Below, piece by piece: positions 1-64,000 of a stretch of 64,000 bases of DNA (its first letter is position 1; every line of letters starts with the position of its first letter). The notes below the pieces were generated by a model, which ran no database searches, had not been told where the DNA came from, and saw only the letters and a list, made by a program, of their open reading frames with translations. Location of the stretch: positions 1 to 64,000 of the forward strand of contig CANJMI010000019.1 of NCBI GenBank assembly GCA_947475525.1. The letters run 5' to 3'. The position numbers were made by a program, and so were the translations under genes. This stretch comes from Polyangiaceae bacterium (lineage in GTDB: Bacteria; Myxococcota_A; Polyangia; Polyangiales; Polyangiaceae).

Positions 1-331
<331 letters not shown>

Positions 332-663
332 CTACAGTCTCGGAAGTATCAAAATTCAGCCGTGGTGCGCATCTGCGCGCTTGGACTCACCTTCACCCGA
401 CGGGCCGTGTCATTCGGGTGATGGCTTGGCAGTTGTTGAGCTGCCATGAGCGTCGCCTCGGACCACCGCGGTTTGCCCGCGTCCGACATCGAGATGCGGA
501 AGCGGAACCGAGGGCCAGAGACGTTCGAGTGGGATGCATACTCTAATCACGCCAAGTGCGCAATTGCCCAAGAAGGGCCGCATTTGGCGCGGTTGACGCT
601 CGCGCGGGCACGGCAAAAAAAGCGCGACCCCGGCTCCGGGGTTTCATTGTAGCGTCGGCTTGC
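332..663. other. Divergent intergenic region between RRM gene and lipoprotein gene
   Basis: A 332-base stretch with no convincing gene; the short frames in it have no family features. It must hold the promoter and leader of the leftward RRM gene. A perfect 7-base inverted repeat (cacccga at 394-400, tcgggtg at 414-420) lies in that leader region, and a second, stronger hairpin at 627-642 precedes the rightward lipoprotein. No confident -35/-10 pair was identified. Confidence 0.6.
615..644 (-). terminator. GC-rich hairpin next to a seven-base A/T run
   Basis: accccgg (627-633) pairs with ccggggt (636-642). On the minus strand the stem is followed, after five bases, by seven T's (621-615). It could be an intrinsic terminator for leftward transcripts leaving the transglutaminase operon. 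The five-base gap between stem and T-run makes this a weak example. Confidence 0.35.
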
Positions 664-1038
664 ATGAAGACCGTCGCGAGCGCGCTCTTGTCCGCTGGGT
701 TGCTATTGGGCTGCAGCGAAAAAGTGCACCGGGTCGAGGCCACGCTGACGGGCGATGCGGGGAAGTACCAAGGCTTCCCGGTGTGCATCGAGATAAGCTA
801 CCAGAACGAGAAATCGCTCGCGATTTATCCGGAAAACCTCTGCAGCCCGGAGACCGTCATCGGTGCGTTCGAAGTCAGTCTGGCGGCGCAAGCGGATGAC
901 CTCGAGTTCGATGTGTTCAACTCATCGGGTGACGTGTTCTTGCGCGCGAACACGATGGAGATCGCGGGCGTGGTGTCGAGCCGCAGCGAAGTCGAAGACG
1001 GCGACACGATGAAAATCGCGGTCACCGTGGCGTTCTAA
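664..1038 (+). CDS. Small predicted lipoprotein, unknown function
   Basis: 124 residues. The start at 664 gives MKTVASALLSAGLLLGC, a clean type II signal with lipobox LLGC at residues 14-17; an upstream in-frame start would bury the signal. The mature part is about 107 residues, rich in acidic and beta-branched residues, with two further cysteines (VCIEI and LCSPE) that could pair. No family recognised. Its last 17 bases overlap the 3' end of the leftward transglutaminase gene. A surface or periplasmic location is inferred from the signal only. Confidence 0.75.
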   Translation: MKTVASALLSAGLLLGCSEKVHRVEATLTGDAGKYQGFPVCIEISYQNEKSLAIYPENLCSPETVIGAFEVSLAAQADDLEFDVFNSSGDVFLRANTMEIAGVVSSRSEVEDGDTMKIAVTVAF

Positions 1039-2878
1039 TCGCTCGGGTGAGCCCATCCAGACGCAGCGCGACGCTCGCCTCGTCGCCACGATCGCCGTAC
1101 CGCAGCGCCGCATAACCGCGCAGGGCCTCGGCACACTCGGAGGCATGCTCCCGCAAGCTCTCGGTCGCGCCGACACGCTGCGCAAACGCCTCGACCGAAT
1201 CCTCCACACGGAGCTCGAGACCTCGCGCCGCAAGGGCCTCGGTGAGGCGGAGAAAACACGGCAGCGGCTGGAACGCGGTCCCTTTCCCTTGCCGCGCTCG
1301 ACCTTCGCGTGAGCGCCGCCAACGCAGCGCCGCGCCGAAGAGCACGAGCAGCACCGGCAGAGTGAGCGCCTCGACGACGGAGAGCCCGTCGAGCCACATG
1401 AAAAAGCGCGAACGCCACGCGCCGAAGACGTCGAGCAGCGCGAGCCCGAGCGGAGTCTCGCGTGCCTCGCCATACGCGGCTTCGCTCGACGGGGTCGGGT
1501 CGAACGTCCGCCAGTCGCCGACCCATGCCTCGACCCACGCGTGCGCGTCCCGTTCACGCACGATCGAATCACCCGAGAGCGGATTCTTCTCGATGACGCG
1601 ATAGCCGACGACGACGCGAGCCGGGATCCCGACGGAGCGCGCGAGCAGCGCCATCGACGCGGCGAAGTACTCACAGTGCCCTCCTTGTCCGGGCCGGAGA
1701 AATTCGACCATCGGATCGCCGTAGGGCGAACGCTCGAATTCGAGCGAGTAAGGGTGGTCACGTCGCAGTCCCGAGACGAGAGCCTCCAGCCGCGCCGCAT
1801 CGTCAGCGGAGGCTTGCGTGTAGCTGCGTGAAAGCGCGCGAAGCTGAGCCTCGAGCGAAACCGGAACGCGCACGTCGTCGAGCGACGGAGCATCGATGCG
1901 GAGGGCTCGCGTTTCACCTCGTCGAACGTAGACACGTGCTGCGGGATGGGCATCGATCGCATCGAGCAGGCCGAAGGAGTCCACCCGCCCAAGCCCGCTT
2001 GACAGCGCAAACGCTGACGTATCGAGCGGCAGGAAGTAGTGAGTCGGCTCGCCGTCGAGCCACTCGAGTTCGAGGACGTCCGGTCCGCCGAGCGTGGGCG
2101 GCGTCGAGAGGGACTCGACGCGGAGCTCGTCGCGCCACCATCGACCCAGCTCGTATCGATTGTAAACGACCCCGCGTAGGAGGTCGGCTTCCCCGCGAAC
2201 GCGCATCACCGGCTGGTTCGAATCGAGCAAGCCGCGCATCGAGCCAAGCCACAAGCGGTCTCCTACGCCAACCGCCGGTGGTCTCACCATCGCGAGCCGT
2301 CGCATGGCCCACCCGTGCCCGCCCGGCAGCGCCTGCGCGAGGACCCAGGTCAGCGACGCCGCCACGACGCCCATGAGAACGAGCGCCAACCCATGCCTGC
2401 GAACCAGCGCAACGAACGGCATGCTCGAGGGACTGGCGTGCCGACGAACCAGGAGTGCTGCACCGAGAAACGCGACGACGCCACTCGAGTAGAGTCCGCC
2501 ACCGGCGGTTCCACCGCACGCCATCAACGCAAGAAGTTCCAAGGCGAGCCCCACCGACTCTCCCCCGGCCGGCGCCGCGACGAATCGGCGCGCAACCGAG
2601 GCGGTGAGCGACGCCCCCGCGAACGCAGCCCAGCCGGTAGGAAGCTGGGCGGTCGCACCTGGCAAGCGCGGTAGGAACGTGGCGAAGAGCGCGGTCCCGA
2701 GGGCAACGACGAGGATGCCGAAACCTACCTGAAGGGCGGCGTTCACTGCCACACGCGAGCGAACCGGCAACGACGCGAGTGAGAGCAACATCAGGACGCC
2801 GGCGCACGCAGGGCTTGGGCCCAACCAGCCGTAGAGTCCAAGCACGATGAGTAGCGGCACGACCGAACTGCGGCTCAC
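1022..2878 (-). CDS. Membrane-bound transglutaminase-like protein (TgpA type)
   Basis: 618 residues from a GTG start at 2878, chosen because it overlaps the upstream DUF58 stop by four bases (GTGA). The N-terminal 175 residues carry several hydrophobic helices, as in the DUF3488 part of TgpA. A soluble transglutaminase core follows, with the full triad visible: Cys402 in GGHCEYF, His446 in DAHAWV and Asp460 in TFDPTP. One more helix sits near residue 520, and a cytoplasmic C-terminal tail resembles DUF4129. Family members sit with MoxR and DUF58 proteins, as here. The natural substrate of the family is generally unknown; peptide or cell-envelope cross-linking or hydrolysis is likely. Confidence 0.92.
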   Translation of the reverse strand: MSRSSVVPLLIVLGLYGWLGPSPACAGVLMLLSLASLPVRSRVAVNAALQVGFGILVVALGTALFATFLPRLPGATAQLPTGWAAFAGASLTASVARRFVAAPAGGESVGLALELLALMACGGTAGGGLYSSGVVAFLGAALLVRRHASPSSMPFVALVRRHGLALVLMGVVAASLTWVLAQALPGGHGWAMRRLAMVRPPAVGVGDRLWLGSMRGLLDSNQPVMRVRGEADLLRGVVYNRYELGRWWRDELRVESLSTPPTLGGPDVLELEWLDGEPTHYFLPLDTSAFALSSGLGRVDSFGLLDAIDAHPAARVYVRRGETRALRIDAPSLDDVRVPVSLEAQLRALSRSYTQASADDAARLEALVSGLRRDHPYSLEFERSPYGDPMVEFLRPGQGGHCEYFAASMALLARSVGIPARVVVGYRVIEKNPLSGDSIVRERDAHAWVEAWVGDWRTFDPTPSSEAAYGEARETPLGLALLDVFGAWRSRFFMWLDGLSVVEALTLPVLLVLFGAALRWRRSREGRARQGKGTAFQPLPCFLRLTEALAARGLELRVEDSVEAFAQRVGATESLREHASECAEALRGYAALRYGDRGDEASVALRLDGLTRAIRTPR

Positions 2879-4167
2879 AAGACCACCGCGCGGCGGCTCT
2901 TCACGGCACGCACCGTGACCACCGATTCCTCCGGGCCAATCGCCCGCGGGTGCGCGTCCGCGCCGAACCATGAACGCCCATCGAACACGCGCAGGAGGCG
3001 CACCGAATGTTGCCGGCGGGTCAATTCAAAGAGCAGCTCACGCCGGCGGAGGTCGCTACCCGTCGAGATGACGACCACCATCGAGAGTCGCCGCAGCCAC
3101 GGCTCACGCTCGCGCCAAAAACGGACTCGATCCGTGGCCGCATTGCGTTCGGCCGTTGCGAGGGCATCGAGCACTTGTTCGAGTACGCCACCGCCTCGGG
3201 GACCCAGCGAATGAAACCGAGTGCCAAGAACGACGCCGTCGATTCGCGCATCGCCTCGACAGGCCTGTGCGACCACACCCGCCGCGAGGGACAGCGCGGC
3301 TTCGTAGGCGTCCTCCGACGCGGTTCGGGGATCGTCATCGACGATCACTCCGACCTGCAACGAAGGCGCATCGCGGTACTCTCGAACGTGGGGCTCACCG
3401 CGCCGCGCCCAAGTTTTCGGGTGGAGGTCGCGAATGGGGTCGCCGCGCCGGTAGGGACGCACCGCAAAAAGCTCGAGCGACTCGCCGGTGCGGACCGCAC
3501 GCTGTGGTGCTCCGGAGGCGCCACCGACGCGAGGCACGAAGTCGAAGCGCGCGAGCTTCGCTATCGTAGGGACAACCAAGAAACGCACGGGGTGACTGCG
3601 AATGCTCGGACCAACAGCGAGTCCACCGGGGACGAGCCGCGCCGCAGAGAAGATGTCGAGTTGATGCTCGCCACGCGCGACGAAACGGGCGCGAGCCTCA
3701 ACGCGCGCGCTTCCGCCTTGGGGAATCACCGCGACCGAAGGGGAACGGGCCACCCAATGGCCGTCCCAAGGCAAGAACGGTCCCGCGATGCGCACGTCGT
3801 GAATCGGGGCGCGACTCGAGTTCGTCAGGACGAGCTCGAAGGTCGCAGCCTCGCCGACGGCCACACGGTGAGGCGCACGCGCATCGAGCGAAATTCCTCG
3901 CATATGAAAGGCAGGGCGCACGCAAATCCCCGCGATGACGAGCCCAACGAGCGCGCTCCAAAGGACGTAGATCAACGTGGTGTCGACGGACAATCCGGCC
4001 GTGCCGATGAACAACATCAACACGGAGAGCGTGCGCCCTTCGTCACTGAGCGCGGCATAGAGCCACCAAAACGGTGCCGCTGCCCGTCCGACCAAGCTTC
4101 GACGAATTCTCTCGCGGCCGTCGCGCGTGCTGGGGATGAGGATGTGGTTTAGCCGCGCGAGATTCAT
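2875..4167 (-). CDS. DUF58 / von Willebrand A-like protein
   Basis: 430 residues. Two hydrophobic helices (about 48-65 and 66-82) are followed by a beta-rich stretch. The DUF58 hallmark is at residues 239-255 (PYRRGDPIRDLHPKTWAR region), then a degenerate VWA-like fold starting near QVGVIVDDDP. It overlaps the MoxR stop by ATGA and the transglutaminase start by GTGA, so the three genes are probably co-translated. In related operons the DUF58 protein is thought to be a client or adaptor of the MoxR ATPase; that role is inferred here. Confidence 0.93.
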   Translation of the reverse strand: MNLARLNHILIPSTRDGRERIRRSLVGRAAAPFWWLYAALSDEGRTLSVLMLFIGTAGLSVDTTLIYVLWSALVGLVIAGICVRPAFHMRGISLDARAPHRVAVGEAATFELVLTNSSRAPIHDVRIAGPFLPWDGHWVARSPSVAVIPQGGSARVEARARFVARGEHQLDIFSAARLVPGGLAVGPSIRSHPVRFLVVPTIAKLARFDFVPRVGGASGAPQRAVRTGESLELFAVRPYRRGDPIRDLHPKTWARRGEPHVREYRDAPSLQVGVIVDDDPRTASEDAYEAALSLAAGVVAQACRGDARIDGVVLGTRFHSLGPRGGGVLEQVLDALATAERNAATDRVRFWREREPWLRRLSMVVVISTGSDLRRRELLFELTRRQHSVRLLRVFDGRSWFGADAHPRAIGPEESVVTVRAVKSRRAVVL

Positions 4168-5111
4168 CGCGGAACGGCAACGCGTGAAACGATCTCGGCG
4201 ACGACAGCCTCCATGCGGCGACCGCCAAAACGCGCTTCTTCGGTGGGGATCACGCGATGGGCAAATGTCGGCACCGCGAGCGCTTGCAGATCGTCTGGCG
4301 AGACGAACTCGCGATCGTCGAGAACGGCACGCGCTTGAGCTGCGCGGTAGAGGGCCAGCGCGCCGCGTGTCGAGACACCCAAGGCAAGCTCGGGATGACG
4401 ACGTGTCGCCGCCACGATCGCGAGGAGGTAGCGGCTCACGGGCTCCTTGACGACAACCTCGCGGACCGCCGCCTGCAGTCCGAGCAGCGTCGGCCCATCG
4501 AGCACGGGCAGCACGCGAGTGAGTGGGTCTTCGGAGCGCCTGTCCTGCAGCACACCGAGCTCCTCCTCGAATTCCGGATAGCCCATCGAGATTCGAAAGA
4601 GAAAGCGATCGAGCTGGGCTTCCGGTAGCGGGTAGGTCCCGTGAAATTCGATCGGATTCTGCGTCGCGACGACGATGAACGGCGAAGGCAGCGCAGTCGC
4701 CACGCCGTCAATCGTCACGTGGCCCTCGCCCATCGCTTCAAGCAACGCAGACTGTGTTCGAGGCGAAGCGCGGTTGATCTCGTCCGCGAGCAGGACGCTC
4801 GTGAATACGGGCCCGCGGTGAAACGCGAAAGAGCCCTTCTGAGGGTCGAGCACCTCAGTGCCGAGCACGTCCGCCGGCAAGAGGTCGGGGGTAAATTGAA
4901 TGCGCGCGAACGCCACGTCGAGAACACGCGCGAGAGCTTTCGCGAGGGTCGTCTTTCCGACACCCGGCACGTCCTCGATCAGCACGTGACCACCCGCGAG
5001 CACCGCCACGATCAGCCGATCGATCACTTCTGATTTGCCACGCACGACGCGGCCGAGCGACTCGCGGAGGCGAGCGAGCGACTCACGCGCGGGGAGCAAC
5101 TTCGTCGTCAT
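4164..5111 (-). CDS. MoxR-family AAA+ ATPase
   Basis: 315 residues. Walker A is GVGKTT (residues 50-55) and Walker B is VLLADE (106-111). Sensor 1 lies in VVATQNPIE, and the C-terminal lid has the usual RFGGRR arginine region. MoxR ATPases act as chaperones that mature VWA-domain partners, and the next gene encodes such a partner (DUF58). First gene of a three-gene operon running leftward to 1022. Length and motif spacing are normal for the family. Confidence 0.96.
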   Translation of the reverse strand: MTTKLLPARESLARLRESLGRVVRGKSEVIDRLIVAVLAGGHVLIEDVPGVGKTTLAKALARVLDVAFARIQFTPDLLPADVLGTEVLDPQKGSFAFHRGPVFTSVLLADEINRASPRTQSALLEAMGEGHVTIDGVATALPSPFIVVATQNPIEFHGTYPLPEAQLDRFLFRISMGYPEFEEELGVLQDRRSEDPLTRVLPVLDGPTLLGLQAAVREVVVKEPVSRYLLAIVAATRRHPELALGVSTRGALALYRAAQARAVLDDREFVSPDDLQALAVPTFAHRVIPTEEARFGGRRMEAVVAEIVSRVAVPR

Positions 5112-5147
5112 GTTCGTTCTCGGTCGCAGAGAGCGCGCTCGCCGAAG

Positions 5148-6083
5148 CTACGCGCGAGGCACGGTGCGGTCGAGCCAAGCTACGAGATCGGCGATGACTT
5201 CCGCCTTGTTCGTCTCGTTCAAGAGTTCGTGACGCGCTCCCGGGTAGAGCTTCAGCTCGACCTTCGAGAGGCCGGCGCCACGCAGGCTCGCGACGAGACT
5301 TTTGGCGCCTTTTCCCATCAGACCCACCGGGTCGCGATCACCGGAGACGACGAAGATCGGGCGGGCTTTTGGGATGCGCGCAAGGTTTTCGGGCTTCGTC
5401 AGCGTCGGCAACGCGTCGAGCATGTCGACCCAAGTCTGGACCGTCACCATGAAGCCGCACAGCGGATCGGCAACGTAGGCGTCGACCTCATGCTCGTCGC
5501 GCGAGACCCAGTCGAACGCGGTGCGATTCGGGCGGAAGTTCGTGTTGAAGTCCTCGAACGAAAGCTTGTTCAAGAGCTGGCTGCGACCACGCTTGCCGAG
5601 GCGTGCACGCTCGACCCGTGCCACGAGACGACCCGCCTGCGCGATGGGCTGCGGTTTGCCGTTCGACGCCACGAGCACGACCGCGTCCACGTCGGTCGGG
5701 TGCGCGAAATTGAGATTCTGCGCGAGAAAAGAGCCCATCGAGTGTCCGAGCACGATCACCGGCACGCCGGGATGGGCGGCCGCGGCGTGACGGTTGACGC
5801 GATGGAGGTCATCGACCGCCTTGGTCCACGCGTCCTCGTCCGCCATGTGCCCGACCTCCTCGCCGGGCCTTACGCTTTTGCCGTGCCCGCGATGATCGTG
5901 CGCCACGACGAAGTACCCCTTCGCGACGAGCGCTTCGGCGAGATGCGCATAGCGGAGCGCGTATTCAGCCATGCCGTGGGCAACCTGAACGACCGCGCGC
6001 GGTTTCGCTTCCGGCGACCACGTGTAGCCGTGAAGAACGAGGCCATCTGCCGCCGTCAGGTGAAACGTCTCGCTCGTGGTCAT
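5148..6083 (-). CDS. Alpha/beta hydrolase, monoacylglycerol-lipase-like (serine aminopeptidase S33 fold)
   Basis: 311 residues. The ATG at 6083 was chosen because the upstream extension looks non-coding and the N-terminus MTTSETFHL fits the family. The oxyanion region is AHGMAEYALRY, followed by DHRGHGKS (63-70). The nucleophile elbow is GHSMG with Ser115, the acid is in GDRDPVG (Asp251 or nearby) and the base is His285 in GARHELLNE. This set matches bacterial monoglyceride lipases and lysophospholipases. The exact acyl substrate cannot be told. It appears to be transcribed alone, just upstream of the MoxR operon on the same strand. Confidence 0.92.
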   Translation of the reverse strand: MTTSETFHLTAADGLVLHGYTWSPEAKPRAVVQVAHGMAEYALRYAHLAEALVAKGYFVVAHDHRGHGKSVRPGEEVGHMADEDAWTKAVDDLHRVNRHAAAAHPGVPVIVLGHSMGSFLAQNLNFAHPTDVDAVVLVASNGKPQPIAQAGRLVARVERARLGKRGRSQLLNKLSFEDFNTNFRPNRTAFDWVSRDEHEVDAYVADPLCGFMVTVQTWVDMLDALPTLTKPENLARIPKARPIFVVSGDRDPVGLMGKGAKSLVASLRGAGLSKVELKLYPGARHELLNETNKAEVIADLVAWLDRTVPRA

Positions 6084-6169
6084 TGCGGTTCGATATCCTC
6101 CTATCGTCCGAGAGGAAAGCCCCGAACGTGCCCGATATCGGTTCACCGGGGACGAGCTAGGATGATCGC

Positions 6170-7327
6170 GTGACTCTGCGCAACGATGCCCCGCGCTCCA
6201 TCTTCGAGTTCGCACCGAACCTCGAAGCGGCCCTTCCCTGGGTGCGGCTCGCGGATCTCCCAACCCCCGTGCGGCACCTCGCGAAGCTCGAGCATGCGCT
6301 CGGCGCGGGCGGGGAACTCTTTCAGAAATGCGATGACGTCACCTCACCTTTGTACGGAGGAAACAAGGTGCGTACACTCGAGATTCTCCTCGGTGACGCG
6401 GTCCGACGCGGCTCCACTCACGTGTTCTCCACGGGCGCTTACGGCTCGAATCACGCCGCCGCGACAATCCTGCACGCGCCGCGCGTGGGGCTCACTGCCG
6501 GCGCCTTGCTCTACCCACAGCCGGAGAGCCGTTCGTCGCACGCCAACCTGCGGCTCGTGCTCGACCGCGCGAGCGCCGAGGTTCACGGCCTCGCCCATTG
6601 GTCCGCGTTGCCTTTCGGAATGTGGGCTCATGCCCGCGCGGCACGGCGGTCCGGCAAGCGCGCAACGCTCATGATGCCCGGCGGAGCCACGCCACTCGGG
6701 GCGATTGGGTATGTATCGGCCGCGCTCGAGCTCGCAACACAAGTGCACGCAGGCGAGCTCCCACCACCGAGCGCGATCGTCGTTGCGGCGGGCTCGAACT
6801 GCACGACAGCAGGGCTTTTGGTTGGCATTGCGCTCGCGGTCCGACGCGGCTTGGGGTTCACACAGAACGGCGTAGCGAAGCCACCGCGGCTCGTTGCGGT
6901 GCGGGTCACACCCTGGCCGGTGACGAGCCGCTTTCGAGTACTCGGCCTCGCGCAGGCAACGTCAGAGCTTCTCGCGACGCTCGCGGGAGACGCAAAACTC
7001 GCATGCAGAAAAAGCGAGCTTGCGGCACTGCTCGAGCTCGACGGCAGTGAGCTCGGCTCGGGGTACGGCATCGGCACCGAGGCCGGACGCGAGGCCGCGC
7101 GCTTGTGGCATGACTACACGCACGCGCCGCTCGAGCTCACCTACAGCGGCAAGTCTGCGGCCGCCGCGCTCGCGAGGCTCCGCGCGAAGCTGCCGGGTCC
7201 GCTCGTGTACTGGGCCACCAAATCGAGCGCCCCACTGCCCGCGGTGAGCGAGCACCTCCCCGAGGACGTCCCCGAACGCATGCGTCGCTGGCTCGCCCGA
7301 GCCGAAAAGAGCGAAGCCGGATCGTGA
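6170..7327 (+). CDS. PLP-dependent D-cysteine desulfhydrase / ACC deaminase-like enzyme
   Basis: 385 residues from GTG at 6170, preceded by a weak aggat ribosome site. The PLP lysine is Lys66 in YGGNKVRTLE, the family hallmark. The Ser-Asn-His substrate loop is at 93-95 (GAYGSNHAA), and the C-terminal TYSGKSAAA segment matches the family's end of the active site. Enzymes of this group cleave D-cysteine or 1-aminocyclopropane-1-carboxylate, giving ammonia and a keto acid. Which substrate applies is not decidable from motifs alone. It is longer than the usual ~330 residues. It probably starts a short rightward unit with ggt. Confidence 0.88.
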   Translation: MTLRNDAPRSIFEFAPNLEAALPWVRLADLPTPVRHLAKLEHALGAGGELFQKCDDVTSPLYGGNKVRTLEILLGDAVRRGSTHVFSTGAYGSNHAAATILHAPRVGLTAGALLYPQPESRSSHANLRLVLDRASAEVHGLAHWSALPFGMWAHARAARRSGKRATLMMPGGATPLGAIGYVSAALELATQVHAGELPPPSAIVVAAGSNCTTAGLLVGIALAVRRGLGFTQNGVAKPPRLVAVRVTPWPVTSRFRVLGLAQATSELLATLAGDAKLACRKSELAALLELDGSELGSGYGIGTEAGREAARLWHDYTHAPLELTYSGKSAAAALARLRAKLPGPLVYWATKSSAPLPAVSEHLPEDVPERMRRWLARAEKSEAGS

Positions 7328-7364
7328 ACCCGAGACGCCCCAAGGCTTGCTACCGTCGCGAACG

Positions 7365-9128
7365 ATGCGTGCCCACGTCTCCCTCGGTCTCGGTCTCGCG
7401 CTCGTCCTCTCGGCTTTCGCGTGCGGACCGCAGCCTGCTGCATTTCATGCAAAAACGCTGGCCACGCGCGTCGTGCGCACGCGACCGGCCGGCATCGAAG
7501 ACCTCCCGCGGGTCGCGCTCGGCACCCACGGCGCCGTCGCCTCCCAAGAGCGACTCGCAACCGAAGTCGGCGTCGCGACGTTGCGCCGCGGGGGCAATGC
7601 GGTCGATGCGGCAATCGCCGTAGGTTTCGCGCTCGCGGCGACGCACGCGCCAGCCGGCAATATCGGAGGCGGCGGCTTCATGGTCGTTCGTCTCGCCGAT
7701 GGAACGGCAGTCGCGTTCGATTTTCGAGAGACCGCACCGGGCGCAGCGTCGCGCGACATGTACCTCGACTCGGCGGGTCAGCCGACGAAGGACAGCCTCG
7801 CCGGCCCGCGCGCAGCGGGGATCCCAGGTACCGTCGCCGGGTTCGCGCTTGCCCATCGCCGATTTGGTTCGTTGCCTTGGCGCGAGCTCGTCCTCCCCGC
7901 AGCCGAGCTCGCGCGCGAACACGAGGTCGACGCGTTCGAGGCGCTAAACCTCGACAAGGGACGAATCGCAATGAAATTGGCGGGTTTCGATGCATCGGCT
8001 CGCAACTACGAGAAGCCCGACGGCACGGCGTTTGTGGCCGGCGACCGTTGGCCGCAGCCCGAACTCCAGAAGACGCTTCTTCAAATCGCGCTCGACCCCG
8101 ACGCGCTCTATCGAGGCGCGCTCGCGACGCAATTGGTCCAGGGCGTGCGCGAAGCTGGTGGCATTTGGACCGCGGCCGACCTCGCCAATTACCGGGCCGT
8201 CGAGCGCGAGCCGATGCGCTTCTCCTACCGAGGCCACGAGCTCGTCACGATGCCACTACCTTCTGCCGGGGGCATCGTCATGCGGCAGATCCTGCTCGGC
8301 TGCGAACAGCTCCAGGTCACGCGTCACCCGTGGCACAGCGTCGACGAAGTGCACCTTTACGCGGAGGTCGCGCGCCGCGCTTATGCGGACAGAAACGCGC
8401 TCCTCGGCGATCCGGGTTTCGTCAGCGCGCCCGTGGTCCAGTTGACCGACTCGACGTACATCGCGAAGCGCATGGCCGACATCGATCCGACCCACGCGAC
8501 GCCTTCGTCCTCGATTGGTCCCGGCATCGCCGCAGCTCATGAATCGCCACAAACGACTCACTATTCGGTCATCGACGAAGTCGGCAACGCCGTCTCGACG
8601 ACCTACACGTTGAACGCGTCTTTCGGCGCGAAGTTCGTCGTGCCGGGGACGGGCGTGCTCTTGAACGACGAGATGGACGACTTCTCGGTCAAGCCCGGCT
8701 CGGCCAATCTCTACGGCCTCGTGCAGAGCGAGCCCAACGCGATAGCTCCGGGCAAACGCATGTTGAGCAGCATGACGCCGACGATCGTACTGAAAGACGG
8801 CAAGGTGCGCGCCGTCCTCGGCTCGCCTGGCGGGCCTACGATCACGACGACCGTCGTCCAACTCACGCGCGCGCTTCTCGACTACGGCATCCCGCTCGAC
8901 GTTGCGGTCGCGGCTCCGCGCATCCACCACCAGTGGCTGCCCGACTCGCTCGCCGCGGAGCGTGGAACCCCCGTCGAGTTGCTCGAAGGGTTGCGAGCGC
9001 GGGGCCACACCATCGAGGTGCGCGAGCGCATCGGCAACGCGAACGTGATCGAGGTCTGTCCGACGACGCACGGCTTTCGCGCGGTGGCCGACGTGGCACG
9101 CGGAGGAGCGGCCGCTCTCGCCTACTGA
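7365..9128 (+). CDS. ggt: Gamma-glutamyltransferase (lipoprotein form)
   Basis: 587 residues. The ATG at 7365 gives MRAHVSLGLGLALVLSAFAC, a lipoprotein signal ending at Cys20, so the enzyme is likely anchored in the periplasm or outer membrane. The proenzyme is cleaved autocatalytically before the nucleophilic threonine, here Thr397 of QTTHYSVID. Downstream YTLNASFGAKF, NDEMDDFS and a PLPSAGG-like segment are the usual GGT landmarks. It cleaves glutathione and other gamma-glutamyl compounds. The gene begins 38 bases after the PLP enzyme and may share its transcript; both could serve in sulfur amino acid salvage, which is inference. Confidence 0.95.
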   Translation: MRAHVSLGLGLALVLSAFACGPQPAAFHAKTLATRVVRTRPAGIEDLPRVALGTHGAVASQERLATEVGVATLRRGGNAVDAAIAVGFALAATHAPAGNIGGGGFMVVRLADGTAVAFDFRETAPGAASRDMYLDSAGQPTKDSLAGPRAAGIPGTVAGFALAHRRFGSLPWRELVLPAAELAREHEVDAFEALNLDKGRIAMKLAGFDASARNYEKPDGTAFVAGDRWPQPELQKTLLQIALDPDALYRGALATQLVQGVREAGGIWTAADLANYRAVEREPMRFSYRGHELVTMPLPSAGGIVMRQILLGCEQLQVTRHPWHSVDEVHLYAEVARRAYADRNALLGDPGFVSAPVVQLTDSTYIAKRMADIDPTHATPSSSIGPGIAAAHESPQTTHYSVIDEVGNAVSTTYTLNASFGAKFVVPGTGVLLNDEMDDFSVKPGSANLYGLVQSEPNAIAPGKRMLSSMTPTIVLKDGKVRAVLGSPGGPTITTTVVQLTRALLDYGIPLDVAVAAPRIHHQWLPDSLAAERGTPVELLEGLRARGHTIEVRERIGNANVIEVCPTTHGFRAVADVARGGAAALAY

Positions 9129-9132
9129 GTCG

Positions 9133-9870
9133 TCAGCGCAGCGTCACGCCGGCTTGAGCGAGGTCCGCTTCAGCGGCGGCAGCCCAATCTCGGTTCGCGC
9201 GAGGACTCGCGGGGCTCGGGTGCAACATGCAGCCAACGTCGACGCCGCGACCTTCTAGCGCACGCCGCGCCGCATCCCGCGCAAAGTTACCGACGCCGAT
9301 CACGAGCCGCGGAGAGAGCGCTGCAACGGTCTGACGGAGGGCTTCGTCGCAACGAGCGAGCAATGGCGCGCGCTCCGCAAGCGGAAGTTTGTCGGGCGTA
9401 CGGTTTCTGCCCGACTCCTCGATGAACGCGAGCGGGCAGTAATTCATCACGAAAAACCGCTCGAAAAATCGCTCGGGTGTCCCGTAACGCGCCTTCGCCC
9501 AACCCCAAAATCGCGTGCCACTGACCTCCGCGCGGGTGGATTCGAAGCCCAGCACCGGACGCTTCGGATGCTCGATCGCGGGCTTGCCTACCTTGGTCTC
9601 GATCCCGAGGAAGTCGCGGACCATCGCGACGTCGCCAAACGGAACCCCGCACTGAGCCATGCCGAACGGTCCCGGGTTCATGCCGAGCAACACAATCTCG
9701 CGGGCACCCTGACCGAACCTGTCGAGGTACTCGGCGTGCGCGTCCCATGCGTAGGCGAGCGGGTTGTAGACGTACGCCACCGGATAAGCGAACGACAGTC
9801 GGTCGAGATCGCGTGTGAGCGCCGTTGCGATCGGGCGCAGAGGGGACAGCGCGGACTTTGGCGGTGACAC
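9133..9870 (-). CDS. SMUG1-type single-strand-selective uracil-DNA glycosylase
   Basis: 245 residues. The signature GMNPGPFGMAQ (starting near residue 63) with the following GVPFGDV is characteristic of SMUG1 and distinguishes it from family 1 UDGs. A C-terminal HPSPASPRAN motif supplies the DNA-intercalating and catalytic His region. SMUG enzymes remove uracil and oxidised pyrimidines during base excision repair. They are well known in animals and found patchily in bacteria. The gene is convergent with ggt (gap of four bases) and divergent from bcp. Confidence 0.92.
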   Translation of the reverse strand: MSPPKSALSPLRPIATALTRDLDRLSFAYPVAYVYNPLAYAWDAHAEYLDRFGQGAREIVLLGMNPGPFGMAQCGVPFGDVAMVRDFLGIETKVGKPAIEHPKRPVLGFESTRAEVSGTRFWGWAKARYGTPERFFERFFVMNYCPLAFIEESGRNRTPDKLPLAERAPLLARCDEALRQTVAALSPRLVIGVGNFARDAARRALEGRGVDVGCMLHPSPASPRANRDWAAAAEADLAQAGVTLR

Positions 9871-9936
9871 GAGCCCGCGAGTTTGCGCGTCGCGCGGTGT
9901 TATAGCGAGAGCTCACATTCAAGGAGGAACGGAAAC

Positions 9937-10410
9937 ATGGCTCAGCTCACCGCCGGATCGAAAGCCCCCGCATTCAAGCTCTCGGGCAATGACGGGCACG
10001 AATACGCACTGGCTGACCTGCGAGGTCGCAAAGTCGTGCTTTTTTTCTACCCGCGGGACAGCACGCCGGGTTGCACGACCGAGGCCTGCGACTTTCGCGA
10101 CAACCTCGCGCGCTTCGCCGCCGCGGGAGCCACGGTGCTCGGCGTCTCCAAGGACTCGCTCGCCAGCCACGACAAGTTCCGCGACAAGTACACGCTAAAC
10201 TTCCCTCTGCTGAGCGATCCCGAGCGCGCCGCGCATGAAGCCTATGGTGCGTGGGGCGAGAAGGTCTTCTACGGAAAGCACATCGTCGGAGTGATTCGTT
10301 CGACGTTCCTCATCGACGAGGAAGGGCGCGTCGTGCGCGCTTGGTACGGCGTGAAAGTCAAAGGCCACGTAGACCAGGTCCTCGCGGCGCTCTCAGGCGG
10401 GGGCGCTTGA
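9937..10410 (+). CDS. bcp: Thiol peroxidase of the Bcp/PrxQ family
   Basis: 158 residues. The ATG at 9937 is preceded by a strong aaggagg ribosome site at 9921-9927, which rules out the earlier in-frame start. Peroxidatic Cys46 sits in STPGCTTEACDF, with the resolving Cys51 five residues later, the arrangement of atypical 2-Cys Bcp enzymes. It reduces hydrogen peroxide and organic hydroperoxides using thioredoxin. Length is typical. It is divergently transcribed from the uracil-DNA glycosylase gene, so both promoters share the 66-base gap. Confidence 0.96.
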   Translation: MAQLTAGSKAPAFKLSGNDGHEYALADLRGRKVVLFFYPRDSTPGCTTEACDFRDNLARFAAAGATVLGVSKDSLASHDKFRDKYTLNFPLLSDPERAAHEAYGAWGEKVFYGKHIVGVIRSTFLIDEEGRVVRAWYGVKVKGHVDQVLAALSGGGA

Positions 10411-10450
10411 GGCTCGACCGAACGTCGCTGGCGTGCGATGGTGCCCGCCC

Positions 10451-10708
10451 ATGTCGGCTCGGCATCCCAACATCTCCGCTTGGCAACGCGACGGCCACGA
10501 AGGCGTGTACTCGAGGGAGCTTGCAGGCTTCGCCCTCCGCGTGACCTGGACCCCCAACGCCGCCGACACGCGCGGCACTTTCGCATGGACCGTCGAGCAC
10601 GCCGGCGCGAAGCCTCACCGCTCGCACGAACGCTTCGAAGAGATGTCGGCGGCCATGGCCGACGCCGAGGACTTCGCGCGGGTGGCTGCTGCAAAGCAGT
10701 CTCACTAA
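10451..10708 (+). CDS. Small conserved-looking hypothetical protein
   Basis: 85 residues from ATG 10451. It has a compact, Trp-containing sequence: alternating beta-like segments (LRVTWTP, GTFAWTVEH) followed by a helix ending in ADAEDFARVAA. No signal peptide, membrane segment or cysteine is present. No family recognised. It lies 40 bases after bcp and 25 bases before the biotin carboxylase gene, all on the same strand. Codon use is like its neighbours, so it is probably real. Confidence 0.6.
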   Translation: MSARHPNISAWQRDGHEGVYSRELAGFALRVTWTPNAADTRGTFAWTVEHAGAKPHRSHERFEEMSAAMADAEDFARVAAAKQSH

Positions 10709-10733
10709 CCGCGGAAATCGCGGCAGGCTAGCG

Positions 10734-12785
10734 ATGTCGTTCCACAAGATTCTCGTCGCGAACCGCGGGGAGATCGCCGTGCGCATCCTGCGGACAGCGC
10801 GCCGCCTCGGCTACGCCACGGTCGCCGTCTACAGCCAAGCCGACGCCCACGCCCCGCACGTACTCGCCGCGGACGAGGCCGTGCACCTCGGTCCCGCTTC
10901 CGCCACCGAGAGCTACCTCTCCATCGCGAAGCTCCTCGAGGCGGCTCGTGTGACTGGCGCGGACGCGGTTCACCCGGGTTACGGATTTCTGTCCGAGAAC
11001 GCCGAGTTCGCGCGTGCCTGCGCAGACGCCGGCCTCACCTTCATCGGCCCGCCCGCCAGCGCGATCGATGCGATGGGCAACAAGGCCCGCGCGAAGCTTG
11101 CGATGCTGGCCGCCGGCGTGCCGTGCGTGCCAGGCTACCAAGGCGACGATCAGTCCGACGCCGCCTTCGAAGAAGCCGCGGCATCGATAGGCTATCCGGT
11201 GATGGTGAAGGCCACCGCCGGCGGCGGAGGGCGTGGCATGCGTGTCGTGTCCGCGCCGGCCGACTTGCGAGACGCGCTTGCTTCCGCGCGGAGTGAAGCC
11301 ACCAACGCCTTCAAGTGCGGGGAGCTCCTGCTCGAAAAGGCGGTGCTCGCGCCGCGCCACATCGAGGTGCAAATCGTCGCCGACAGCCACGGCAACATCG
11401 TTCATCTCGGCGAGCGCGACTGCTCGGTCCAACGCCGGCACCAGAAGGTGATCGAAGAGTGCCCTTCACCGGCGGTCGACGCCGTGTTGCGTGAAAAGCT
11501 TGGTGAAACCGCGATCGCCGCAGCGCGCGCTTGCGGTTACATCGGCGCGGGCACGGTCGAGATGCTGCTCACCGAGGAGGGCGCGTTTTACTTTCTCGAG
11601 ATGAACACGCGACTTCAGGTGGAGCACCCGGTCACCGAAGCCGTCACCGGAGAAGATCTCGTCGAGTGGCAGCTACGCGTCGCGCGAGGCGAGCGACTGC
11701 CGAAGACCCAAAACGCAATAACGTTCACGGGGCATGCGCTCGAGGCTCGCATCTACGCCGAGGATCCCGCTCGCGACTACTTGCCGCAGACGGGCGTGAT
11801 CCTTCGCTGGGAGCCAGCGGGGGAAGCACGCTTCGACCACGGAGTGGCGAACGGCTACACGGTCTCGCCGCACTACGATCCGATGATCGCAAAGGTTATC
11901 GCCCACGGTACGACCCGCGACGAGGCTCGGCGCAAGCTCGCATCGGCGCTGCGACGAACGACCCTCTTCGGCATCGTCACCAATAAATCGTTCCTCGCCG
12001 CCATCTGCGAAAACGTTGAGTTTTCAATGGGTCACGCGACGACGGCGTTCCTCTCTCGAGAGTTCGCCGGGCACCCGACGCGACAACCGAGCGCGCCTTT
12101 ACCGAGAGCCTTTGCCCTGGCTGCCCTCGCCTCGTATCTCGACCACGCGCGCTCGCTCCTTCGGCCACCGCGAGGGCCGTACTCCGCGGGCACGACCGAG
12201 GCCGCGAGCACGAGCGACGCCACGGACAACGACGACTCGCTCATCGGCTGGCGTAGCGGCAGTGCGATCGACGCGGTCGTCGTGCTCGGCCACGGTGCGA
12301 GCTCCCGCGAGGTGTGGATACGCGCACTCGGCGCTGCAGCGGCCGGGCGGCGTTACCGTGTCTCGTGCCCCGAAGCCTTCGAGTTCGACGTCGTCGCTCA
12401 CGATCGCGAGCGCGTCGCGTTGGTCGACGGCGGGGTGCGGCGCGAGCTGCGTTACCTCGTCCACGGGGACACCATCTGGACCGACGACGGCCACGCGAGC
12501 ATCGCCTTCGATGACCTCACCTACCGCCCCGCCGAGCGGGACGCGAGTGGCAGCGGAAAGCTCTGCGCACCACTCGACGGCAAGGTGCTCGACGTGCGCG
12601 TGAAACCCGGTGACATCGTCACAAAAGGCCAGGTTTTGCTGGTAATCGAAGCGATGAAGATGGAACACCGCATCGAGGCCGACGTGGCTGGAACGGTCGT
12701 CATCGTTCATGTCGAACGCGGCGCACAGGTCAAGACTCGGCAGCTGCTCGCGCTTGTCGCGACCGCACCGACGGAGGCCTCATGA
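10734..12785 (+). CDS. Acyl-CoA carboxylase alpha subunit: biotin carboxylase plus biotin carrier
   Basis: 683 residues. It opens with ILVANRGEIAVRI, the biotin carboxylase N-terminus, followed by HPGYGFLSENAEFA, the glycine-rich ATP loop GGGGRGMR and the carboxylation segment MNTRLQVEHPVTE. The C-terminal biotinyl domain has the acceptor Lys642 in EAMKME. This BC-BCCP arrangement is that of methylcrotonyl-, propionyl- and geranyl-CoA carboxylase alpha subunits. It makes carboxybiotin from bicarbonate and ATP and passes it to the partner subunit encoded next, whose start overlaps this stop by ATGA. The exact acyl-CoA substrate is not determined by this subunit. Confidence 0.95.
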   Translation: MSFHKILVANRGEIAVRILRTARRLGYATVAVYSQADAHAPHVLAADEAVHLGPASATESYLSIAKLLEAARVTGADAVHPGYGFLSENAEFARACADAGLTFIGPPASAIDAMGNKARAKLAMLAAGVPCVPGYQGDDQSDAAFEEAAASIGYPVMVKATAGGGGRGMRVVSAPADLRDALASARSEATNAFKCGELLLEKAVLAPRHIEVQIVADSHGNIVHLGERDCSVQRRHQKVIEECPSPAVDAVLREKLGETAIAAARACGYIGAGTVEMLLTEEGAFYFLEMNTRLQVEHPVTEAVTGEDLVEWQLRVARGERLPKTQNAITFTGHALEARIYAEDPARDYLPQTGVILRWEPAGEARFDHGVANGYTVSPHYDPMIAKVIAHGTTRDEARRKLASALRRTTLFGIVTNKSFLAAICENVEFSMGHATTAFLSREFAGHPTRQPSAPLPRAFALAALASYLDHARSLLRPPRGPYSAGTTEAASTSDATDNDDSLIGWRSGSAIDAVVVLGHGASSREVWIRALGAAAAGRRYRVSCPEAFEFDVVAHDRERVALVDGGVRRELRYLVHGDTIWTDDGHASIAFDDLTYRPAERDASGSGKLCAPLDGKVLDVRVKPGDIVTKGQVLLVIEAMKMEHRIEADVAGTVVIVHVERGAQVKTRQLLALVATAPTEAS

Positions 12786-14422
12786 TCCTCGAGTCGCACG
12801 TCGATCCATCGAGCGCCGAGTTCCGCGCGAACGCCGCGTACATGAGCGCATACGTCGCCAAAGTGCGGGGCGCCGAAAACAATCAGGTCGAGACCGAACG
12901 TGCACACGGACCCCGTGCCCGCGCGAAAGGCAAGCTGCTCCCCCGTGAACGACTCGCGCGCTTGCTCGACCGCGGCGCACCGTTTTTCGAGGTCGCGTCG
13001 CTCGCCGGCTACGGCATGTTCGATGACTCGGACGGACGCTTTTCGGGCGGCAAACTGATAGCCGGCATCGGTCACATCGCGGGGCGACGCTGCCTCGCTG
13101 TCGTGTGGAACTACGCCATCAAAGGCGGCACGATCGACTCCGTCAACGTGCAGAAGATGCTGCGCCTGCAAGAGATCGCTTTCCGCGCGAAGCTGCCGAT
13201 AGTCTCGCTCCACGAGAGCGGTGGCGGCAACCTCGACAAGTCGGCCGCGGCAGACCCGTGGGCGGCTCGACTGTTCGTCGAGGCCGGCCGCATCTACGGG
13301 CAACAAGCGCGGATGAGTGCCGCGGGGATCCCGCAGATCACGGTATCGCACGGCAATGCGACCGCCGGTGGCGCCTATCAAGTCGCACTCTCCGACGTCA
13401 TCGTCCTCGTGCGCGGGCAAACGCAGCTCTTCCTCGCCGGTCCTCCGCTTCTCAAGGCAGGCACAGGAGAGGATGCCGACGCGGAGACTCTCGGTGGCGC
13501 GGAGATGCACGCCTCGATCTCCGGTACAGGTGAATATTTGGCTGAAAATGACGCGGACGCGATCCGCATCGCGCGTGAAGTGGTCGCCTCGCTGCCACGC
13601 GATCCCGACCTCGCGGACGTGAAGCGCGACGTCGAACCCCCGCGGTATTCACCCGATGAGCTCGTCGGCATCTACCCGGAAGATCGACGCCGCCCGGTGC
13701 GGATCCAAGAAGTGCTCGCGCGCGTCGTCGACGGCTCGAAGTTCGACGAGTTTCGCCCCGTGATGGACAGCGCGACGGTGTGCGGGATGGCTGCGATCGG
13801 CGGAACGCTCGTCGGCGTCATCGGCAACAATGGCCCTATCACGCCGGCAGGCGCGAACAAGGCGTCGCAGTTCATCGAACTCTGCGAGCTGACGTCCGTG
13901 CCGCTCGTGTTCCTTCAAAACACGACAGGCTTCTTGGTTGGGACGACCGTCGAGCAAGCCGGCCAAGTCAAACACTCCGCCAAGCTCGTTCAGCACGTCG
14001 CAAACTTCCGCGGCCCCAAGCTTACGGTCCTTGTTGGGAACTCGTACGGTGCCGGCAACTACGCCATGGCGAGTCGCGCGCTCGACCCCGATTTTGTGGT
14101 CGCGTGGCCGTCGGCTCGGCAGGCACTGATGGGCGGCGCCCAAGCCGCCAAAGTGATGCAGCTCGTGGCCGAGCAAAAATGGGCACGGGAGGGAATCGAA
14201 CCCGACGAGAAGACCCGCATGGGCGCCGCGCAGCAATTTCAAATGATCGAATTCGGCCTGGAAATGCTGTCGGAATCGATGTTCTGCAGTGCACGGCTGA
14301 TGGATGACGGCATCATCGATCCGCGCGATACGCGGAGGGTGCTCTCCTACCTGCTCGACGTTTGCCTGGAGGGCCGGAGGCGTACGCCCGTCGGTTCGAG
14401 CCACGGGATTCAGCGCTTCTGA
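12782..14422 (+). CDS. Acyl-CoA carboxylase beta subunit (carboxyltransferase)
   Basis: 546 residues, starting in the ATGA overlap with the alpha subunit. The N-terminal half holds RLLDRGAPFFE and the CoA-site segment ESGGGNLD, then GNATAGGAY, an oxyanion loop. The C-terminal half carries NTTGFLVG and NSYGAGNYAMAS, the second oxyanion loop. The segment FLAGPPLLKAGTGED with LGGAEMH places it near methylcrotonyl-/geranyl-type carboxyltransferases rather than the AccA/AccD pair. Likely pathway: branched acyl-CoA breakdown (leucine) or acyclic terpenes. No isovaleryl-CoA dehydrogenase or hydratase gene is beside it, so the substrate stays open. Confidence 0.93.
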   Translation: MILESHVDPSSAEFRANAAYMSAYVAKVRGAENNQVETERAHGPRARAKGKLLPRERLARLLDRGAPFFEVASLAGYGMFDDSDGRFSGGKLIAGIGHIAGRRCLAVVWNYAIKGGTIDSVNVQKMLRLQEIAFRAKLPIVSLHESGGGNLDKSAAADPWAARLFVEAGRIYGQQARMSAAGIPQITVSHGNATAGGAYQVALSDVIVLVRGQTQLFLAGPPLLKAGTGEDADAETLGGAEMHASISGTGEYLAENDADAIRIAREVVASLPRDPDLADVKRDVEPPRYSPDELVGIYPEDRRRPVRIQEVLARVVDGSKFDEFRPVMDSATVCGMAAIGGTLVGVIGNNGPITPAGANKASQFIELCELTSVPLVFLQNTTGFLVGTTVEQAGQVKHSAKLVQHVANFRGPKLTVLVGNSYGAGNYAMASRALDPDFVVAWPSARQALMGGAQAAKVMQLVAEQKWAREGIEPDEKTRMGAAQQFQMIEFGLEMLSESMFCSARLMDDGIIDPRDTRRVLSYLLDVCLEGRRRTPVGSSHGIQRF

Positions 14423-14482
14423 ACGAGCGCGCGACTCGATCGACCTGACGCGCTGAAAGCGATTCGGGTATCGTCGGCCATC

Positions 14483-15307
14483 ATGCGTATCGCCCCATGG
14501 TTACTCGGCTCCGGATTCGTGTCGATCTGGGCGCTCACCGCCTTCAGCTGCAACACGGTCGAGTACGGCGGGTCGAACCTCACGGTGACCTTCACTGCCG
14601 TGACGACGTCGACCGGCGGGGGCGAAGGCGGCGCGTCGACCGACGGCACTGGCGGCACGGGCGGCAGTGGCGGCAGTGGTGGCAGCGGCGGCATGGGCGG
14701 CATGGTGGGTTCCGGTGGCATGAGCGCCGTCGGGACAGGCGGCGCGGGGGGCATGGCCGCATCGTCGTCATCATCATCATCGGGGGCTGGCGGTGCGGGG
14801 GGCTCGGAGCCCGGCCCGGTCGAAAAACCGCTGCATGGTTGCCTCTCCGCTGCGGCCGTCGATCTGACGGGAGCGGGTCCCGCCGTCAGCCTCGCCTTCT
14901 CAGCCGCGAGCAAGCGGTACACCGCGACGGTCAATGGCCAAGCCATCGAGCTTCCATATCCGATGTGCATTCGACTCAAGGCGACGCAGCGGCTCTTGCT
15001 TGGCGGCTCCGGCGTGAAGGGCGATCCTCTGATGGTCGGCGGGGTCGTCGATGGAGACGGCGTTGGCAACTACATGAAGCTGAGTCCGCTCCAACCGAGC
15101 TGCTTCTCGGCGTCGAACGGCTTCGACGCGAACAACGTCCCGGGCTGCTACAACGGCGGCGTCTGGCCCTGCGGCGCATCCGGCGCGAGCTCGGCGGCGC
15201 AGTGCTCGGTCGACGGCCAAAAAGCTTTCAGCGCGATGACGACCTATCCCTTCTTCGACAACAGCCAAAAGCAAACGCGGCTCGGCGCGCTCTACATTGT
15301 TCCTTGA
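14483..15307 (+). CDS. Lipoprotein with Gly-rich linker, paralogue A
   Basis: 274 residues. The signal MRIAPWLLGSGFVSIWALTAFSC ends in a lipobox-like AFSC. A linker of Gly/Ser/Thr/Met (about residues 45-110) follows, then a compact C-terminal domain of about 160 residues with six cysteines, beginning KPLHGCL and ending LGALYIVP. The domain shares GSGVKGDPLM, DGDGV, NNVPGCY and WPCGA with the next gene, so the two are tandem duplicates. No known family recognised. It precedes a beta-helix lipoprotein, suggesting a joint role at the cell surface, possibly in carbohydrate handling. Confidence 0.85.
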   Translation: MRIAPWLLGSGFVSIWALTAFSCNTVEYGGSNLTVTFTAVTTSTGGGEGGASTDGTGGTGGSGGSGGSGGMGGMVGSGGMSAVGTGGAGGMAASSSSSSSGAGGAGGSEPGPVEKPLHGCLSAAAVDLTGAGPAVSLAFSAASKRYTATVNGQAIELPYPMCIRLKATQRLLLGGSGVKGDPLMVGGVVDGDGVGNYMKLSPLQPSCFSASNGFDANNVPGCYNGGVWPCGASGASSAAQCSVDGQKAFSAMTTYPFFDNSQKQTRLGALYIVP

Positions 15308-15325
15308 GCGATTGTTCCTTGAGCG
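15296..15325. repeat. Perfect 15-base tandem duplication across a stop codon
   Basis: attgttccttgagcg occurs at 15296-15310 and again at 15311-15325. The first copy contains the last codons and the TGA stop of paralogue A; the second lies just after. The shape is that of a recent slippage duplication. It leaves the protein end intact and only lengthens the intergenic gap. Confidence 0.95.
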
Positions 15326-15431
15326 GTGTGCTCGCACGAGAGCCCTTTGTCTCACCTCGGCGAACCGCTAGGGAAAACGCGGCGCCGATAGCCCTTATGC
15401 GGCAGCGAAACTTCAGCTAACCTCGACCACT

Positions 15432-16244
15432 ATGCGCATGGCTCCCTGGCTGCTCAGTTCTGGCGTAGCTTCGATGTGGGCGCTCTCCGCCTTCAGCTGC
15501 AATAAACCCCTCCGTGAGGGGACCAACCTCACGGTGACGTTTTCAGCGATCACCGCCGTCACGGTAGGAACCGGCGGCACCGACGTGACCACCAGCGACG
15601 TCGGCGGCATGGGCGGCATGGGCACCGGCGGCACGGGCGGTATGGGCGGCATGGGCACGGGCGGCATGGGCACGGGCGGCATGGGCACGGGCGGCATGGG
15701 CACGGGCGGCATGGGCACCAGCGTAACGTCGGGTGCGGGCGGCGCGGATCCGGTGCCCGTCGAGACGCCCGTCCACGGCTGTTTTTTCAAGGACGCCTAC
15801 GATCTCACGGGCGGCGGATTGACCGTCAATCTGGCCTTCTCTGCGGGCACCAAGAAGTTCACCGCGACGGTCGGAGGCAACGGTGTGGAGCTGCCTTACC
15901 CGATGTGCGTCAAGATCAAATACAACCAGAAGCTCGTGCTCGGCGGCTCGGGGGTCAAAGGCGACCCGCTGATGGTGAGCGGGCTCATCGACGGCGACGG
16001 CGTCGCCACCTACGACAAGAAGGGCCCGATGCAGCCGACCTGCTTCTCGGCGGCGACCAGCTTCGACCCGAACAACGTCCCGGGCTGCTACCAGGGCGGC
16101 ACCTGGCCGTGTGGCGCGGTCGGCGCCCCAACAGCGGGACAGTGCACACTCGACACCCAGAAGTCGTTCGCGCTGAAGGCTTACCCCTTCTATGACAACA
16201 GCCAGAAAGAGATCCGGCGCGGCGCGCTCTACATCATCCCATGA
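15432..16244 (+). CDS. Lipoprotein with Gly-rich linker, paralogue B
   Basis: 270 residues, clearly homologous to the preceding gene: the signal MRMAPWLLSSGVASMWALSAFSC, a Gly/Met/Thr linker with repeated GTGGM units, then the same Cys-containing domain (PVHGCF, GSGVKGDPLM, DGDGV, NNVPGCY, WPCGA, RGALYIIP). The C-terminal domains match closely, while the linkers have drifted by repeat expansion. Its stop overlaps the start of the beta-helix gene by ATGA, so those two are probably co-translated. Function unknown. Confidence 0.87.
   Translation: MRMAPWLLSSGVASMWALSAFSCNKPLREGTNLTVTFSAITAVTVGTGGTDVTTSDVGGMGGMGTGGTGGMGGMGTGGMGTGGMGTGGMGTGGMGTSVTSGAGGADPVPVETPVHGCFFKDAYDLTGGGLTVNLAFSAGTKKFTATVGGNGVELPYPMCVKIKYNQKLVLGGSGVKGDPLMVSGLIDGDGVATYDKKGPMQPTCFSAATSFDPNNVPGCYQGGTWPCGAVGAPTAGQCTLDTQKSFALKAYPFYDNSQKEIRRGALYIIP
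15651..15719. repeat. In-frame 15-base minisatellite encoding MGTGG units
   Basis: Four exact copies of atgggcacgggcggc (15651-15665, 15666-15680, 15681-15695, 15696-15710) plus a partial fifth, flanked by degenerate versions. Because the unit is 15 bases, gain or loss of copies changes linker length without shifting the frame of paralogue B. Confidence 0.95.
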
Positions 16245-18001
16245 GGCGGAATCTCGTTTGGCTTGGTGCCGGGTTGGCCGCGGTCGCTTGCGGCTCCTCG
16301 ACCGTAGGCGGGAGCGGCGCGGCGAGCACCACCTCGACCTCCGACAGCGGCTCCTCAACCTCTGACAGCGCTACCGCCTCGCTCGCGAACACAACCTCCA
16401 CGAGCACCGCGGGAAGCGGCGGCTCGGGCGGCGCGACGGCGGGTTCGGGCGGCGCGGGCGGCACCGAATCGGGCTGGCGCAGCACCCTCTATCCGAAAGA
16501 CTGGACGCTCGGGTTTGCCACGCCGCAAGGCCGCCACGTTCAGGATTATTCTTACGCGGGCTACCATCACGGAGAGGCCGCGCTCGGTACGCCGGCGGTC
16601 GCCACGGTGTTCGACGTCACCACCTACGGCGCCGATCCCAAAGGCGGCAGCGATGCCACGGCGGCGGCGCAACAAGCCATTGACGCGGCCAAGTCAAACG
16701 GAGGCGGCGTCGTGTATTTTCCGACGGGAACCTACCGACTCGACGGGCAGCTCAGCATCAAGGCCTCGAAAATCGTGCTGCGCGGTGAAGGCGCGAACGC
16801 GAGCCTGCTCGCCTTCACCAAGAGCGCCGGCATGGGCTTCCTGAGCCACATCACGATCGGCGGCACGCTCAGCGACTCGAGCGAGCAACTGCTCACCGCC
16901 GAAGGCGCCGAGAACGACACGACCGTGGCGGTCGCCGACGCGAGCGCCTACAAACTCGGCGACGACATCGTCATCGGCTTCACCATCACGCCCGCGTTCA
17001 TCGCCGAACACCAGATGAACGGCACGTGGGACCACAGCGGAAATGCCTTCGCCGGCAAGTGGCAGCCGTTCTTCCGCCGCGAGGTGACCCAGGTCGATAC
17101 GACGAAGACGCCGCACACGATCTCGTTCGCGGTGCCGCTTCGTTACCCAACGAAATTGCGGGACAACGCGACTATTCGCCGGCAAACCGGCTACCTAAGT
17201 GAAGTGGGCGTGGAGAAGCTCGGCCTCGCGAACGCGGTCAGCTGGGACGCCGCCTGGAACCAGAATCAAGTCCACGTCCTCGAGCTGCACGGCGTGCGAG
17301 ATTCATGGGTGCGCGACGTCGGCTCGTTCAGCCCACCCAACGCCCCAACGAGCGGCAGCGGCAAAGGCGCTCATCTTCAGTCGAGCGGGCTCTTGCTCCT
17401 CGACGTCAAGAGCGTGACCATCGCCGACAGCGGGCTTCATAAAGCAGAGAACCGTGGCGGTGGCGGCAACGGCTACCTCTTCGAGGTGCGGCAATCGAAC
17501 GAGGTGCTCTTCCGCGACCTCGCGGCGACGGAGGGTCGCCATAATTTTATTCAAAACTGGGGCTTTGGCGTTACCGGATGCGTCTGGCAGCGCGTCCACA
17601 GCAGCGGCGGCATCGCGTGGCTCAACAAAGATTTTCCAGGCCTCACCGGGGCGAGCGAGTTTCATCACTCCCTCGGACTCGGCAATCTTGTCGATGCCAG
17701 TACCTTCGATGACGGCTGGGCCATCGTGAACCGCGGCAACGAGAGCACGTACTCGGGCCACACCGGGACCGAGAACGTGATGTGGAACACGAGCGGCACA
17801 GGCACCCTGCGCTCGCGTCAATTCGGTGATGGCTACGTCGTTGGGACGACGAGTATCAACGTGCAGACGACCCTCGATGGCCTCGTGTTCGACGGCGCCA
17901 ACACCGCCCCGGAAGATTTCACCGAAGGCCTCGGCGCGGGTGAAACACTGGTGCCGCAGTCGCTCTACGACGACCAGCTCGCGAAGCGCCTCGCTCCGTA
18001 A
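16241..18001 (+). CDS. Secreted right-handed beta-helix lipoprotein, pectate-lyase-3-like
   Basis: 586 residues. The signal MRRNLVWLGAGLAAVAC is followed by a Ser/Thr/Gly linker to about residue 75. From about residue 120, FDVTTYGADPKGGSDATAAAQQAIDAAK and VVYFPTGTYRL are the classic opening of the Pectate_lyase_3 / GH55-like fold. Later short hydrophobic repeats (SVTIADSGLHKAENRGGG, NVLF-like turns) fit a parallel beta-helix. It probably binds or cleaves an extracellular polysaccharide, but catalytic residues cannot be assigned. It is coupled to paralogue B by a 4-base overlap. (Motif spans are quoted in pieces; the middle ones are approximate.). Confidence 0.85.
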   Translation: MRRNLVWLGAGLAAVACGSSTVGGSGAASTTSTSDSGSSTSDSATASLANTTSTSTAGSGGSGGATAGSGGAGGTESGWRSTLYPKDWTLGFATPQGRHVQDYSYAGYHHGEAALGTPAVATVFDVTTYGADPKGGSDATAAAQQAIDAAKSNGGGVVYFPTGTYRLDGQLSIKASKIVLRGEGANASLLAFTKSAGMGFLSHITIGGTLSDSSEQLLTAEGAENDTTVAVADASAYKLGDDIVIGFTITPAFIAEHQMNGTWDHSGNAFAGKWQPFFRREVTQVDTTKTPHTISFAVPLRYPTKLRDNATIRRQTGYLSEVGVEKLGLANAVSWDAAWNQNQVHVLELHGVRDSWVRDVGSFSPPNAPTSGSGKGAHLQSSGLLLLDVKSVTIADSGLHKAENRGGGGNGYLFEVRQSNEVLFRDLAATEGRHNFIQNWGFGVTGCVWQRVHSSGGIAWLNKDFPGLTGASEFHHSLGLGNLVDASTFDDGWAIVNRGNESTYSGHTGTENVMWNTSGTGTLRSRQFGDGYVVGTTSINVQTTLDGLVFDGANTAPEDFTEGLGAGETLVPQSLYDDQLAKRLAP

Positions 18002-18006
18002 CGCGC

Positions 18007-19377
<1,371 letters not shown>

Positions 19378-19383
19378 GAATCC

Positions 19384-20700
19384 TCAGGACGGTGTGCCGA
19401 AACTTCGCGTGAACAACTGCTCTATCGCCGTTCGCCCCGCGGCGGTCAGGCGAATCGTTCCGATACCGGCGAAGTTGGCGCGCTGGATCGTGATGCCGTC
19501 ATCCTGCTCCCAACGCGTCATGTCCCATCGGTACCAACGGCCACGCTCTTGGTCGAACAGCGCCACCGGTTTGCTCCAGAGCCGCGCGAGCTCCGCGCCC
19601 CAACCGGTACCGCCACGCACGGTGCCGTCTTCTTGAAGGGCCCCAATGACGAAGATTTCGTCGGCCTGCATCACCTGGTGCCAAACGGTCTGGAGGATGC
19701 GCTTGATGTTCGGGATGTTGCTAAGCGGACGCTTCAATCGGTGCGACGCGTAGACGAGTGAGAAGTCCCCTTTGGCGAGCTCTTCGTCGGCTAAAATGAC
19801 GAGCCCCTTCTCGCGGAAAAGAAACGGATGCTTCTCGAAGGTGAAGTGAGTCTCCGCGACCCCCCAACGCTCCGCGCATTCCCCGAACGCAGCCTCGGCG
19901 CCTTGCGCACCCCCGGAGTAAAGATGAAAACGCTGCGGGTCACGCCCGAGCGGAAGCTGCAGGGGGAGGCCCGAATCGATCAGTCGCAACGTGGTCGGGT
20001 CGAGCCAGAGCTGCAGCGCGGAGACGTCGGGATTGTCGTGATCCTTCACGAGCTGCAGCCGCACGGAGTCCGCCTCGGCGACCAGCGAGACCACGACTTG
20101 AAGTTCGGACTGGAGGTGCTCGAGCACCTGGGGCAGGCCCGTAGCGGCAGCCGCGTCTCCTTCGGTGCGCGAAGTGAGCCAGACCTCCACTTGATGCTCG
20201 ACCGCCGTCCGCCGGAGTCGGGCCAAGTGCTCGCACGACGCGGACGCGAAGTCGAAGCCGTCGAGAACAATCGTGTGCGGATCGAAGCCGACGGCCTCGC
20301 TGCAAAACGCGACGCTCGAGATCACTTTTTCCAGCACATCATCGAGCGCGTCGACTCCCGAGACGGAGCCGCGCCGCAGGTGGGCCACGATCATTCGATT
20401 GCGCTCGACGTCGAGGCGCACCTGTTGCGGCTGTAGGAGTTGGTAAGCGAGCGCGAGCTCGTGGAAGATCTCGTCGTAGAACGCGCGCACGCGCTCCACC
20501 GGACTCTCGAGGCTGACGTGCAGGACTTTTCGTCCGCGCATGAGATCGTCTAGGGCCACCTGGACGAGGACCGCGGATTTTCCAACGCCCGGCGGCGAGC
20601 AGATCACGCCGAGGTTGCCGAGGCCAAGGCCGCCGTGAATCGAGTGTTCGAACACCCGCATTGGGCTCCGCTCGTTGACCTCTTTTCGGTACATCGTCAT
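19384..20700 (-). CDS. P-loop (RecA/KaiC-like) ATPase fused to a C-terminal SLOG-like Rossmann domain
   Basis: 438 residues. Residues 20-245 look like a RecA/DnaB-type ATPase: Walker A SPPGVGKSA (35-43), a LHVSLES strand, and Walker B TIVLDGFDF (143-151). Residues 255-395 look like a SLOG/YspA-type nucleotide-binding Rossmann fold: YSGGAQGAE (261-269), later DEIFVIGA, the glycine turn RGGTGWGAELA (362-372) and LFDQERGRWYRW (381-392). A short basic, helical tail ends the chain. SLOG domains bind or process nucleotides or nucleotide-derived signals in several contexts. The fusion is unfamiliar to me and its function is unknown. It sits between pfp and EF-G on the same strand. Confidence 0.8.
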   Translation of the reverse strand: MTMYRKEVNERSPMRVFEHSIHGGLGLGNLGVICSPPGVGKSAVLVQVALDDLMRGRKVLHVSLESPVERVRAFYDEIFHELALAYQLLQPQQVRLDVERNRMIVAHLRRGSVSGVDALDDVLEKVISSVAFCSEAVGFDPHTIVLDGFDFASASCEHLARLRRTAVEHQVEVWLTSRTEGDAAAATGLPQVLEHLQSELQVVVSLVAEADSVRLQLVKDHDNPDVSALQLWLDPTTLRLIDSGLPLQLPLGRDPQRFHLYSGGAQGAEAAFGECAERWGVAETHFTFEKHPFLFREKGLVILADEELAKGDFSLVYASHRLKRPLSNIPNIKRILQTVWHQVMQADEIFVIGALQEDGTVRGGTGWGAELARLWSKPVALFDQERGRWYRWDMTRWEQDDGITIQRANFAGIGTIRLTAAGRTAIEQLFTRSFGTPS

Positions 20701-20820
20701 GCGGCGGAGCCTAACCTACTTCGGGACAAAAAGACGTCGGCTGCGGCCCCCGATTGGGAACGCGCAGCCGAACACTCGAGAGACCCGAGAACGACGGCGC
20801 CGGAGCACCGCCAAGCGCGA

Positions 20821-22968
20821 TCACTTTTTCCGGCCGGCTTCGAGCTCAGCCTTGTACTCGCTGATGAGCTTCTCCGAGATCGCGTTCGGCACGGGCGAGT
20901 AGCGACAGAATTCCATCGTGAATTCCGCCTTGCCCTGAGTTGCCGAGCGGAGGACCGTCGAGAACCCGAACATCTCGGCGAGCGGCACTTCGGAGTCGAT
21001 GCGGCAGAAGGCTTCACCTTCGGTCGTCCCGAGGATCATGCCGCGACGCTGCATGAGAACGCCGACGACGTTGCCCTGCATTTCGCTTGGACCTTCGACG
21101 GCCACCTTCATGACGGGCTCGAGGATTTGCGGGCCGGCCTTCATGTAGGTGGCTCGCCACGCGCCGCGCGCCGCTTCCTTGAACGCGATGTCCGACGAGT
21201 CGACCTGGTGGGCCGCGCCGTCGTTCAACGTGAGTTGCACGCCGCGAACGGGTGCGCCGATCAACATGCCCTTGCCCATCATCGACTCGAAGCCCTTGTC
21301 GACCGACGGCACGAACTCACGCGGGATGATGCCACCCACGATTTGGTCGAGGAACCGGTAGCCAATGGCCACAAGCTCGCGGTGCTGGCGCTGAGCGCCC
21401 TTCTCCTCCGGCATCGGAACTTCCGGATCGAGTGGCGTCATGGTGCCGCCAACCTTGCCGTACTGACCCGAACCACCCGTCTGCTTCTTGTGCGTGTACT
21501 CGTATTCGACGGAGTTCGTGATCGTCTCGCGGTAAGCAACCGCCGGCGGGCTGACATCGACGAACGCTTGGTATTCGCGCTTCATCCGCTCGATGTAGAC
21601 GTCGAGATGGAGCTCGCCCATGCCGCGGACGATGACCTCGCCCGTCTCCTCGTCGGTGTTGACGCGGAAGGTGGGGTCCTCCTTGGTGAAGCGGCGGAGC
21701 GCCTTGCCCATGTTGATCTGGGACTTATTGTCCTTCGGCGTGATCGTGAGCGAAATGACGGGATCCGGTACGTGCATCGACGTCATGGTGACGTTGAGCT
21801 CGCCGTCGGTGAAGGTGTCACCCGTGTTGCAGTCGACGCCGAAGATCGCGATGATGTCGCCAGCGGCGGTCGCTTGGATGTCTTCCATCTCGTCGGAGTG
21901 CATGCGGACAAGCCGGCCGACCTTGTGGCGCTTCGTCGTGCGGACGTTCGTGATCTCGTCGCCTTTGCTCAGCTTGCCCTGGTAGACGCGCAGATAGGTG
22001 AGCTGACCAAAGCGGCCGTCTTCGAGCTTGAACGCGAGGAGCACGAGCGGCTTTGCGGCCGTGCTCTCGAGGGTCAGGCGCTCGCTTTCGTTGGCGACCT
22101 GGATCGCCTCGTTCACGATGTCCGTCGGGCACGGCAAGTAACGCTCGACCGCGTCGAGGAGTGGCTGAACGGCCTTGTTCGCGTAGGCGGAGCCCATCAT
22201 CACGGGGACGATGTGGCGGCCGATGGTTGCCTCGCGGATGGCCTTGTCGATGATCTCGGTCGTCACCTTCTCATCGAGCATCGCCTCGGTCAGCTCGTCG
22301 GAGTGCATCGACAGCGCGTCGAGCATGGCCTCGCGGGCGGCCTTCGCCTCGTCCATCATTTCGGCGGGGATTTCGGCATCGGTGATCGTCTCGCCGTTCT
22401 CGCCAGAGAAGGTGAGCCCGCGCATGCGGACGAGGTCGACGACGCCCTTGAACTCGTGCTCGAGGCCGATCGGTAGTTGGATGAGGACCGGGTTGACGCG
22501 CAGCTTCTCGCGAAGTTGGTCACGGACGCGGAGCGGGTTTGCGCCGGCACGATCGCACTTGTTGACGAAGGCGATACGCGGAACGCCGTAACGGCGCATC
22601 TGGCGGTCGACGGTCAGCGACTGAGACTGCACGCCGGCGACCGAGCAGAGCACGAGGATCGCCCCGTCAAGGACGCGCATCGCGCGCTCGACCTCGATCG
22701 TAAAGTCGACGTGGCCGGGGGTGTCGATGATGTTGATGTGGGTATTGCCCCACTCGCAGAACGTGGCGGCGGATTGAATGGTGATGCCGCGCTCGCGCTC
22801 GAGATCCATCGAGTCCATCTTCGCGCCGACGCCGTCCTTGCCTTTGACGTCGTGAATCGCGTGGATGCGCTTCGTGTAGAAGAGGATGCGCTCCGTCAAC
22901 GTCGTCTTACCCGAGTCGATGTGCGCGCTGATCCCGATGTTCCGAATGCGTGAAATTTCCTGGCTCAT
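20821..22968 (-). CDS. fusA: Elongation factor G, mitochondrial EFG1 / spdEFG1 type
   Basis: 715 residues. G1 is AHIDSGKTT (15-23), with DTPGH and NKCD further on. The stretch between them, [29 protein letters not shown], is characteristic of mitochondrial EFG1 and of the spdEFG1 set known from spirochaetes, planctomycetes and delta-proteobacteria, rather than classical EF-G (motif split: [14 protein letters not shown], then [12 protein letters not shown]). In those lineages this form does translocation and a second paralogue handles ribosome recycling. It stands outside any str operon here, divergent from nadA. Confidence 0.95.
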
Positions 22969-23070
22969 AGGCGTACCGATTCCGTGGCTAGTTCAGACGA
23001 GAGCGTTCGCGCGGCGTATACACGCGCCGAGTGGCGCGCGCCAGGCTGTTTTTCGGCTAGTCTGACGCGG

Positions 23071-24492
23071 ATGCCGCCCTTCCCGTCGCTATCGATCCAC
23101 CCGGATAAGCTCATTGCCCGCGGGAGCTTTGCCGAAGCGCAGGCGACCTTCCTCTCGCCGGACCCCGCGGTGGTCACGGAGCTGAACGCCAGGCTCCATG
23201 CTCAGCGCGTGGGTTTGGTCGCGCACTTTTATATGGACCCTGAACTCCAGGGGGTACTCGCTGCCTGCGACCCGAAGCACGCGCACATCAGCGACTCGCT
23301 CGTGATGGCCGACGCCGCGGTGGCAATGGCCGACGCGGGCATGAAGGCCATCGTGGTCCTTGGTGTCGACTTCATGTCGGAGAATGTGCGGGCCATGCTG
23401 GATGTCGCCGGGCACCCAGACGTTCCGGTCTATCGCGTGACAGCCGAGCCTATCGGATGTTCGCTCGCGGAAGCCGCGCGCTCGGAGGCCTACGGGGCCT
23501 ACCTCGCGAAGGCCGCCGGCACGCCGCGTTCGGTGCACGTCATCTACATCAACACGAGCCTCGACGTGAAAGCGCGCGCGCACAACGTCGTGCCGACGAT
23601 CACGTGCACGTCGTCGAACGTCGTGCAGACGGTCCTTCAGATTTTTGCGCAAATTCCCGACGTCCACGTGTGGTTTGGGCCTGACACCTACATGGGGCAG
23701 AACATCGTCGAGCTCCTTCGGGGAGTCGTGGGTCTCGACGACGCGCTGGCGCAGACCCTTCATCCGATGCACACGGCTCAAACGATTCGCTCGGCACTCG
23801 AGCGCTTTCACCACTTCGAGCAAGGCGCGTGCGTCGTGCATCACATGTTCGGCTCGGAGGTGGTGAACCGGGTGGAGCGCGACTACGCCGACAGCTTCGT
23901 CACGGCCCACTTCGAGGTCCCAGGCGAGATGTTCCGCCTCGCTCTCGCCGCACAACGCGAGGGCCGCGGGGTCGTAGGCTCCACGTCGAACATCCTCGAG
24001 TTCATCAACCGTCGGGTCCGCGAGCGCGCGGCAAGCGACTCGCGTGAGAAGCTGCGATTCATCCTCGGTACCGAAGCCGGCATGATCACGGCGATCGTGC
24101 GCGGCGTGCAGCGAACGCTCGCCGAGACGGGCGCGCATGACCTCGAGGCGGAGATCGTATTTCCAGTTGCGAGCTCGGCTATCGCACGAACCGACGACCG
24201 AGAGCTCGCTATCGTGCCGGGCGTCGCAGGAGGCGAAGGCTGCACCACCGCGGGGGGATGCGCGACGTGCCCCTTTATGAAAATGAACTCGCTCGACGCC
24301 TTGTGCGACCTTTTGGCGGAGCTTGGCCGCGGCGGGGCCGAGCTCGCGCGGCATCACCCGAAGCTCTATTCCGAGCAGCTCGGGAGTCGCCGCATCGCGG
24401 AGCTCGGGAGCGAGCCTATCCTCCACATGCGCGAGCTCGGCCGAACGGGCGCGCTGTCCGACGCGCTCGTCGCTCAAGTCTTGGTAAGGTGA
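23071..24492 (+). CDS. nadA: Quinolinate synthase A, plant/cyanobacterial type
   Basis: 473 residues from ATG 23071 (an upstream in-frame start would add 29 residues of low quality). Segments HISDSLVMADAAV, LGVDFMSENVRAML, GCSLAEAA, PTITCTSSNVVQT and EVPGEMF match the long NadA form seen in plants and some bacteria. The C-terminal cysteine cluster GEGCTTAGGCATCPFMKMN supplies iron-sulfur ligands. The enzyme condenses iminoaspartate with dihydroxyacetone phosphate to quinolinate for NAD synthesis. Plant enzymes add an N-terminal SufE domain, absent here. nadB and nadC are not in this window. Confidence 0.95.
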   Translation: MPPFPSLSIHPDKLIARGSFAEAQATFLSPDPAVVTELNARLHAQRVGLVAHFYMDPELQGVLAACDPKHAHISDSLVMADAAVAMADAGMKAIVVLGVDFMSENVRAMLDVAGHPDVPVYRVTAEPIGCSLAEAARSEAYGAYLAKAAGTPRSVHVIYINTSLDVKARAHNVVPTITCTSSNVVQTVLQIFAQIPDVHVWFGPDTYMGQNIVELLRGVVGLDDALAQTLHPMHTAQTIRSALERFHHFEQGACVVHHMFGSEVVNRVERDYADSFVTAHFEVPGEMFRLALAAQREGRGVVGSTSNILEFINRRVRERAASDSREKLRFILGTEAGMITAIVRGVQRTLAETGAHDLEAEIVFPVASSAIARTDDRELAIVPGVAGGEGCTTAGGCATCPFMKMNSLDALCDLLAELGRGGAELARHHPKLYSEQLGSRRIAELGSEPILHMRELGRTGALSDALVAQVLVR

Positions 24493-24499
24493 CCGCGGC

Positions 24500-25552
24500 A
24501 TGCGAAAAAAGAACGAACGCGCAGGCGAGCTCGAGCCAGCCCGTATCCCGGAACCAATCGCCGTCACTGGAGCGACCGGATTCATCGGACGCAGGCTGGT
24601 CGCGCGCCTCCTCGCCGATGGCTATCGCGTGGTCGCCATGGGACTCGCAAGCGACCCGACGCCGATCGAATGGGCAGGTAAATCCGTGGTCGTGCGCCAT
24701 GGTGATGTGACCCGTCGCGGGGACGTCGTCGATGCGCTCGCGGGCACGGGGTACGTCTTTCATCTCGCCGCGTTGGTCAGCGATTGGGGCACACCCGCGG
24801 AGCACGCCCGCGTGACCGTAGGCGGCACGGAAAACGTGCTGAGCGAGGCCGCGGTCCGGCATCAGCGGGTGCTCCTCGTATCGAGCGTCGCAGCCTACGG
24901 CACGCGGCTGGCTCGAGGCACGTGCGACGAGGACACCGATCCTGGGGAGCCGCTCGGACCCTACAGCGCATCGAAACTCGCCCAGGAGCTGATTGCCCGG
25001 CGACTCGAAGGAGAGCGTGGTCTCCAAGTTACGATCGTGCGCCCTGCCAATGTGTATGGCCCCGGCAGCGGTCCGTGGGTCGATGAGCTTTGTCGGCAAC
25101 TCGCAGCTGGCAATCCTACCCTCGTCGCGGGCGGCGACTTCGCAGCCGGGCTCATCTACGTCGACAACGTCGTCGAGCTGATGGTGCGGGCCGCCGAACG
25201 CATCGGTGCCGTCGGGCGGACCTACAATGCGAACGATGAACACGGGGTCACGTGGAAACGCTACGTAGGCGAGCTCGCGGCGCTCATCGGCAGCAAGCCG
25301 CCGCGCTCGGTGCCAAGGTTCGCCGCCGTGGCCTCGGCGCACGTCTTTGAGGCAACGCACCGCCTCCTCCGCCGGAAAAACCGACCGAGCGTCACCCGTG
25401 AAGCGTTGAACCTTTGCCGCGCCCAGTTGCGCGTCCCGATCGATCGAGCCAGACGGGAGCTCGGCTACGAGCCCGTCGTCGCGTTCGACGAAGGCATGGT
25501 CCGCGTCGCGGAGTACCTCCGTCGTGCCGGACTTTCGAAAGGCCACGCGTGA
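24500..25552 (+). CDS. NAD-dependent epimerase/dehydratase (extended SDR)
   Basis: 350 residues. The N-terminal nucleotide-binding motif is TGATGFIG, with LAALVSDWG and the catalytic YSASK (Tyr-xxx-Lys) further on and VRPANVYGPG after it. The fold is that of sugar-nucleotide epimerases, dihydroflavonol reductases and 3-beta-hydroxysteroid dehydrogenase-like enzymes; the LAALVSDWG segment resembles the last group. Substrate undecided. It begins eight bases after nadA and overlaps plsX by GTGA, making a nadA-SDR-plsX unit. A role in lipid or envelope metabolism with PlsX is inference. Confidence 0.88.
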   Translation: MRKKNERAGELEPARIPEPIAVTGATGFIGRRLVARLLADGYRVVAMGLASDPTPIEWAGKSVVVRHGDVTRRGDVVDALAGTGYVFHLAALVSDWGTPAEHARVTVGGTENVLSEAAVRHQRVLLVSSVAAYGTRLARGTCDEDTDPGEPLGPYSASKLAQELIARRLEGERGLQVTIVRPANVYGPGSGPWVDELCRQLAAGNPTLVAGGDFAAGLIYVDNVVELMVRAAERIGAVGRTYNANDEHGVTWKRYVGELAALIGSKPPRSVPRFAAVASAHVFEATHRLLRRKNRPSVTREALNLCRAQLRVPIDRARRELGYEPVVAFDEGMVRVAEYLRRAGLSKGHA

Positions 25553-26565
25553 TCCGGGCCGCCCTCGACGCGATGGGCGCCGATGGCGGGAGCGAGCCCC
25601 TCGTGCAGGGAGCGGCGCAAATTTCGTTGGAAAACACGCCGATTCACGTTGTCCTCGTAGGCGACCGGGATGCCTTGCACGCGGCGCTCAAGCGTCATCG
25701 CCACGACTCGAACCGCATCGATGTCGTGCACGCGTCCGACTACGTGAGGATGAGTGACAAGCCGGCCGCGACCCTCGATGCGCGCCCCGATTGCTCGATT
25801 CTGCGCGCCGCCGAGCTCGTGGCGTCGGGCGGGGCTGACGTCCTCATCAGCGCCGGCAACACCGGAGCCGTCATTCACGCGGCAGCTCGATCCTTCCAAC
25901 GCCTAAACGGCGTGCAGCGCGTCGCCCTCTGCGCCGTCCACCCAACGGTCGAGCCCCATGGACCGAAGCGCGACCCGTTCGGTTTGATGCTCGACGTCGG
26001 CGCGACGCTCCAGTGCACGGCCGAAGAGCTCGCCGCCTTCGCACGCATGGGAAGCTGCTACTCGCGGCTCATCTCCCACATCGAGGCGCCGAAGGTCGCG
26101 CTTTTGTCGAACGGCTGCGAGCCCACGAAGGGCACGGACGCCGTCGTTCAAGCTCACGCGCTGCTGCGAGCGGGAGGCGACCTCAACTTCGCTGGCAACA
26201 TCGAAGGGCTCGACGTACCCCGAGGCACCGCGGACGTGGTCGTGTGCGAAGGCTTCGTTGGAAACATCGTCTTGAAAATGCTCGAGGGCGTGTCCGATGC
26301 GGCGCGCGATCTCGCGCGAAATGCCCATGCCGCGAAGCTCCGCTACCGCCTAGGCCTCGCGTTACTCTCGAGCGGGCTTCGGCGGGTACGCGAGCTGACC
26401 GACTGGAAGCAGTACGGCGGCGCGCCAATCCTTGGCTTCGACCAACCGGTGATCAAGGCGCACGGCCGCTCGAACGCTCGGGCGATCCGCAACGCGCTGC
26501 GCCTTGCCGCGAAGACCGTGCAACGTGGCTTGGTCGACGAGCTGAAGAAGAGCCTGACCCGCTGA
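25549..26565 (+). CDS. plsX: Phosphate acyltransferase PlsX
   Basis: 338 residues from GTG 25549, in a four-base overlap with the SDR stop. DAMGADGG at the N-terminus is the PlsX hallmark; SAGNTGA, FGLMLDVGA, SNGCEPTKGT and CEGFVGNIVLKMLEG follow in family order. It makes acyl-phosphate from acyl-ACP, the first step of phosphatidic acid synthesis with PlsY and PlsC. The usual neighbours (rpmF upstream, fabH downstream) are missing, so the fatty-acid locus is split in this genome. Confidence 0.95.
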   Translation: MIRAALDAMGADGGSEPLVQGAAQISLENTPIHVVLVGDRDALHAALKRHRHDSNRIDVVHASDYVRMSDKPAATLDARPDCSILRAAELVASGGADVLISAGNTGAVIHAAARSFQRLNGVQRVALCAVHPTVEPHGPKRDPFGLMLDVGATLQCTAEELAAFARMGSCYSRLISHIEAPKVALLSNGCEPTKGTDAVVQAHALLRAGGDLNFAGNIEGLDVPRGTADVVVCEGFVGNIVLKMLEGVSDAARDLARNAHAAKLRYRLGLALLSSGLRRVRELTDWKQYGGAPILGFDQPVIKAHGRSNARAIRNALRLAAKTVQRGLVDELKKSLTR

Positions 26566-26569
26566 CGGC

Positions 26570-28252
26570 TCAGCCGACGTCGTCGTCGTCGAAGCGACCC
26601 ATTCGTTGGGACGCCCGGCCACTCGGCGCCGCCTCGGGGATGGCGTCGTGAGCATCGATGAAAAGGTCGGGGTGCTCATCCGCCTCGTCGTGCGGCTCGG
26701 GCACCTCCACCGTCGGTTCGACCACGCTAACGATGCCCAAGAGTTCATCGGACAGGGCTCGAATGTGCCGGCGGCGTGACTTGTCCGTCCATTCGATGTT
26801 GATCGCGCGATCCGTGATTTCCCAGTACGCCCGCTTCTGAACCGAGACGAGGCTTTGGGTCGCGATTTTCAAGTCCGCGGGCGGCACCGACGCGAGATCC
26901 TGCTTCACGCGTAAGAGGGGCGCCTCCAATTGCTGTTCGGCGAAGAAGCCGGCCGCGATGAGCTTCGCGCGCACCCGAGCCTGGATGACGCGCCCCTCGC
27001 GGATGTGGGCGAGCGAGAGAAAGTGACTCAGCAAGTCGTCCGCCGCTGTGGATTTTTGAAGGTACGTGGTCTCGACGATGTGCTCGAGATCGAACCCCGT
27101 GAGATCGGAAGCGTGTCCGCAGCCAAGCTCATCCGCGAGATTCGCGTAGACGACGAAAAAGCCCCCAATACGCTTCACGAAGCGCGCATCACCCGAGAGC
27201 TCCGACGCAAGCTGGCGGTACTGATAGAGGACGTCAAATGTCGCGCGGACGTCGTTGCGATTCAAGGCGTCGCGAATCAGCGTATTGAACACGCGGATTG
27301 CGAGCGAAACAACGTGGCGGTCCTCGCGGCGCTCGGCCTCGACGGCGATGCGGCGAGTGACGTTCGAGATGGTGCTGATTTCATCGGGCGCGTTCCCGAG
27401 CGCATGACGAAAACAGAGCACGAGCTGGTAGAGCACGTGCATCTCCATCCAGGTGCGCTTCTGGTTGATCATCTGGATGGCGTGGTGGCTCATCCCGACA
27501 AAATCGCTCCTCCCGACGAGGAACCATTCGTTCCCCATCCTCGGCTTCACTTCCCCGTAGGTGCGGATCACCTGACGGAGCGCCCACACCCCCTCCTGCG
27601 CGACGCTGCGGTCCGCCCGGTCGAAGGCTTTGATGACGATGGTGCCGATCTGGAAGAGGAGATCTTGGATCTCGTCCTGGGCGGGCTCTGCGCGTCGTTT
27701 GCCTTCCGCCACCTTGTGCAAAAGCGTGGTGACCTCATTGCGCAAACGGCGGATGATCACCGAGGGATCGAGGAATCGAACGACGTAGAAAAAATACGGA
27801 ATCAGGACGAACCAGCCTACGAGCGCGCCAAGCACAGCTCCGCGGTACGCCCACTGCGGAGCGAAGTTAGGCCCCGTGATGTAGACGACCCAAAGGACGT
27901 GCGCGGCTCCGGCCGCACCGAGAGTCAGCACGACGCGGTTGACCCAATCCTTCAAGAAAAGGTCGATGAGCTTCGGCGTATGCATGTTCGCCGTCAGCGG
28001 GATGGCGAGACCGATCGTCGCGAGCAGCATCGCGAGGACGTTGTTGTAGGCGCGAGCCATCGGGCTCAGCGTGTCGATGATCTTCGTGTTGTCCAGCACG
28101 CCGAACCACGTGTTTGAACTCAGTGGCGGAAAGCCGTGCGCACGCAGCTCGAAAAACAACTCGAGCCCGAAAACGAGCGAAAGGGTCCCTGCGATCCCTA
28201 AAAAACCGCGCGCAAACCCTACCCGAAGCTCGTCGAACGAACGCTTTGCCAT
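26570..28252 (-). CDS. Integral membrane protein with large cytoplasmic C-terminal domain, DUF2254-like
   Basis: 560 residues. Four hydrophobic helices lie in the first 165 residues (about 13-35, 70-92, 105-130, 137-160). About 340 residues of mostly helical soluble sequence follow, then an acidic tail ending in DDDDVG. The arrangement and motifs such as DRADRSVAQEGV resemble DUF2254 membrane proteins, whose role is not known. The tail (EPHDEADEHPDLFIDAHD) is unusually acidic and could bind a partner or divalent ions. It is convergent with plsX with a four-base gap. Confidence 0.75.
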   Translation of the reverse strand: MAKRSFDELRVGFARGFLGIAGTLSLVFGLELFFELRAHGFPPLSSNTWFGVLDNTKIIDTLSPMARAYNNVLAMLLATIGLAIPLTANMHTPKLIDLFLKDWVNRVVLTLGAAGAAHVLWVVYITGPNFAPQWAYRGAVLGALVGWFVLIPYFFYVVRFLDPSVIIRRLRNEVTTLLHKVAEGKRRAEPAQDEIQDLLFQIGTIVIKAFDRADRSVAQEGVWALRQVIRTYGEVKPRMGNEWFLVGRSDFVGMSHHAIQMINQKRTWMEMHVLYQLVLCFRHALGNAPDEISTISNVTRRIAVEAERREDRHVVSLAIRVFNTLIRDALNRNDVRATFDVLYQYRQLASELSGDARFVKRIGGFFVVYANLADELGCGHASDLTGFDLEHIVETTYLQKSTAADDLLSHFLSLAHIREGRVIQARVRAKLIAAGFFAEQQLEAPLLRVKQDLASVPPADLKIATQSLVSVQKRAYWEITDRAINIEWTDKSRRRHIRALSDELLGIVSVVEPTVEVPEPHDEADEHPDLFIDAHDAIPEAAPSGRASQRMGRFDDDDVG

Positions 28253-28270
28253 CGATGATTAAGATGCCGT

Positions 28271-29605
28271 CTAGCGCGTTCGAGCGCGCGCGTGGAGTTT
28301 CGCTACGAGCTCGACGTGCGGGGTGTGCGGAAGGGTGTCGTAGGCATGCAGTGACGTGAGCTCGAATCCCGAGGCAAGGCGCTCGAGGTCGCGCTTCAGG
28401 GCCGCCGGATTGCAGCTCATGATCCGAAGCTCGCCTAGTCCCGCCTCGGCAAACGCGAGGAGCGCAGTGCACCCAGCTTCGCCGATGCCGGAACGAGGCG
28501 GGTTCGCTATCACGATATCGGGGCGTGAGGCGGCCGCGAGCTCGCGCTCGAGGAAAGACACGGCCGTCTCGGGCGGCGTGCCGAGGGCTGCGGCGCTTTC
28601 GATGGAGGCATCACACGCGACGACACGCTCGCACACCTGCGCGAGGAGCGCGGTCGTCACGCCCGCACCGGCGTAAAGATCGAAGCCCAATCGCGCAGTC
28701 GAACTCGGACTCGAACACAGCTCGCGGTAGGCAAGCTCTGCCGCCCGCGGATTCGGTTGCAAGAAGCCGAGCGGGCCTACCTCGATGCGCTGCCCCGCGA
28801 GCTCGAGCTCGAGCGTCCCTTTGCCTCGAAGGATCTCGACCGCCGAGCCGCGAATCGCGTTGCCTTCGCTCGACTGCACCGACCACGCGACGCCCGCCGC
28901 GGTCGTCAGCCCCTCGGCAAGCTCATGCACGCGGGTCGTCGTGCTGGCGGTGATAAGCGTGACGAGGACCTCGCCTTCACCGTTCGTCTTCAGCCAGACG
29001 TAGCGCAGATCACCCGTGCGAGCGCGCTCGTCGTAGGCCGGAATGGCGAGGGTCGTGGCGAGCTCGGCGATCTGACGGGCGCACGCCGCGATGTCCGGGT
29101 GGTCGACCGCGCAGGAGCCCATGTCGGCAACTTGGTGGGTCCCACGGCGGAAGCTGCCAAGGCGCAGGCCACCGGAATTCGACCGCGCGACACGCTTGCT
29201 CGACCATCGGTAGCCGTAATCACTCGGGCCCGCGACGAACTCCGACACGATGAGCCCGAACTCAGACTCGAGCCAAATTCGCTTCTGATCGCGCTGAAAT
29301 GCGGGCGTGGCGATCATCCATGGGCAGCCGCTGCAGCGACCTTCGCGGAGCTCGTGGTCGTGGCACTCCGGCGAGACGCGCTCGGGGATCGGCCCGAGCA
29401 CCTCGAGCACGAGCGCGTGGGCTCGGCGGCGACGTTCGGGGACCTCGCGTCCGATGTTCTCGATGCGGATGAGCGCGCGCTCACCCACCAAAAGATGCGG
29501 GGCGTACACGTCGATGCCGTCGACGACCGCCACGGCGTCACCGTCCTGACCGACCGCGGTTGCGTGGACTTGAAGACGTTCGCCAACTTTCACGGTGAGC
29601 ACCAT
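28271..29605 (-). CDS. Iron-sulfur RNA m5U methyltransferase (TrmA/RlmCD family)
   Basis: 444 residues with the start at 29605 (a start at 29647 is possible but would overlap the divergent gene's start codon). The N-terminal TRAM-like beta domain is followed by an Fe-S cluster motif: Cys81, then Cys91 and Cys94 in GRCSGCPW, and Cys165 in GSCAVDHP. The methyltransferase part has DLYAGAG (SAM site), NPPRSG and the catalytic Cys398 in MSCNPAAL, with the general base Glu in TPHVE. These enzymes add a methyl group to uridine in rRNA or tRNA. Which position cannot be told. Confidence 0.9.
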   Translation of the reverse strand: MVLTVKVGERLQVHATAVGQDGDAVAVVDGIDVYAPHLLVGERALIRIENIGREVPERRRRAHALVLEVLGPIPERVSPECHDHELREGRCSGCPWMIATPAFQRDQKRIWLESEFGLIVSEFVAGPSDYGYRWSSKRVARSNSGGLRLGSFRRGTHQVADMGSCAVDHPDIAACARQIAELATTLAIPAYDERARTGDLRYVWLKTNGEGEVLVTLITASTTTRVHELAEGLTTAAGVAWSVQSSEGNAIRGSAVEILRGKGTLELELAGQRIEVGPLGFLQPNPRAAELAYRELCSSPSSTARLGFDLYAGAGVTTALLAQVCERVVACDASIESAAALGTPPETAVSFLERELAAASRPDIVIANPPRSGIGEAGCTALLAFAEAGLGELRIMSCNPAALKRDLERLASGFELTSLHAYDTLPHTPHVELVAKLHARARTR

Positions 29606-29645
29606 ACCCTTGACGACAGGGGCCGTCGCGGTTGTGCTGAGCGCC

Positions 29646-31289
29646 ATGTCAGCGAGCGATCAAGACTGGCCCGTGACGGCAATCGCGCTCGGGGAGTGCG
29701 CGGCCGGAACGGTTCTCTGGCGAGTCGATGGTCGCTTGATGGTCACCGTGATCTGCAAAGCGAGCTTCGCCTTCGTGCCGGGGGGCGAGATGACGCTTAT
29801 CGCACCGGAGCCCATCCAGCGCACCGACAGCAACACGGCCGGACCATTTAGCAGCACGTGCCGCGCGAATGAAATCGCGCCGCAACTACGGGCCGTCGAC
29901 GTGATGATGACAGGCCATGCCTACCCCGCGGACGCCCACGCGACCCAGGGGACGGTTCGGTTGACCCTTCAAAACGAGACCGGAGCGCTACTCGATCGGG
30001 GCGCGTTCACCCTCGGCAAGCTCGACCTCGCGACGGGCTTGCGCGGCCCCGTGCAACGCGTTCCACTCGGCTACGAGCGCGCCTACGGCGGAATCGGCTG
30101 CGCGGAGAATCCCCTTGGAGTCGGCTTTGGCGCGAACGCGAACGAAGCGCCCAACTTGGTTCATCCGCAGCAAGCCGACCAAGTGACGAGTTTTGCGGCC
30201 GTGCCGTCCTTGTTTCCAAGCCGCAAGCGTCTGCTAGGGGAGCTGCCACGAAGCGTGCTTTCGCAGCGCGTTGTCGAGTTGCCGAGCGATTTCAATTGGA
30301 GCTATTTTCAAGCCGCGCCGCCGAGTCAACAGCTCGCCGAATTGCGCGGTGGAGAGTGGCTCTCCATCGAGGGGGTGCTGCTCGGCCAACCGCTGATGCA
30401 GACCCGCATCCCGCAACTCCAAGGCCTCGCGCGGGTGCATGCGGCATTCGAAGGCCAACTCGATGTCGCAGAAACGCTCCCGCTTCGGCTCGATATGCTG
30501 CAAATCGACGCCGACCACGCGCAGTGCCACATCGTCTGGCGAGGGAGCTTTCCCCTCGCCGACGAAGCGGCGGTTGGGCACATGGCAGTGGTCACGGGAC
30601 TCGAATCCGATGAGGATCCGATCGCATGGCCCGAGCCGGAAGATCTGGGGCTGGGGCAGCTCCTCGCTGCACGGAGAACGCTAGCTTCGGCGCAACACGT
30701 TAGGCCCCAAGCCGTGCCCCAAGCCGTGCCCCAAGCCGTGCCCTACGTCGATGATGACGCAGATGACAAGGCATTCAGCACGGTCGCTCTCGACAGCGAT
30801 TTCCCTATGAGGTTCGCAGCGGCGATCACCCCATTCGCCCTAGCCGCACCCACGGGCGGCGCTGGCGCGCAAGTCTCGGACCTCCCCGGCGCGCCTTGGG
30901 CACGCAGCGCCCCGCCCGCGATCATTTTTGAAGCCGAATCGAGTACGGTCGCGAGCGACGACGGCGAAGCGGCAAGGCTGGCCGCCCTCGAACAGGCGCG
31001 CCGCGCCGAGAACGAGCAGCGCCGCCAGGAAGAACTCGCCCGAACCCTCAAAGCCGAAGAAACCGCGAAACGCGAAGCCGAAGAGCTCGCGGCTCGCGAG
31101 CTTGCCGCGGAATCGAATCGAATCGAAGCCGAGGCACGACGTCTTCAAGACGCCGAGAAATTCAAGGCCGAACAGCTCGAGGCCAAGCGTTCAGCGGAGC
31201 GTCGCGCGACGGCAAAAGTCGCCGACAAGCGTGAGCAGACCGACCAGGTCAAACGCAACCTCTACGGCGCCTTCAAGCGAAAACACTGA
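29646..31289 (+). CDS. DUF2169 protein with C-terminal coiled coil (T6SS accessory)
   Basis: 547 residues. Residues 1 to about 320 match the DUF2169 family of type VI cargo-loading accessory proteins: YERAYGG, NPLGVGF and the FNWSYFQAAP segment are its landmarks. A low-complexity link (three AVPQ repeats) and a variable region follow. Residues about 430-535 form a charged Glu/Ala/Lys/Arg coiled coil, ending in a basic tail (FKRKH). DUF2169 proteins bind VgrG/PAAR or effectors and help load them. A vgrG gene lies 8 kb away on the opposite strand, so these may work together. Confidence 0.88.
   Translation: MSASDQDWPVTAIALGECAAGTVLWRVDGRLMVTVICKASFAFVPGGEMTLIAPEPIQRTDSNTAGPFSSTCRANEIAPQLRAVDVMMTGHAYPADAHATQGTVRLTLQNETGALLDRGAFTLGKLDLATGLRGPVQRVPLGYERAYGGIGCAENPLGVGFGANANEAPNLVHPQQADQVTSFAAVPSLFPSRKRLLGELPRSVLSQRVVELPSDFNWSYFQAAPPSQQLAELRGGEWLSIEGVLLGQPLMQTRIPQLQGLARVHAAFEGQLDVAETLPLRLDMLQIDADHAQCHIVWRGSFPLADEAAVGHMAVVTGLESDEDPIAWPEPEDLGLGQLLAARRTLASAQHVRPQAVPQAVPQAVPYVDDDADDKAFSTVALDSDFPMRFAAAITPFALAAPTGGAGAQVSDLPGAPWARSAPPAIIFEAESSTVASDDGEAARLAALEQARRAENEQRRQEELARTLKAEETAKREAEELAARELAAESNRIEAEARRLQDAEKFKAEQLEAKRSAERRATAKVADKREQTDQVKRNLYGAFKRKH
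30705..30743. repeat. 12-base tandem repeat encoding AVPQ units
   Basis: Three exact copies of ccccaagccgtg (30705-30716, 30717-30728, 30729-30740), then ccc. In frame they encode Pro-Gln-Ala-Val units joining the DUF2169 domain to its tail. Copy-number change would keep the frame. Confidence 0.92.
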
Positions 31290-31346
31290 CCGGGATCCGG
31301 AAGGAGTGAGGCGAAGTTCCGCCGTCTGCGTTAGAGTCCGCCCGCA

Positions 31347-31739
31347 ATGCTCAAGTCGGTCACGACCACACGAGGCGTCGAGGTGAAGGTTCAGTCGCGC
31401 TACGTGCCGGAGCGTTCGGCACCCGATCGGGGCGGGTGGCTGTTCGCGTACACCGTGCGCATCACGAACCACGGCGCGGAAACGGTCCAGCTCGTCAGCC
31501 GCCATTGGATCATTCGCGACGCGACCGGCAAAGAGGAAGAAGTGCGCGGCCCCGGAGTCGTCGGCGATCAGCCTGTATTGCGCGTTGGCGAGTCGTACGA
31601 ATACACCTCGGCGTGCCCGCTGCGAACGCGCTCGGGCACGATGCACGGGACGTATCAAATGGTGGTCAGGGGCTCCGGTGAAGCGTTTAACGCCAACATC
31701 GCCCCCTTTACACTCAGCACGCTCGAAGCGCTGAACTAG
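31347..31739 (+). CDS. apaG: ApaG domain protein
   Basis: 130 residues, normal ApaG length. A fibronectin-like beta fold with FAYTVRITNHG, LVSRHWIIRDATG, GPGVVGDQPVL and the closing TYQMV segment identify the family. ApaG proteins are associated with Co2+ tolerance and Ap4A metabolism, and the domain occurs in eukaryotic F-box and PolDIP2 proteins; a molecular role is not settled. An aaggag ribosome-site-like run lies upstream near 31300, rather far from the ATG. It sits between two T6SS-accessory genes but is probably a housekeeping gene. Confidence 0.95.
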   Translation: MLKSVTTTRGVEVKVQSRYVPERSAPDRGGWLFAYTVRITNHGAETVQLVSRHWIIRDATGKEEEVRGPGVVGDQPVLRVGESYEYTSACPLRTRSGTMHGTYQMVVRGSGEAFNANIAPFTLSTLEALN

Positions 31740-31771
31740 CGTTTGCTCGGGGCCCGCATTACGAGGGCGGC

Positions 31772-32683
31772 ATGCGTCCTATCGCGTTGGCGTTGAGCCT
31801 TACTCTGCTTTTTGGCTGCCGCGACGGTGTGCGCCGGCCGGAACCCGTTGGCACCCCGAGCACGTCTACCTACGCGCTCGCATACCCCCACGAGCTCGAG
31901 CGCGTCAGTCGCGCCTACGAGGCAGGCCGCCTGGATACGCTGCAACATTGCGGCGATGCGGTCGAGTTGCTCGACACCGTGAAAGACCCGGTCGATGCCG
32001 AGCTCTGGGAGTCCATCCTCGTCGCGGCCGAGGCGAACGGTGCGAGCCGGTTCTACGCCGCGCGGGTACGAGAGAATGCCATCTTCGGTCAGGTGCTGCG
32101 CGAGGGTGACAACGAGATCACCAAGCGCACCGCGGGCGCGGCCCAGTTCACCGCGGAACAAAAAGGCTGCCCCATCGGACCCGAGATCAGCGGCGCGACC
32201 GCAGGCACCTTGCGAAGGGTCGCCGACAAGCGAATCGAGGACAGGCTCCACGACGCCAGTGACGCCACCGCGATGATGCGAGGGCGGCAAGACGCACTCG
32301 GCAAAGGCAACCTCGCCCCGATCGCAAAGCAGGCCGACCTCATCGCCTACGCGAGCTTCATGATGGCACTCGAACTCCCGACCCTCGCGTACGACCGCGA
32401 CCGTCTCGCCGACGAGAGCCCCAAGGTCAAACATACGCTCGACCGCCTCGTCGTCCGAGAGCGCGAACACCAGGGACGCGCCGGCGTGACGGACGCGGAC
32501 AAGAAAACCTCCGACGAGCGCATCCGCGAGCTCGAAGCCGCCAAGGCCCTCGTCGTGACGCAGGAGAGCCAACTCGAAGGTGCCGCGGCGAAGGTGGAAG
32601 CTGAGCTCCGCGACACGCGTGAAAATTGCCGCGACATCCTCGACGCCATTCGCACAGCGATAGCCAAACGCCGCCCGAAGTGA
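31772..32683 (+). CDS. Predicted lipoprotein, helical, unknown function
   Basis: 303 residues. MRPIALALSLTLLFGC is a clean lipoprotein signal (lipobox LFGC). The mature chain is mainly helical and highly charged, with coiled-coil-like stretches near the end (DERIRELEAAKAL, KVEAELRDTREN). Three cysteines remain after the lipid anchor. No family recognised. It starts 32 bases after apaG and ends ten bases before the convergent PAAR-like gene. At this position T6SS loci often carry an immunity protein, but nothing in the sequence proves that. Confidence 0.75.
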   Translation: MRPIALALSLTLLFGCRDGVRRPEPVGTPSTSTYALAYPHELERVSRAYEAGRLDTLQHCGDAVELLDTVKDPVDAELWESILVAAEANGASRFYAARVRENAIFGQVLREGDNEITKRTAGAAQFTAEQKGCPIGPEISGATAGTLRRVADKRIEDRLHDASDATAMMRGRQDALGKGNLAPIAKQADLIAYASFMMALELPTLAYDRDRLADESPKVKHTLDRLVVREREHQGRAGVTDADKKTSDERIRELEAAKALVVTQESQLEGAAAKVEAELRDTRENCRDILDAIRTAIAKRRPK

Positions 32684-32692
32684 GCGCCGCCT

Positions 32693-33091
32693 TCAGGGCG
32701 CGAGGAGAAGCACCTTAAACTGGCTTGGCACGATGCGCATGCCGACCATGTTCGTCGAATTTTGCAGTGAAATGCTGGTGAGACGCGTCGCGGGTAAGCC
32801 GCCGACGAGCACCGTGAAAGCCCCGGTCAGGTGGCGCGAGGGCCCCATCACCGTGCCGGAAGCCACGCCGGTCGCAACGCCCGCCTGATCCCCCAGCGTC
32901 AGCGGGATCATCGTCCCTAGGTTGTGTGCCGGCGTGCACATCCAAAGCACCTTTGGGTAGAAGCCGACGGCCGCGGGGCCGAGCGCGAAATTAGGATAGG
33001 GCACAGGAACGGGCGCCGGCATCGGCGTCAAACACACATCCGGAAAGGCGAAGTCGAGTCCCGGCAACGGGCCTTGCGCGTTTGCAAACAT
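32693..33091 (-). CDS. DUF4150 PAAR-like protein (T6SS spike tip)
   Basis: 132 residues. It has no signal and no toxin extension; the whole chain is the DUF4150 domain, with FPDVCLTP near the start, a Pro-rich middle (PVPVPYPN) and GTVMGPSRHLTG then the closing SQFKVLLLAP. Such proteins cap VgrG trimers in place of classical PAAR proteins. A strong Shine-Dalgarno (complement of cctcctc, 33096-33102) overlaps the DUF3540 stop, so the two genes are coupled. It is the last gene of the leftward vgrG unit, where an effector gene would often follow; none does. Confidence 0.9.
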   Translation of the reverse strand: MFANAQGPLPGLDFAFPDVCLTPMPAPVPVPYPNFALGPAAVGFYPKVLWMCTPAHNLGTMIPLTLGDQAGVATGVASGTVMGPSRHLTGAFTVLVGGLPATRLTSISLQNSTNMVGMRIVPSQFKVLLLAP

Positions 33092-33100
33092 ACGTCCTCC

Positions 33101-33748
33101 TCAACCCACTAGGATTTGTTCGCCGTCGACCTTGACGACATGGTCCGCGGTGACGACCGCGTTTTCACCATGCAAGTTCATCGTGCGCTTCGCGGCGTAG
33201 TCGATGCGCTCCGCACGGACGTGGTCGGACTCTTCCACCATTCGGTAAGAACGCTTCACGCGCTGGCTCACGCGCTCGACGACCGAATCGAAGCTCACCG
33301 CCAGGGCCTTGATGCGCTCGACGTCGAGGCCGAGTTGCCGCCCCGCAATCGCCAGTTGCTCGATGACCACGCTGCCCTCGAGCGCCTTGAGCGACACGCG
33401 CGCCGCGACGAACTCGAGAGCCTTTCTCGATACGACCGAGACCCCGTCGGCTCCCACGATCGACACTCTGCCGTGTGACGCCGCGACCTCGAGATCACCT
33501 TCCGCGACAAGCTTCGTTGGCGCCCCGGCTTCGCGCTCGAGCACCGCGAGGACGTAGCAAACTCCCCGCGGCGTTGCGGCGACCAGAACCAAGTCATCGA
33601 CCCGAGGCTCGACAAGGCAACTCGTCGCGCGCTTCGCACGGTAGTCACCCGACGCGCTCCGCACGACGAATGCAGCGCCCTCGTGACGCACCACGATTCC
33701 GGTCTCTTGGACGACATCGGTAGAGAGCTCTCGCGCGAGTTGGTTCAT
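33101..33748 (-). CDS. DUF3540 protein (T6SS accessory)
   Basis: 215 residues. An N-terminal OB-like beta part (residues 1-80, with RRATSCLVEP-type core) precedes a repetitive beta/alpha C-terminal half ending in TADHVVKVDGEQILVG, which resembles the needle-like tail of VgrG. DUF3540 proteins occur almost only beside VgrG, DUF2169, pentapeptide and DUF4150 genes and are thought to take part in spike assembly or effector loading. The gap to the upstream pentapeptide gene is 58 bases; the downstream gap to DUF4150 is nine. Confidence 0.88.
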   Translation of the reverse strand: MNQLARELSTDVVQETGIVVRHEGAAFVVRSASGDYRAKRATSCLVEPRVDDLVLVAATPRGVCYVLAVLEREAGAPTKLVAEGDLEVAASHGRVSIVGADGVSVVSRKALEFVAARVSLKALEGSVVIEQLAIAGRQLGLDVERIKALAVSFDSVVERVSQRVKRSYRMVEESDHVRAERIDYAAKRTMNLHGENAVVTADHVVKVDGEQILVG

Positions 33749-33806
33749 CGTGTTTCTCTTCGGGTGGGGGGTGGCGGAGGCGCGCTATCGGCCCGTGGCG
33801 TTTGGC

Positions 33807-34859
33807 TCAAGCCTTCGGCTCGAAATCCTCTGCTTCGGCGAGATCAGAATCATCACCTAGCGCGAGCAGACGGTGGGTAAAGATCGTGCGGTCTTCGACG
33901 GTTCGGTGAAACCGCGTCCGAAAGAGCGTCGCTCCGGAGAAATCACTTCCGGAGATGTCGGCGTGCGAAAAGTCCGCGTAGCTGAGGTCGGCTCCGGAGA
34001 ATGTCGACGCGACGACCTTCGACTTCTGGAACATGCACTCGCGCAGTTCGGCCTCCGCAAAATCGCCGCCTTCCATGGCGCAATCGTTGAATACCGAGCC
34101 TTGTAAGGAGGCTTTCGCAAACGACGTTCCGAGAAGCTTCGCCCCGAGAAACATCACGTGTTTTCCCTTCGCGGCGTCGAACTTCGCGTGGCTCAAATCG
34201 GACTCGTGGAAGTTACACTGGGAGATGTCCGCTCCCGAAAACGTACAGCGCACGAGCTTCGCCTTCGAGAATTGGGTCAACGCGAGCGACATGCCGCTGA
34301 AGTCCTGCCCAGTAAAATCGCTGTCGTTCATCACCGCGAGCTCGAACGTCGCCCCATCGAAGCGCGCACTCGTGAGGTCAGCGGCGAGCATCACGGTTTG
34401 CTTCAGCTTGGCGCCTCGGACGTCGAGGTCCTTGCACGAGCGCGGCATCAGCACGGCGAAACGGTCGAGGTTCGCGCCCTCGAACGAAGTCCCGTCCAGC
34501 GACACCTCGACAAACTGCGCCACCACCAGCGTCGCTCGGCGCAAGGTGGCGCAAGCGAGGTCGCAGGCCAGAAGCTTTGCCGCAGTGAGGTCACTTTCGT
34601 CGAGGTTCGCGTTGACGAACGAGGCGCGTTGAAACGTGGTCTGGCGAAGCTCTGCTTTTTCGAGCACCGCTCGCGAGAAGTCACAATCACTGAGGATCGA
34701 CTCCCGCAAGCTCGCGCCCCGAAGGTTCGCTCCCACAAACGAGCAGCTCTCGAAAATGCCGCCGCCGAGCTCGGCACCAGCGAGGTCGACGCCGTCGAGG
34801 CAGGCGCCCTCGAGCACCTCGCCAACCCCGACGCGTTCGAGCAGTTCTTCGCGAGTCAT
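33807..34859 (-). CDS. Pentapeptide-repeat protein
   Basis: 350 residues, nearly all of them pentapeptide repeats of the A(D/N)LXX kind from about residue 20 to 320 (for example FSGADLSYADFSHAD near the end). This predicts a right-handed quadrilateral beta-helix. The N-terminal MTREELLERVG is a short helix, and an acidic tail ends the chain. In T6SS loci such proteins accompany DUF2169 and VgrG as accessory or cargo proteins; the shape could mimic DNA, as in gyrase-binding Qnr proteins, but no evidence ties it to gyrase. The gene starts four bases after the previous stop. Confidence 0.92.
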   Translation of the reverse strand: MTREELLERVGVGEVLEGACLDGVDLAGAELGGGIFESCSFVGANLRGASLRESILSDCDFSRAVLEKAELRQTTFQRASFVNANLDESDLTAAKLLACDLACATLRRATLVVAQFVEVSLDGTSFEGANLDRFAVLMPRSCKDLDVRGAKLKQTVMLAADLTSARFDGATFELAVMNDSDFTGQDFSGMSLALTQFSKAKLVRCTFSGADISQCNFHESDLSHAKFDAAKGKHVMFLGAKLLGTSFAKASLQGSVFNDCAMEGGDFAEAELRECMFQKSKVVASTFSGADLSYADFSHADISGSDFSGATLFRTRFHRTVEDRTIFTHRLLALGDDSDLAEAEDFEPKA

Positions 34860-34863
34860 CCCT

Positions 34864-37509
34864 TCAGCGCTCCACGAAGAGGATGAATTTCATATTGGCG
34901 TCGTCGAACAACGTGTCCTTCGAGCCACGAATCCGCGCAAAATTACAGCGAAACAGATTCGCTCCCCGAAAGTCCGCGCCGCTGATGTCCGACTTCATGA
35001 AGAGTCCCTCGACAAAGTTCGCGCCCTTCAGGTTCGCCCCTTTCAGGTTCGACTTTATCACCGAGGCCCGCGGAGCCCGCACGCGATAGAGGTTCGCGCC
35101 TTCGAGGTTCGACTCACTCAGATCGGCCCCGCCAAGCTCTGCCTCGGCGAACGTGGCGCCAACCAAGTTGGTCGCGCGCAGGTTGGCTTTCTCAAGCTTG
35201 GTCCGTAAAAAACTCGCGCGAGCGAGCGTCGAGCCGTGAACGACGCGCAGGTTCGTGCAGTCGGCGTCGTCGAAGCGAGCGTCCTCGGCGGACACCGACA
35301 CGAACACGGTTCCGTTGAGGTTCGCGCCGCGAAAATCAGCCCCGTCCAGCTTCGCATAGAGAAAATTTACCTTCTCGAAAGTGGCTCCGGCGAAGACCGC
35401 GCCGCTAAGGTCGAGGGCTACAGCTTCGCTGCCGACGAAGTTCACATCGTGGGCGACGACCCGTGTCCAATCGCAGCGAACGAACGTCGCATCGAGAAAG
35501 TCATTGCGGGAAAACTTCGCACCGGTGAAGCGCGTCTCGACACACCTCGCGTGCCCAAACGCTGCGCCCGTGAGATCGACGTCGCCTGAAAAATCGGTGC
35601 GTAGGAGCGTCGAGGCGCCAAAGTTTGCATGTTCAACTCTCGCCCCCGCGAGCGTCGCATCCGTCAGATCCGCGCGTGCAAGAACCGCGTAGCCAAGGTC
35701 TGCTCCGCGAAGGTCCGTGGCAACGAGGCGCGCCCCTTCGAGCATCGCGAAGCGGAGGTCGAGGCCCCGGAGGTCGAGACCGGACAAGTCCGCACCCGTC
35801 AGATCGCGATGAGCGAGGCTCGTGTGCGCAATCGCCGCAGCCTCGAGCTCCGCCCGCAAGCGTGCCCTCGTATCGGCGTCCGGAATTGCGGCAGGCGGGA
35901 AACGATGGGCGAACGTTCGATACGCCTCGTGGAGTTCGCGCTCCATCGTCTCGAGCTTCACGCGGAGCCCAGGGGACGCATGCTGCGCCTCCACATGCTC
36001 GAGGCGAACGCCTGCGTTGCGGGCGAGAGTGAGCTGGTCTTCAAGGCGGCGCAGCTCGTCTGCGGCACGAAATTTCGGGGGACCGCCTTCGTCTTTTCGC
36101 TGTTCGGCGAGCCAGGCGTCGTAGTCCACGCCGGCCAACGCGCAGGCTTGGCGTGCCTCGGCAAGTGTCGTCTCCAGGCGCGCATCTGCTTCGCGACGCA
36201 GCTCGGGGACGCGGTCGAGTTGCGCCTCCAAGTAATCGGCGAGAGCGTCCGGATCGTCGGGAATTTCGGTTTCGGGCAGCGTGTCCGGAATGTGCAGTGC
36301 AGGATCGACGCCGTGGCTCGTGAGCTCGTCGCGCATCGCCTGAAGCTTGGCCTCGGCGCCGCGTCGCTGGTTTTTCTCGAGCAAACGCTTGTGTTCGAAA
36401 TCGGCTTCGGTCGTGCCGAGGCCTTCACCATCGATTGGCGGTATCGACGCATCGCGCTCGGGCATCAGGTCGGAGTCACGCAGCGCATGAATGTGAGCCT
36501 TCGCGCGGTCGAGCCGTTTGGCGAGAACGTTCCGGTAGTGGTCGATGCTGAGAGGCTCATGGCCGCGCCGCTCGCAACCGACGACGAGCTCTTTCACGTC
36601 GCTTGCGTCATCCTCCGACACGGGCGTGACCCCACGAAAAAGCGCGATCCCCCGCATTCGATGGGGGAAGAGATGCAGTGTATCGATACGCAGAGGCACC
36701 TCACGAAACTCATCGTTTTCGCGGGTGATGAACGCTCGCGCGACCAGGTCGGTCATCGTCGACTCGAGCCGAGGGCGGCTCGGGTGCATGTTGTCGAGCA
36801 CGATGGACTCGCGGCCCGTGAAGAAGTCTTCGAGCCACTGATCCGGCTCGGCGACGTTGAACGTCGACCAGTCCACGTCGTCCGCGAGGCCGGGGAAGCT
36901 CTCTTTCAACCAGCGCGCGTCATAGGTCCCGAGCTTCGCGGCGCGTTGCGGCCAACGGACGTCGAGTGCGCCAAATCCTGCGGGCGCGGGCTTGTCGCTT
37001 GGCGCAGTCACCATGCGCGTGGGGTGTTCGATGTTCGGCAGTGGATGTGACTCCGCTCCGCCCGTGGTGACGCGCGCGATGCCTTTGCCGAGTGGATTGC
37101 GCTCGAAACCCGGGCCACCGAAGGCGTTCGCCCAAGTGAGGGGGAGCTCGCGAAACGGGGCAGGGTCCGTCGGTACGCCGCGCTTCCACTGCCGGTCGCC
37201 AATCACATAGAGCTGCTTGTCTACCGACCCCAACCGAACCCGCACGCCACATACGGGCGCCTCACCGCCAGGTGGATAGGCGCGGGCCGTCAGCAACACC
37301 TCGCCACGCGCTTTCGGCATGCCTTCGTCGAAGACGAGCTCGGGGCCAAGCTCCTCGACGATCATTGGCCACATCGCAATTTCCTGCAGCGGCACACTCG
37401 GGTGCTCGAGCGAAAAATGCACCATCACCGTGGGCACGAAGTGAAACGCCCGGCGATGCTCGAAAGTGCGGTGCATGACACCGACCTTGAGTGGTTTGAC
37501 GACCTTCAC
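34864..37509 (-). CDS. DUF2169 domain fused to pentapeptide repeats (T6SS accessory)
   Basis: 881 residues. Residues 1 to about 330 are a DUF2169 domain (LPLTWANAFGGPGFE and NPLGKG are typical). About 340-560 is a charged helical linker with coiled-coil potential. From about 570 to 875 there are more than forty pentapeptide repeats, for example LTGADLSGLDLRGLDLR. This fusion joins into one chain what is split between separate genes in many T6SS loci. It lies 16 bases downstream of vgrG and four bases upstream of the free pentapeptide gene, so the set is one transcription unit. Confidence 0.93.
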   Translation of the reverse strand: MKVVKPLKVGVMHRTFEHRRAFHFVPTVMVHFSLEHPSVPLQEIAMWPMIVEELGPELVFDEGMPKARGEVLLTARAYPPGGEAPVCGVRVRLGSVDKQLYVIGDRQWKRGVPTDPAPFRELPLTWANAFGGPGFERNPLGKGIARVTTGGAESHPLPNIEHPTRMVTAPSDKPAPAGFGALDVRWPQRAAKLGTYDARWLKESFPGLADDVDWSTFNVAEPDQWLEDFFTGRESIVLDNMHPSRPRLESTMTDLVARAFITRENDEFREVPLRIDTLHLFPHRMRGIALFRGVTPVSEDDASDVKELVVGCERRGHEPLSIDHYRNVLAKRLDRAKAHIHALRDSDLMPERDASIPPIDGEGLGTTEADFEHKRLLEKNQRRGAEAKLQAMRDELTSHGVDPALHIPDTLPETEIPDDPDALADYLEAQLDRVPELRREADARLETTLAEARQACALAGVDYDAWLAEQRKDEGGPPKFRAADELRRLEDQLTLARNAGVRLEHVEAQHASPGLRVKLETMERELHEAYRTFAHRFPPAAIPDADTRARLRAELEAAAIAHTSLAHRDLTGADLSGLDLRGLDLRFAMLEGARLVATDLRGADLGYAVLARADLTDATLAGARVEHANFGASTLLRTDFSGDVDLTGAAFGHARCVETRFTGAKFSRNDFLDATFVRCDWTRVVAHDVNFVGSEAVALDLSGAVFAGATFEKVNFLYAKLDGADFRGANLNGTVFVSVSAEDARFDDADCTNLRVVHGSTLARASFLRTKLEKANLRATNLVGATFAEAELGGADLSESNLEGANLYRVRAPRASVIKSNLKGANLKGANFVEGLFMKSDISGADFRGANLFRCNFARIRGSKDTLFDDANMKFILFVER

Positions 37510-37525
37510 CGCATGTCTCCGAGCG

Positions 37526-39865
37526 TCAGAGGATGATCTTCAAGCCGCGGTTCTCAAGCCAAATCGCTCCGCTGAGGAGCGCGGGACCCGCCACCCGTTC
37601 GACCCGGGTCGCCATGGAGTCGATCTTCGCGCCGCGGAGCGTAAATTCGAGATTCGGCGCGAGATCGATCTTCGCTCCGAGTGACATTTTCATGGTCAGC
37701 GCGAGCGAGGTTTCACGCTTGAGTCCGATGAACGTCGACATCTTCACGCCGATGAACGCCTCATTTTTCAGACCGAGGAAAGTCTCGGATTTTGCGCCAC
37801 CGTTGATCGCCGAATGGGTCTGCCAGAAGCTCTCGGATATCGCGCCGTCGACCGACACCTTCACGTCGCCTTCGTAGTGGCAGGTCGTGGAGCCGCTCAC
37901 CTTGTGGCTCAGGTTCCCGGCCACGAGCAGCGTCTCGTTGCCATCGACCGTTGTCGACTCGTTTCCGCCGACGTGGAGTGAACGATTCGCGGCCACGTCT
38001 ATCGCGAGATTTGCATCCAAGGTCTCGGTGACGTCGCCTACGACGTGAAGCTCAAGGACGCCTGAGACGTCCGTCATCTTGTTGCCGAGGACGGTGCTCT
38101 TCCAGAGCGCGTCGAAGTCGTAGTGCACGTCCCCAACGACATGCAGGTTCTTCATGCCGAGGAGCTCTATCGTGCTGTCGGCGACGACGTTGACGAGCCA
38201 GTTGGCGAAGTAGTTCTTCGTAACGTCACCCTGGACGTTTTCGGTGAGCGTCAGACCCACGTCGACGACCTGATGGCCACCGAAGTTGAAGTGCCCATGG
38301 CCCATCGTGCTGAGGATGGCGTTGAAGCCGTCGTTCACTACGCCGAGGTGCATCCAGCTCGTCTCGATCGGACACGAGATGTGCACGAACTGCCCACCGA
38401 GTTGATCTTCGATTTTGATAAGGTTGTTGTTGACCGTCTGGATGACGTTCTGCGTGTGATTCTTCGCGAGCACGGGGCTCGGCGTCTGCGCGTTCGGCAC
38501 CACCCCCGCGATCACTGGCCGATCCGGATCGCCGCCGAGGAACATCAGCGTGACCTCGGTGCCCTTGAGAAGCGGGAAGTGGAAGCCCTCGGCTCGCCCA
38601 CCGTAGGGCTGCTGTTGACGAACCCACGCGGACGCCATGCCATCGCCGAGATCGCTCTCGTCAAACATCATGCGCACCTTGTAGCGACCTTGGTCGTCCA
38701 GCTCGGCGTACGTCGTCCCAGCCTCACCGCACACGGTGGCGAGCTCGTAACTCGAGATGCGCGGCCAGGGTGTGCGCTCCGTCGGCGTGCGGTACGTGAC
38801 GTTCGCGGGGATCGCCGTAACCTCGCAGCTGTACTCCTTGTCGAGCTCAATCCCGAGGGCCTGTTTCACTTCGGGAAGGGCCGCCGCCTGATTTCCCTCG
38901 TGCGTGATCGCGGTCGCGAGGTATTTGCGGTTCAGGTCGGCGCGCGGATGGTCATCGAGGGTGAAGGTGCGCCCGGCGTGAAGGTGAAAGACCCGGCCGC
39001 GAGCGTGAAGGACTTTTTGTGAGGCTTGGAGCGCCTCGGCGCGGAACCGGGCAAACTGCGCGCCCTCGTGTGGCGTCACGAAGTGGTCGTCCCCGAAGCG
39101 GTTGATCGTGCCGAACGTCGCATTTGGCACGCGAGCTTCACCCCGGAGTTCGAGCGTGGGCTTCAGGTAGTCGTAGTCGTGGAGCGACACTGCGCCGGGC
39201 AGCGCGCGTGATTGTTGGCGAACGTACTCGAACGCCTCGAGGGCCATCGAGTCGCCTTCGGAGAGCGGCCGGTACTTCACCGCCCCGGGCCCGCCTACCC
39301 CATCGAAAGTCAGCCCGTCGACTACCACGAGGCGCTCTTCGTCGTCGCCTTGCTCGAAGTAATACGACATCCCCATCCGCTCGAGCCAGCGATGGAAAAA
39401 CGTGAGGTTGTCCTCCTTGTACTGCGCAACGTACTCGCGCGTCGGGTACTCGAGCTCGAGCGAAAAAGCGAACTGCGACGCCGCGAGGCCGCTCCAGCGG
39501 AGCACGTCGGTGAGGACCGATGGCACGGTGGCATTGGTCCACACGTTGCTGTGGCGCGTGAGCGTCAACTGCCAAAGTTGGGGCACGAGCACCACACGGA
39601 AAAGCATCTTCGTGCCGAACGCATGGACCAACTCCACCGAGGCCACCACGCCGTGGTAGCGGTACGGCGCGGCTTCGAAACCGAGCTGAAAACGAAGCGT
39701 CGCGCGAGCCATCAACGCCGCTTCTTCGTCGAAGGTCGGATCGCTCGTGAGAAAGCCAATCTCGAAGCGGTACGGCTCGGACAACGCCTCGTGTCCCCGG
39801 AAGCCAACGACTTCGAGATCCGCGGGTAGATGTTCCGAGGTGAGGCTAAAAATGTTGGTGCTCAT
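37526..39865 (-). CDS. vgrG: Type VI secretion spike protein VgrG
   Basis: 779 residues. Residues 1 to about 380 are the gp27-like base, with the EDNLTFFHRWLE segment at 151-162 typical of VgrG. Residues about 390-460 form the gp5 OB domain, with AWVRQQQPYGG (413-423) and GTEVTLMFLGGDPDRP. The remaining 310 residues are a repetitive beta/helix needle with alternating hydrophobic residues and no toxin domain that I can recognise. VgrG trimers form the puncturing tip of the T6SS tube and carry cargo. No hcp, tssB/C, tssM or clpV gene is present, so this is an orphan vgrG locus. Confidence 0.95.
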   Translation of the reverse strand: MSTNIFSLTSEHLPADLEVVGFRGHEALSEPYRFEIGFLTSDPTFDEEAALMARATLRFQLGFEAAPYRYHGVVASVELVHAFGTKMLFRVVLVPQLWQLTLTRHSNVWTNATVPSVLTDVLRWSGLAASQFAFSLELEYPTREYVAQYKEDNLTFFHRWLERMGMSYYFEQGDDEERLVVVDGLTFDGVGGPGAVKYRPLSEGDSMALEAFEYVRQQSRALPGAVSLHDYDYLKPTLELRGEARVPNATFGTINRFGDDHFVTPHEGAQFARFRAEALQASQKVLHARGRVFHLHAGRTFTLDDHPRADLNRKYLATAITHEGNQAAALPEVKQALGIELDKEYSCEVTAIPANVTYRTPTERTPWPRISSYELATVCGEAGTTYAELDDQGRYKVRMMFDESDLGDGMASAWVRQQQPYGGRAEGFHFPLLKGTEVTLMFLGGDPDRPVIAGVVPNAQTPSPVLAKNHTQNVIQTVNNNLIKIEDQLGGQFVHISCPIETSWMHLGVVNDGFNAILSTMGHGHFNFGGHQVVDVGLTLTENVQGDVTKNYFANWLVNVVADSTIELLGMKNLHVVGDVHYDFDALWKSTVLGNKMTDVSGVLELHVVGDVTETLDANLAIDVAANRSLHVGGNESTTVDGNETLLVAGNLSHKVSGSTTCHYEGDVKVSVDGAISESFWQTHSAINGGAKSETFLGLKNEAFIGVKMSTFIGLKRETSLALTMKMSLGAKIDLAPNLEFTLRGAKIDSMATRVERVAGPALLSGAIWLENRGLKIIL

Positions 39866-39934
39866 GCGAACAGCACCAATACAACGCGCTAAACGCCAAG
39901 AATTAAAGCCATTTCGCTCAGTCGAGCGAGGTTG

Positions 39935-40780
39935 TCAGGCGTCTCGCCACGCCGAGTCACCATGGGCTTCGAACCACGTTCGGTAGTGGGCGAAGAGTTC
40001 CGCGTAGCGCTCGGCGTCCGCGGGTTCGAGGCCGAAGCGTTCCCGCCAGCCGTTGTCGACTCGAAGCTCGGTCAGCGCGTCCGATACGCCGTAACGCGCC
40101 AACACCTCGCGACGCCGATCGGGAAAAGCCGAACACATTGCGCGGAGCGACGCGTACGCCTCGAGCGTGAGTGCCGGGGTCACTTCGGGCTCGGCGGCTG
40201 GGAGGGTCGCGAAAGAGCGGCGGAAGGGAAGCGGGTCGTCGGCGTTCACGTCGCTAGGCGCGGAGGGCGGCAGCGTTGGAATGGCGATGCTTACCGCGGT
40301 CGTCTCGGCCGGTAGCCTCGGAGCAAACGGCAACGGTGCGGCGCTGAAGCGCTCGGCGATCTCGGAAGGCGGCGGCACTGGCGTCTCGAGCACGGTGAAG
40401 TCCACCGGCTCTGCATGCTCATCCGCGAAGGGTGGAGCCGGCGCAACCTCGACGGGCGCAGGCGGCGGAGGAGTGAAAACCACGTTGGAGGGGGGTGGTC
40501 CTTCGACGACGCTCGTGGGCGAAATGACAGCGAAACGCCGAGACTCCCGCGTCTCGGTGAGCGACGCGTGCACGTAGCGAATCGTCTCCCACGAGGGTTC
40601 GTCGTCGACGCGTAGCGCCTCGCCGAGAACGACGAGCACCTCGCGCAGACGGCGCAGGTCATCGACCGGCACCTTCACCCCGCGGGGGAGCCGCTTGCGC
40701 CGAAAGTCCTCGAGCTCGCCGTCGTCGGTGGTGACGAGTGCGGAGAGGAGCATCGCCGCGATCTTTTGCTCGCGCTCCAT
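39935..40780 (-). CDS. Hypothetical protein upstream of vgrG, T6SS-linked C-terminal motif
   Basis: 281 residues from ATG 40780 (MEREQKIAAM); an earlier in-frame extension is basic and low-complexity, so it was trimmed. The N-terminal 100 residues are helical. A long Pro/Ala-rich disordered stretch (about 110-210) follows, then a C-terminal helical module: LTLEAYASLRAMC, RREVLARYGV, LRVDNGWRERFG and FAHYRTWFEAHG. I recall similar YASL...RYGV...W modules in proteins of myxobacterial T6SS islands, but cannot name the family. It lies 69 bases upstream of vgrG on the same strand and may be its first operon member. Confidence 0.65.
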   Translation of the reverse strand: MEREQKIAAMLLSALVTTDDGELEDFRRKRLPRGVKVPVDDLRRLREVLVVLGEALRVDDEPSWETIRYVHASLTETRESRRFAVISPTSVVEGPPPSNVVFTPPPPAPVEVAPAPPFADEHAEPVDFTVLETPVPPPSEIAERFSAAPLPFAPRLPAETTAVSIAIPTLPPSAPSDVNADDPLPFRRSFATLPAAEPEVTPALTLEAYASLRAMCSAFPDRRREVLARYGVSDALTELRVDNGWRERFGLEPADAERYAELFAHYRTWFEAHGDSAWRDA

Positions 40781-41087
40781 CACGTAAGGAAAGACGGTAG
40801 CGTGTCGATCGCGGGCAGGTAAGCCGAATCCGTCGGGAGCGCGCTCATCGGGGGCTCGGCGCGGGCGTGTCCGTTGCGCTCGGGCTACCTTGGTGTTGCG
40901 CGACGGGACGCCATGGGACAAAGTGGGCACCCGTGATGACCCTGATTCTCGACGCGTGTTGCTGTAGCGAGCCGCGACGCGCCACGGTGTAACGCCCTGG
41001 CACATTCGCGGCTCGCCAGAATCGTCTCTCCGAGAAACGCATCACCAACCATCGGCCCAATAGGCCGAATCACGAGGAGTTCATTCG
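40781..41087. other. Divergent intergenic region, hypothetical gene / peroxiredoxin
   Basis: 307 bases with no convincing gene. It contains two inverted repeats: gagccgcg (40969-40976) with cgcggctc (41007-41014), and the short-loop tcggcc/ggccga pair at 41052-41068. The rightward half should hold the peroxiredoxin promoter and the leftward half that of the vgrG unit. I could not assign -35/-10 boxes with confidence. Confidence 0.55.
41052..41079 (+). promoter_or_regulatory. Short inverted repeat plus Shine-Dalgarno before the peroxiredoxin gene
   Basis: tcggcc (41052-41057) and ggccga (41063-41068) flank a five-base spacer, immediately followed by gaggag (41074-41079), which lies eight bases before the ATG. 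The ribosome site is good. The palindrome could be an operator or a leader hairpin; no regulator is identifiable. Confidence 0.4.
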
Positions 41088-41726
41088 ATGTCCATTCGAC
41101 TTGGCGACACCGCACCTGATTTCACGGCACAAACAACGTTAGGCGAGGTCCACTTCCACGACTGGCTTGGGACGTCGTGGGGGGTCCTCTTCAGTCACCC
41201 GAAGGACTTCACCCCGGTTTGCACGACGGAGCTCGGCTACGTCGCCCGCATCAAGCCGGAGTTCGACCGCCGCAACGTCAAGGTGATCGGCCTCAGCGTC
41301 GACTCGGTCGAGTCGCACCTGAAGTGGGAGAAAGACATCGAGGAGACGCAGGGCACCGCCGTCAACTTCCCGATGATCGGGGACGCCGATCGCACGGTCG
41401 CGAACCTCTACGACATGATCCACCCGAACGCGAATGACACGCTGACGGTGCGCTCGGTGTTCATCATCGGCCCGGACAAGAAGGTGAAGCTCTCGCTGAC
41501 CTACCCCGCGTCGACCGGCCGCAACTTCGACGAACTCTTGCGCGTGATCGACTCGCTGCAGCTGACGGCGTACCAAAAGGTCGCGACCCCAGCGAACTGG
41601 AAGAACGGCGAGGACGTCATCATTGTTCCGTCGCTCTCCAACGACGACGCAAAGCAGCTCTTCCCCGAGGGCTGGGACGAGAAGAAGCCGTACCTTCGCC
41701 TCGTCAAACAGCCCACGGCGAAGTGA
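41088..41726 (+). CDS. 1-Cys peroxiredoxin (Prx6-type)
   Basis: 212 residues. The peroxidatic cysteine is in HPKDFTPVCTTELG (Cys45), within the Prx6 consensus. The C-terminal extension (WKNGEDVIIVPSLSNDDAKQLFP region) is that of Prx6/Prx1 rather than AhpC, and no resolving cysteine follows. It detoxifies hydrogen peroxide and lipid hydroperoxides in the cytoplasm. Its GTGA overlap with the next gene means the stop and the next start share bases, so the next protein is probably made only when this one is translated. Confidence 0.95.
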   Translation: MSIRLGDTAPDFTAQTTLGEVHFHDWLGTSWGVLFSHPKDFTPVCTTELGYVARIKPEFDRRNVKVIGLSVDSVESHLKWEKDIEETQGTAVNFPMIGDADRTVANLYDMIHPNANDTLTVRSVFIIGPDKKVKLSLTYPASTGRNFDELLRVIDSLQLTAYQKVATPANWKNGEDVIIVPSLSNDDAKQLFPEGWDEKKPYLRLVKQPTAK

Positions 41727-42568
41727 CACGAACGCGCTTGCATCGACCGACGCGGCTCGCCTTCGTGTGGGCCGCGTCGTTGTTGTTTGCGTGCACCGAG
41801 AGCGCCGAAGCTCCAGGCACAAGCGCATCGTGCGACGTGCTTTTCGGCGCGCCAAACGCACACACGGGCCTCGACGAGGCACGCTGTCAGCCCCGTTGTG
41901 CATGCGGCGGAGTCGAGTTTGCGCCGCCGGTCTACGACGCGGCGTTCGTCGCAAAGCTCCTCACCGACTGGGTGCTCGAACAACCCTACGCGAACGTCGA
42001 CGCGGATCCGTATGCCGCTCCAGCGCCGGTTACCGAAGGCCCCGATGCCGTATGCGCGCTCGTACCCGGAACGGCGGCCGGAACAGGCGCGCGCCCGTAT
42101 GCACTCGTCACGTATGAATCCGAGACGGAAGCGCGTGCGGCCGGCGGTCATGTCACCCACTTCGGCGCCTGCGGTGTGTGCTCGCCGCTCGTCAATCTCG
42201 GCGTGTACATCCGTGAGCCGGACCTCACGGGGCCGGTTCGAGCATGCGGGCTCACGTCAAAAGACGCGGCGTCGAACATCGCTTGCTTGAGTGCGCTTGG
42301 CTTCGACGAACCGTGCGCGCAGATCTGGTACTGGAACACCCGCAACACCCGCGCGGCGTGCCTCGCTCCGTGCCTCGCCGCGTTGAATGCGCCCTACCAC
42401 GACGAGAACGGCCAATTGAACGCGTGCCTCGCGTGCGACGAGAAAGAGAGCGGCGCGGTCTTCAAAGCCGTAGCCGGTCGAACCCGCCGCAACTCAGGGC
42501 TGCCCAACGCCATGTGCCGCCCGTGCAGCGAAGTGCGACCGCTCGTACACGATTACCCGCACGAGTAA
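41723..42568 (+). CDS. Cys-rich predicted lipoprotein coupled to the peroxiredoxin
   Basis: 281 residues from GTG 41723, inside the peroxiredoxin stop overlap. The N-terminus is basic, then a hydrophobic stretch ending in LLFAC suggests a lipoprotein. The mature part has about 17 cysteines, many in pairs (RCQPRCACGG, HFGACGVCSP, LNACLACDEK, NAMCRPCSE), which in the periplasm would form disulfides or bind metal. No family recognised. Translational coupling to a peroxidase hints at an oxidative-stress or redox role outside the membrane; that is inference. Confidence 0.75.
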   Translation: MTRTRLHRPTRLAFVWAASLLFACTESAEAPGTSASCDVLFGAPNAHTGLDEARCQPRCACGGVEFAPPVYDAAFVAKLLTDWVLEQPYANVDADPYAAPAPVTEGPDAVCALVPGTAAGTGARPYALVTYESETEARAAGGHVTHFGACGVCSPLVNLGVYIREPDLTGPVRACGLTSKDAASNIACLSALGFDEPCAQIWYWNTRNTRAACLAPCLAALNAPYHDENGQLNACLACDEKESGAVFKAVAGRTRRNSGLPNAMCRPCSEVRPLVHDYPHE

Positions 42569-42599
42569 CGCGGCGCCGCCTCAACCGAGCGACGCCGCG
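42569..42599. terminator. Possible hairpin between convergent genes
   Basis: cgcggcg (42569-42575) can pair with cgccgcg (42593-42599) in the 60-base gap between two convergent genes. There is no T-run after either arm, so this would be an incomplete or Rho-assisted terminator at best. Confidence 0.25.
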
Positions 42600-42628
42600 A
42601 ACGACCGAGCGAGGAGTTCAGCCGTGGT

Positions 42629-43279
42629 TCACTTGCACGGAGCGGAAGTCGCCCCGATGTGGTCACAGTGAACGTCCGGAACGGTCGTTGCGACCGTAAG
42701 GTGGTAGAGGCGGCAAGCGAGGCTATCCCCGCTCGTCACGTTCGTGTTGTAAGGGACCGTGTCCTTGAACGTCTTGCACTCGGTTTGGCAGGCTGCCAGG
42801 GTCGCGTACTTGCTCGCGCAAGCCTCGAGGGCGATGGCACAGAAGCCATCGCAATCGGCGCCACAGACGCCCGCGCCGCCGGGGCCCGCGTGCTCGCAGT
42901 GGGTGTTCGCGTCCATCTTCGCTGCGCCCGCATGGTAGGTACGGCAGCCGACGGTGTTGCCGGACATGTCGCTCGCCTTGCCCTCGGGCAGTCCGGCGCA
43001 GCTCGCGACGCACATGGCGTGGTCACCGTATTGCGCGTTCGGGCCGGTGCAGTTTGCGGTGACAGCGTCGCAGTATGCCTCGCACGTCGTCGCGCCACCC
43101 GACCCGCCCATGCCGCCACCCGTCGCGGTGGTGCTGGTCGTCACGCTGGTCGAGGTAACCGCTGTCGAAGTAACTGCGGTCGCGCCCGCTGTGGTAGCGC
43201 TCGTGTCATCCGAGCTGCACGCCACAGCAACGAGGCCAGAGGACATTACTAAACCCACGATCGTTTTCGAATAATTCAT
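42629..43279 (-). CDS. Secreted Cys-rich protein with two internal repeats
   Basis: 216 residues. MNYSKTIVGLVMSSGLVAVAC is a lipoprotein signal; the ATG at 43279 sits at a better distance from GGAG than the one at 43285. After a Thr/Ser/Gly linker come two related units of about 75 residues, each with CxxxC (CEAYC; CDGFC), more cysteines, a CR(T/L)YH motif and a (H)C(D/E)H ending (CEHAGPGG; CDHIGAT). Such repeats look disulfide-knotted or metal binding. Family name unknown to me. It is a separate leftward gene, convergent with the previous one. Confidence 0.78.
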   Translation of the reverse strand: MNYSKTIVGLVMSSGLVAVACSSDDTSATTAGATAVTSTAVTSTSVTTSTTATGGGMGGSGGATTCEAYCDAVTANCTGPNAQYGDHAMCVASCAGLPEGKASDMSGNTVGCRTYHAGAAKMDANTHCEHAGPGGAGVCGADCDGFCAIALEACASKYATLAACQTECKTFKDTVPYNTNVTSGDSLACRLYHLTVATTVPDVHCDHIGATSAPCK

Positions 43280-43403
43280 TCTCATCGTCTCCACTGTAGT
43301 GTTGACCGCTTTTCTAGCGAAAGAAAGCGGCCACTGCAAAGGGAGTTGCGAACCTGAGGCTGCGCACGCCCGCGCCTTTGCGGTGGCCGCGGCGCGCCGG
43401 CAT

Positions 43404-43877
43404 TCAGGGCATGCAGACCAGGCCGCAGGGGCCGACTTCGTCTTTCGTGGGGCGGATTAGGCAGTCGAAAACGGCCTTGTGCAACGCGATTCCCTCGGGC
43501 TGGAGCGTCTGGCAATTAACCACGCACGCTTCGTCGGCGCATGCGTCGTAACAATCGGAGTAGGCGGTACACGCGGCGCTCGCTGTGCACGCCGCGACGG
43601 GGGCCGCGCAGCAGCCTCCGGCCTTGGACTCGGCCTCGAAACAGGCCGCGCAGCCCGCTTGGGACGGCGCACCGTAGTCAACGCCACCGTCATCGCATGA
43701 TGGGACGGTCGAGCCGCCGCCGCCCGTCCCCGCGCCTCCGGTTCCGCCGCCGCCCGCGCCCGTGCCTCCGGTTCCGGTGGCCCCGCTCGACGTCGCCGAT
43801 TCGGAACCGCTGCATGCCAGGAGTGCCGCGGAGAGTACAAGCGACGAGGTGGTGACGAGGTGTTTCAAGGCTGACAC
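43404..43877 (-). CDS. Small Cys-rich lipoprotein
   Basis: 157 residues. The signal MSALKHLVTTSSLVLSAALLAC ends in a lipobox. A Gly/Ser/Thr/Ala linker of about 35 residues is followed by a mature part with about 14 cysteines in patterns such as GCAACFE, GGCCAAPVAAC and YDACADEACVVNC. These fit a disulfide-rich extracellular module seen in many myxobacterial surface proteins. Function unknown. It is separated from the neighbouring lipoproteins by gaps of over 75 bases and may be expressed alone. Confidence 0.78.
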   Translation of the reverse strand: MSALKHLVTTSSLVLSAALLACSGSESATSSGATGTGGTGAGGGGTGGAGTGGGGSTVPSCDDGGVDYGAPSQAGCAACFEAESKAGGCCAAPVAACTASAACTAYSDCYDACADEACVVNCQTLQPEGIALHKAVFDCLIRPTKDEVGPCGLVCMP

Positions 43878-43956
43878 CGTCGCACGCGCGAGCTTCGCTG
43901 CCTATGCCCGAAAAATAGGCCCCGGCGGGATTACCCGTTCTACCCGCCGCCCGCAG

Positions 43957-45072
43957 TCACGGCGTGCACGCGACGACGTTTGCTTCATCACCTGTGAATT
44001 CCTTGATCTCGGCGAGATTCTGCGGCTGTTGGATGCGCTGCCAAATCGCCGCGTCGTCGATCCCGAGCTTGGCGTGGGGCGCCGCAACGGCAGTCCAAAA
44101 GTTGCCACGTGCCCACGAGAAGCGCACGAACTTCTGCCACGCGGGGTTCGCCTTCCATTGGCTATAAAACGCAGGGTAGTTTTGGCGCGCGATGCGCAGG
44201 TAGATCTGCAGGTACAGAAGATGGGCCGCCACGCCATCCCGGTAGGACGCGGTCGACTGCAACTGGTCGACGACACTCACCGCGCAAGCGAGGCCATTGA
44301 TGTATGCCGTCAGCTCATCGGCGAGGAAGATGAAGTCGTACGTTCCCTGCTCGCCCGTGAGGTAGGTTGAATCGTAGTTGTCCGTGACGCTGCCGCCTTG
44401 CGTCACCGCAGCGAGGATTTCATCGCGCGGAAAGAATTCGAGCTTCGGGGCGATGACTTCGAGGTTCTCGCCCATGAAGAAGAGGTGCTTGCCGGAGAGA
44501 CCGAGTGCCTGCTCAAAATCGTAGCCGTGCGTCTCTTCGTGGCAGGCGGTGTCGACCGCCTCCATCATGCCGTCCCAGCTCGACATGCTGTAATAGTCGG
44601 GCAGGTCGTTGGTGAGCCAGGGGTCACCCTTCATCGCATCGAGCACGACCCAACCATTGTGGTAGCGCCGGTCGAGCGTGCTCAGCATCGTGGCCAGCCA
44701 GTTCTTCGAGCTGTAGCCGTTTTCGAGATCTGCGAGCGCGGCGTTTGGGTTGTAGCCTTCGGTGTAACAACCGTTGCCACCGATGCCGCCCGAGCCGCCG
44801 CTTCCGTTGCCACCGATGCCACCCGCGCCGCCGCTTCCGCTGCCGCTGCTAGCGACGCTGCTGCCGCTGGCAGCCACGCCCGAGCCGCTGGCGGTAGAAG
44901 TCGCATGCGACGCGCTAGGGCTCCCGGCGCCGTTCGAGCCAGGCCCAGTAGACGGCTCGACGCCATCGTCTGAGCCCATCGCGGCGTCGCGTTCAGGTCC
45001 ATGAAGGGCGCATGCCGATAGCGAACTTACCAGCAAAAATGCAGCAATTGACGCTCGTTGTGGCCTGCTCAT
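43957..45072 (-). CDS. Lipoprotein with HEETH zinc-metalloprotease motif
   Basis: 371 residues from ATG 45072. MSRPQRASIAAFLLVSSLSAC is a lipoprotein signal. A long Ser/Gly/Ala linker runs to about residue 100. The mature domain has HEETH at 178-182, in the context AVDTACHEETHGYDFE, matching the HExxH zinc-protease signature, and ADELTAYINGL at 251-261, where Glu253 could be the third zinc ligand. The rest is mostly helical. It may therefore be a surface zinc peptidase, but sequence similarity to a known family was not recognised and the active site needs structural support. Confidence 0.72.
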   Translation of the reverse strand: MSRPQRASIAAFLLVSSLSACALHGPERDAAMGSDDGVEPSTGPGSNGAGSPSASHATSTASGSGVAASGSSVASSGSGSGGAGGIGGNGSGGSGGIGGNGCYTEGYNPNAALADLENGYSSKNWLATMLSTLDRRYHNGWVVLDAMKGDPWLTNDLPDYYSMSSWDGMMEAVDTACHEETHGYDFEQALGLSGKHLFFMGENLEVIAPKLEFFPRDEILAAVTQGGSVTDNYDSTYLTGEQGTYDFIFLADELTAYINGLACAVSVVDQLQSTASYRDGVAAHLLYLQIYLRIARQNYPAFYSQWKANPAWQKFVRFSWARGNFWTAVAAPHAKLGIDDAAIWQRIQQPQNLAEIKEFTGDEANVVACTP

Positions 45073-45272
45073 AGGATCCTTCTTTGGGGCTAGCCAGAAA
45101 CAAACCGGCCAGCCGGCCTGCATTCTTTACGGTGCTTCGGCGCGTGTCAAGTGGGCTGCGTCGGCGACGGATTCAAGACCAAGCTCGGCATGAGCCGGCC
45201 TGCGTCGATGTGCAGTCCGTAATCCGCGCGGATTGCAACTGGAGCGGCGGTATCGGCGCGAGGTGCTGACTC

Positions 45273-45917
45273 TCAGTTTCCGGGCGTCACGCTCACGCCG
45301 TCTGGCCCGATGTCCACGGGCGCGCCGAAACTTTGGAGAACGAGTCGTTCGTGGCGCGGTCCGTTCGAGACGTCGCGTTGCACCATGCCGACGTTCGGAC
45401 AGTAGGATGCCGCGACCGAGAATGGCACATCCCCGCTGCGGCTCTCGGCGGTCTCGACGCAGCCGCTGAAGGTGCCCGCGGGGACCGTGACCGTCGCATC
45501 GATGCGCCGCACTTCGACCCAACTTTGATGCGCGCCACGCCATCGGCGACCGACTTCGAGTGGTGCTTGCAGCAGGTAGCTCGAACCGTGCTCGCCAAAC
45601 GTGAGGACCCCGTCGGTCGCGTACTCGAACGCGTTGCTGCCTCCCGGCAGGACCCAAGCGCCATGGCGTTCATCGGTCCGTTCGATCCGGACGGACAAGA
45701 GGCCGTTTTCGCCGCCATCGGTGTGAAACTCGTAATGGTAGAGTTGACCCGCAACGAGCGGCAAGAAGGGCTCGAGGGCGGTCCCTGACGAGAGCGAGCG
45801 AGGAGCGGGCGTCGCACTTCGGCTCGGTGTCGCTCGTGGAGGTGGCAGCGGGCTCCCGCACGCGAGCGCCGTCGTCGCGGTCAGCGCGGCCAGGAACCCT
45901 GACGTCAGCAGTTTCAT
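45273..45917 (-). CDS. Predicted lipoprotein, beta-rich
   Basis: 214 residues. MKLLTSGFLAALTATTALAC is a lipoprotein signal, followed by a Pro/Ser/Thr linker. The rest (from about residue 50) is a beta-rich domain: LVAGQLYHYEF, SVRIERT, GVLTFGEH, RIDATVTVPAGTF and CVETAESRS. This resembles domains that hold or read out hydrophobic molecules, though no family is assigned. Two cysteines in the body could pair. Its start lies 31 bases downstream of the sigma factor stop, on the same strand, so the three may be co-transcribed. Confidence 0.72.
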   Translation of the reverse strand: MKLLTSGFLAALTATTALACGSPLPPPRATPSRSATPAPRSLSSGTALEPFLPLVAGQLYHYEFHTDGGENGLLSVRIERTDERHGAWVLPGGSNAFEYATDGVLTFGEHGSSYLLQAPLEVGRRWRGAHQSWVEVRRIDATVTVPAGTFSGCVETAESRSGDVPFSVAASYCPNVGMVQRDVSNGPRHERLVLQSFGAPVDIGPDGVSVTPGN

Positions 45918-45948
45918 TGTTGCGAGCTCCGAGATTTCGGCATGCCGA

Positions 45949-46833
45949 TCATGGTGCCGGTGATCCGTTATCGTAGCGTTGCTTCATCGCGGGTGCCGCT
46001 TTCTGCATGCCCTTCTTGCCAAATTCCGGAAGTCCATTCGGGGCGGCCTTCGGTTCGATGTTCTTCAAACTCGGACGGTCCGCTGGCTGTGGCTTCGGCG
46101 GTGGTTGCCGCTTCGGTGTGGCTGTTGGGATGGGGCTTAGGGTCGCGCTTGGCGCAACGGTGGCGCTCGGTTCGGGAGCCACGCTGGGTGTCGTCACGGC
46201 TGTGGTTGAGGCGCTCACGCCTCCCGCGGGGAGTTGAGGAGCAGGCCTGTCGGCGCTCTGCGACGGAAGCGGAGTCGCGACTTTTTCCTCGTCGCGACCG
46301 AGCCACCAAAGTGCGTACATCGCCGCGACGACACCTGCCACCGCGGCAAGCTCCCGTGCCCAACGCTCGCGCATGAAACGACGCAGGCGCGAGACGCGTT
46401 GTCGGACCTGCTCGGGTGGGAGCGCGGCTTCCTCGGCGATATGCGCCAGTTTCTCGCCGTCGCCTTCGCGCGCCATCCACTCGAAGGTGCGTTTGGTTTC
46501 CACATTGTCGCCGAGCTGCTCGTCCGCCCATCGCGCGAGATCGCGCGCGGAAAGGGCTTCCGTTTCGGTCGCCACGTTCTCGTCGAGCTCGACCGTTTGG
46601 CGTCGTCCGCCTTTGCGGTGAAGGTCGGCCACCTTGTGTTTCGCGATGCCGACGAGCCACTTGCGGAGCGCGACTTCGTCTTCGGGGACGGCCTGGCTCG
46701 CCAGCGCCTCGCAGAACACGGTCTGCACGATGTCGTCTACCTCGCTTGGCGGCACGCGCCGACGCACCAAGCCTACGATCAGTTGCCGCAACTCCGAGGA
46801 GGCGAGTCGGAGGTCAGGGGGCGCCTTCGTCAT
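45949..46833 (-). CDS. ECF-like RNA polymerase sigma factor with transmembrane segment and Pro-rich tail
   Basis: 294 residues. Residues about 10-75 form sigma region 2 (VDDIVQTVFCEAL, RKWLVGIAKHKVADLHR). About 105-155 is a region 4-like helix-turn-helix with IAEEAALPPEQVRQRVSRL. Unusually, residues 161-178 are a hydrophobic helix (AVAGVVAAMYALWWLG), followed by about 115 residues rich in Pro, Ala, Ser and Thr. The tail would sit in the periplasm, so the sigma factor is probably membrane-tethered. It overlaps the upstream PLP-enzyme stop by ATGA. No anti-sigma gene is seen nearby. Confidence 0.85.
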   Translation of the reverse strand: MTKAPPDLRLASSELRQLIVGLVRRRVPPSEVDDIVQTVFCEALASQAVPEDEVALRKWLVGIAKHKVADLHRKGGRRQTVELDENVATETEALSARDLARWADEQLGDNVETKRTFEWMAREGDGEKLAHIAEEAALPPEQVRQRVSRLRRFMRERWARELAAVAGVVAAMYALWWLGRDEEKVATPLPSQSADRPAPQLPAGGVSASTTAVTTPSVAPEPSATVAPSATLSPIPTATPKRQPPPKPQPADRPSLKNIEPKAAPNGLPEFGKKGMQKAAPAMKQRYDNGSPAP

Positions 46834-48581
46834 CGCCGTAGGTGAAGTGGCTGCGAGTGCGCTTCCTCGTCCGCGATTCCGCGCAATTCAGCCAGAATTT
46901 CGAAAGGCATCGGGAACCAGCGGAGCTCCTCGAAATCGCCTGAGGCTTCGGGATCGACGACGTCGAGCTCGCGCGATGAACCGGCGTCCAGAAGGTCACG
47001 GGCGATGCCGAGGTATTGCGAGAGGATCCACTCGGGCTCGCGCGAGTGTTTCGAGCGGTATTCGAGCTTGCCGCTCACGTAGCGGAGATCGGTGAGTCGC
47101 ATCGCGGGGTTGGGGCGCGTCGCGCGGTGCCTCCAGACCCCGGTCGCCGTGTCGAGCTCGTAGTCGGGAAGGAGCCGATAACCTTGGTCCGCGATCAGGT
47201 GAACGGCCGCGAGGATGAACTCGAAGACGGCCTCGGAGATGAAATAGTTGAAGTTTACGCGGACCCAGCCCGGCTTGATGCCTTCGCAACCACGCAGAAT
47301 CTCGCGCTCGAATTCACGCGAGGTCTCGAGGTCGATTCCGAGCAACCGGTGACCGTAAGGTCCGGCGCAAGAACAGCCCGCGCGTGCCTGGATCCCAAGC
47401 AAATCATTGAGGAGCGCCGCCACGAAATTGTGATGCAGGTAGCGGTCACCGTGCTTCACGACGAACGAGACGATCGACAACCGCCAGGCGTTGCGGTTGC
47501 CGAGGATCTGGAGGTTCGGGTTCTTTTCCCAGCTCGCGATCGCCCGCTCGATAAAATGGTGCTCACGCTCGCGGATGGCGTCCGTACCGACTTGCTCTTT
47601 CAGTTGGAAGACGAGCCCTGCGCGAATCGACTCGATGATGGCCGGGGTGCCGCCTTCTTCGCGGTGTTCGATGTCGTCGAGGTAGCGATGCTCCTTCGTG
47701 TTCACATAGGAGACCGTGCCGCCGCCCGGAACCGAGGGGACCGTGTTGTTGAAGAGGTGTTTTTTCGCGACGAGGATGCCGGGGGTCCCGGGGCCGCCGA
47801 TGAACTTGTGCGGCGAGAGAAAGACCGCGTCTTTGTAGAGGAGGTGACCGTCTTCGCGGTCGTCGCTCATGTTCATCTCGATCAACACGTAGGGACCTGC
47901 TGCCGCAAAATCCCAGAACGAGAGCGCGCCATGTTGATGCAAGAGCGATGAAACGGCTCGTGTGTTGGTGCCGATCCCCGTGACGTTCGAGGCGGCAGAG
48001 AAGCTGCCGATCTTGAGCGGCCGCGCGGCGAAACGGATCAGCTCTTCTTCGAGCTGGGCGAGATCGATCTTGCCGTCCTGGCCCTCGCTTATCGTGATGA
48101 CGTTGCAGATCGACTCGCGCCACGGGAGCTCGTTCGAGTGGTGTTCGTACGGTCCGATGAACACCACTGGGCGCTCGTCGGCGGGAATGAGCTCCGACAT
48201 TTTGTAACGCGCATCGAGGTTTCGCGGGACCCGGAGGTTCATGACGTCGATGAGACGGTTGATCGCGCCCGTCGCACCCGAGCCGCAGAAGATCACGGCG
48301 TCCGAGTCGTTGCCGCCTACCGATTCTTTGATGATGCGGCGCGCGTCTTCTCGAAAACGCGACGTTTGCCTGCCGGTGCCCGACTGCTCGGTGTGTGTGT
48401 TCGCGTAGAGCGGCATCACTTCGTCGCGGATGAAGTCCTCGATGAACGAGAGCGAGCGCCCCGAAGCGGTGTAGTCGGCGTACGTCACGCGGCGCGGGCC
48501 ATAGGGCCCCTCGAGGACCTGGTCGTCACCGATGACGCTGTTGCGAACGGTCTCGATGAGGCGCGCCGATTGCTCATTCAT
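46830..48581 (-). CDS. Class V aminotransferase / cysteine-desulfurase-like PLP enzyme, extended C-terminus
   Basis: 583 residues from ATG 48581. The PLP lysine is Lys259 in FLSPHKFIGGPGTPG. A cysteine-rich active-site loop follows at 400-408 (ARAGCSCAGP; Cys403 or Cys405), as in cysteine desulfurases. Compared with IscS/SufS (about 400 residues) it has about 150 extra C-terminal residues with no domain I know. It probably moves sulfur from cysteine, though a transaminase or lyase reaction is possible. The start is divergent from the carbamoyltransferase gene, and its stop overlaps the sigma factor start by ATGA. Confidence 0.85.
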   Translation of the reverse strand: MNEQSARLIETVRNSVIGDDQVLEGPYGPRRVTYADYTASGRSLSFIEDFIRDEVMPLYANTHTEQSGTGRQTSRFREDARRIIKESVGGNDSDAVIFCGSGATGAINRLIDVMNLRVPRNLDARYKMSELIPADERPVVFIGPYEHHSNELPWRESICNVITISEGQDGKIDLAQLEEELIRFAARPLKIGSFSAASNVTGIGTNTRAVSSLLHQHGALSFWDFAAAGPYVLIEMNMSDDREDGHLLYKDAVFLSPHKFIGGPGTPGILVAKKHLFNNTVPSVPGGGTVSYVNTKEHRYLDDIEHREEGGTPAIIESIRAGLVFQLKEQVGTDAIREREHHFIERAIASWEKNPNLQILGNRNAWRLSIVSFVVKHGDRYLHHNFVAALLNDLLGIQARAGCSCAGPYGHRLLGIDLETSREFEREILRGCEGIKPGWVRVNFNYFISEAVFEFILAAVHLIADQGYRLLPDYELDTATGVWRHRATRPNPAMRLTDLRYVSGKLEYRSKHSREPEWILSQYLGIARDLLDAGSSRELDVVDPEASGDFEELRWFPMPFEILAELRGIADEEAHSQPLHLRR

Positions 48582-48760
48582 TGGAGGCTCTATCCTAGCA
48601 ACGTACCGCGTATCGCGGGGGACGCTGATCGCGGGCTGGGCGCGGCTTTTCGCGCCGCAGTCTGCGAACACGTCCGTCGTGCGCCGAGGATAACCGAGAA
48701 GGTACGGCCCCGGCGGATTCTGGTCTTGCCGCGCGCCAGGAACGGAGACAAACGCGCGCC

Positions 48761-49762
48761 ATGCGACATTTTCTCACGACCGCGGATTGGTCCCGGGAGG
48801 AGCTGCAAGCGATGCTCGATGACGCACGCTCGCTCAAGGCCGGCCTGCGAGGAAACGAATTCGAGGGCAAGACACTTGGCCTTTTGTTCTTCAACCCGTC
48901 GCTGCGGACGCGCACGTCCTTCGAGATCGGCGCACGCCAGCTCGGTGGGGCGGCGGTCGTGCTCGAGCCGGGCAAGGGCGCGTGGCCGATCGCATTCGAT
49001 CCCGGTGTCGTGATGGATGGCGATGAGGAGGAACACATCTCCGAGGTCGCGCGCGTCCTCTCGCGCTACTGCGATTTGATTGGTGTCCGCGCATTTCCGA
49101 AATTCGCCGACTGGTCGAAGGACCGTGAGGATCGCGTGCTCCGTGCGGTGGCCGAATACGCGACCGTGCCGGTGATCAATCTCGAGACGATCTCCCACCC
49201 GTGCCAGGAGCTCGCGCTGATGCTCGCGCTTCAGGAGAAATTCGGCGGTCAGGTCGACGGCAAGAAATTCGTCCTCACGTGGACGTATCACCCCAAGCCG
49301 CTCAACACCGCGGTGGCGAATTCCGCGCTGATGATCGCCGCAAAATTCGGCATGGACGTGACGCTCCTCTGCCCGAACGAGGAGTATCTGCTCGACCCCC
49401 GCTACATGGACGCTGCCCGTGCCTCGGCGGCGGCCAACGGGCGAACGGTCACCGTGACCCATGACATCGACGCGGCCTACCGCGGCGCGAACATGGTGTA
49501 CGCGAAGAGCTGGGGCGCCATCCCTTACTTCGGTCGCTGGCAAGATGAGAAACCGATGCGCGACACGCTGAAGCACTTCATCGTGGACGAAGCGAAAATG
49601 AAAAAGACCGACGGCGCGTTTTTCTCCCACTGCTTGCCCGTCCGCCGCAACGTGAAGGTCACCGACGCGGTGCTCGATTCACCGGCGTGCATCGCGATAG
49701 ACGAGGCCGAAAACCGCTTGCACGTGCAGAAGGCCATCATGCGCCGGTTGATGGTGCCATGA
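48761..49762 (+). CDS. argF': N-acetylornithine carbamoyltransferase (Xanthomonas-type ArgF')
   Basis: 333 residues. FFNPSLRTRTSFE is the carbamoyl-phosphate site, HPCQELAL the ornithine-region loop, and the closing HCLPVRRNVK and IDEAENRLHVQKAIM stretches are nearly those of the Xanthomonas enzyme. A region 49150-49330 reads VLTWTYHPKPLNTAVANSA, also typical of AOTCase. It transfers the carbamoyl group to N-acetylornithine, giving N-acetylcitrulline. This is an alternative arginine route, not the common ornithine transcarbamylase. The next gene overlaps by ATGA. Confidence 0.95.
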   Translation: MRHFLTTADWSREELQAMLDDARSLKAGLRGNEFEGKTLGLLFFNPSLRTRTSFEIGARQLGGAAVVLEPGKGAWPIAFDPGVVMDGDEEEHISEVARVLSRYCDLIGVRAFPKFADWSKDREDRVLRAVAEYATVPVINLETISHPCQELALMLALQEKFGGQVDGKKFVLTWTYHPKPLNTAVANSALMIAAKFGMDVTLLCPNEEYLLDPRYMDAARASAAANGRTVTVTHDIDAAYRGANMVYAKSWGAIPYFGRWQDEKPMRDTLKHFIVDEAKMKKTDGAFFSHCLPVRRNVKVTDAVLDSPACIAIDEAENRLHVQKAIMRRLMVP

Positions 49763-51081
49763 GCATCACGCGCGACACGCTCGCCAAGCTGCTGACGAAT
49801 CTCGGTAGCAAGAAAGAGGTCGAGCAGTACTTGAAGCAGTACTGCAGCGTCGACGAGCAACGCTTTGCTCTGATCAAGGTTGGCGGCAGCGCGCTCGATC
49901 AACAGCTCGACACCGTGGGCTCGGCGATCGCCTTCCTTCAGCAAGTCGGGCTCACGCCGATCATCGTCCACGGAGCCGCCGCTCACGTCGATCGAGCGCT
50001 CGCCGATGCAGGGGTCCCTACGCCGCGGCTGGACGACGTTCGCTGCATCTCGCCCGACGCTTTCGACATCGTGCGGCGCGTTTTGCAACGTGAGAACCTG
50101 GCGCTCGTCGACGCGCTCGCCGCAAACGGTTGTGACGCGCGCCCGATCGTGGGTGAAGTCTTCGAGGTCGAGCCCATCAACCTCGAGCGCTATGGCCTAC
50201 GTGGCCGCGTGACCGGGGTCGACGACACGTCGGTGCTCGCTGCGATTCGGGCGGGCAAGTTGCCCGTCGTCACCTGCCTTGGCGCGACGCGGCACGGGCA
50301 GCTCCTCAGCATCAGTTCCGACGAAGCCGCGAGCGCATTGGCGCTGCGTTTCGAGCCGCACAAGATCATCTTTCTTACCTCGACCGGCGGCCTCTTCAAC
50401 GAAGAGCAGCAGGTGATAAGCGCCATCAACCTCACCGAAGACTACGACCGCTTGATGGCGCAGCCGTGGGTCAGCGGCGGCATGCGTCGCAAGCTTGCGC
50501 ATATCCACGAACTGCTCGAAAAGCTGCCGCACACGACGGTGTCGATCACGGCGCCCGATAAGCTTGCGCGCGAACTTTTTACGCATCGCGGCGCGGGTAC
50601 GCTCGTCTCACGCGGCGAACGAGTGAACTCGTTTTCCCGTTTCGAGGACCTCGAGCGCGAGAAGCTCCAGCAGTTGCTCGAGTCGTGTTTTGGTCGGCGG
50701 CTGACACCGGGTTACTTCGAGAAAAAAAAGTGCCACCGCGTTTACGCGACCGAGGACTACCGCGGGGCGGCGATTCTCACGAGCGAGGCGGGCCTCGTCT
50801 ACCTCGACAAGTTTGCCGTGACGCAGAAAGCCCAGGGCGAGGGACTCGGCGGTTCGGTATGGCAATGCATGCGCCGCGACAACCCGAAGGTGTTCTGGCG
50901 ATCGCAGACGGTCAACCCCGTGAATGCCTGGTATTTCCAACAGTCGGACGGCTCCTACCGCACGCCAAAGTGGACTGTTTTTTGGTGCGGCATGGACGGC
51001 TTCGACGAGATCACGCGCTGCGTTCACACCGCGCTCGAGATGCCCGCATCGCTTAAGGACCATGGGGTCGAGGGTGATTGA
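49759..51081 (+). CDS. argB: Acetylglutamate kinase with C-terminal GNAT domain (NAGS/K type)
   Basis: 440 residues. The N-terminal two-thirds is an amino-acid-kinase fold: LIKVGGSALD and HGAAAHVDRAL in place of the classical HGGG site, then FLTSTGGLF. The last 150 residues form a GNAT-like (DUF619) domain ending in FWCGMDGFDEITRC. This two-domain form is the bifunctional N-acetylglutamate synthase/kinase of Xanthomonas and some other bacteria and can supply both early steps. It overlaps argF' (ATGA) and argC (gtgattga). Confidence 0.92.
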   Translation: MSITRDTLAKLLTNLGSKKEVEQYLKQYCSVDEQRFALIKVGGSALDQQLDTVGSAIAFLQQVGLTPIIVHGAAAHVDRALADAGVPTPRLDDVRCISPDAFDIVRRVLQRENLALVDALAANGCDARPIVGEVFEVEPINLERYGLRGRVTGVDDTSVLAAIRAGKLPVVTCLGATRHGQLLSISSDEAASALALRFEPHKIIFLTSTGGLFNEEQQVISAINLTEDYDRLMAQPWVSGGMRRKLAHIHELLEKLPHTTVSITAPDKLARELFTHRGAGTLVSRGERVNSFSRFEDLEREKLQQLLESCFGRRLTPGYFEKKKCHRVYATEDYRGAAILTSEAGLVYLDKFAVTQKAQGEGLGGSVWQCMRRDNPKVFWRSQTVNPVNAWYFQQSDGSYRTPKWTVFWCGMDGFDEITRCVHTALEMPASLKDHGVEGD

Positions 51082-52042
51082 CGCGCCTTCACGGAAGCGT
51101 CGCGTGGGCCTCCTCGGTGCTCGCGGTTACGTTGGCGTCGAGCTCCTTCGCCTCGTCATCGGGCACCCTGAGCTCGAGCTCGAGTACGTCGGTTCGCGGC
51201 AATTCGCTGGAAAAAGATTGGCATCGGAGCTACCCGAGGCGGAAGGACTGTCACTCGCATTCGAGGACATCGACGCCGCCGAGGCTGGGAGGCGCGCGGT
51301 AGATCTCGTATTTCTCGCGCTTCCGAATGGCCTCTCGGAGCCTTACGTCGAGGCCCTCCGCGCGAACCACCCCGACACGCGGCTTGTCGATCTCAGCGCG
51401 GATCACCGTTTCAACGACGATTGGGCGTACGGCTTGCCCGAGCACCACCGTGAGAGCCTTCGGGATGCATGCGCCATCGCCAACCCTGGCTGTTACGCGA
51501 CCGCGGCGCAGGTCGCTTTGATGCCGCTCGTGCAAGACCTCGTGGTCGCCCCGTCGATCTTCGGCGTGTCGGGTTACAGCGGTGCGGGCACGACACCTTC
51601 TCTTAAGAACGACGTCGACGCGCTGCGCGACAACCTGATGCCCTACGCGCTCACCGGCCACCTCCACGAGCGCGAGATCGGTCACAAGCTTGGGCGGCCT
51701 GTTCGCTTCATGCCGCACGTGGCCGCGTTCTTCCGCGGCATCACGCTGACAATCGACTGCGAGCTCGCGAACGCGTCCACGGCCGGCGAGCTTGAGGCGC
51801 GATTTCGAGCGTTTTATGCGGGTGAACGGCTGGTCAGCGTGCAGGCTGAGGCTCCGCTGGTTCGCGATGCCGTGGGGATGAACGGCGTCAGCGTCGGGGG
51901 CTTTAGCTGCGCGGGGACGCGCGCCGTCATCGTCGCGACGATAGACAACCTGCTAAAGGGTGCGGCCACGCAGGCGCTCCAAAATGCGAACCTCGCGCTG
52001 GGACTTCCCGAGTTCCTCGGCATCGATTCGCCGCAGCCGTGA
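51074..52042 (+). CDS. argC: N-acetyl-gamma-glutamyl-phosphate reductase
   Basis: 322 residues from GTG 51074, inside the eight-base overlap gtgattga with argB. The nucleotide-binding motif is GLLGARGYVG and the catalytic Cys140 is in ANPGCYATA; SGYSGAGTTP and PHVAAFFRG are further family landmarks. It reduces N-acetylglutamyl phosphate to the semialdehyde. With argF' and the NAGS/K it forms a three-gene arginine unit. The acetylornithine aminotransferase and an acetylcitrulline deacetylase would be needed elsewhere. It is convergent with the patatin gene. Confidence 0.95.
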   Translation: MIDAPSRKRRVGLLGARGYVGVELLRLVIGHPELELEYVGSRQFAGKRLASELPEAEGLSLAFEDIDAAEAGRRAVDLVFLALPNGLSEPYVEALRANHPDTRLVDLSADHRFNDDWAYGLPEHHRESLRDACAIANPGCYATAAQVALMPLVQDLVVAPSIFGVSGYSGAGTTPSLKNDVDALRDNLMPYALTGHLHEREIGHKLGRPVRFMPHVAAFFRGITLTIDCELANASTAGELEARFRAFYAGERLVSVQAEAPLVRDAVGMNGVSVGGFSCAGTRAVIVATIDNLLKGAATQALQNANLALGLPEFLGIDSPQP

Positions 52043-52049
52043 GGGGCCG

Positions 52050-53306
52050 TCAGCGTTCTTCGCGGTGACGCTTCACGGCGTTGTCGACCAAGCCACACAG
52101 TCGCTCGTGGTTGGCCTGCGCGTCCATCCGGCCTATCTCGATAAGCCGTCCTGCGAACTCTCCGTCGAAGAGCACGTACGAGAGGAGGTCGGCGTCGCTT
52201 ATCGTGTCGGCGTGAGCCACGTGTTTCATCATGCGGCCCAGTACGCCCGGCACGTGGAAGCGAGGATGGCGGACGTATTCGGCCGCGAGCTGCGGGATGT
52301 TGATGGACGAGCGGATGTGCACGACGTCGATGCGTTGAAGGCCGGCGTTGGGCTCGTAGCCGAGCTCGCGATTCAAGGCGTCGTTGAACGTGGCCCCGTG
52401 AATGCGAGTGCCTGCGTCGAGAATGGCGTTGATCTTCTCGAAGCGATCGAGCTCGTTGTCGATGCGATCGACGAGCAAGGCGTTCAGTGTTTTTCCGAGC
52501 AGGAAGAGTGCGTTCGGGGGTGACTCGTCGCGCACGCGGTGGAGCTCGTCACCGTCCGCGTGTCCCGGTGCGGCCGGAGCGTGCTTTGGATTGACGACGA
52601 TGAGGGCGCGGGCACCGAGACGACGCGCCGGCGAGAGGGGCACGTTTTGGCGCAAGCCGCCGTCGGAGTAGTAGCGCCCGTCGATGCGCACCGCGGGAAA
52701 GAGCAGCGGAAGGGCCGACGATGCGAGCGTGTGGATTGCGCGGAGGCGAACCGCGCGAGGCGCGACCTGATGGGACTCAGGCCAGGGCGCGGGATGCGCC
52801 CGTCGGCGCTGCACAAAGACGACCGAGCGCCCGGACGTGAGTTGGGTGGCTGTGACCGTGACGGCGCGCAGTCGCCCGGAGCGAAGGTGGGTGTCGATGC
52901 GCTCAAATGGGATCGAGCGCGTTAGCAGCTCGGCGAGCGGGGTCGGGTCGAGCAGTGCGCCCACTTCGAGGATGGACGTTCCGCGACCGAGAAGGCCTCG
53001 GGCTACATCGAAAATGCTGCGTGCGGCTGGGCGCAAGAGCTCGTCCACGGAGAGGCTGGTCCACACGGACACCATGTGGGCTACGCGTCCGCGAGGTTGA
53101 TCGGCGTGCGCCGCCATCATGCATGCGTTCATTCCGCCGACGGACGTTCCGCACAGAATGTCGAGTGGGACCTCGTAACCGAGGTCCTCGGCTACGCGAT
53201 GCACGATGTGATCGAGGACGCCCACTTCGTAGGCTCCACGTGCGGCACCGCCCGCAAGGACCAGGCCGATCCCTGGAGTGGAGGCCTCTTCTGGGACGTC
53301 AGTCAC
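52050..53306 (-). CDS. Patatin-like phospholipase
   Basis: 418 residues. The oxyanion loop GGAARG (19-24), nucleophile GTSVGG with Ser55, and the catalytic Asp215 in SDGG form the patatin dyad. An acyl-lipid hydrolase is expected. The C-terminal 160 residues are not part of the core fold and include a stretch rich in Asp/Ala/His near 240 (HAPAAPGHADGDE). The start overlaps the stop of the protoporphyrinogen oxidase by ATGA, the last step of a Ppk-HemY-patatin unit. No signal peptide is visible, so it is probably cytoplasmic or exported by another route. Confidence 0.92.
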   Translation of the reverse strand: MTDVPEEASTPGIGLVLAGGAARGAYEVGVLDHIVHRVAEDLGYEVPLDILCGTSVGGMNACMMAAHADQPRGRVAHMVSVWTSLSVDELLRPAARSIFDVARGLLGRGTSILEVGALLDPTPLAELLTRSIPFERIDTHLRSGRLRAVTVTATQLTSGRSVVFVQRRRAHPAPWPESHQVAPRAVRLRAIHTLASSALPLLFPAVRIDGRYYSDGGLRQNVPLSPARRLGARALIVVNPKHAPAAPGHADGDELHRVRDESPPNALFLLGKTLNALLVDRIDNELDRFEKINAILDAGTRIHGATFNDALNRELGYEPNAGLQRIDVVHIRSSINIPQLAAEYVRHPRFHVPGVLGRMMKHVAHADTISDADLLSYVLFDGEFAGRLIEIGRMDAQANHERLCGLVDNAVKRHREER

Positions 53307-54778
53307 GCGTCAAGTGTAGCCCGGGACTCTGCGCTCGCCGAAATTCCAGCCACAATCGCTGCCGCAGCGCATTCTCCGCTGTGGATGCAGTCGGGGATGC
53401 CGACGCCTCGATACGCGTTCCCGGCGAGTGCGAGCGTCGGAAGTTTTGCGACGGCGCGTTCGATGGCGTTCACTTTATCGACGTGGCCGACGAGGTACTG
53501 CGGCATGGCGCGTGGGTGTCGCCCGATTCGGATGAAGTCCGGGGTGCCATCGACACCGAGCAGGCTGTGCAACTCGTCCAAGACGATGCCTTCGATGCGC
53601 GCGTCCGAGAGGTCGAAGAGCTCGGGCTGCATCGCTCCGCCGACGAAAGTTCGAAGCTGCACGCATCCTCGTGGCGCGCGGTTGTCGAGCTTGCGGCTGG
53701 AGAAAGAGATGGCCAAAACCTTCCGCCGCTCGATGTGCGGAATGACCAATCCGAAAGCGTCGAGTGGGTGCTTTACGTCGGCGAGCGCGTGCCCGCTTAC
53801 GACGACCGCGGTTGAGGCGTAGGGAATTGACGCGAGGCTGCGCGAGACATCGGGAAGGACCTGATCGAGAAGCGTCGCCGCGGCGAAAGCGGGCAGGGCG
53901 ATGACCACCGCGTCGAAGTCTCGTCGCTCGTTCGAGGCGAGGTGCAGTTGCCATCCCGCGCCGCGTCGCTCGAGTAGCGAGACGCGCGTTGAAAGCGACA
54001 CCGTGGCGCCGCGCTTCACTCGGTCGGCGAGGCGCTCGACAAGCACCGCCATGCCGCCCTTGGGGCTGACGAAGAGGCCGTAGCGGGCGCCGCTCGTGCT
54101 TTGGCTCTCCGCCCCACTGCGCTTGATGGCGCCGAGGGTGACGCTCCGGTAGTCGCGCTCCATCTCGAGAAAACGCGGCAATGTGGCGCGCAAGCTCAAG
54201 TGCTCGGGGTTGCCTGTGTAGATGCCGCCGACCAGCGGTTGCACGACGCGATCGAGCAACTCCTGGCCGAAGCGTCGCCGCACGAACGAGGCGATGCTCT
54301 CATCCTCCGTCGGGCCAACCTTGCCCCTTGGCAAGAGGAGGTCGGCGGCCATGCGCGCCTTGCCGGCCCAGCTGAGCAGCGAGGTTTTCAGCATCGGCAT
54401 GGCCCGCGTCGGCGCCATCAGCGTGAAGCCTTCGGGGACTTGGACCGGACGTCCGTCACAGAGCACGAGCGAGCGGCGGTTGGCGCTGTTCGGCGAGATG
54501 AGCTTCTCGCCAAGACCGATGCGCTCAGCGAGGGCGACGCCCCACGGTTTGTCCGTGATGAACATGTCGGCGCCACCGTCCACGACGGGATAAGCGTCGA
54601 TGGAATCGGTCCAGATCGAGCCGCCGAGTCGCGCGCTCGCTTCGAAGAGCTGGATGTCGAATACGCGACCCGTTTCTGAGGCCAACTCGAGCAAGCGATG
54701 GGCGGCGGCGAGCCCGCTCAGTCCACCGCCAATCACGGCGATCCGATGCGGATTCGAGGGGGCATCCATTGGGTTCAT
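53303..54778 (-). CDS. hemY: Protoporphyrinogen oxidase, oxygen-dependent type
   Basis: 491 residues. GGGLSGLAAAH is the FAD-binding motif, RLGGSIWT follows, and the C-terminal closing motif AGNAYRGVGIPDCI is that of PPOX. LVGGIYTGNPEHLSL also matches the family. It oxidises protoporphyrinogen IX to protoporphyrin IX in haem synthesis with molecular oxygen, as in Myxococcus and animals. The start at 54778 overlaps the ppk stop by ATGA. Other haem genes are not in this window. Confidence 0.94.
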   Translation of the reverse strand: MNPMDAPSNPHRIAVIGGGLSGLAAAHRLLELASETGRVFDIQLFEASARLGGSIWTDSIDAYPVVDGGADMFITDKPWGVALAERIGLGEKLISPNSANRRSLVLCDGRPVQVPEGFTLMAPTRAMPMLKTSLLSWAGKARMAADLLLPRGKVGPTEDESIASFVRRRFGQELLDRVVQPLVGGIYTGNPEHLSLRATLPRFLEMERDYRSVTLGAIKRSGAESQSTSGARYGLFVSPKGGMAVLVERLADRVKRGATVSLSTRVSLLERRGAGWQLHLASNERRDFDAVVIALPAFAAATLLDQVLPDVSRSLASIPYASTAVVVSGHALADVKHPLDAFGLVIPHIERRKVLAISFSSRKLDNRAPRGCVQLRTFVGGAMQPELFDLSDARIEGIVLDELHSLLGVDGTPDFIRIGRHPRAMPQYLVGHVDKVNAIERAVAKLPTLALAGNAYRGVGIPDCIHSGECAAAAIVAGISASAESRATLDA

Positions 54779-56964
54779 TCCTCGCCGCGCCAGCGCCCGC
54801 CACGTTCCAGAAGTTGCACCTGACTGTTCTTCGGTGCGGCGCCGCTTTCGGCAAGGACCTTTCGCCAGGTTCCATCCGCCTCGAGGCTTCTGGCTTTCGC
54901 TGAGTCGGCGAGGTGAGGCAGCAGCACGTCGTCGCGTAGCGCGGTCCGCAGGCGGACGTCTTCTACTGGAAACAAGGCCTCGACGCGTCGGTCGAGGTTG
55001 CGGCCCATCATGTCGGCGCTGCCGAGCAGGAGGTCTTCCGCGCCGCCATTCCTGAAGTAGTAAATGCGCGCGTGTTCGAGGAAACGTCCGACGAGCGAGG
55101 TTACGCGGATGGTTTCCGATAAGCCCGGCACAAGCGGTCGCAAACAGCAAATACCTCGGATTTGCAGGTCGATCTTCACGCCGGCTTGCGATGCGCCGTA
55201 GAGCGCGTCGATGATCGCCCGGTCGGTGAGCGCGTTGCACTTGAAGATGATGTGGCCGTCATTCGAAGCCCGCTGTACCGCAATTTCGCGTTCGATCCGT
55301 TTGATCAACTCGTCCCGCAGCGCGACGGGTGCAACGAGCAGTTTGCGGTAGTCACGCTTGCGTGAAATTCCGGTGAGGGCGTTGAAGAGGTCCGATACGT
55401 CATCGGCGATCTCGGGGTCGCTCGTGAAGAGCCCGACGTCGGTATACGAGCGCGCCGTGATCGGATTGTAGTTGCCGGTTGCGATGTGCACGTAGCGTCG
55501 AATCCCATCGGCTTCGCGGCGTACGACGAGGCATACCTTGGCGTGGGTCTTCAGGCCGACCACGCCGTATACGACGTGGACGCCGGCCCGTTCGAGTGCC
55601 TTCGCCCAAGTGATGTTGTTGACCTCGTCAAAGCGCGCCTTCAGCTCGACGAGCACCGCGACCTGCTTGTCCGCATCGCGCGCGTGCATCAACGCCTCGA
55701 CGATCGGGCTATTGGGCCCGACCCGATAGAGCGTCTGCTTTATGGCAATGACGTTCGGATCGCGCGCGGCATCGCGGATGAAATTCACCACGGGCGCGAA
55801 GCTGTCGTAGGGATGGTAGACGAGCAGGTTTTTCCTGCGGATGACGGAGAAGATGCTCTCTTCGGTCGTCAGTGCCGGTGGCATCATCGGCAAGAACGCC
55901 GGGAACTTGAGCTCGGCGCGTTCGACCTTCATCAATCCCGAAAGGTCCGCGATGCCGATAGGGCCGGGCGTTCGGTAGATCTGGTAAGGCTTCAGTCGCA
56001 GGTTCTGAACGAGGACATCCTCGATGCTCCGCGGCATCGCTTCGTCGAGTTCGAGCCGGACGGTGCTGCCAAATCGGCGCTCGGCGACGTACTCGCTCAT
56101 TGCCGAAAGAAGGTCCGAGGCCTCGTCCTCTTCGATGTCCATGTCGGCGTCACGCGTGATGCGGAACGGGTGGACCGCCATGACGTCGACGCCCGGGAAG
56201 AGCAGATCGAGGTTCGCGGCGATGACCTCCTCGAGCCACACGAAATTTGCCGCTTTGATCTCCTCGAGGCCGAGGCGCTCGTAAGCGTCGGCGCTCTCTT
56301 CATCGGGAATGCGCAGCAGCCTCGACAAATTCGGGGGGACCTTGATGCGTGCGAACCGTTCCCCGAGCACCGGATCCTTGACCACCACCGCGAGGTTGAT
56401 GCTCAGGTTCGAGATGTGCGGAAAAGGGTGCCCCGGATCGAAGACGATCGGCGTGAGGACGGGGAAGACCTCGCGGGTGAAGTAGTTCCGAAGGAGCTTT
56501 CGCTGTTTGCCTTTGAGGTCGCTGTACGCGAGCACGTTGATGCCCGCTTCGCGGAGCAACGGGCACAAATCATCACTCCAGCAGGCGTACGCGCGCTTGA
56601 GGGTTGGGATGAGCTCGTGACGGATCGACGCGAGCTGTTCGCCCGGGGTCATGGCGTCCGGAGGTGCTTCGAGCACGCCAGCCGTGAGCTGACGGCGTAG
56701 GCCAGAGACGCGAATCATGAAAAATTCGTCGAGGTTGCTCCCGAAGATGGAGAGGAACCGCACGCGCTCGAGCAGGGGGATTGTCGGGTCGAGGGCTTCC
56801 TCGAGGACCCGCTCGTTGAACTTCAGCCAGGAGAGCTCTCGATTGATGTAGCGCGAGCGGCTATCGAGCGACGCCGAACCAAGCGTGCGAGGCTCGAAGC
56901 CTGCCGAAGACGGCGGCGGTTCCGGGGTCGAATCCCGCTTCATTGTGGTTTTATCTTTCGCCAT
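54775..56964 (-). CDS. ppk: Polyphosphate kinase (Ppk1)
   Basis: 729 residues from ATG 56964. The N-terminal domain has RYINRELSWLKFNERVLEEA. The phosphorylated active-site histidine is His474 in GLKTHAKVCLV, and the second conserved histidine region reads HIATGNYNP. It makes long-chain polyphosphate from ATP. The start is fixed by TGATG coupling: the stop of the upstream Cys-rich lipoprotein and the ATG share bases 56964. It is followed by hemY with an ATGA overlap. Confidence 0.95.
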   Translation of the reverse strand: MAKDKTTMKRDSTPEPPPSSAGFEPRTLGSASLDSRSRYINRELSWLKFNERVLEEALDPTIPLLERVRFLSIFGSNLDEFFMIRVSGLRRQLTAGVLEAPPDAMTPGEQLASIRHELIPTLKRAYACWSDDLCPLLREAGINVLAYSDLKGKQRKLLRNYFTREVFPVLTPIVFDPGHPFPHISNLSINLAVVVKDPVLGERFARIKVPPNLSRLLRIPDEESADAYERLGLEEIKAANFVWLEEVIAANLDLLFPGVDVMAVHPFRITRDADMDIEEDEASDLLSAMSEYVAERRFGSTVRLELDEAMPRSIEDVLVQNLRLKPYQIYRTPGPIGIADLSGLMKVERAELKFPAFLPMMPPALTTEESIFSVIRRKNLLVYHPYDSFAPVVNFIRDAARDPNVIAIKQTLYRVGPNSPIVEALMHARDADKQVAVLVELKARFDEVNNITWAKALERAGVHVVYGVVGLKTHAKVCLVVRREADGIRRYVHIATGNYNPITARSYTDVGLFTSDPEIADDVSDLFNALTGISRKRDYRKLLVAPVALRDELIKRIEREIAVQRASNDGHIIFKCNALTDRAIIDALYGASQAGVKIDLQIRGICCLRPLVPGLSETIRVTSLVGRFLEHARIYYFRNGGAEDLLLGSADMMGRNLDRRVEALFPVEDVRLRTALRDDVLLPHLADSAKARSLEADGTWRKVLAESGAAPKNSQVQLLERGGRWRGEE

Positions 56965-57797
56965 CAATCGCATGGCTTAGGCGGGCATGCCTTGTTGCAC
57001 GTGAGTGTTTTTCCGTCGGGACAAAGCTCGATGTTCTCAAGAAAACAGCTCAAGTTGCAGCTCGGAGTGCCGGGTTCACCTTGGCCGTTGCAGTCGAGTG
57101 CGCAGCTCGCATTGTCGAGGCACGCGACGGAGCATGGCGGTGTCGTGCACCGGAACGTGCAGGTGCTACCGCCCGAACAGGTGCACTTCTCTTTGCCTTT
57201 TGGGCTCGCGGCGCACTCCGATTCGCAGATCGAGCCGCCCTGGCAATTTACCTTGCAGGCCGCGGACGAGCAGCGAAACCGGCAGGTCGCGTTGCTGCAG
57301 AAACAGTCGTCGCATTTCGCATCGCACGCGCTCTTCGCGCCGCACGATGTCTCGCAAGCGCCTTGCGGGCACGCGAAGCCGCACGTGCATCCACTCGGGC
57401 AGAAACAGAACGGATCGGACGCGTCGCCGCAAGCAGACTCGCAGCAGGCTCCTTCGCCGCACGAGGCACAGTCCGTGCTGCATCCCCCACCCACGCCAAC
57501 GAGGTTGGAGCCTGTGCTCGTGGCGGAGGACGTTGGGCAGGAGCCTCCGTTGCCGCCTGCGGATGCGACCCCGCCACTTCCGCCGGTCGATGCGTTACCG
57601 CCAGTTGCCCCGGCACCACCAGTTGCTCCGGCGCCGCCAGCTCCCCCGGTCGAGCTCGACTGGGCCACGCCGACTCTGGTGCCACGGTCGTCAAGTGCGC
57701 AGCTCGCCGCGACGAGCGTCGCCACACTCAGCGAAGCTACTCCGAAGAGCGTCAGCGGGCGGTGACGACGGACGAGTCTCGAAAAAAATCGCAACAC
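56964..57797 (-). CDS. Cys-rich lipoprotein upstream of ppk
   Basis: 277 residues from GTG 57797; the longer frame would overlap the next gene's end. The N-terminal region has an arginine-rich start and a hydrophobic stretch ending VATLVAASC. A Gly/Ala/Ser linker follows, then a mature domain of about 190 residues with more than 35 cysteines in repeated motifs such as CTCGFACPQGAC, CRFRCSSAACKVNC and CTFRCTTPPC. It is likely a disulfide-stabilised surface protein. Its coupling to ppk (TGATG) is notable since the two functions are not obviously related. Start is uncertain. Confidence 0.72.
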   Translation of the reverse strand: MLRFFSRLVRRHRPLTLFGVASLSVATLVAASCALDDRGTRVGVAQSSSTGGAGGAGATGGAGATGGNASTGGSGGVASAGGNGGSCPTSSATSTGSNLVGVGGGCSTDCASCGEGACCESACGDASDPFCFCPSGCTCGFACPQGACETSCGAKSACDAKCDDCFCSNATCRFRCSSAACKVNCQGGSICESECAASPKGKEKCTCSGGSTCTFRCTTPPCSVACLDNASCALDCNGQGEPGTPSCNLSCFLENIELCPDGKTLTCNKACPPKPCD

Positions 57798-57864
57798 GTT
57801 GACGAGAAAAGCATACGCGAGCGATCCCGACCGGGCGAAGAAACGCGCGGACCTGTGAGGGCGT

Positions 57865-59739
57865 TCAGCGGCTCGGAGTCGCCCGTTCGAAGGCCTCCCA
57901 AGCCCAATCGAAGCAGGCCTCGAGGGCTCGTGCTTTGCCGATTCCGTTACAGAGCGGGCTTGTCGCCATGGTGCCTCGCAGCGTGGCTCGCAGCGCCGCG
58001 AGCTCGAGGTGGCCCGAGGGACTCGCGAGGTCTGCGGCACGCTCGAGCAGCGTCGTTTCGTCGCCCACCGCAAACCGCTCGAGGCCAACTTGGCTGAGGA
58101 GGCTCAACGCGACGCGTGAGACATGGCTCTCGCCGACGAGACTGAGCACCGGCACCCCCATCCAGAGCGCTTCGCAGGTGGTCGTGGTCCCGTGGTACGG
58201 AAAGGCGTCGAGGATGACGTCGACCTCGGCGTGATCGGCGAGGTGCGAGCCGTGGCTGTAGGTCGAGCCGCGGAGCGTGACCCGCGCGGCTGCGATGCCC
58301 TGTCGTTCGAACCAGCCGCGGTATTGCGCCGCGGTGCTTGGATCCGTCAGCGTCGGAAACTTCATGTACATGCGCGAGCTCGGGATCGCCCGGAGGAGTC
58401 TGGCCCATCGCGCGACCACGGTCTCGCTCACCTTCGATGTGTTGTTGAATGAGCCGAAAGTGAGGTGACCCGAACGTGCGGCAGGCCCGCTCGTGACCGG
58501 AGGCGCATCTTGGGGCGGCTCGTAACAATGCAAGCCTCCGAGGACGTGAAGCAGCGTTTCGCTGTGAAAAGCCTCGCTCCCGGGTGGGTCGCACCATCGG
58601 TCCGTCAGGCGGTAGCCGATCGCGGCAACGCCGGTCGTGTCTGGGTAACCGAGGTAGCTCATCTGCACCGGTGCCGGGTTGCGTGCGAGCGCGCTCAGGC
58701 GGTTGCCGGCGGTGTGCCCGGCGAGATCGACGAGCACGTCGATGCCGTCGGCACGAATGCGATCGACGAGCGCGTCGTCCCCGAGGGCGAACACGTTGCA
58801 CCACGAATCGCACGTCGCTCCAAGGCGAGCGGTCATCGCGTCTTCGACCTGAACGCTGGCATAGCCGTGGATCTCAAAGCGGCTGCGGTCATGCGCTTGC
58901 AAAAGCGGAGCGATGAAGAAGGCAACGGCGTGACTTCGAAAGTCAGGCGAGACGTAGCCAATGCGCAGCTTCTCTCGGCGCGTTCGCCCACGGTGAACGC
59001 CGGCAGGTGCTCGGTCGACGCCGCGCATACGAGCCCAGCGCAGGTGGTGCCCGAAGATGTCGGCACGGCTCGGCCTTTCGGGATAGTGCAACGTCATCAG
59101 CAAGTTCGAGTGCCACGACGGGTCGCTGCCGTGGTTCGTGATGCCGCTGACGAGGTGAGGGAGGGCTTCGATGGCTCGTCCGCGCCTCGTCAGGGCGTTG
59201 GCGAGGTTCACGTGGGCGCCAGGATCGCTCGGTGAAAGAGCCAGCGCACGCCGTAAGGTGGCTTCGGCATCGCCGAGTCGGCCCGCGTCGACCAACATCG
59301 CGCCGAAATTTCCGAGGGCTGAGACATTCGCCGGATCGACCGCGAGCGCGCGCTCATAGAGGCTCCGGGCGCGGTCGTAGTGGTGCCGTGTTGCGCACAC
59401 GAGCGCCCAATTGTTGAGTGCAGCCACGTGCCGCTCGTCTCGTGCGATCGCCTGCCCATAGGCTCGCTCGGCGTCATCCATTCGCCCGAGTGCGGCGTAC
59501 GCGACGCCCAGTTGGCTCCATGCGTTCGTGTGCTCTGGGGCAAGGGCGAGGGCCTGCTCGAGGAGCCGGACGGCCTCTTCGGGGTGGCCAAGCGTGGTCC
59601 GCACCGCTGCGAGGTTCACGTAGAGCGCGGGCTGGTCGGGCTGACCGACGAGCAAGTCTCGATAGCCTGTCTCGGCGCGCGCCAAGTCGCCGTCGCGATG
59701 GGCGCTGAGCGCTGCCTGAAAACGCTGGTCGTCGTCCAC
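57865..59739 (-). CDS. TPR protein with O-GlcNAc-transferase-like (GT41) domain
   Basis: 624 residues from GTG 59739; an upstream in-frame TTG at 59817 is less likely. The N-terminal 230 residues hold six or so TPR repeats (for example AWSQLGVAYAALGRMDDAERAYGQA, written here as the first and last parts AWSQLGVAYAALG and RMDDAERAYGQA). The C-terminal 390 residues match GT41 (SPINDLY/OGT-like): LRIGYVSPDFRSH, LVDLAGHTAGNRL, SFNNTSKVS and the hallmark FPYHGTTTTCEALWMGVPV. It probably attaches N-acetylglucosamine or another sugar to proteins. Substrate unknown. It lies 67 bases upstream of the Cys-rich lipoprotein. Confidence 0.93.
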   Translation of the reverse strand: MDDDQRFQAALSAHRDGDLARAETGYRDLLVGQPDQPALYVNLAAVRTTLGHPEEAVRLLEQALALAPEHTNAWSQLGVAYAALGRMDDAERAYGQAIARDERHVAALNNWALVCATRHHYDRARSLYERALAVDPANVSALGNFGAMLVDAGRLGDAEATLRRALALSPSDPGAHVNLANALTRRGRAIEALPHLVSGITNHGSDPSWHSNLLMTLHYPERPSRADIFGHHLRWARMRGVDRAPAGVHRGRTRREKLRIGYVSPDFRSHAVAFFIAPLLQAHDRSRFEIHGYASVQVEDAMTARLGATCDSWCNVFALGDDALVDRIRADGIDVLVDLAGHTAGNRLSALARNPAPVQMSYLGYPDTTGVAAIGYRLTDRWCDPPGSEAFHSETLLHVLGGLHCYEPPQDAPPVTSGPAARSGHLTFGSFNNTSKVSETVVARWARLLRAIPSSRMYMKFPTLTDPSTAAQYRGWFERQGIAAARVTLRGSTYSHGSHLADHAEVDVILDAFPYHGTTTTCEALWMGVPVLSLVGESHVSRVALSLLSQVGLERFAVGDETTLLERAADLASPSGHLELAALRATLRGTMATSPLCNGIGKARALEACFDWAWEAFERATPSR

Positions 59740-59846
59740 GCAGCACGAGGTGTACTCGCTCTCGCCGGTCGGTAGAAGCGTCGTTTCGACGCCGAGGCAG
59801 AGCCCGATTGCGCCCAACCGAGGACCATTGGTATGCCTGCTGGCCG

Positions 59847-60326
59847 ATGCTCTCCATGCGTGCAGCCGGCCCGGATGACGCCGCCCTTATCCACGGTTTC
59901 GTGGTGGCGCTGGCGGAGTACGAGCGTGAGCCCGCTGCCGTCGAGGTGACGCCGGACATGCTCCGCGAGCAGCTCGCATCGCAGGCCCCGCCCTTCGAGT
60001 GCGTGATCGCCGAAGTCGACGGCTCCCCTGCCGGATTTGCCCTGTTTTTCCACACTTATTCCACGTGGCGTGGAAAGCGGGGCTTGTGGCTCGAAGATCT
60101 TTTCGTCCTGCCTTCGCGGCGTCGGCACGGTGTCGGGAAGGCCTTGCTCGCGCACCTTGCGGCGATCGCATGCGAGCGGGGTTGTGCGCGGGTCGAGTGG
60201 TCGGTTCTCGACTGGAATCGGCTGGCGATCGAGTTTTACGAGCGCCTTGGAGCGCACCCCCAGGATGAGTGGACCACTTACCGAATCAGCGACGCGGCGC
60301 TTCTGCGTCTCGCCGATGGTGCCTGA
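59847..60326 (+). CDS. GNAT acetyltransferase, diamine/spermidine-acetyltransferase-like
   Basis: 159 residues from ATG 59847 (a start at 59856 is also possible). The GNAT core is visible: LWLEDLFVLPSRRRHGVGKALLAHL contains the acetyl-CoA loop R/Q-x-x-G-x-G/A (RRHGVGKA), quoted in parts LWLEDLFVLPS and RRHGVGKALL. The following VEWSVLDWN and AIEFYERLGA match the SAT1-like subfamily that acetylates polyamines or thialysine. Substrate undecided. It is divergently transcribed from the OGT-like gene, and the next gene follows after 15 bases. Confidence 0.9.
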   Translation: MLSMRAAGPDDAALIHGFVVALAEYEREPAAVEVTPDMLREQLASQAPPFECVIAEVDGSPAGFALFFHTYSTWRGKRGLWLEDLFVLPSRRRHGVGKALLAHLAAIACERGCARVEWSVLDWNRLAIEFYERLGAHPQDEWTTYRISDAALLRLADGA

Positions 60327-60341
60327 ATCACGAGAACGTCA

Positions 60342-61544
60342 ATGGTGAACCCGTTTCCTTATCGGACTCAATGCGACCGGCCCTTCGAATTGGTCGAGGT
60401 CGAGCCGCGTGGCGAGTTGCTGCCCGAGAACCTGAGAGACCGCGTGCTCATCTTCACCGTCCACGACGGCGATTGGATCCCGCCTCAGTTTTTGATGGCG
60501 CCGGATGGGACCCCCCGTGTCGAGCCAAAGGCCTTCCACGACCGCTACGTCTCGGAGCGCGATTGGGGCGCGAATCTCGTTGCTCGCTCGATCGCAAGTT
60601 CGCTCGGCTTGCGAGGCTACGCTCGCTGCAACGTCGCGCGCGTCCTTCTCGACTTCAACCGATTCCCCGGCAGCACCTCGCCTGGTAACCGCGATCCGCT
60701 CGAGCGCCTCGCGATCAATGATCCCTTCTCCTCGTTGCTCGACCACCAGGAAAAAATGGAGGTTTTAGGCCTCTACGACCGAGTCTCGGATCTCTTTGAA
60801 GAGCATTGGTTGAGCGGCAACCTCCTGATGCTCGGCGTGCACACCTACGATGCGCGGAACGCGAGCCAAACGACCCGCCCCGATTTAAGCCTCGTCACGT
60901 GTTCCGCCACCTACCTTCGCGAGTCGCGCATGCCTTACGGCGTGTTCGACCCGATGTATTCCGACGTGCTCGCCGAATCGACCTGCAGCCGAGTCCTCCG
61001 CGATCGCGTGTCGCTCGATCTCGAGCGCGCCCGTTTTCGCGTGCTCCACAACCACCCCTACGCGCTCCCCGAGGGCAGCGTCGAGGTGCGCGCGCAGGTT
61101 TGGTATTTCTTCGACTACCTACGTCGCCGTTACACCCAAGCGTGTCCGGAGACGCGCGACTGCCCCGCCCACGAGATGGTGTGGTCGATGCTACTCAACA
61201 CCAACTTGCGTATCCACGAGGCGGAGACCCTACGCAGTTACCTCCACCGGTTCCGTCGGCTACCCGATGGCGAGGCCGAGGCTTACCGGGCGGCCCAGGT
61301 CGCCTACGATCGCGTGCGTGCGTTCCTCGACGCGAGCACCGTCCTCAATGATTACCGTCGCTCCCGGGAGCGCCCGAGTTGCATGGCGATCGAGGTGCGA
61401 AAAGATCTCGTCAACGATCTCGATCCCACGACACACCACCCCGGCCCGCTCACCGCGAAGAACGAACAGCGAGCGGCCCGCATCGGCGAGGTGATCGCGG
61501 GTTCGATTCGAACGTACTTCGATCAAGACCGCTCGATCGGCTGA
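60342..61544 (+). CDS. N-formylglutamate amidohydrolase-like protein
   Basis: 400 residues. VHDGDWIPP (40-48), VLLDFNRFPG (101-110), GVHTYD (165-170) and NHPYALPEGS-type segments resemble the pfam05013 superfamily of N-formylglutamate amidohydrolases, which are zinc-dependent. The chain is longer than the usual 260-300 residues and has a helical C-terminal extension of more than 100 residues. Zinc-binding residues (His41, Asp/His in VHDGD, His167) are plausible but not confirmed. Whether it acts on formylglutamate or another N-acyl compound is unknown. It is downstream of the GNAT gene on the same strand. Confidence 0.65.
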   Translation: MVNPFPYRTQCDRPFELVEVEPRGELLPENLRDRVLIFTVHDGDWIPPQFLMAPDGTPRVEPKAFHDRYVSERDWGANLVARSIASSLGLRGYARCNVARVLLDFNRFPGSTSPGNRDPLERLAINDPFSSLLDHQEKMEVLGLYDRVSDLFEEHWLSGNLLMLGVHTYDARNASQTTRPDLSLVTCSATYLRESRMPYGVFDPMYSDVLAESTCSRVLRDRVSLDLERARFRVLHNHPYALPEGSVEVRAQVWYFFDYLRRRYTQACPETRDCPAHEMVWSMLLNTNLRIHEAETLRSYLHRFRRLPDGEAEAYRAAQVAYDRVRAFLDASTVLNDYRRSRERPSCMAIEVRKDLVNDLDPTTHHPGPLTAKNEQRAARIGEVIAGSIRTYFDQDRSIG

Positions 61545-61557
61545 CCGTCGCTCGTCA

Positions 61558-62832
61558 TCAGAGCAAGAGCCCCGCCGCGGCCCCGAAGGTCGCGAGCAGG
61601 AGGAGAAGCCAAAGCGCGAGAGGTACTGGCTCGTCGAAAACGATGGCGACGGCCGGTGGGTCGCTCGTCGTCGGTAGTGAAGACAGGGTCACCGCCTGCG
61701 GCAGCGTATCCGTCTCGTGTCGCACGACGAGAATTGGTTCCTCGGGTGTGCCCGCGAGCTCGAGCGGCTCTGCGGTGAAGTCTGAAACCAGGTAGCTCGG
61801 TCGCGTCGCCTCGCGGCTCTCCAGGGGGGCCGTGCTCGCACGCTCCGTGGCAATGGCTGCCTTTCGAGGAGGCTCGGGCGGTGCACCTGCGGCGGGGAGC
61901 GGAGCCTTCTTCGCAAGGTCGGGGCGCACGGCGCGAGTCGTGGGCCGCTCGTCTTCCGTTACGAAGGGCGCGACGAGCTCGCTGAAGCTCTCGGCCATCG
62001 CTTTTGCCGACGGGAAACGATCCGCTGCGTGCAGCGCGAGCGCCTTGCGGAACCAGCCATCGAGCACGTCGGGCAGGTCGGAGCGCTTTCGCTTAACCGG
62101 AGTCGGTCCCTTTTCGGCGCGGCGCCAAATCGTCGGGGAATCGCCCATCGGGAACGGCAAGTCCCCCGTGAGCGCGAAGTAAGCGACCATGCCGAGCGAG
62201 AAGAGATCGGAGCGAAAGTCCACGTCTCGTGACGAGATCGACTGCTCGGGGCTCATGAACTCGGGCGTCCCGATCACGATGCCCGATTTGGTCATCGTGA
62301 CGGCTCGCTGCGAAGTGCGCCCTCGGCTGCTGCCGACCTGCGTCAGTTTCGCGATGCCAAAATCGAGAACCTTCACCAGGAACTCCCTCGACTCGATGAG
62401 GAAGATGTTGTCGGGCTTGATGTCCCGGTGAACGATTCCGAGAGCGTGGGCGCGTTCGAGCACGCTCGCGACTTGGTCCATGATCGCCACGGTCTCGTGA
62501 AGGGTCAACGCCCCCGTCGCGATCACGGCGCGGGCGACGTCGATGCCCTCCAGCAGCTCCATCACGATGTAGGGCGTCCCGTCGGGGGTCGTTCCGTTGC
62601 CAAAAATCTCGACGACGTTGCGACTTCCGATGCGGGCACCAATGCTCGCTTCGCGCGACATGCGCTGGTGCCAGGTCGGGTCGCTGTCGGCGATCTCGCG
62701 CGAGAGAAATTTAACCGCGACCGTGCGCTCGAGGCTCGTGTGTCTTGCCGACCACACGGCCGAGGTCCCACCCTCCCCAATGCACTCGATCAGCGTGAAC
62801 TGCTCGATGGTTGCACCCGGGACCAGTTCCAT
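61558..62832 (-). CDS. Membrane-anchored Ser/Thr protein kinase
   Basis: 424 residues. The kinase domain (about 12-285) has glycine loop IGEGGTSAVW, Lys41 in VAVKF, the catalytic loop HRDIKPDN (135-142), DFG (157-159) and the activation-segment end GTPEFMSPEQ. A Pro/Ala-rich region follows, and the last 25 residues (LALWLLLLLATFGAAAGLLL) are a transmembrane anchor, giving a tail-anchored kinase with no external sensor. Such Hanks-type kinases are abundant in myxobacteria. It is convergent with the amidohydrolase-like gene and divergent from the next lipoprotein. Confidence 0.95.
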   Translation of the reverse strand: MELVPGATIEQFTLIECIGEGGTSAVWSARHTSLERTVAVKFLSREIADSDPTWHQRMSREASIGARIGSRNVVEIFGNGTTPDGTPYIVMELLEGIDVARAVIATGALTLHETVAIMDQVASVLERAHALGIVHRDIKPDNIFLIESREFLVKVLDFGIAKLTQVGSSRGRTSQRAVTMTKSGIVIGTPEFMSPEQSISSRDVDFRSDLFSLGMVAYFALTGDLPFPMGDSPTIWRRAEKGPTPVKRKRSDLPDVLDGWFRKALALHAADRFPSAKAMAESFSELVAPFVTEDERPTTRAVRPDLAKKAPLPAAGAPPEPPRKAAIATERASTAPLESREATRPSYLVSDFTAEPLELAGTPEEPILVVRHETDTLPQAVTLSSLPTTSDPPAVAIVFDEPVPLALWLLLLLATFGAAAGLLL

Positions 62833-63005
62833 AGCGACGCGCACGATAGCGCAGTCCTGTGAACAGGGCGATGGCGTGTCCAAGGGGTGGACCCTTCTCG
62901 GTTCGCGGTCGTCGTTCGGCACTCGGTGTAGGCTGCGCCATGCGCCTCGCATCCGCGCATTCGCCCAGTTCACCTGGGCCTCTTTCACCTACTATGGGAT
63001 TCCCG

Positions 63006-63632
63006 ATGGGCACGAGCTTTCGTTTTGCACGCCACGTCGCTCGGTGCCTCCTCATCGCTTGGGTTGTGACCGCGTGCTCACGTCGCGCGCCCGAGCCCGA
63101 GCCTTCGCCTGAGCGTTCGGCCGCCGCCGCCGTTCCCGCCTCCTTGACCTGGGTCCCACCGGCCTACTGGTCGCTCCAGAAGTCTGCGGAAAAGGGGCTC
63201 TATCGAGCGAAATACACTGTCCCCGCCCAGGGAAACGCTGCGAATCCGGCGGAAGTTCTCGTCACCCGCATCGGCAACGGCGACGCCTCGGAGCTCGATG
63301 CTTCGCTCGCCGAGCTCGAGCGAGATTTCGACGGACCGCGAGCGGGCACGCCGGCGCGGCGGGTTCGCCAGGTACGCGGCTTCGAGCTGCGGGAGCTCGA
63401 GCTCGCGGGTACTTACAAGTTTCCGATGGGACCGCGGGTCAAACAGCGGGCCGTCGCTCAAGTGATGCAGGAAAGGTGGCGGGCCATCGGCGTCGGCGTC
63501 CGTACACCGAGCGGGGAGTTGTGGTTCTTCCGGCTTGTCGGCCCGGACGACGCGGTGCAAGCAGCGCGCTCGCCATTTCTCGTGATGCTCGAGGCCGTCG
63601 ATGCACCCGCCATGCCGGCTTCGCCCCCGTGA
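63006..63632 (+). CDS. Predicted lipoprotein with alpha/beta body
   Basis: 208 residues from ATG 63006 (one at 62994 is also in frame). The signal MGTSFRFARHVARCLLIAWVVTAC ends in a lipobox (TAC). A Pro/Glu linker follows. The mature domain runs WVPPAYWSLQ, KYTVPAQG, EVLVTRIGNGD, ELERDFDG and WRAIGVGVRTPSGELWFFRLVGP, with the look of a small alpha/beta fold that senses or binds a partner. No family recognised. It is divergent from the kinase and is followed by a tiny membrane protein gene. Confidence 0.72.
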   Translation: MGTSFRFARHVARCLLIAWVVTACSRRAPEPEPSPERSAAAAVPASLTWVPPAYWSLQKSAEKGLYRAKYTVPAQGNAANPAEVLVTRIGNGDASELDASLAELERDFDGPRAGTPARRVRQVRGFELRELELAGTYKFPMGPRVKQRAVAQVMQERWRAIGVGVRTPSGELWFFRLVGPDDAVQAARSPFLVMLEAVDAPAMPASPP

Positions 63633-63677
63633 ATTCGGGAATGCGATTCTTGGCCCGTGGCGTTGCTCCGCCACACC

Positions 63678-63830
63678 ATGACACGAATGAAGTTTTCGCG
63701 CCGAACCGCAGCCACCCTTGTCGCCGCGCTCTTCGTCTTGGGCGGGCTCGTCCGCCTGGGCGTGGACACGCGTCGCGTCGAGGTGTCTTTGCCTGACGCC
63801 ATCGAGTCGCACGCCGCTCTGGCTCGTTAG
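63678..63830 (+). CDS. Small membrane protein, 50 residues
   Basis: A 50-residue frame from ATG 63678 (or MKFSRR at 63687) to TAG 63830. A basic N-terminus (MTRMKFSRR) is followed by one hydrophobic segment (TLVAALFVLGGLVRLGV), then a soluble tail ending SHAALAR. It begins 45 bases after the lipoprotein stop on the same strand, so the two may form one unit. Such a short frame has a fair chance of being accidental; codon bias and the coherent membrane segment favour it. Confidence 0.45.
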   Translation: MTRMKFSRRTAATLVAALFVLGGLVRLGVDTRRVEVSLPDAIESHAALAR

Positions 63831-63922
63831 AGCTCGCACGGGCACGGAGAGGGCGAGCGGGAGCGTCTCGCTTGTCAGCTAAGCGCGCGTGCGCCACGAT
63901 GCGACGTGGCCCCGAGGGAGCG

Positions 63923-64000
63923 ATGAGTGTCGGGGTGCGCCCGAGCGTGCTGGTCGTCGATGATGACGCGTCGAACCTCGCGATTGTCGCCACCGTGCTT
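63923..64000 (+). CDS. Response regulator receiver domain (3' end cut off)
   Basis: Only the first 26 residues are in the window. The ATG at 63923 has agggag (63914-63919) upstream; an ATG at 63899 is in frame too. VLVVDDDASNLAIVATVL is the first beta strand and alpha helix of a CheY-like receiver, with the acidic pair DDD that binds magnesium. The phosphorylated aspartate and any output domain lie beyond the edge, so its role cannot be told. Confidence 0.8.
   Translation, partial: MSVGVRPSVLVVDDDASNLAIVATVL

Follow-up and report, generated by a model that had tools for sequence, protein, structure and literature searches.

The window, by which we mean the whole 64,000-nucleotide stretch of DNA analysed, carries on its minus strand an open reading frame of 438 codons with an ATG start (positions 19384..20700), whose product consists of an ATP-binding domain of the RecA type, a linker and a permuted SLOG domain, as recognised from homologues and their alignment. 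The gene upstream of it, fusA2 (20821..22968, minus strand), encodes spdEFG1, an EF-G of the mitochondrial type, and the linkage of the pair is conserved. Full-length homologues of the 438-aa protein were found at 38-74% identity in many genomes of the same genus, family and phylum, and the alignment of 73 fused sequences has 30 invariant columns, mostly in the C-terminal half. Judged by this conservation, the frame is a genuine conserved protein and not a chance frame.

An earlier note on this DNA had interpreted the frame as a RecA/KaiC-type ATPase joined to a SLOG-fold domain, an interpretation that is partly supported when taken as a whole. Every motif it cited (SPPGVGKS, TIVLDGFD, SGGAQGAE, RGGTGWGAE and LFDQERGRWY) is found in the frame, and the predicted structures of both halves bear out the two folds. 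The claim of a fusion proved both correct and informative, with the two halves being encoded by separate genes in 21 of the 190 Myxococcota genomes surveyed.

Two other features of the window may be recorded here. Adjacent open reading frames on one strand, at 14483-15307 and 15432-16244, are clear paralogues (MRIAPWLLGSGF.. and MRMAPWLLSSGV..) that look secreted and have a Gly/Met-rich repeat in each N-terminal third. A long NadA-like gene (quinolinate synthase, PF02445; 22984-24492, 502 aa) is divergent from spdEFG1, so that an NAD gene stands beside the SLOG/EF-G pair.

The ATP-binding half

Residues 12-244 (19969..20667, minus strand) have an ATP-binding RecA-type fold of the RecA/DnaB/KaiC kind. 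Among Pfam families, AAA_25 matched at an E-value of 2e-6, slightly above the cut-off and in the N-terminal half only. An AlphaFold2 model built with 73 homologues reached a mean pLDDT of 90.7, and structure comparison of this half returned DnaB (Z 21.0), KaiC (about 20) and RadA (about 20); the T4 gp41 helicase, including the entry of its E227Q mutant, was aligned by profile search. Residues 244-251 (19948..19971, minus strand) are disordered in the model (pLDDT below 50) and form a flexible linker between halves that are separate genes in other genomes.

Conserved sites were compared in 104 sequences, comprising the 73 fused proteins and 31 stand-alone ATPases. In the Walker A motif, SPPGVGKS (residues 35-42; 20575..20598, minus strand), G38 and G40 are invariant, and K41 and S/T42 are each present in 103 of the 104. 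The Walker B strand, TIVLDGFD (residues 143-150; 20251..20274, minus strand), has D or E at position 147 throughout (104/104). The position of the catalytic glutamate (E227 of T4 gp41) holds E in 18/73 fused proteins and 2/31 ATPase-only proteins; it is E65 in the window protein and varies among G, E, R and D across its family. Since the Walker motifs are conserved and the catalytic glutamate is variable, the comparison points to a switch that binds ATP, or to a slow timer, and away from a motor, and the description of the protein as ATP-driven has become doubtful.

The fold and the Walker A and B motifs are shared with the RecA-superfamily ATPases DnaB/gp41, KaiC and RadA, whereas the window family differs from them in its variable catalytic glutamate, its single domain and four residues, H61, Y75, R102 and W174, which are invariant in all 104 sequences and private to this ATPase family. 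Membership in the KaiC family failed, as the protein has a single ATPase domain that scored 16.4 bits with the Pfam KaiC ATPase model against a cut-off of 26.6. We read the N-terminal half, on these sequence grounds, as a separate ATP-binding family. In one homologue (loci L011/L128 of G004, a Baikal MAG), a SAPSDERPSQRS/SAPSDERQSQRS repeat run interrupts the ATPase domain midway, at the variable loop after residue 105.

A circularly permuted SLOG domain

Residues 258-437 (19390..19929, minus strand) have a permuted SLOG fold, not the plain YspA-type fold that had been proposed. When this domain was modelled alone by AlphaFold2, with phage relatives in the alignment, the pLDDT was 94.9, and the best solved structure was 3imk (Z 14.2, rmsd 3.1, 142 of 158 residues), followed by DprA at Z 6.4. 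A member of Pfam cpYpsA matches 3imk at an E-value of 4e-34, which identifies that structure, from Syntrophus aciditrophicus, as a circularly permuted YpsA-type SLOG protein. The alignment with 3imk spans residues 1-182 in order, so the two domains have the same permuted order of elements. The outcomes that would have contradicted a SLOG assignment, namely the lack of this fold or an unrelated known domain in the C-terminal half, did not occur.

The AGxGxR strand that opens ordinary SLOG domains closes the domains of the window type, where it reads FAGIGT (residues 410-415; 19456..19473, minus strand) and has G412 and G414 invariant among the 73 fused proteins; phage relatives likewise end in FAGIGTR or AGVGSR. 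Moving the tail to the front raised the score of the window sequence against the canonical profile from 26.9 to 28.4 bits, which is no gain over the shuffled control (28.4), and so the evidence for permutation in the window protein is structural. Two phage relatives gained from the same rotation, one scoring 49.2 bits instead of 39.0 (its shuffled control reached 36.8) and the other 64.8 instead of 61.3.

The ligand-loop motif SGGAQGAE (residues 262-269; 19894..19917, minus strand) has G267 and E269 invariant and S262 nearly so in the fused proteins, and its glycine-rich loop ends in the GxD/E signature reported for YpsA (PMC6459960). In the second loop motif, GGTGWGAEL (residues 363-371; 19588..19614, minus strand), G363 to W367, E370 and L371 are invariant among the fused proteins, and the GGT-W part recurs in phage relatives.

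Sequence libraries were largely silent on this half. A match was obtained to phrog_768, a phage 'DprA-like' family (E 2e-5), and nothing useful was returned by NCBIfam, PADLOC or Pfam, in the last of which no match was above threshold. With the cpYpsA model (PF12694, cut-off 26.2 bits) the window protein had no match and the phage relatives scored 11.8-15.3 bits, and a weak probability of 30% came from comparing its profile with that of three cpYpsA sequences. D5_N and phosphoribosyl-ATP matches were discarded as short, sub-threshold chance matches. A structure search with the full-length model was uninformative on the C-terminal half, as ATPase matches filled the list, and Foldseek alone gave nothing below an E-value of 0.001 for the C-terminal model, with 3imk still first; structure comparison was decisive for the assignment. 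Since the Pfam model is not reached, the domain represents, on the evidence of the structural model, an undescribed family that is sister to cpYpsA and lies outside PF12694. Both families have an SGGxxGxD/E start, a GG[TS]-x-LAR-x-KP middle and an AGxR end, but the window domain lies below the Pfam cut-off, has a longer middle region with GGTGW and FDQ-x-W motifs, varies between E and D in its first loop across the family, and is fused or linked to an ATPase.

The domain shares the SLOG superfamily and the GxD/E motif with YpsA of Bacillus subtilis, for whose clade NAD or ADP-ribose has been proposed as ligand (PMC6459960), and with the SLOG proteins of conflict systems. It differs from them in being permuted, in having spdEFG1 as partner and in a setting that is neither defence nor cell division: PADLOC gave a single weak match (E 0.007), and the neighbours are EF-G and metabolic genes.

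The permuted domain was also found standing alone in large phages and within very long proteins, in crAss-like phages among others. The phage 'DprA-like' proteins (phrog_768 and gp133 of Agrobacterium phage Atu_ph07) share domain and motifs with the window protein, and gp133 is likewise permuted; in contrast to the window protein, these relatives lack the ATPase and have Q at the E370 position of GGTGWxxE. The Atu_ph07 gene adjoins genes for an NAD synthase and a dNMP kinase, a neighbourhood that fits a nucleotide-type ligand for the domain. On several viral contigs (L186, L188, L191 and L199-L207) the domain is embedded in open frames of about 1,400-3,500 aa. Further carriers are an annotated virion RNA polymerase in Klebsiella phage Pylas and a giant protein of a crAss-like phage. 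No copy was found on plasmids in the plasmid search. Around bacterial genes encoding only the SLOG domain, no conserved neighbour was convincing; a sulfotransferase-like family was nearby in 5 of 15 loci.

The neighbouring EF-G is spdEFG1

The bacterial spdEFG1 group is related to mitochondrial EF-G1 (PMC3150367, PMC4342817) and is defined by a KDG insertion in switch I (PMC3150367). The window EF-G carries this insertion in the sequence VKGKDGVG (KDG at 22831..22839, minus strand), and human mitochondrial EF-G1 is its best match in the PDB, scoring 746 bits where the best bacterial EF-G reaches 639. Among 125 spdEFG1 sequences, 106 have the exact KDG and 19 do not, many of the latter having KDN, KDE, KDQ or KEG; such variants occur in proteins classed as spdEFG1 by similarity at L048 and other loci of split genomes. 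The window genome encodes two full-length EF-Gs and no third. The other one lies between rpsG and tuf, in the str operon, and has bacterial EF-Gs as its best matches. By these sequence comparisons the window EF-G is spdEFG1, located outside the str operon, and is not the housekeeping copy. Co-occurrence with spdEFG2 in the event of a missing EF-G I was not found, as the window genome retains EF-G I. One genome, G077, has two spdEFG1 copies (C14:4464-6542 and C128:517-2589), 61 and 63% identical to that of the window, with the ATPase gene behind only one.

Linkage and distribution

The fused gene directly follows spdEFG1 on the same strand in all 79 testable named loci; the median distance between the two genes is 14 bases, and nine loci show an overlap of 4 bases. 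Gaps are longer in the genus of the window, with 120 bases in the window itself and up to 321. For the phylum survey, the ATPase, the SLOG domain and spdEFG1 were sought separately in 190 Myxococcota genomes, each at least 90% complete; the analysis of linkage as a whole covered Myxococcota and Acidobacteriota. The ATPase was found in 73 Myxococcota genomes, in 72 of which spdEFG1 was detected. It lies immediately downstream of spdEFG1 on the same strand in 70 of the 73, a count made up of 69 adjacent in the survey and G290, where the EF-G is cut by a contig end and adjacency was shown individually. The three remaining genomes belong to one genus, g148, in which the fused gene has been relocated (L272-L274 and L276); a D-3-phosphoglycerate-dehydrogenase-like gene lies beside it in two of these. 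In the second phylum, that of L145 and labelled Acidobacteriota, 95 of 247 genomes matched, many weakly, and spdEFG1 precedes the ATPase gene at 19 of the 20 ATPase-only loci examined. The genes flanking the pair otherwise vary between genomes.

Conversely, 118 of the 190 Myxococcota genomes have spdEFG1, and 46 of these lack the ATPase, so spdEFG1 can do its basic work without the partner. In 20 genomes without an ATPase match, no diverged ATPase was found after spdEFG1, the genes there being varied. These counts also bear on how the setting of the gene had been described. The placing of the gene among housekeeping and not defence genes is upheld, but pfp adjoins the gene in only 3 of 80 loci, a linkage confined to the genus level, and the EF-G is not the housekeeping copy; of the two neighbours for which conservation across Myxococcota had been envisaged, it is EF-G that is retained, in two phyla. 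Nor can the protein be called a core regulator, as its ATPase is present in 73 of the 190 near-complete genomes.

Fused and split forms

Fused and split forms of the protein interchange among Myxococcota. The SLOG domain was found in 67 of the 190 genomes: 40 have it fused, 21 have it as a separate gene alongside the ATPase (two of the 21, G235 and G279, being contig-edge fragments), and in 6 no ATPase was detected with it. Of the genomes that lack a fusion, 21 have both halves, 12 and 6 have a single one and 111 have neither (Fisher p 3e-12, uncorrected for phylogeny). Together with those from the second phylum, these counts tie the ATPase half to spdEFG1, and to the ATPase in turn the SLOG half. 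In split genomes the SLOG gene lies away from spdEFG1 and the ATPase stays beside it, and 12 of the 73 ATPase genomes have no detectable SLOG domain; the ATPase therefore probably does not depend on the SLOG half for its action. On the spdEFG1 tree the ATPase-only state is basal, and all fused forms fall in one clade (support 0.97) with later losses. A single fusion event is likely from this tree, in which near relatives of the window are over-represented.

Discussion

Our main reading, to which we give a probability of about 0.5 on the basis of gene order, motifs and models, is that spdEFG1 has in this protein a dedicated partner, encoded in the same operon and acting as a nucleotide-sensing, ATP-dependent switch. 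The SLOG half would bind a small nucleotide-type ligand, perhaps derived from NAD or ADP-ribose as suggested for YpsA-type SLOG proteins, and ligand occupancy together with the ATP/ADP state would decide whether the ATP-binding half engages spdEFG1 or its ribosome. The second translocase might in this way be turned on or off by nucleotide status while the EF-G of the str operon maintains housekeeping translation. More tentatively, the pair may represent a new translation-control system, in which a nucleotide-sensing, ATP-binding switch controls a mitochondrial-type EF-G.

The SLOG half could instead be an enzyme, a nucleotide- or NAD-processing base hydrolase of the LOG/YpsA type, which would produce a signal or clear away a toxic nucleotide under the control of the ATP-binding half. 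SLOG proteins have been reported as sensors or as nucleotide-processing enzymes (PMC6459960), and the domain also occurs alone in bacteria and phages. Both acidic residues, E269 and E370, are invariant in the bacterial fused proteins, and the spacing of GGTGWxxE corresponds to that of the LOG motif PGGxGTxxE. However, the Q of phage relatives at the E370 position indicates that the acid is not generally required by users of this fold, and an enzyme whose product did not affect translation would leave the linkage to EF-G without explanation. We regard an enzyme as unlikely.

Simple co-transcription with spdEFG1, with a function elsewhere, would accommodate the retention of the relocated gene in g148 and the many spdEFG1 genes without an ATPase. 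It would hardly account for the order and strand kept with spdEFG1 in both phyla (70/73 and 19/20) despite differing flanks, or for the departure of the SLOG gene from split loci where the ATPase remains at spdEFG1, and we judge a passive neighbour to be distinctly improbable.

Little probability, likewise, attaches to a helper in ribosome recycling or rescue, whose ATPase would provide a step missing on ribosomes carrying spdEFG1. This idea takes as its premise that spdEFG1 of Borrelia and of mitochondria translocates without recycling; translocation and recycling are split between spdEFG1/mtEFG1 and spdEFG2/mtEFG2 (PMC4342817, PMC3150367), and the window genome has spdEFG1 and no third full-length EF-G. 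Yet the normal EF-G of the str operon is present and able to recycle, the protein bears no likeness to known recycling ATPases, and its catalytic glutamate is variable. Mitochondrial EF-G1 is itself a reported target of argyrin, which counts against a self-protection or antibiotic-response module, the least probable of these alternatives: although argyrins are EF-G inhibitors made by myxobacteria (PMC3438169) to which a second EF-G with a regulator might give tolerance, the pair extends through many lineages and a second phylum, well beyond known producers, and biosynthetic genes are absent from the flanks examined.

The switch acting on spdEFG1 is our preferred reading. Each fold is known, but the SLOG family, the ATPase family and their pairing with spdEFG1 are undescribed in the libraries and open papers searched, to which extent the earlier note's description of the protein as undescribed holds. 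Nothing relevant on an EF-G/KaiC operon was found in the open papers, and in those searched there is no prior description of a dedicated ATPase/SLOG partner for spdEFG1 or mitochondrial EF-G1. We know of no equivalent partner in mitochondria.

Why many bacteria retain a second EF-G beside the essential copy is an open question. Through the pair conserved in Myxococcota and Acidobacteriota, the mitochondrial-type EF-G is linked to a partner that binds nucleotides, and this question becomes testable. If our reading is true, the EF-G lineage ancestral to mitochondrial EF-G1 would have in this protein its first dedicated regulator, and the permuted SLOG family shared with phages would gain its first functional setting.
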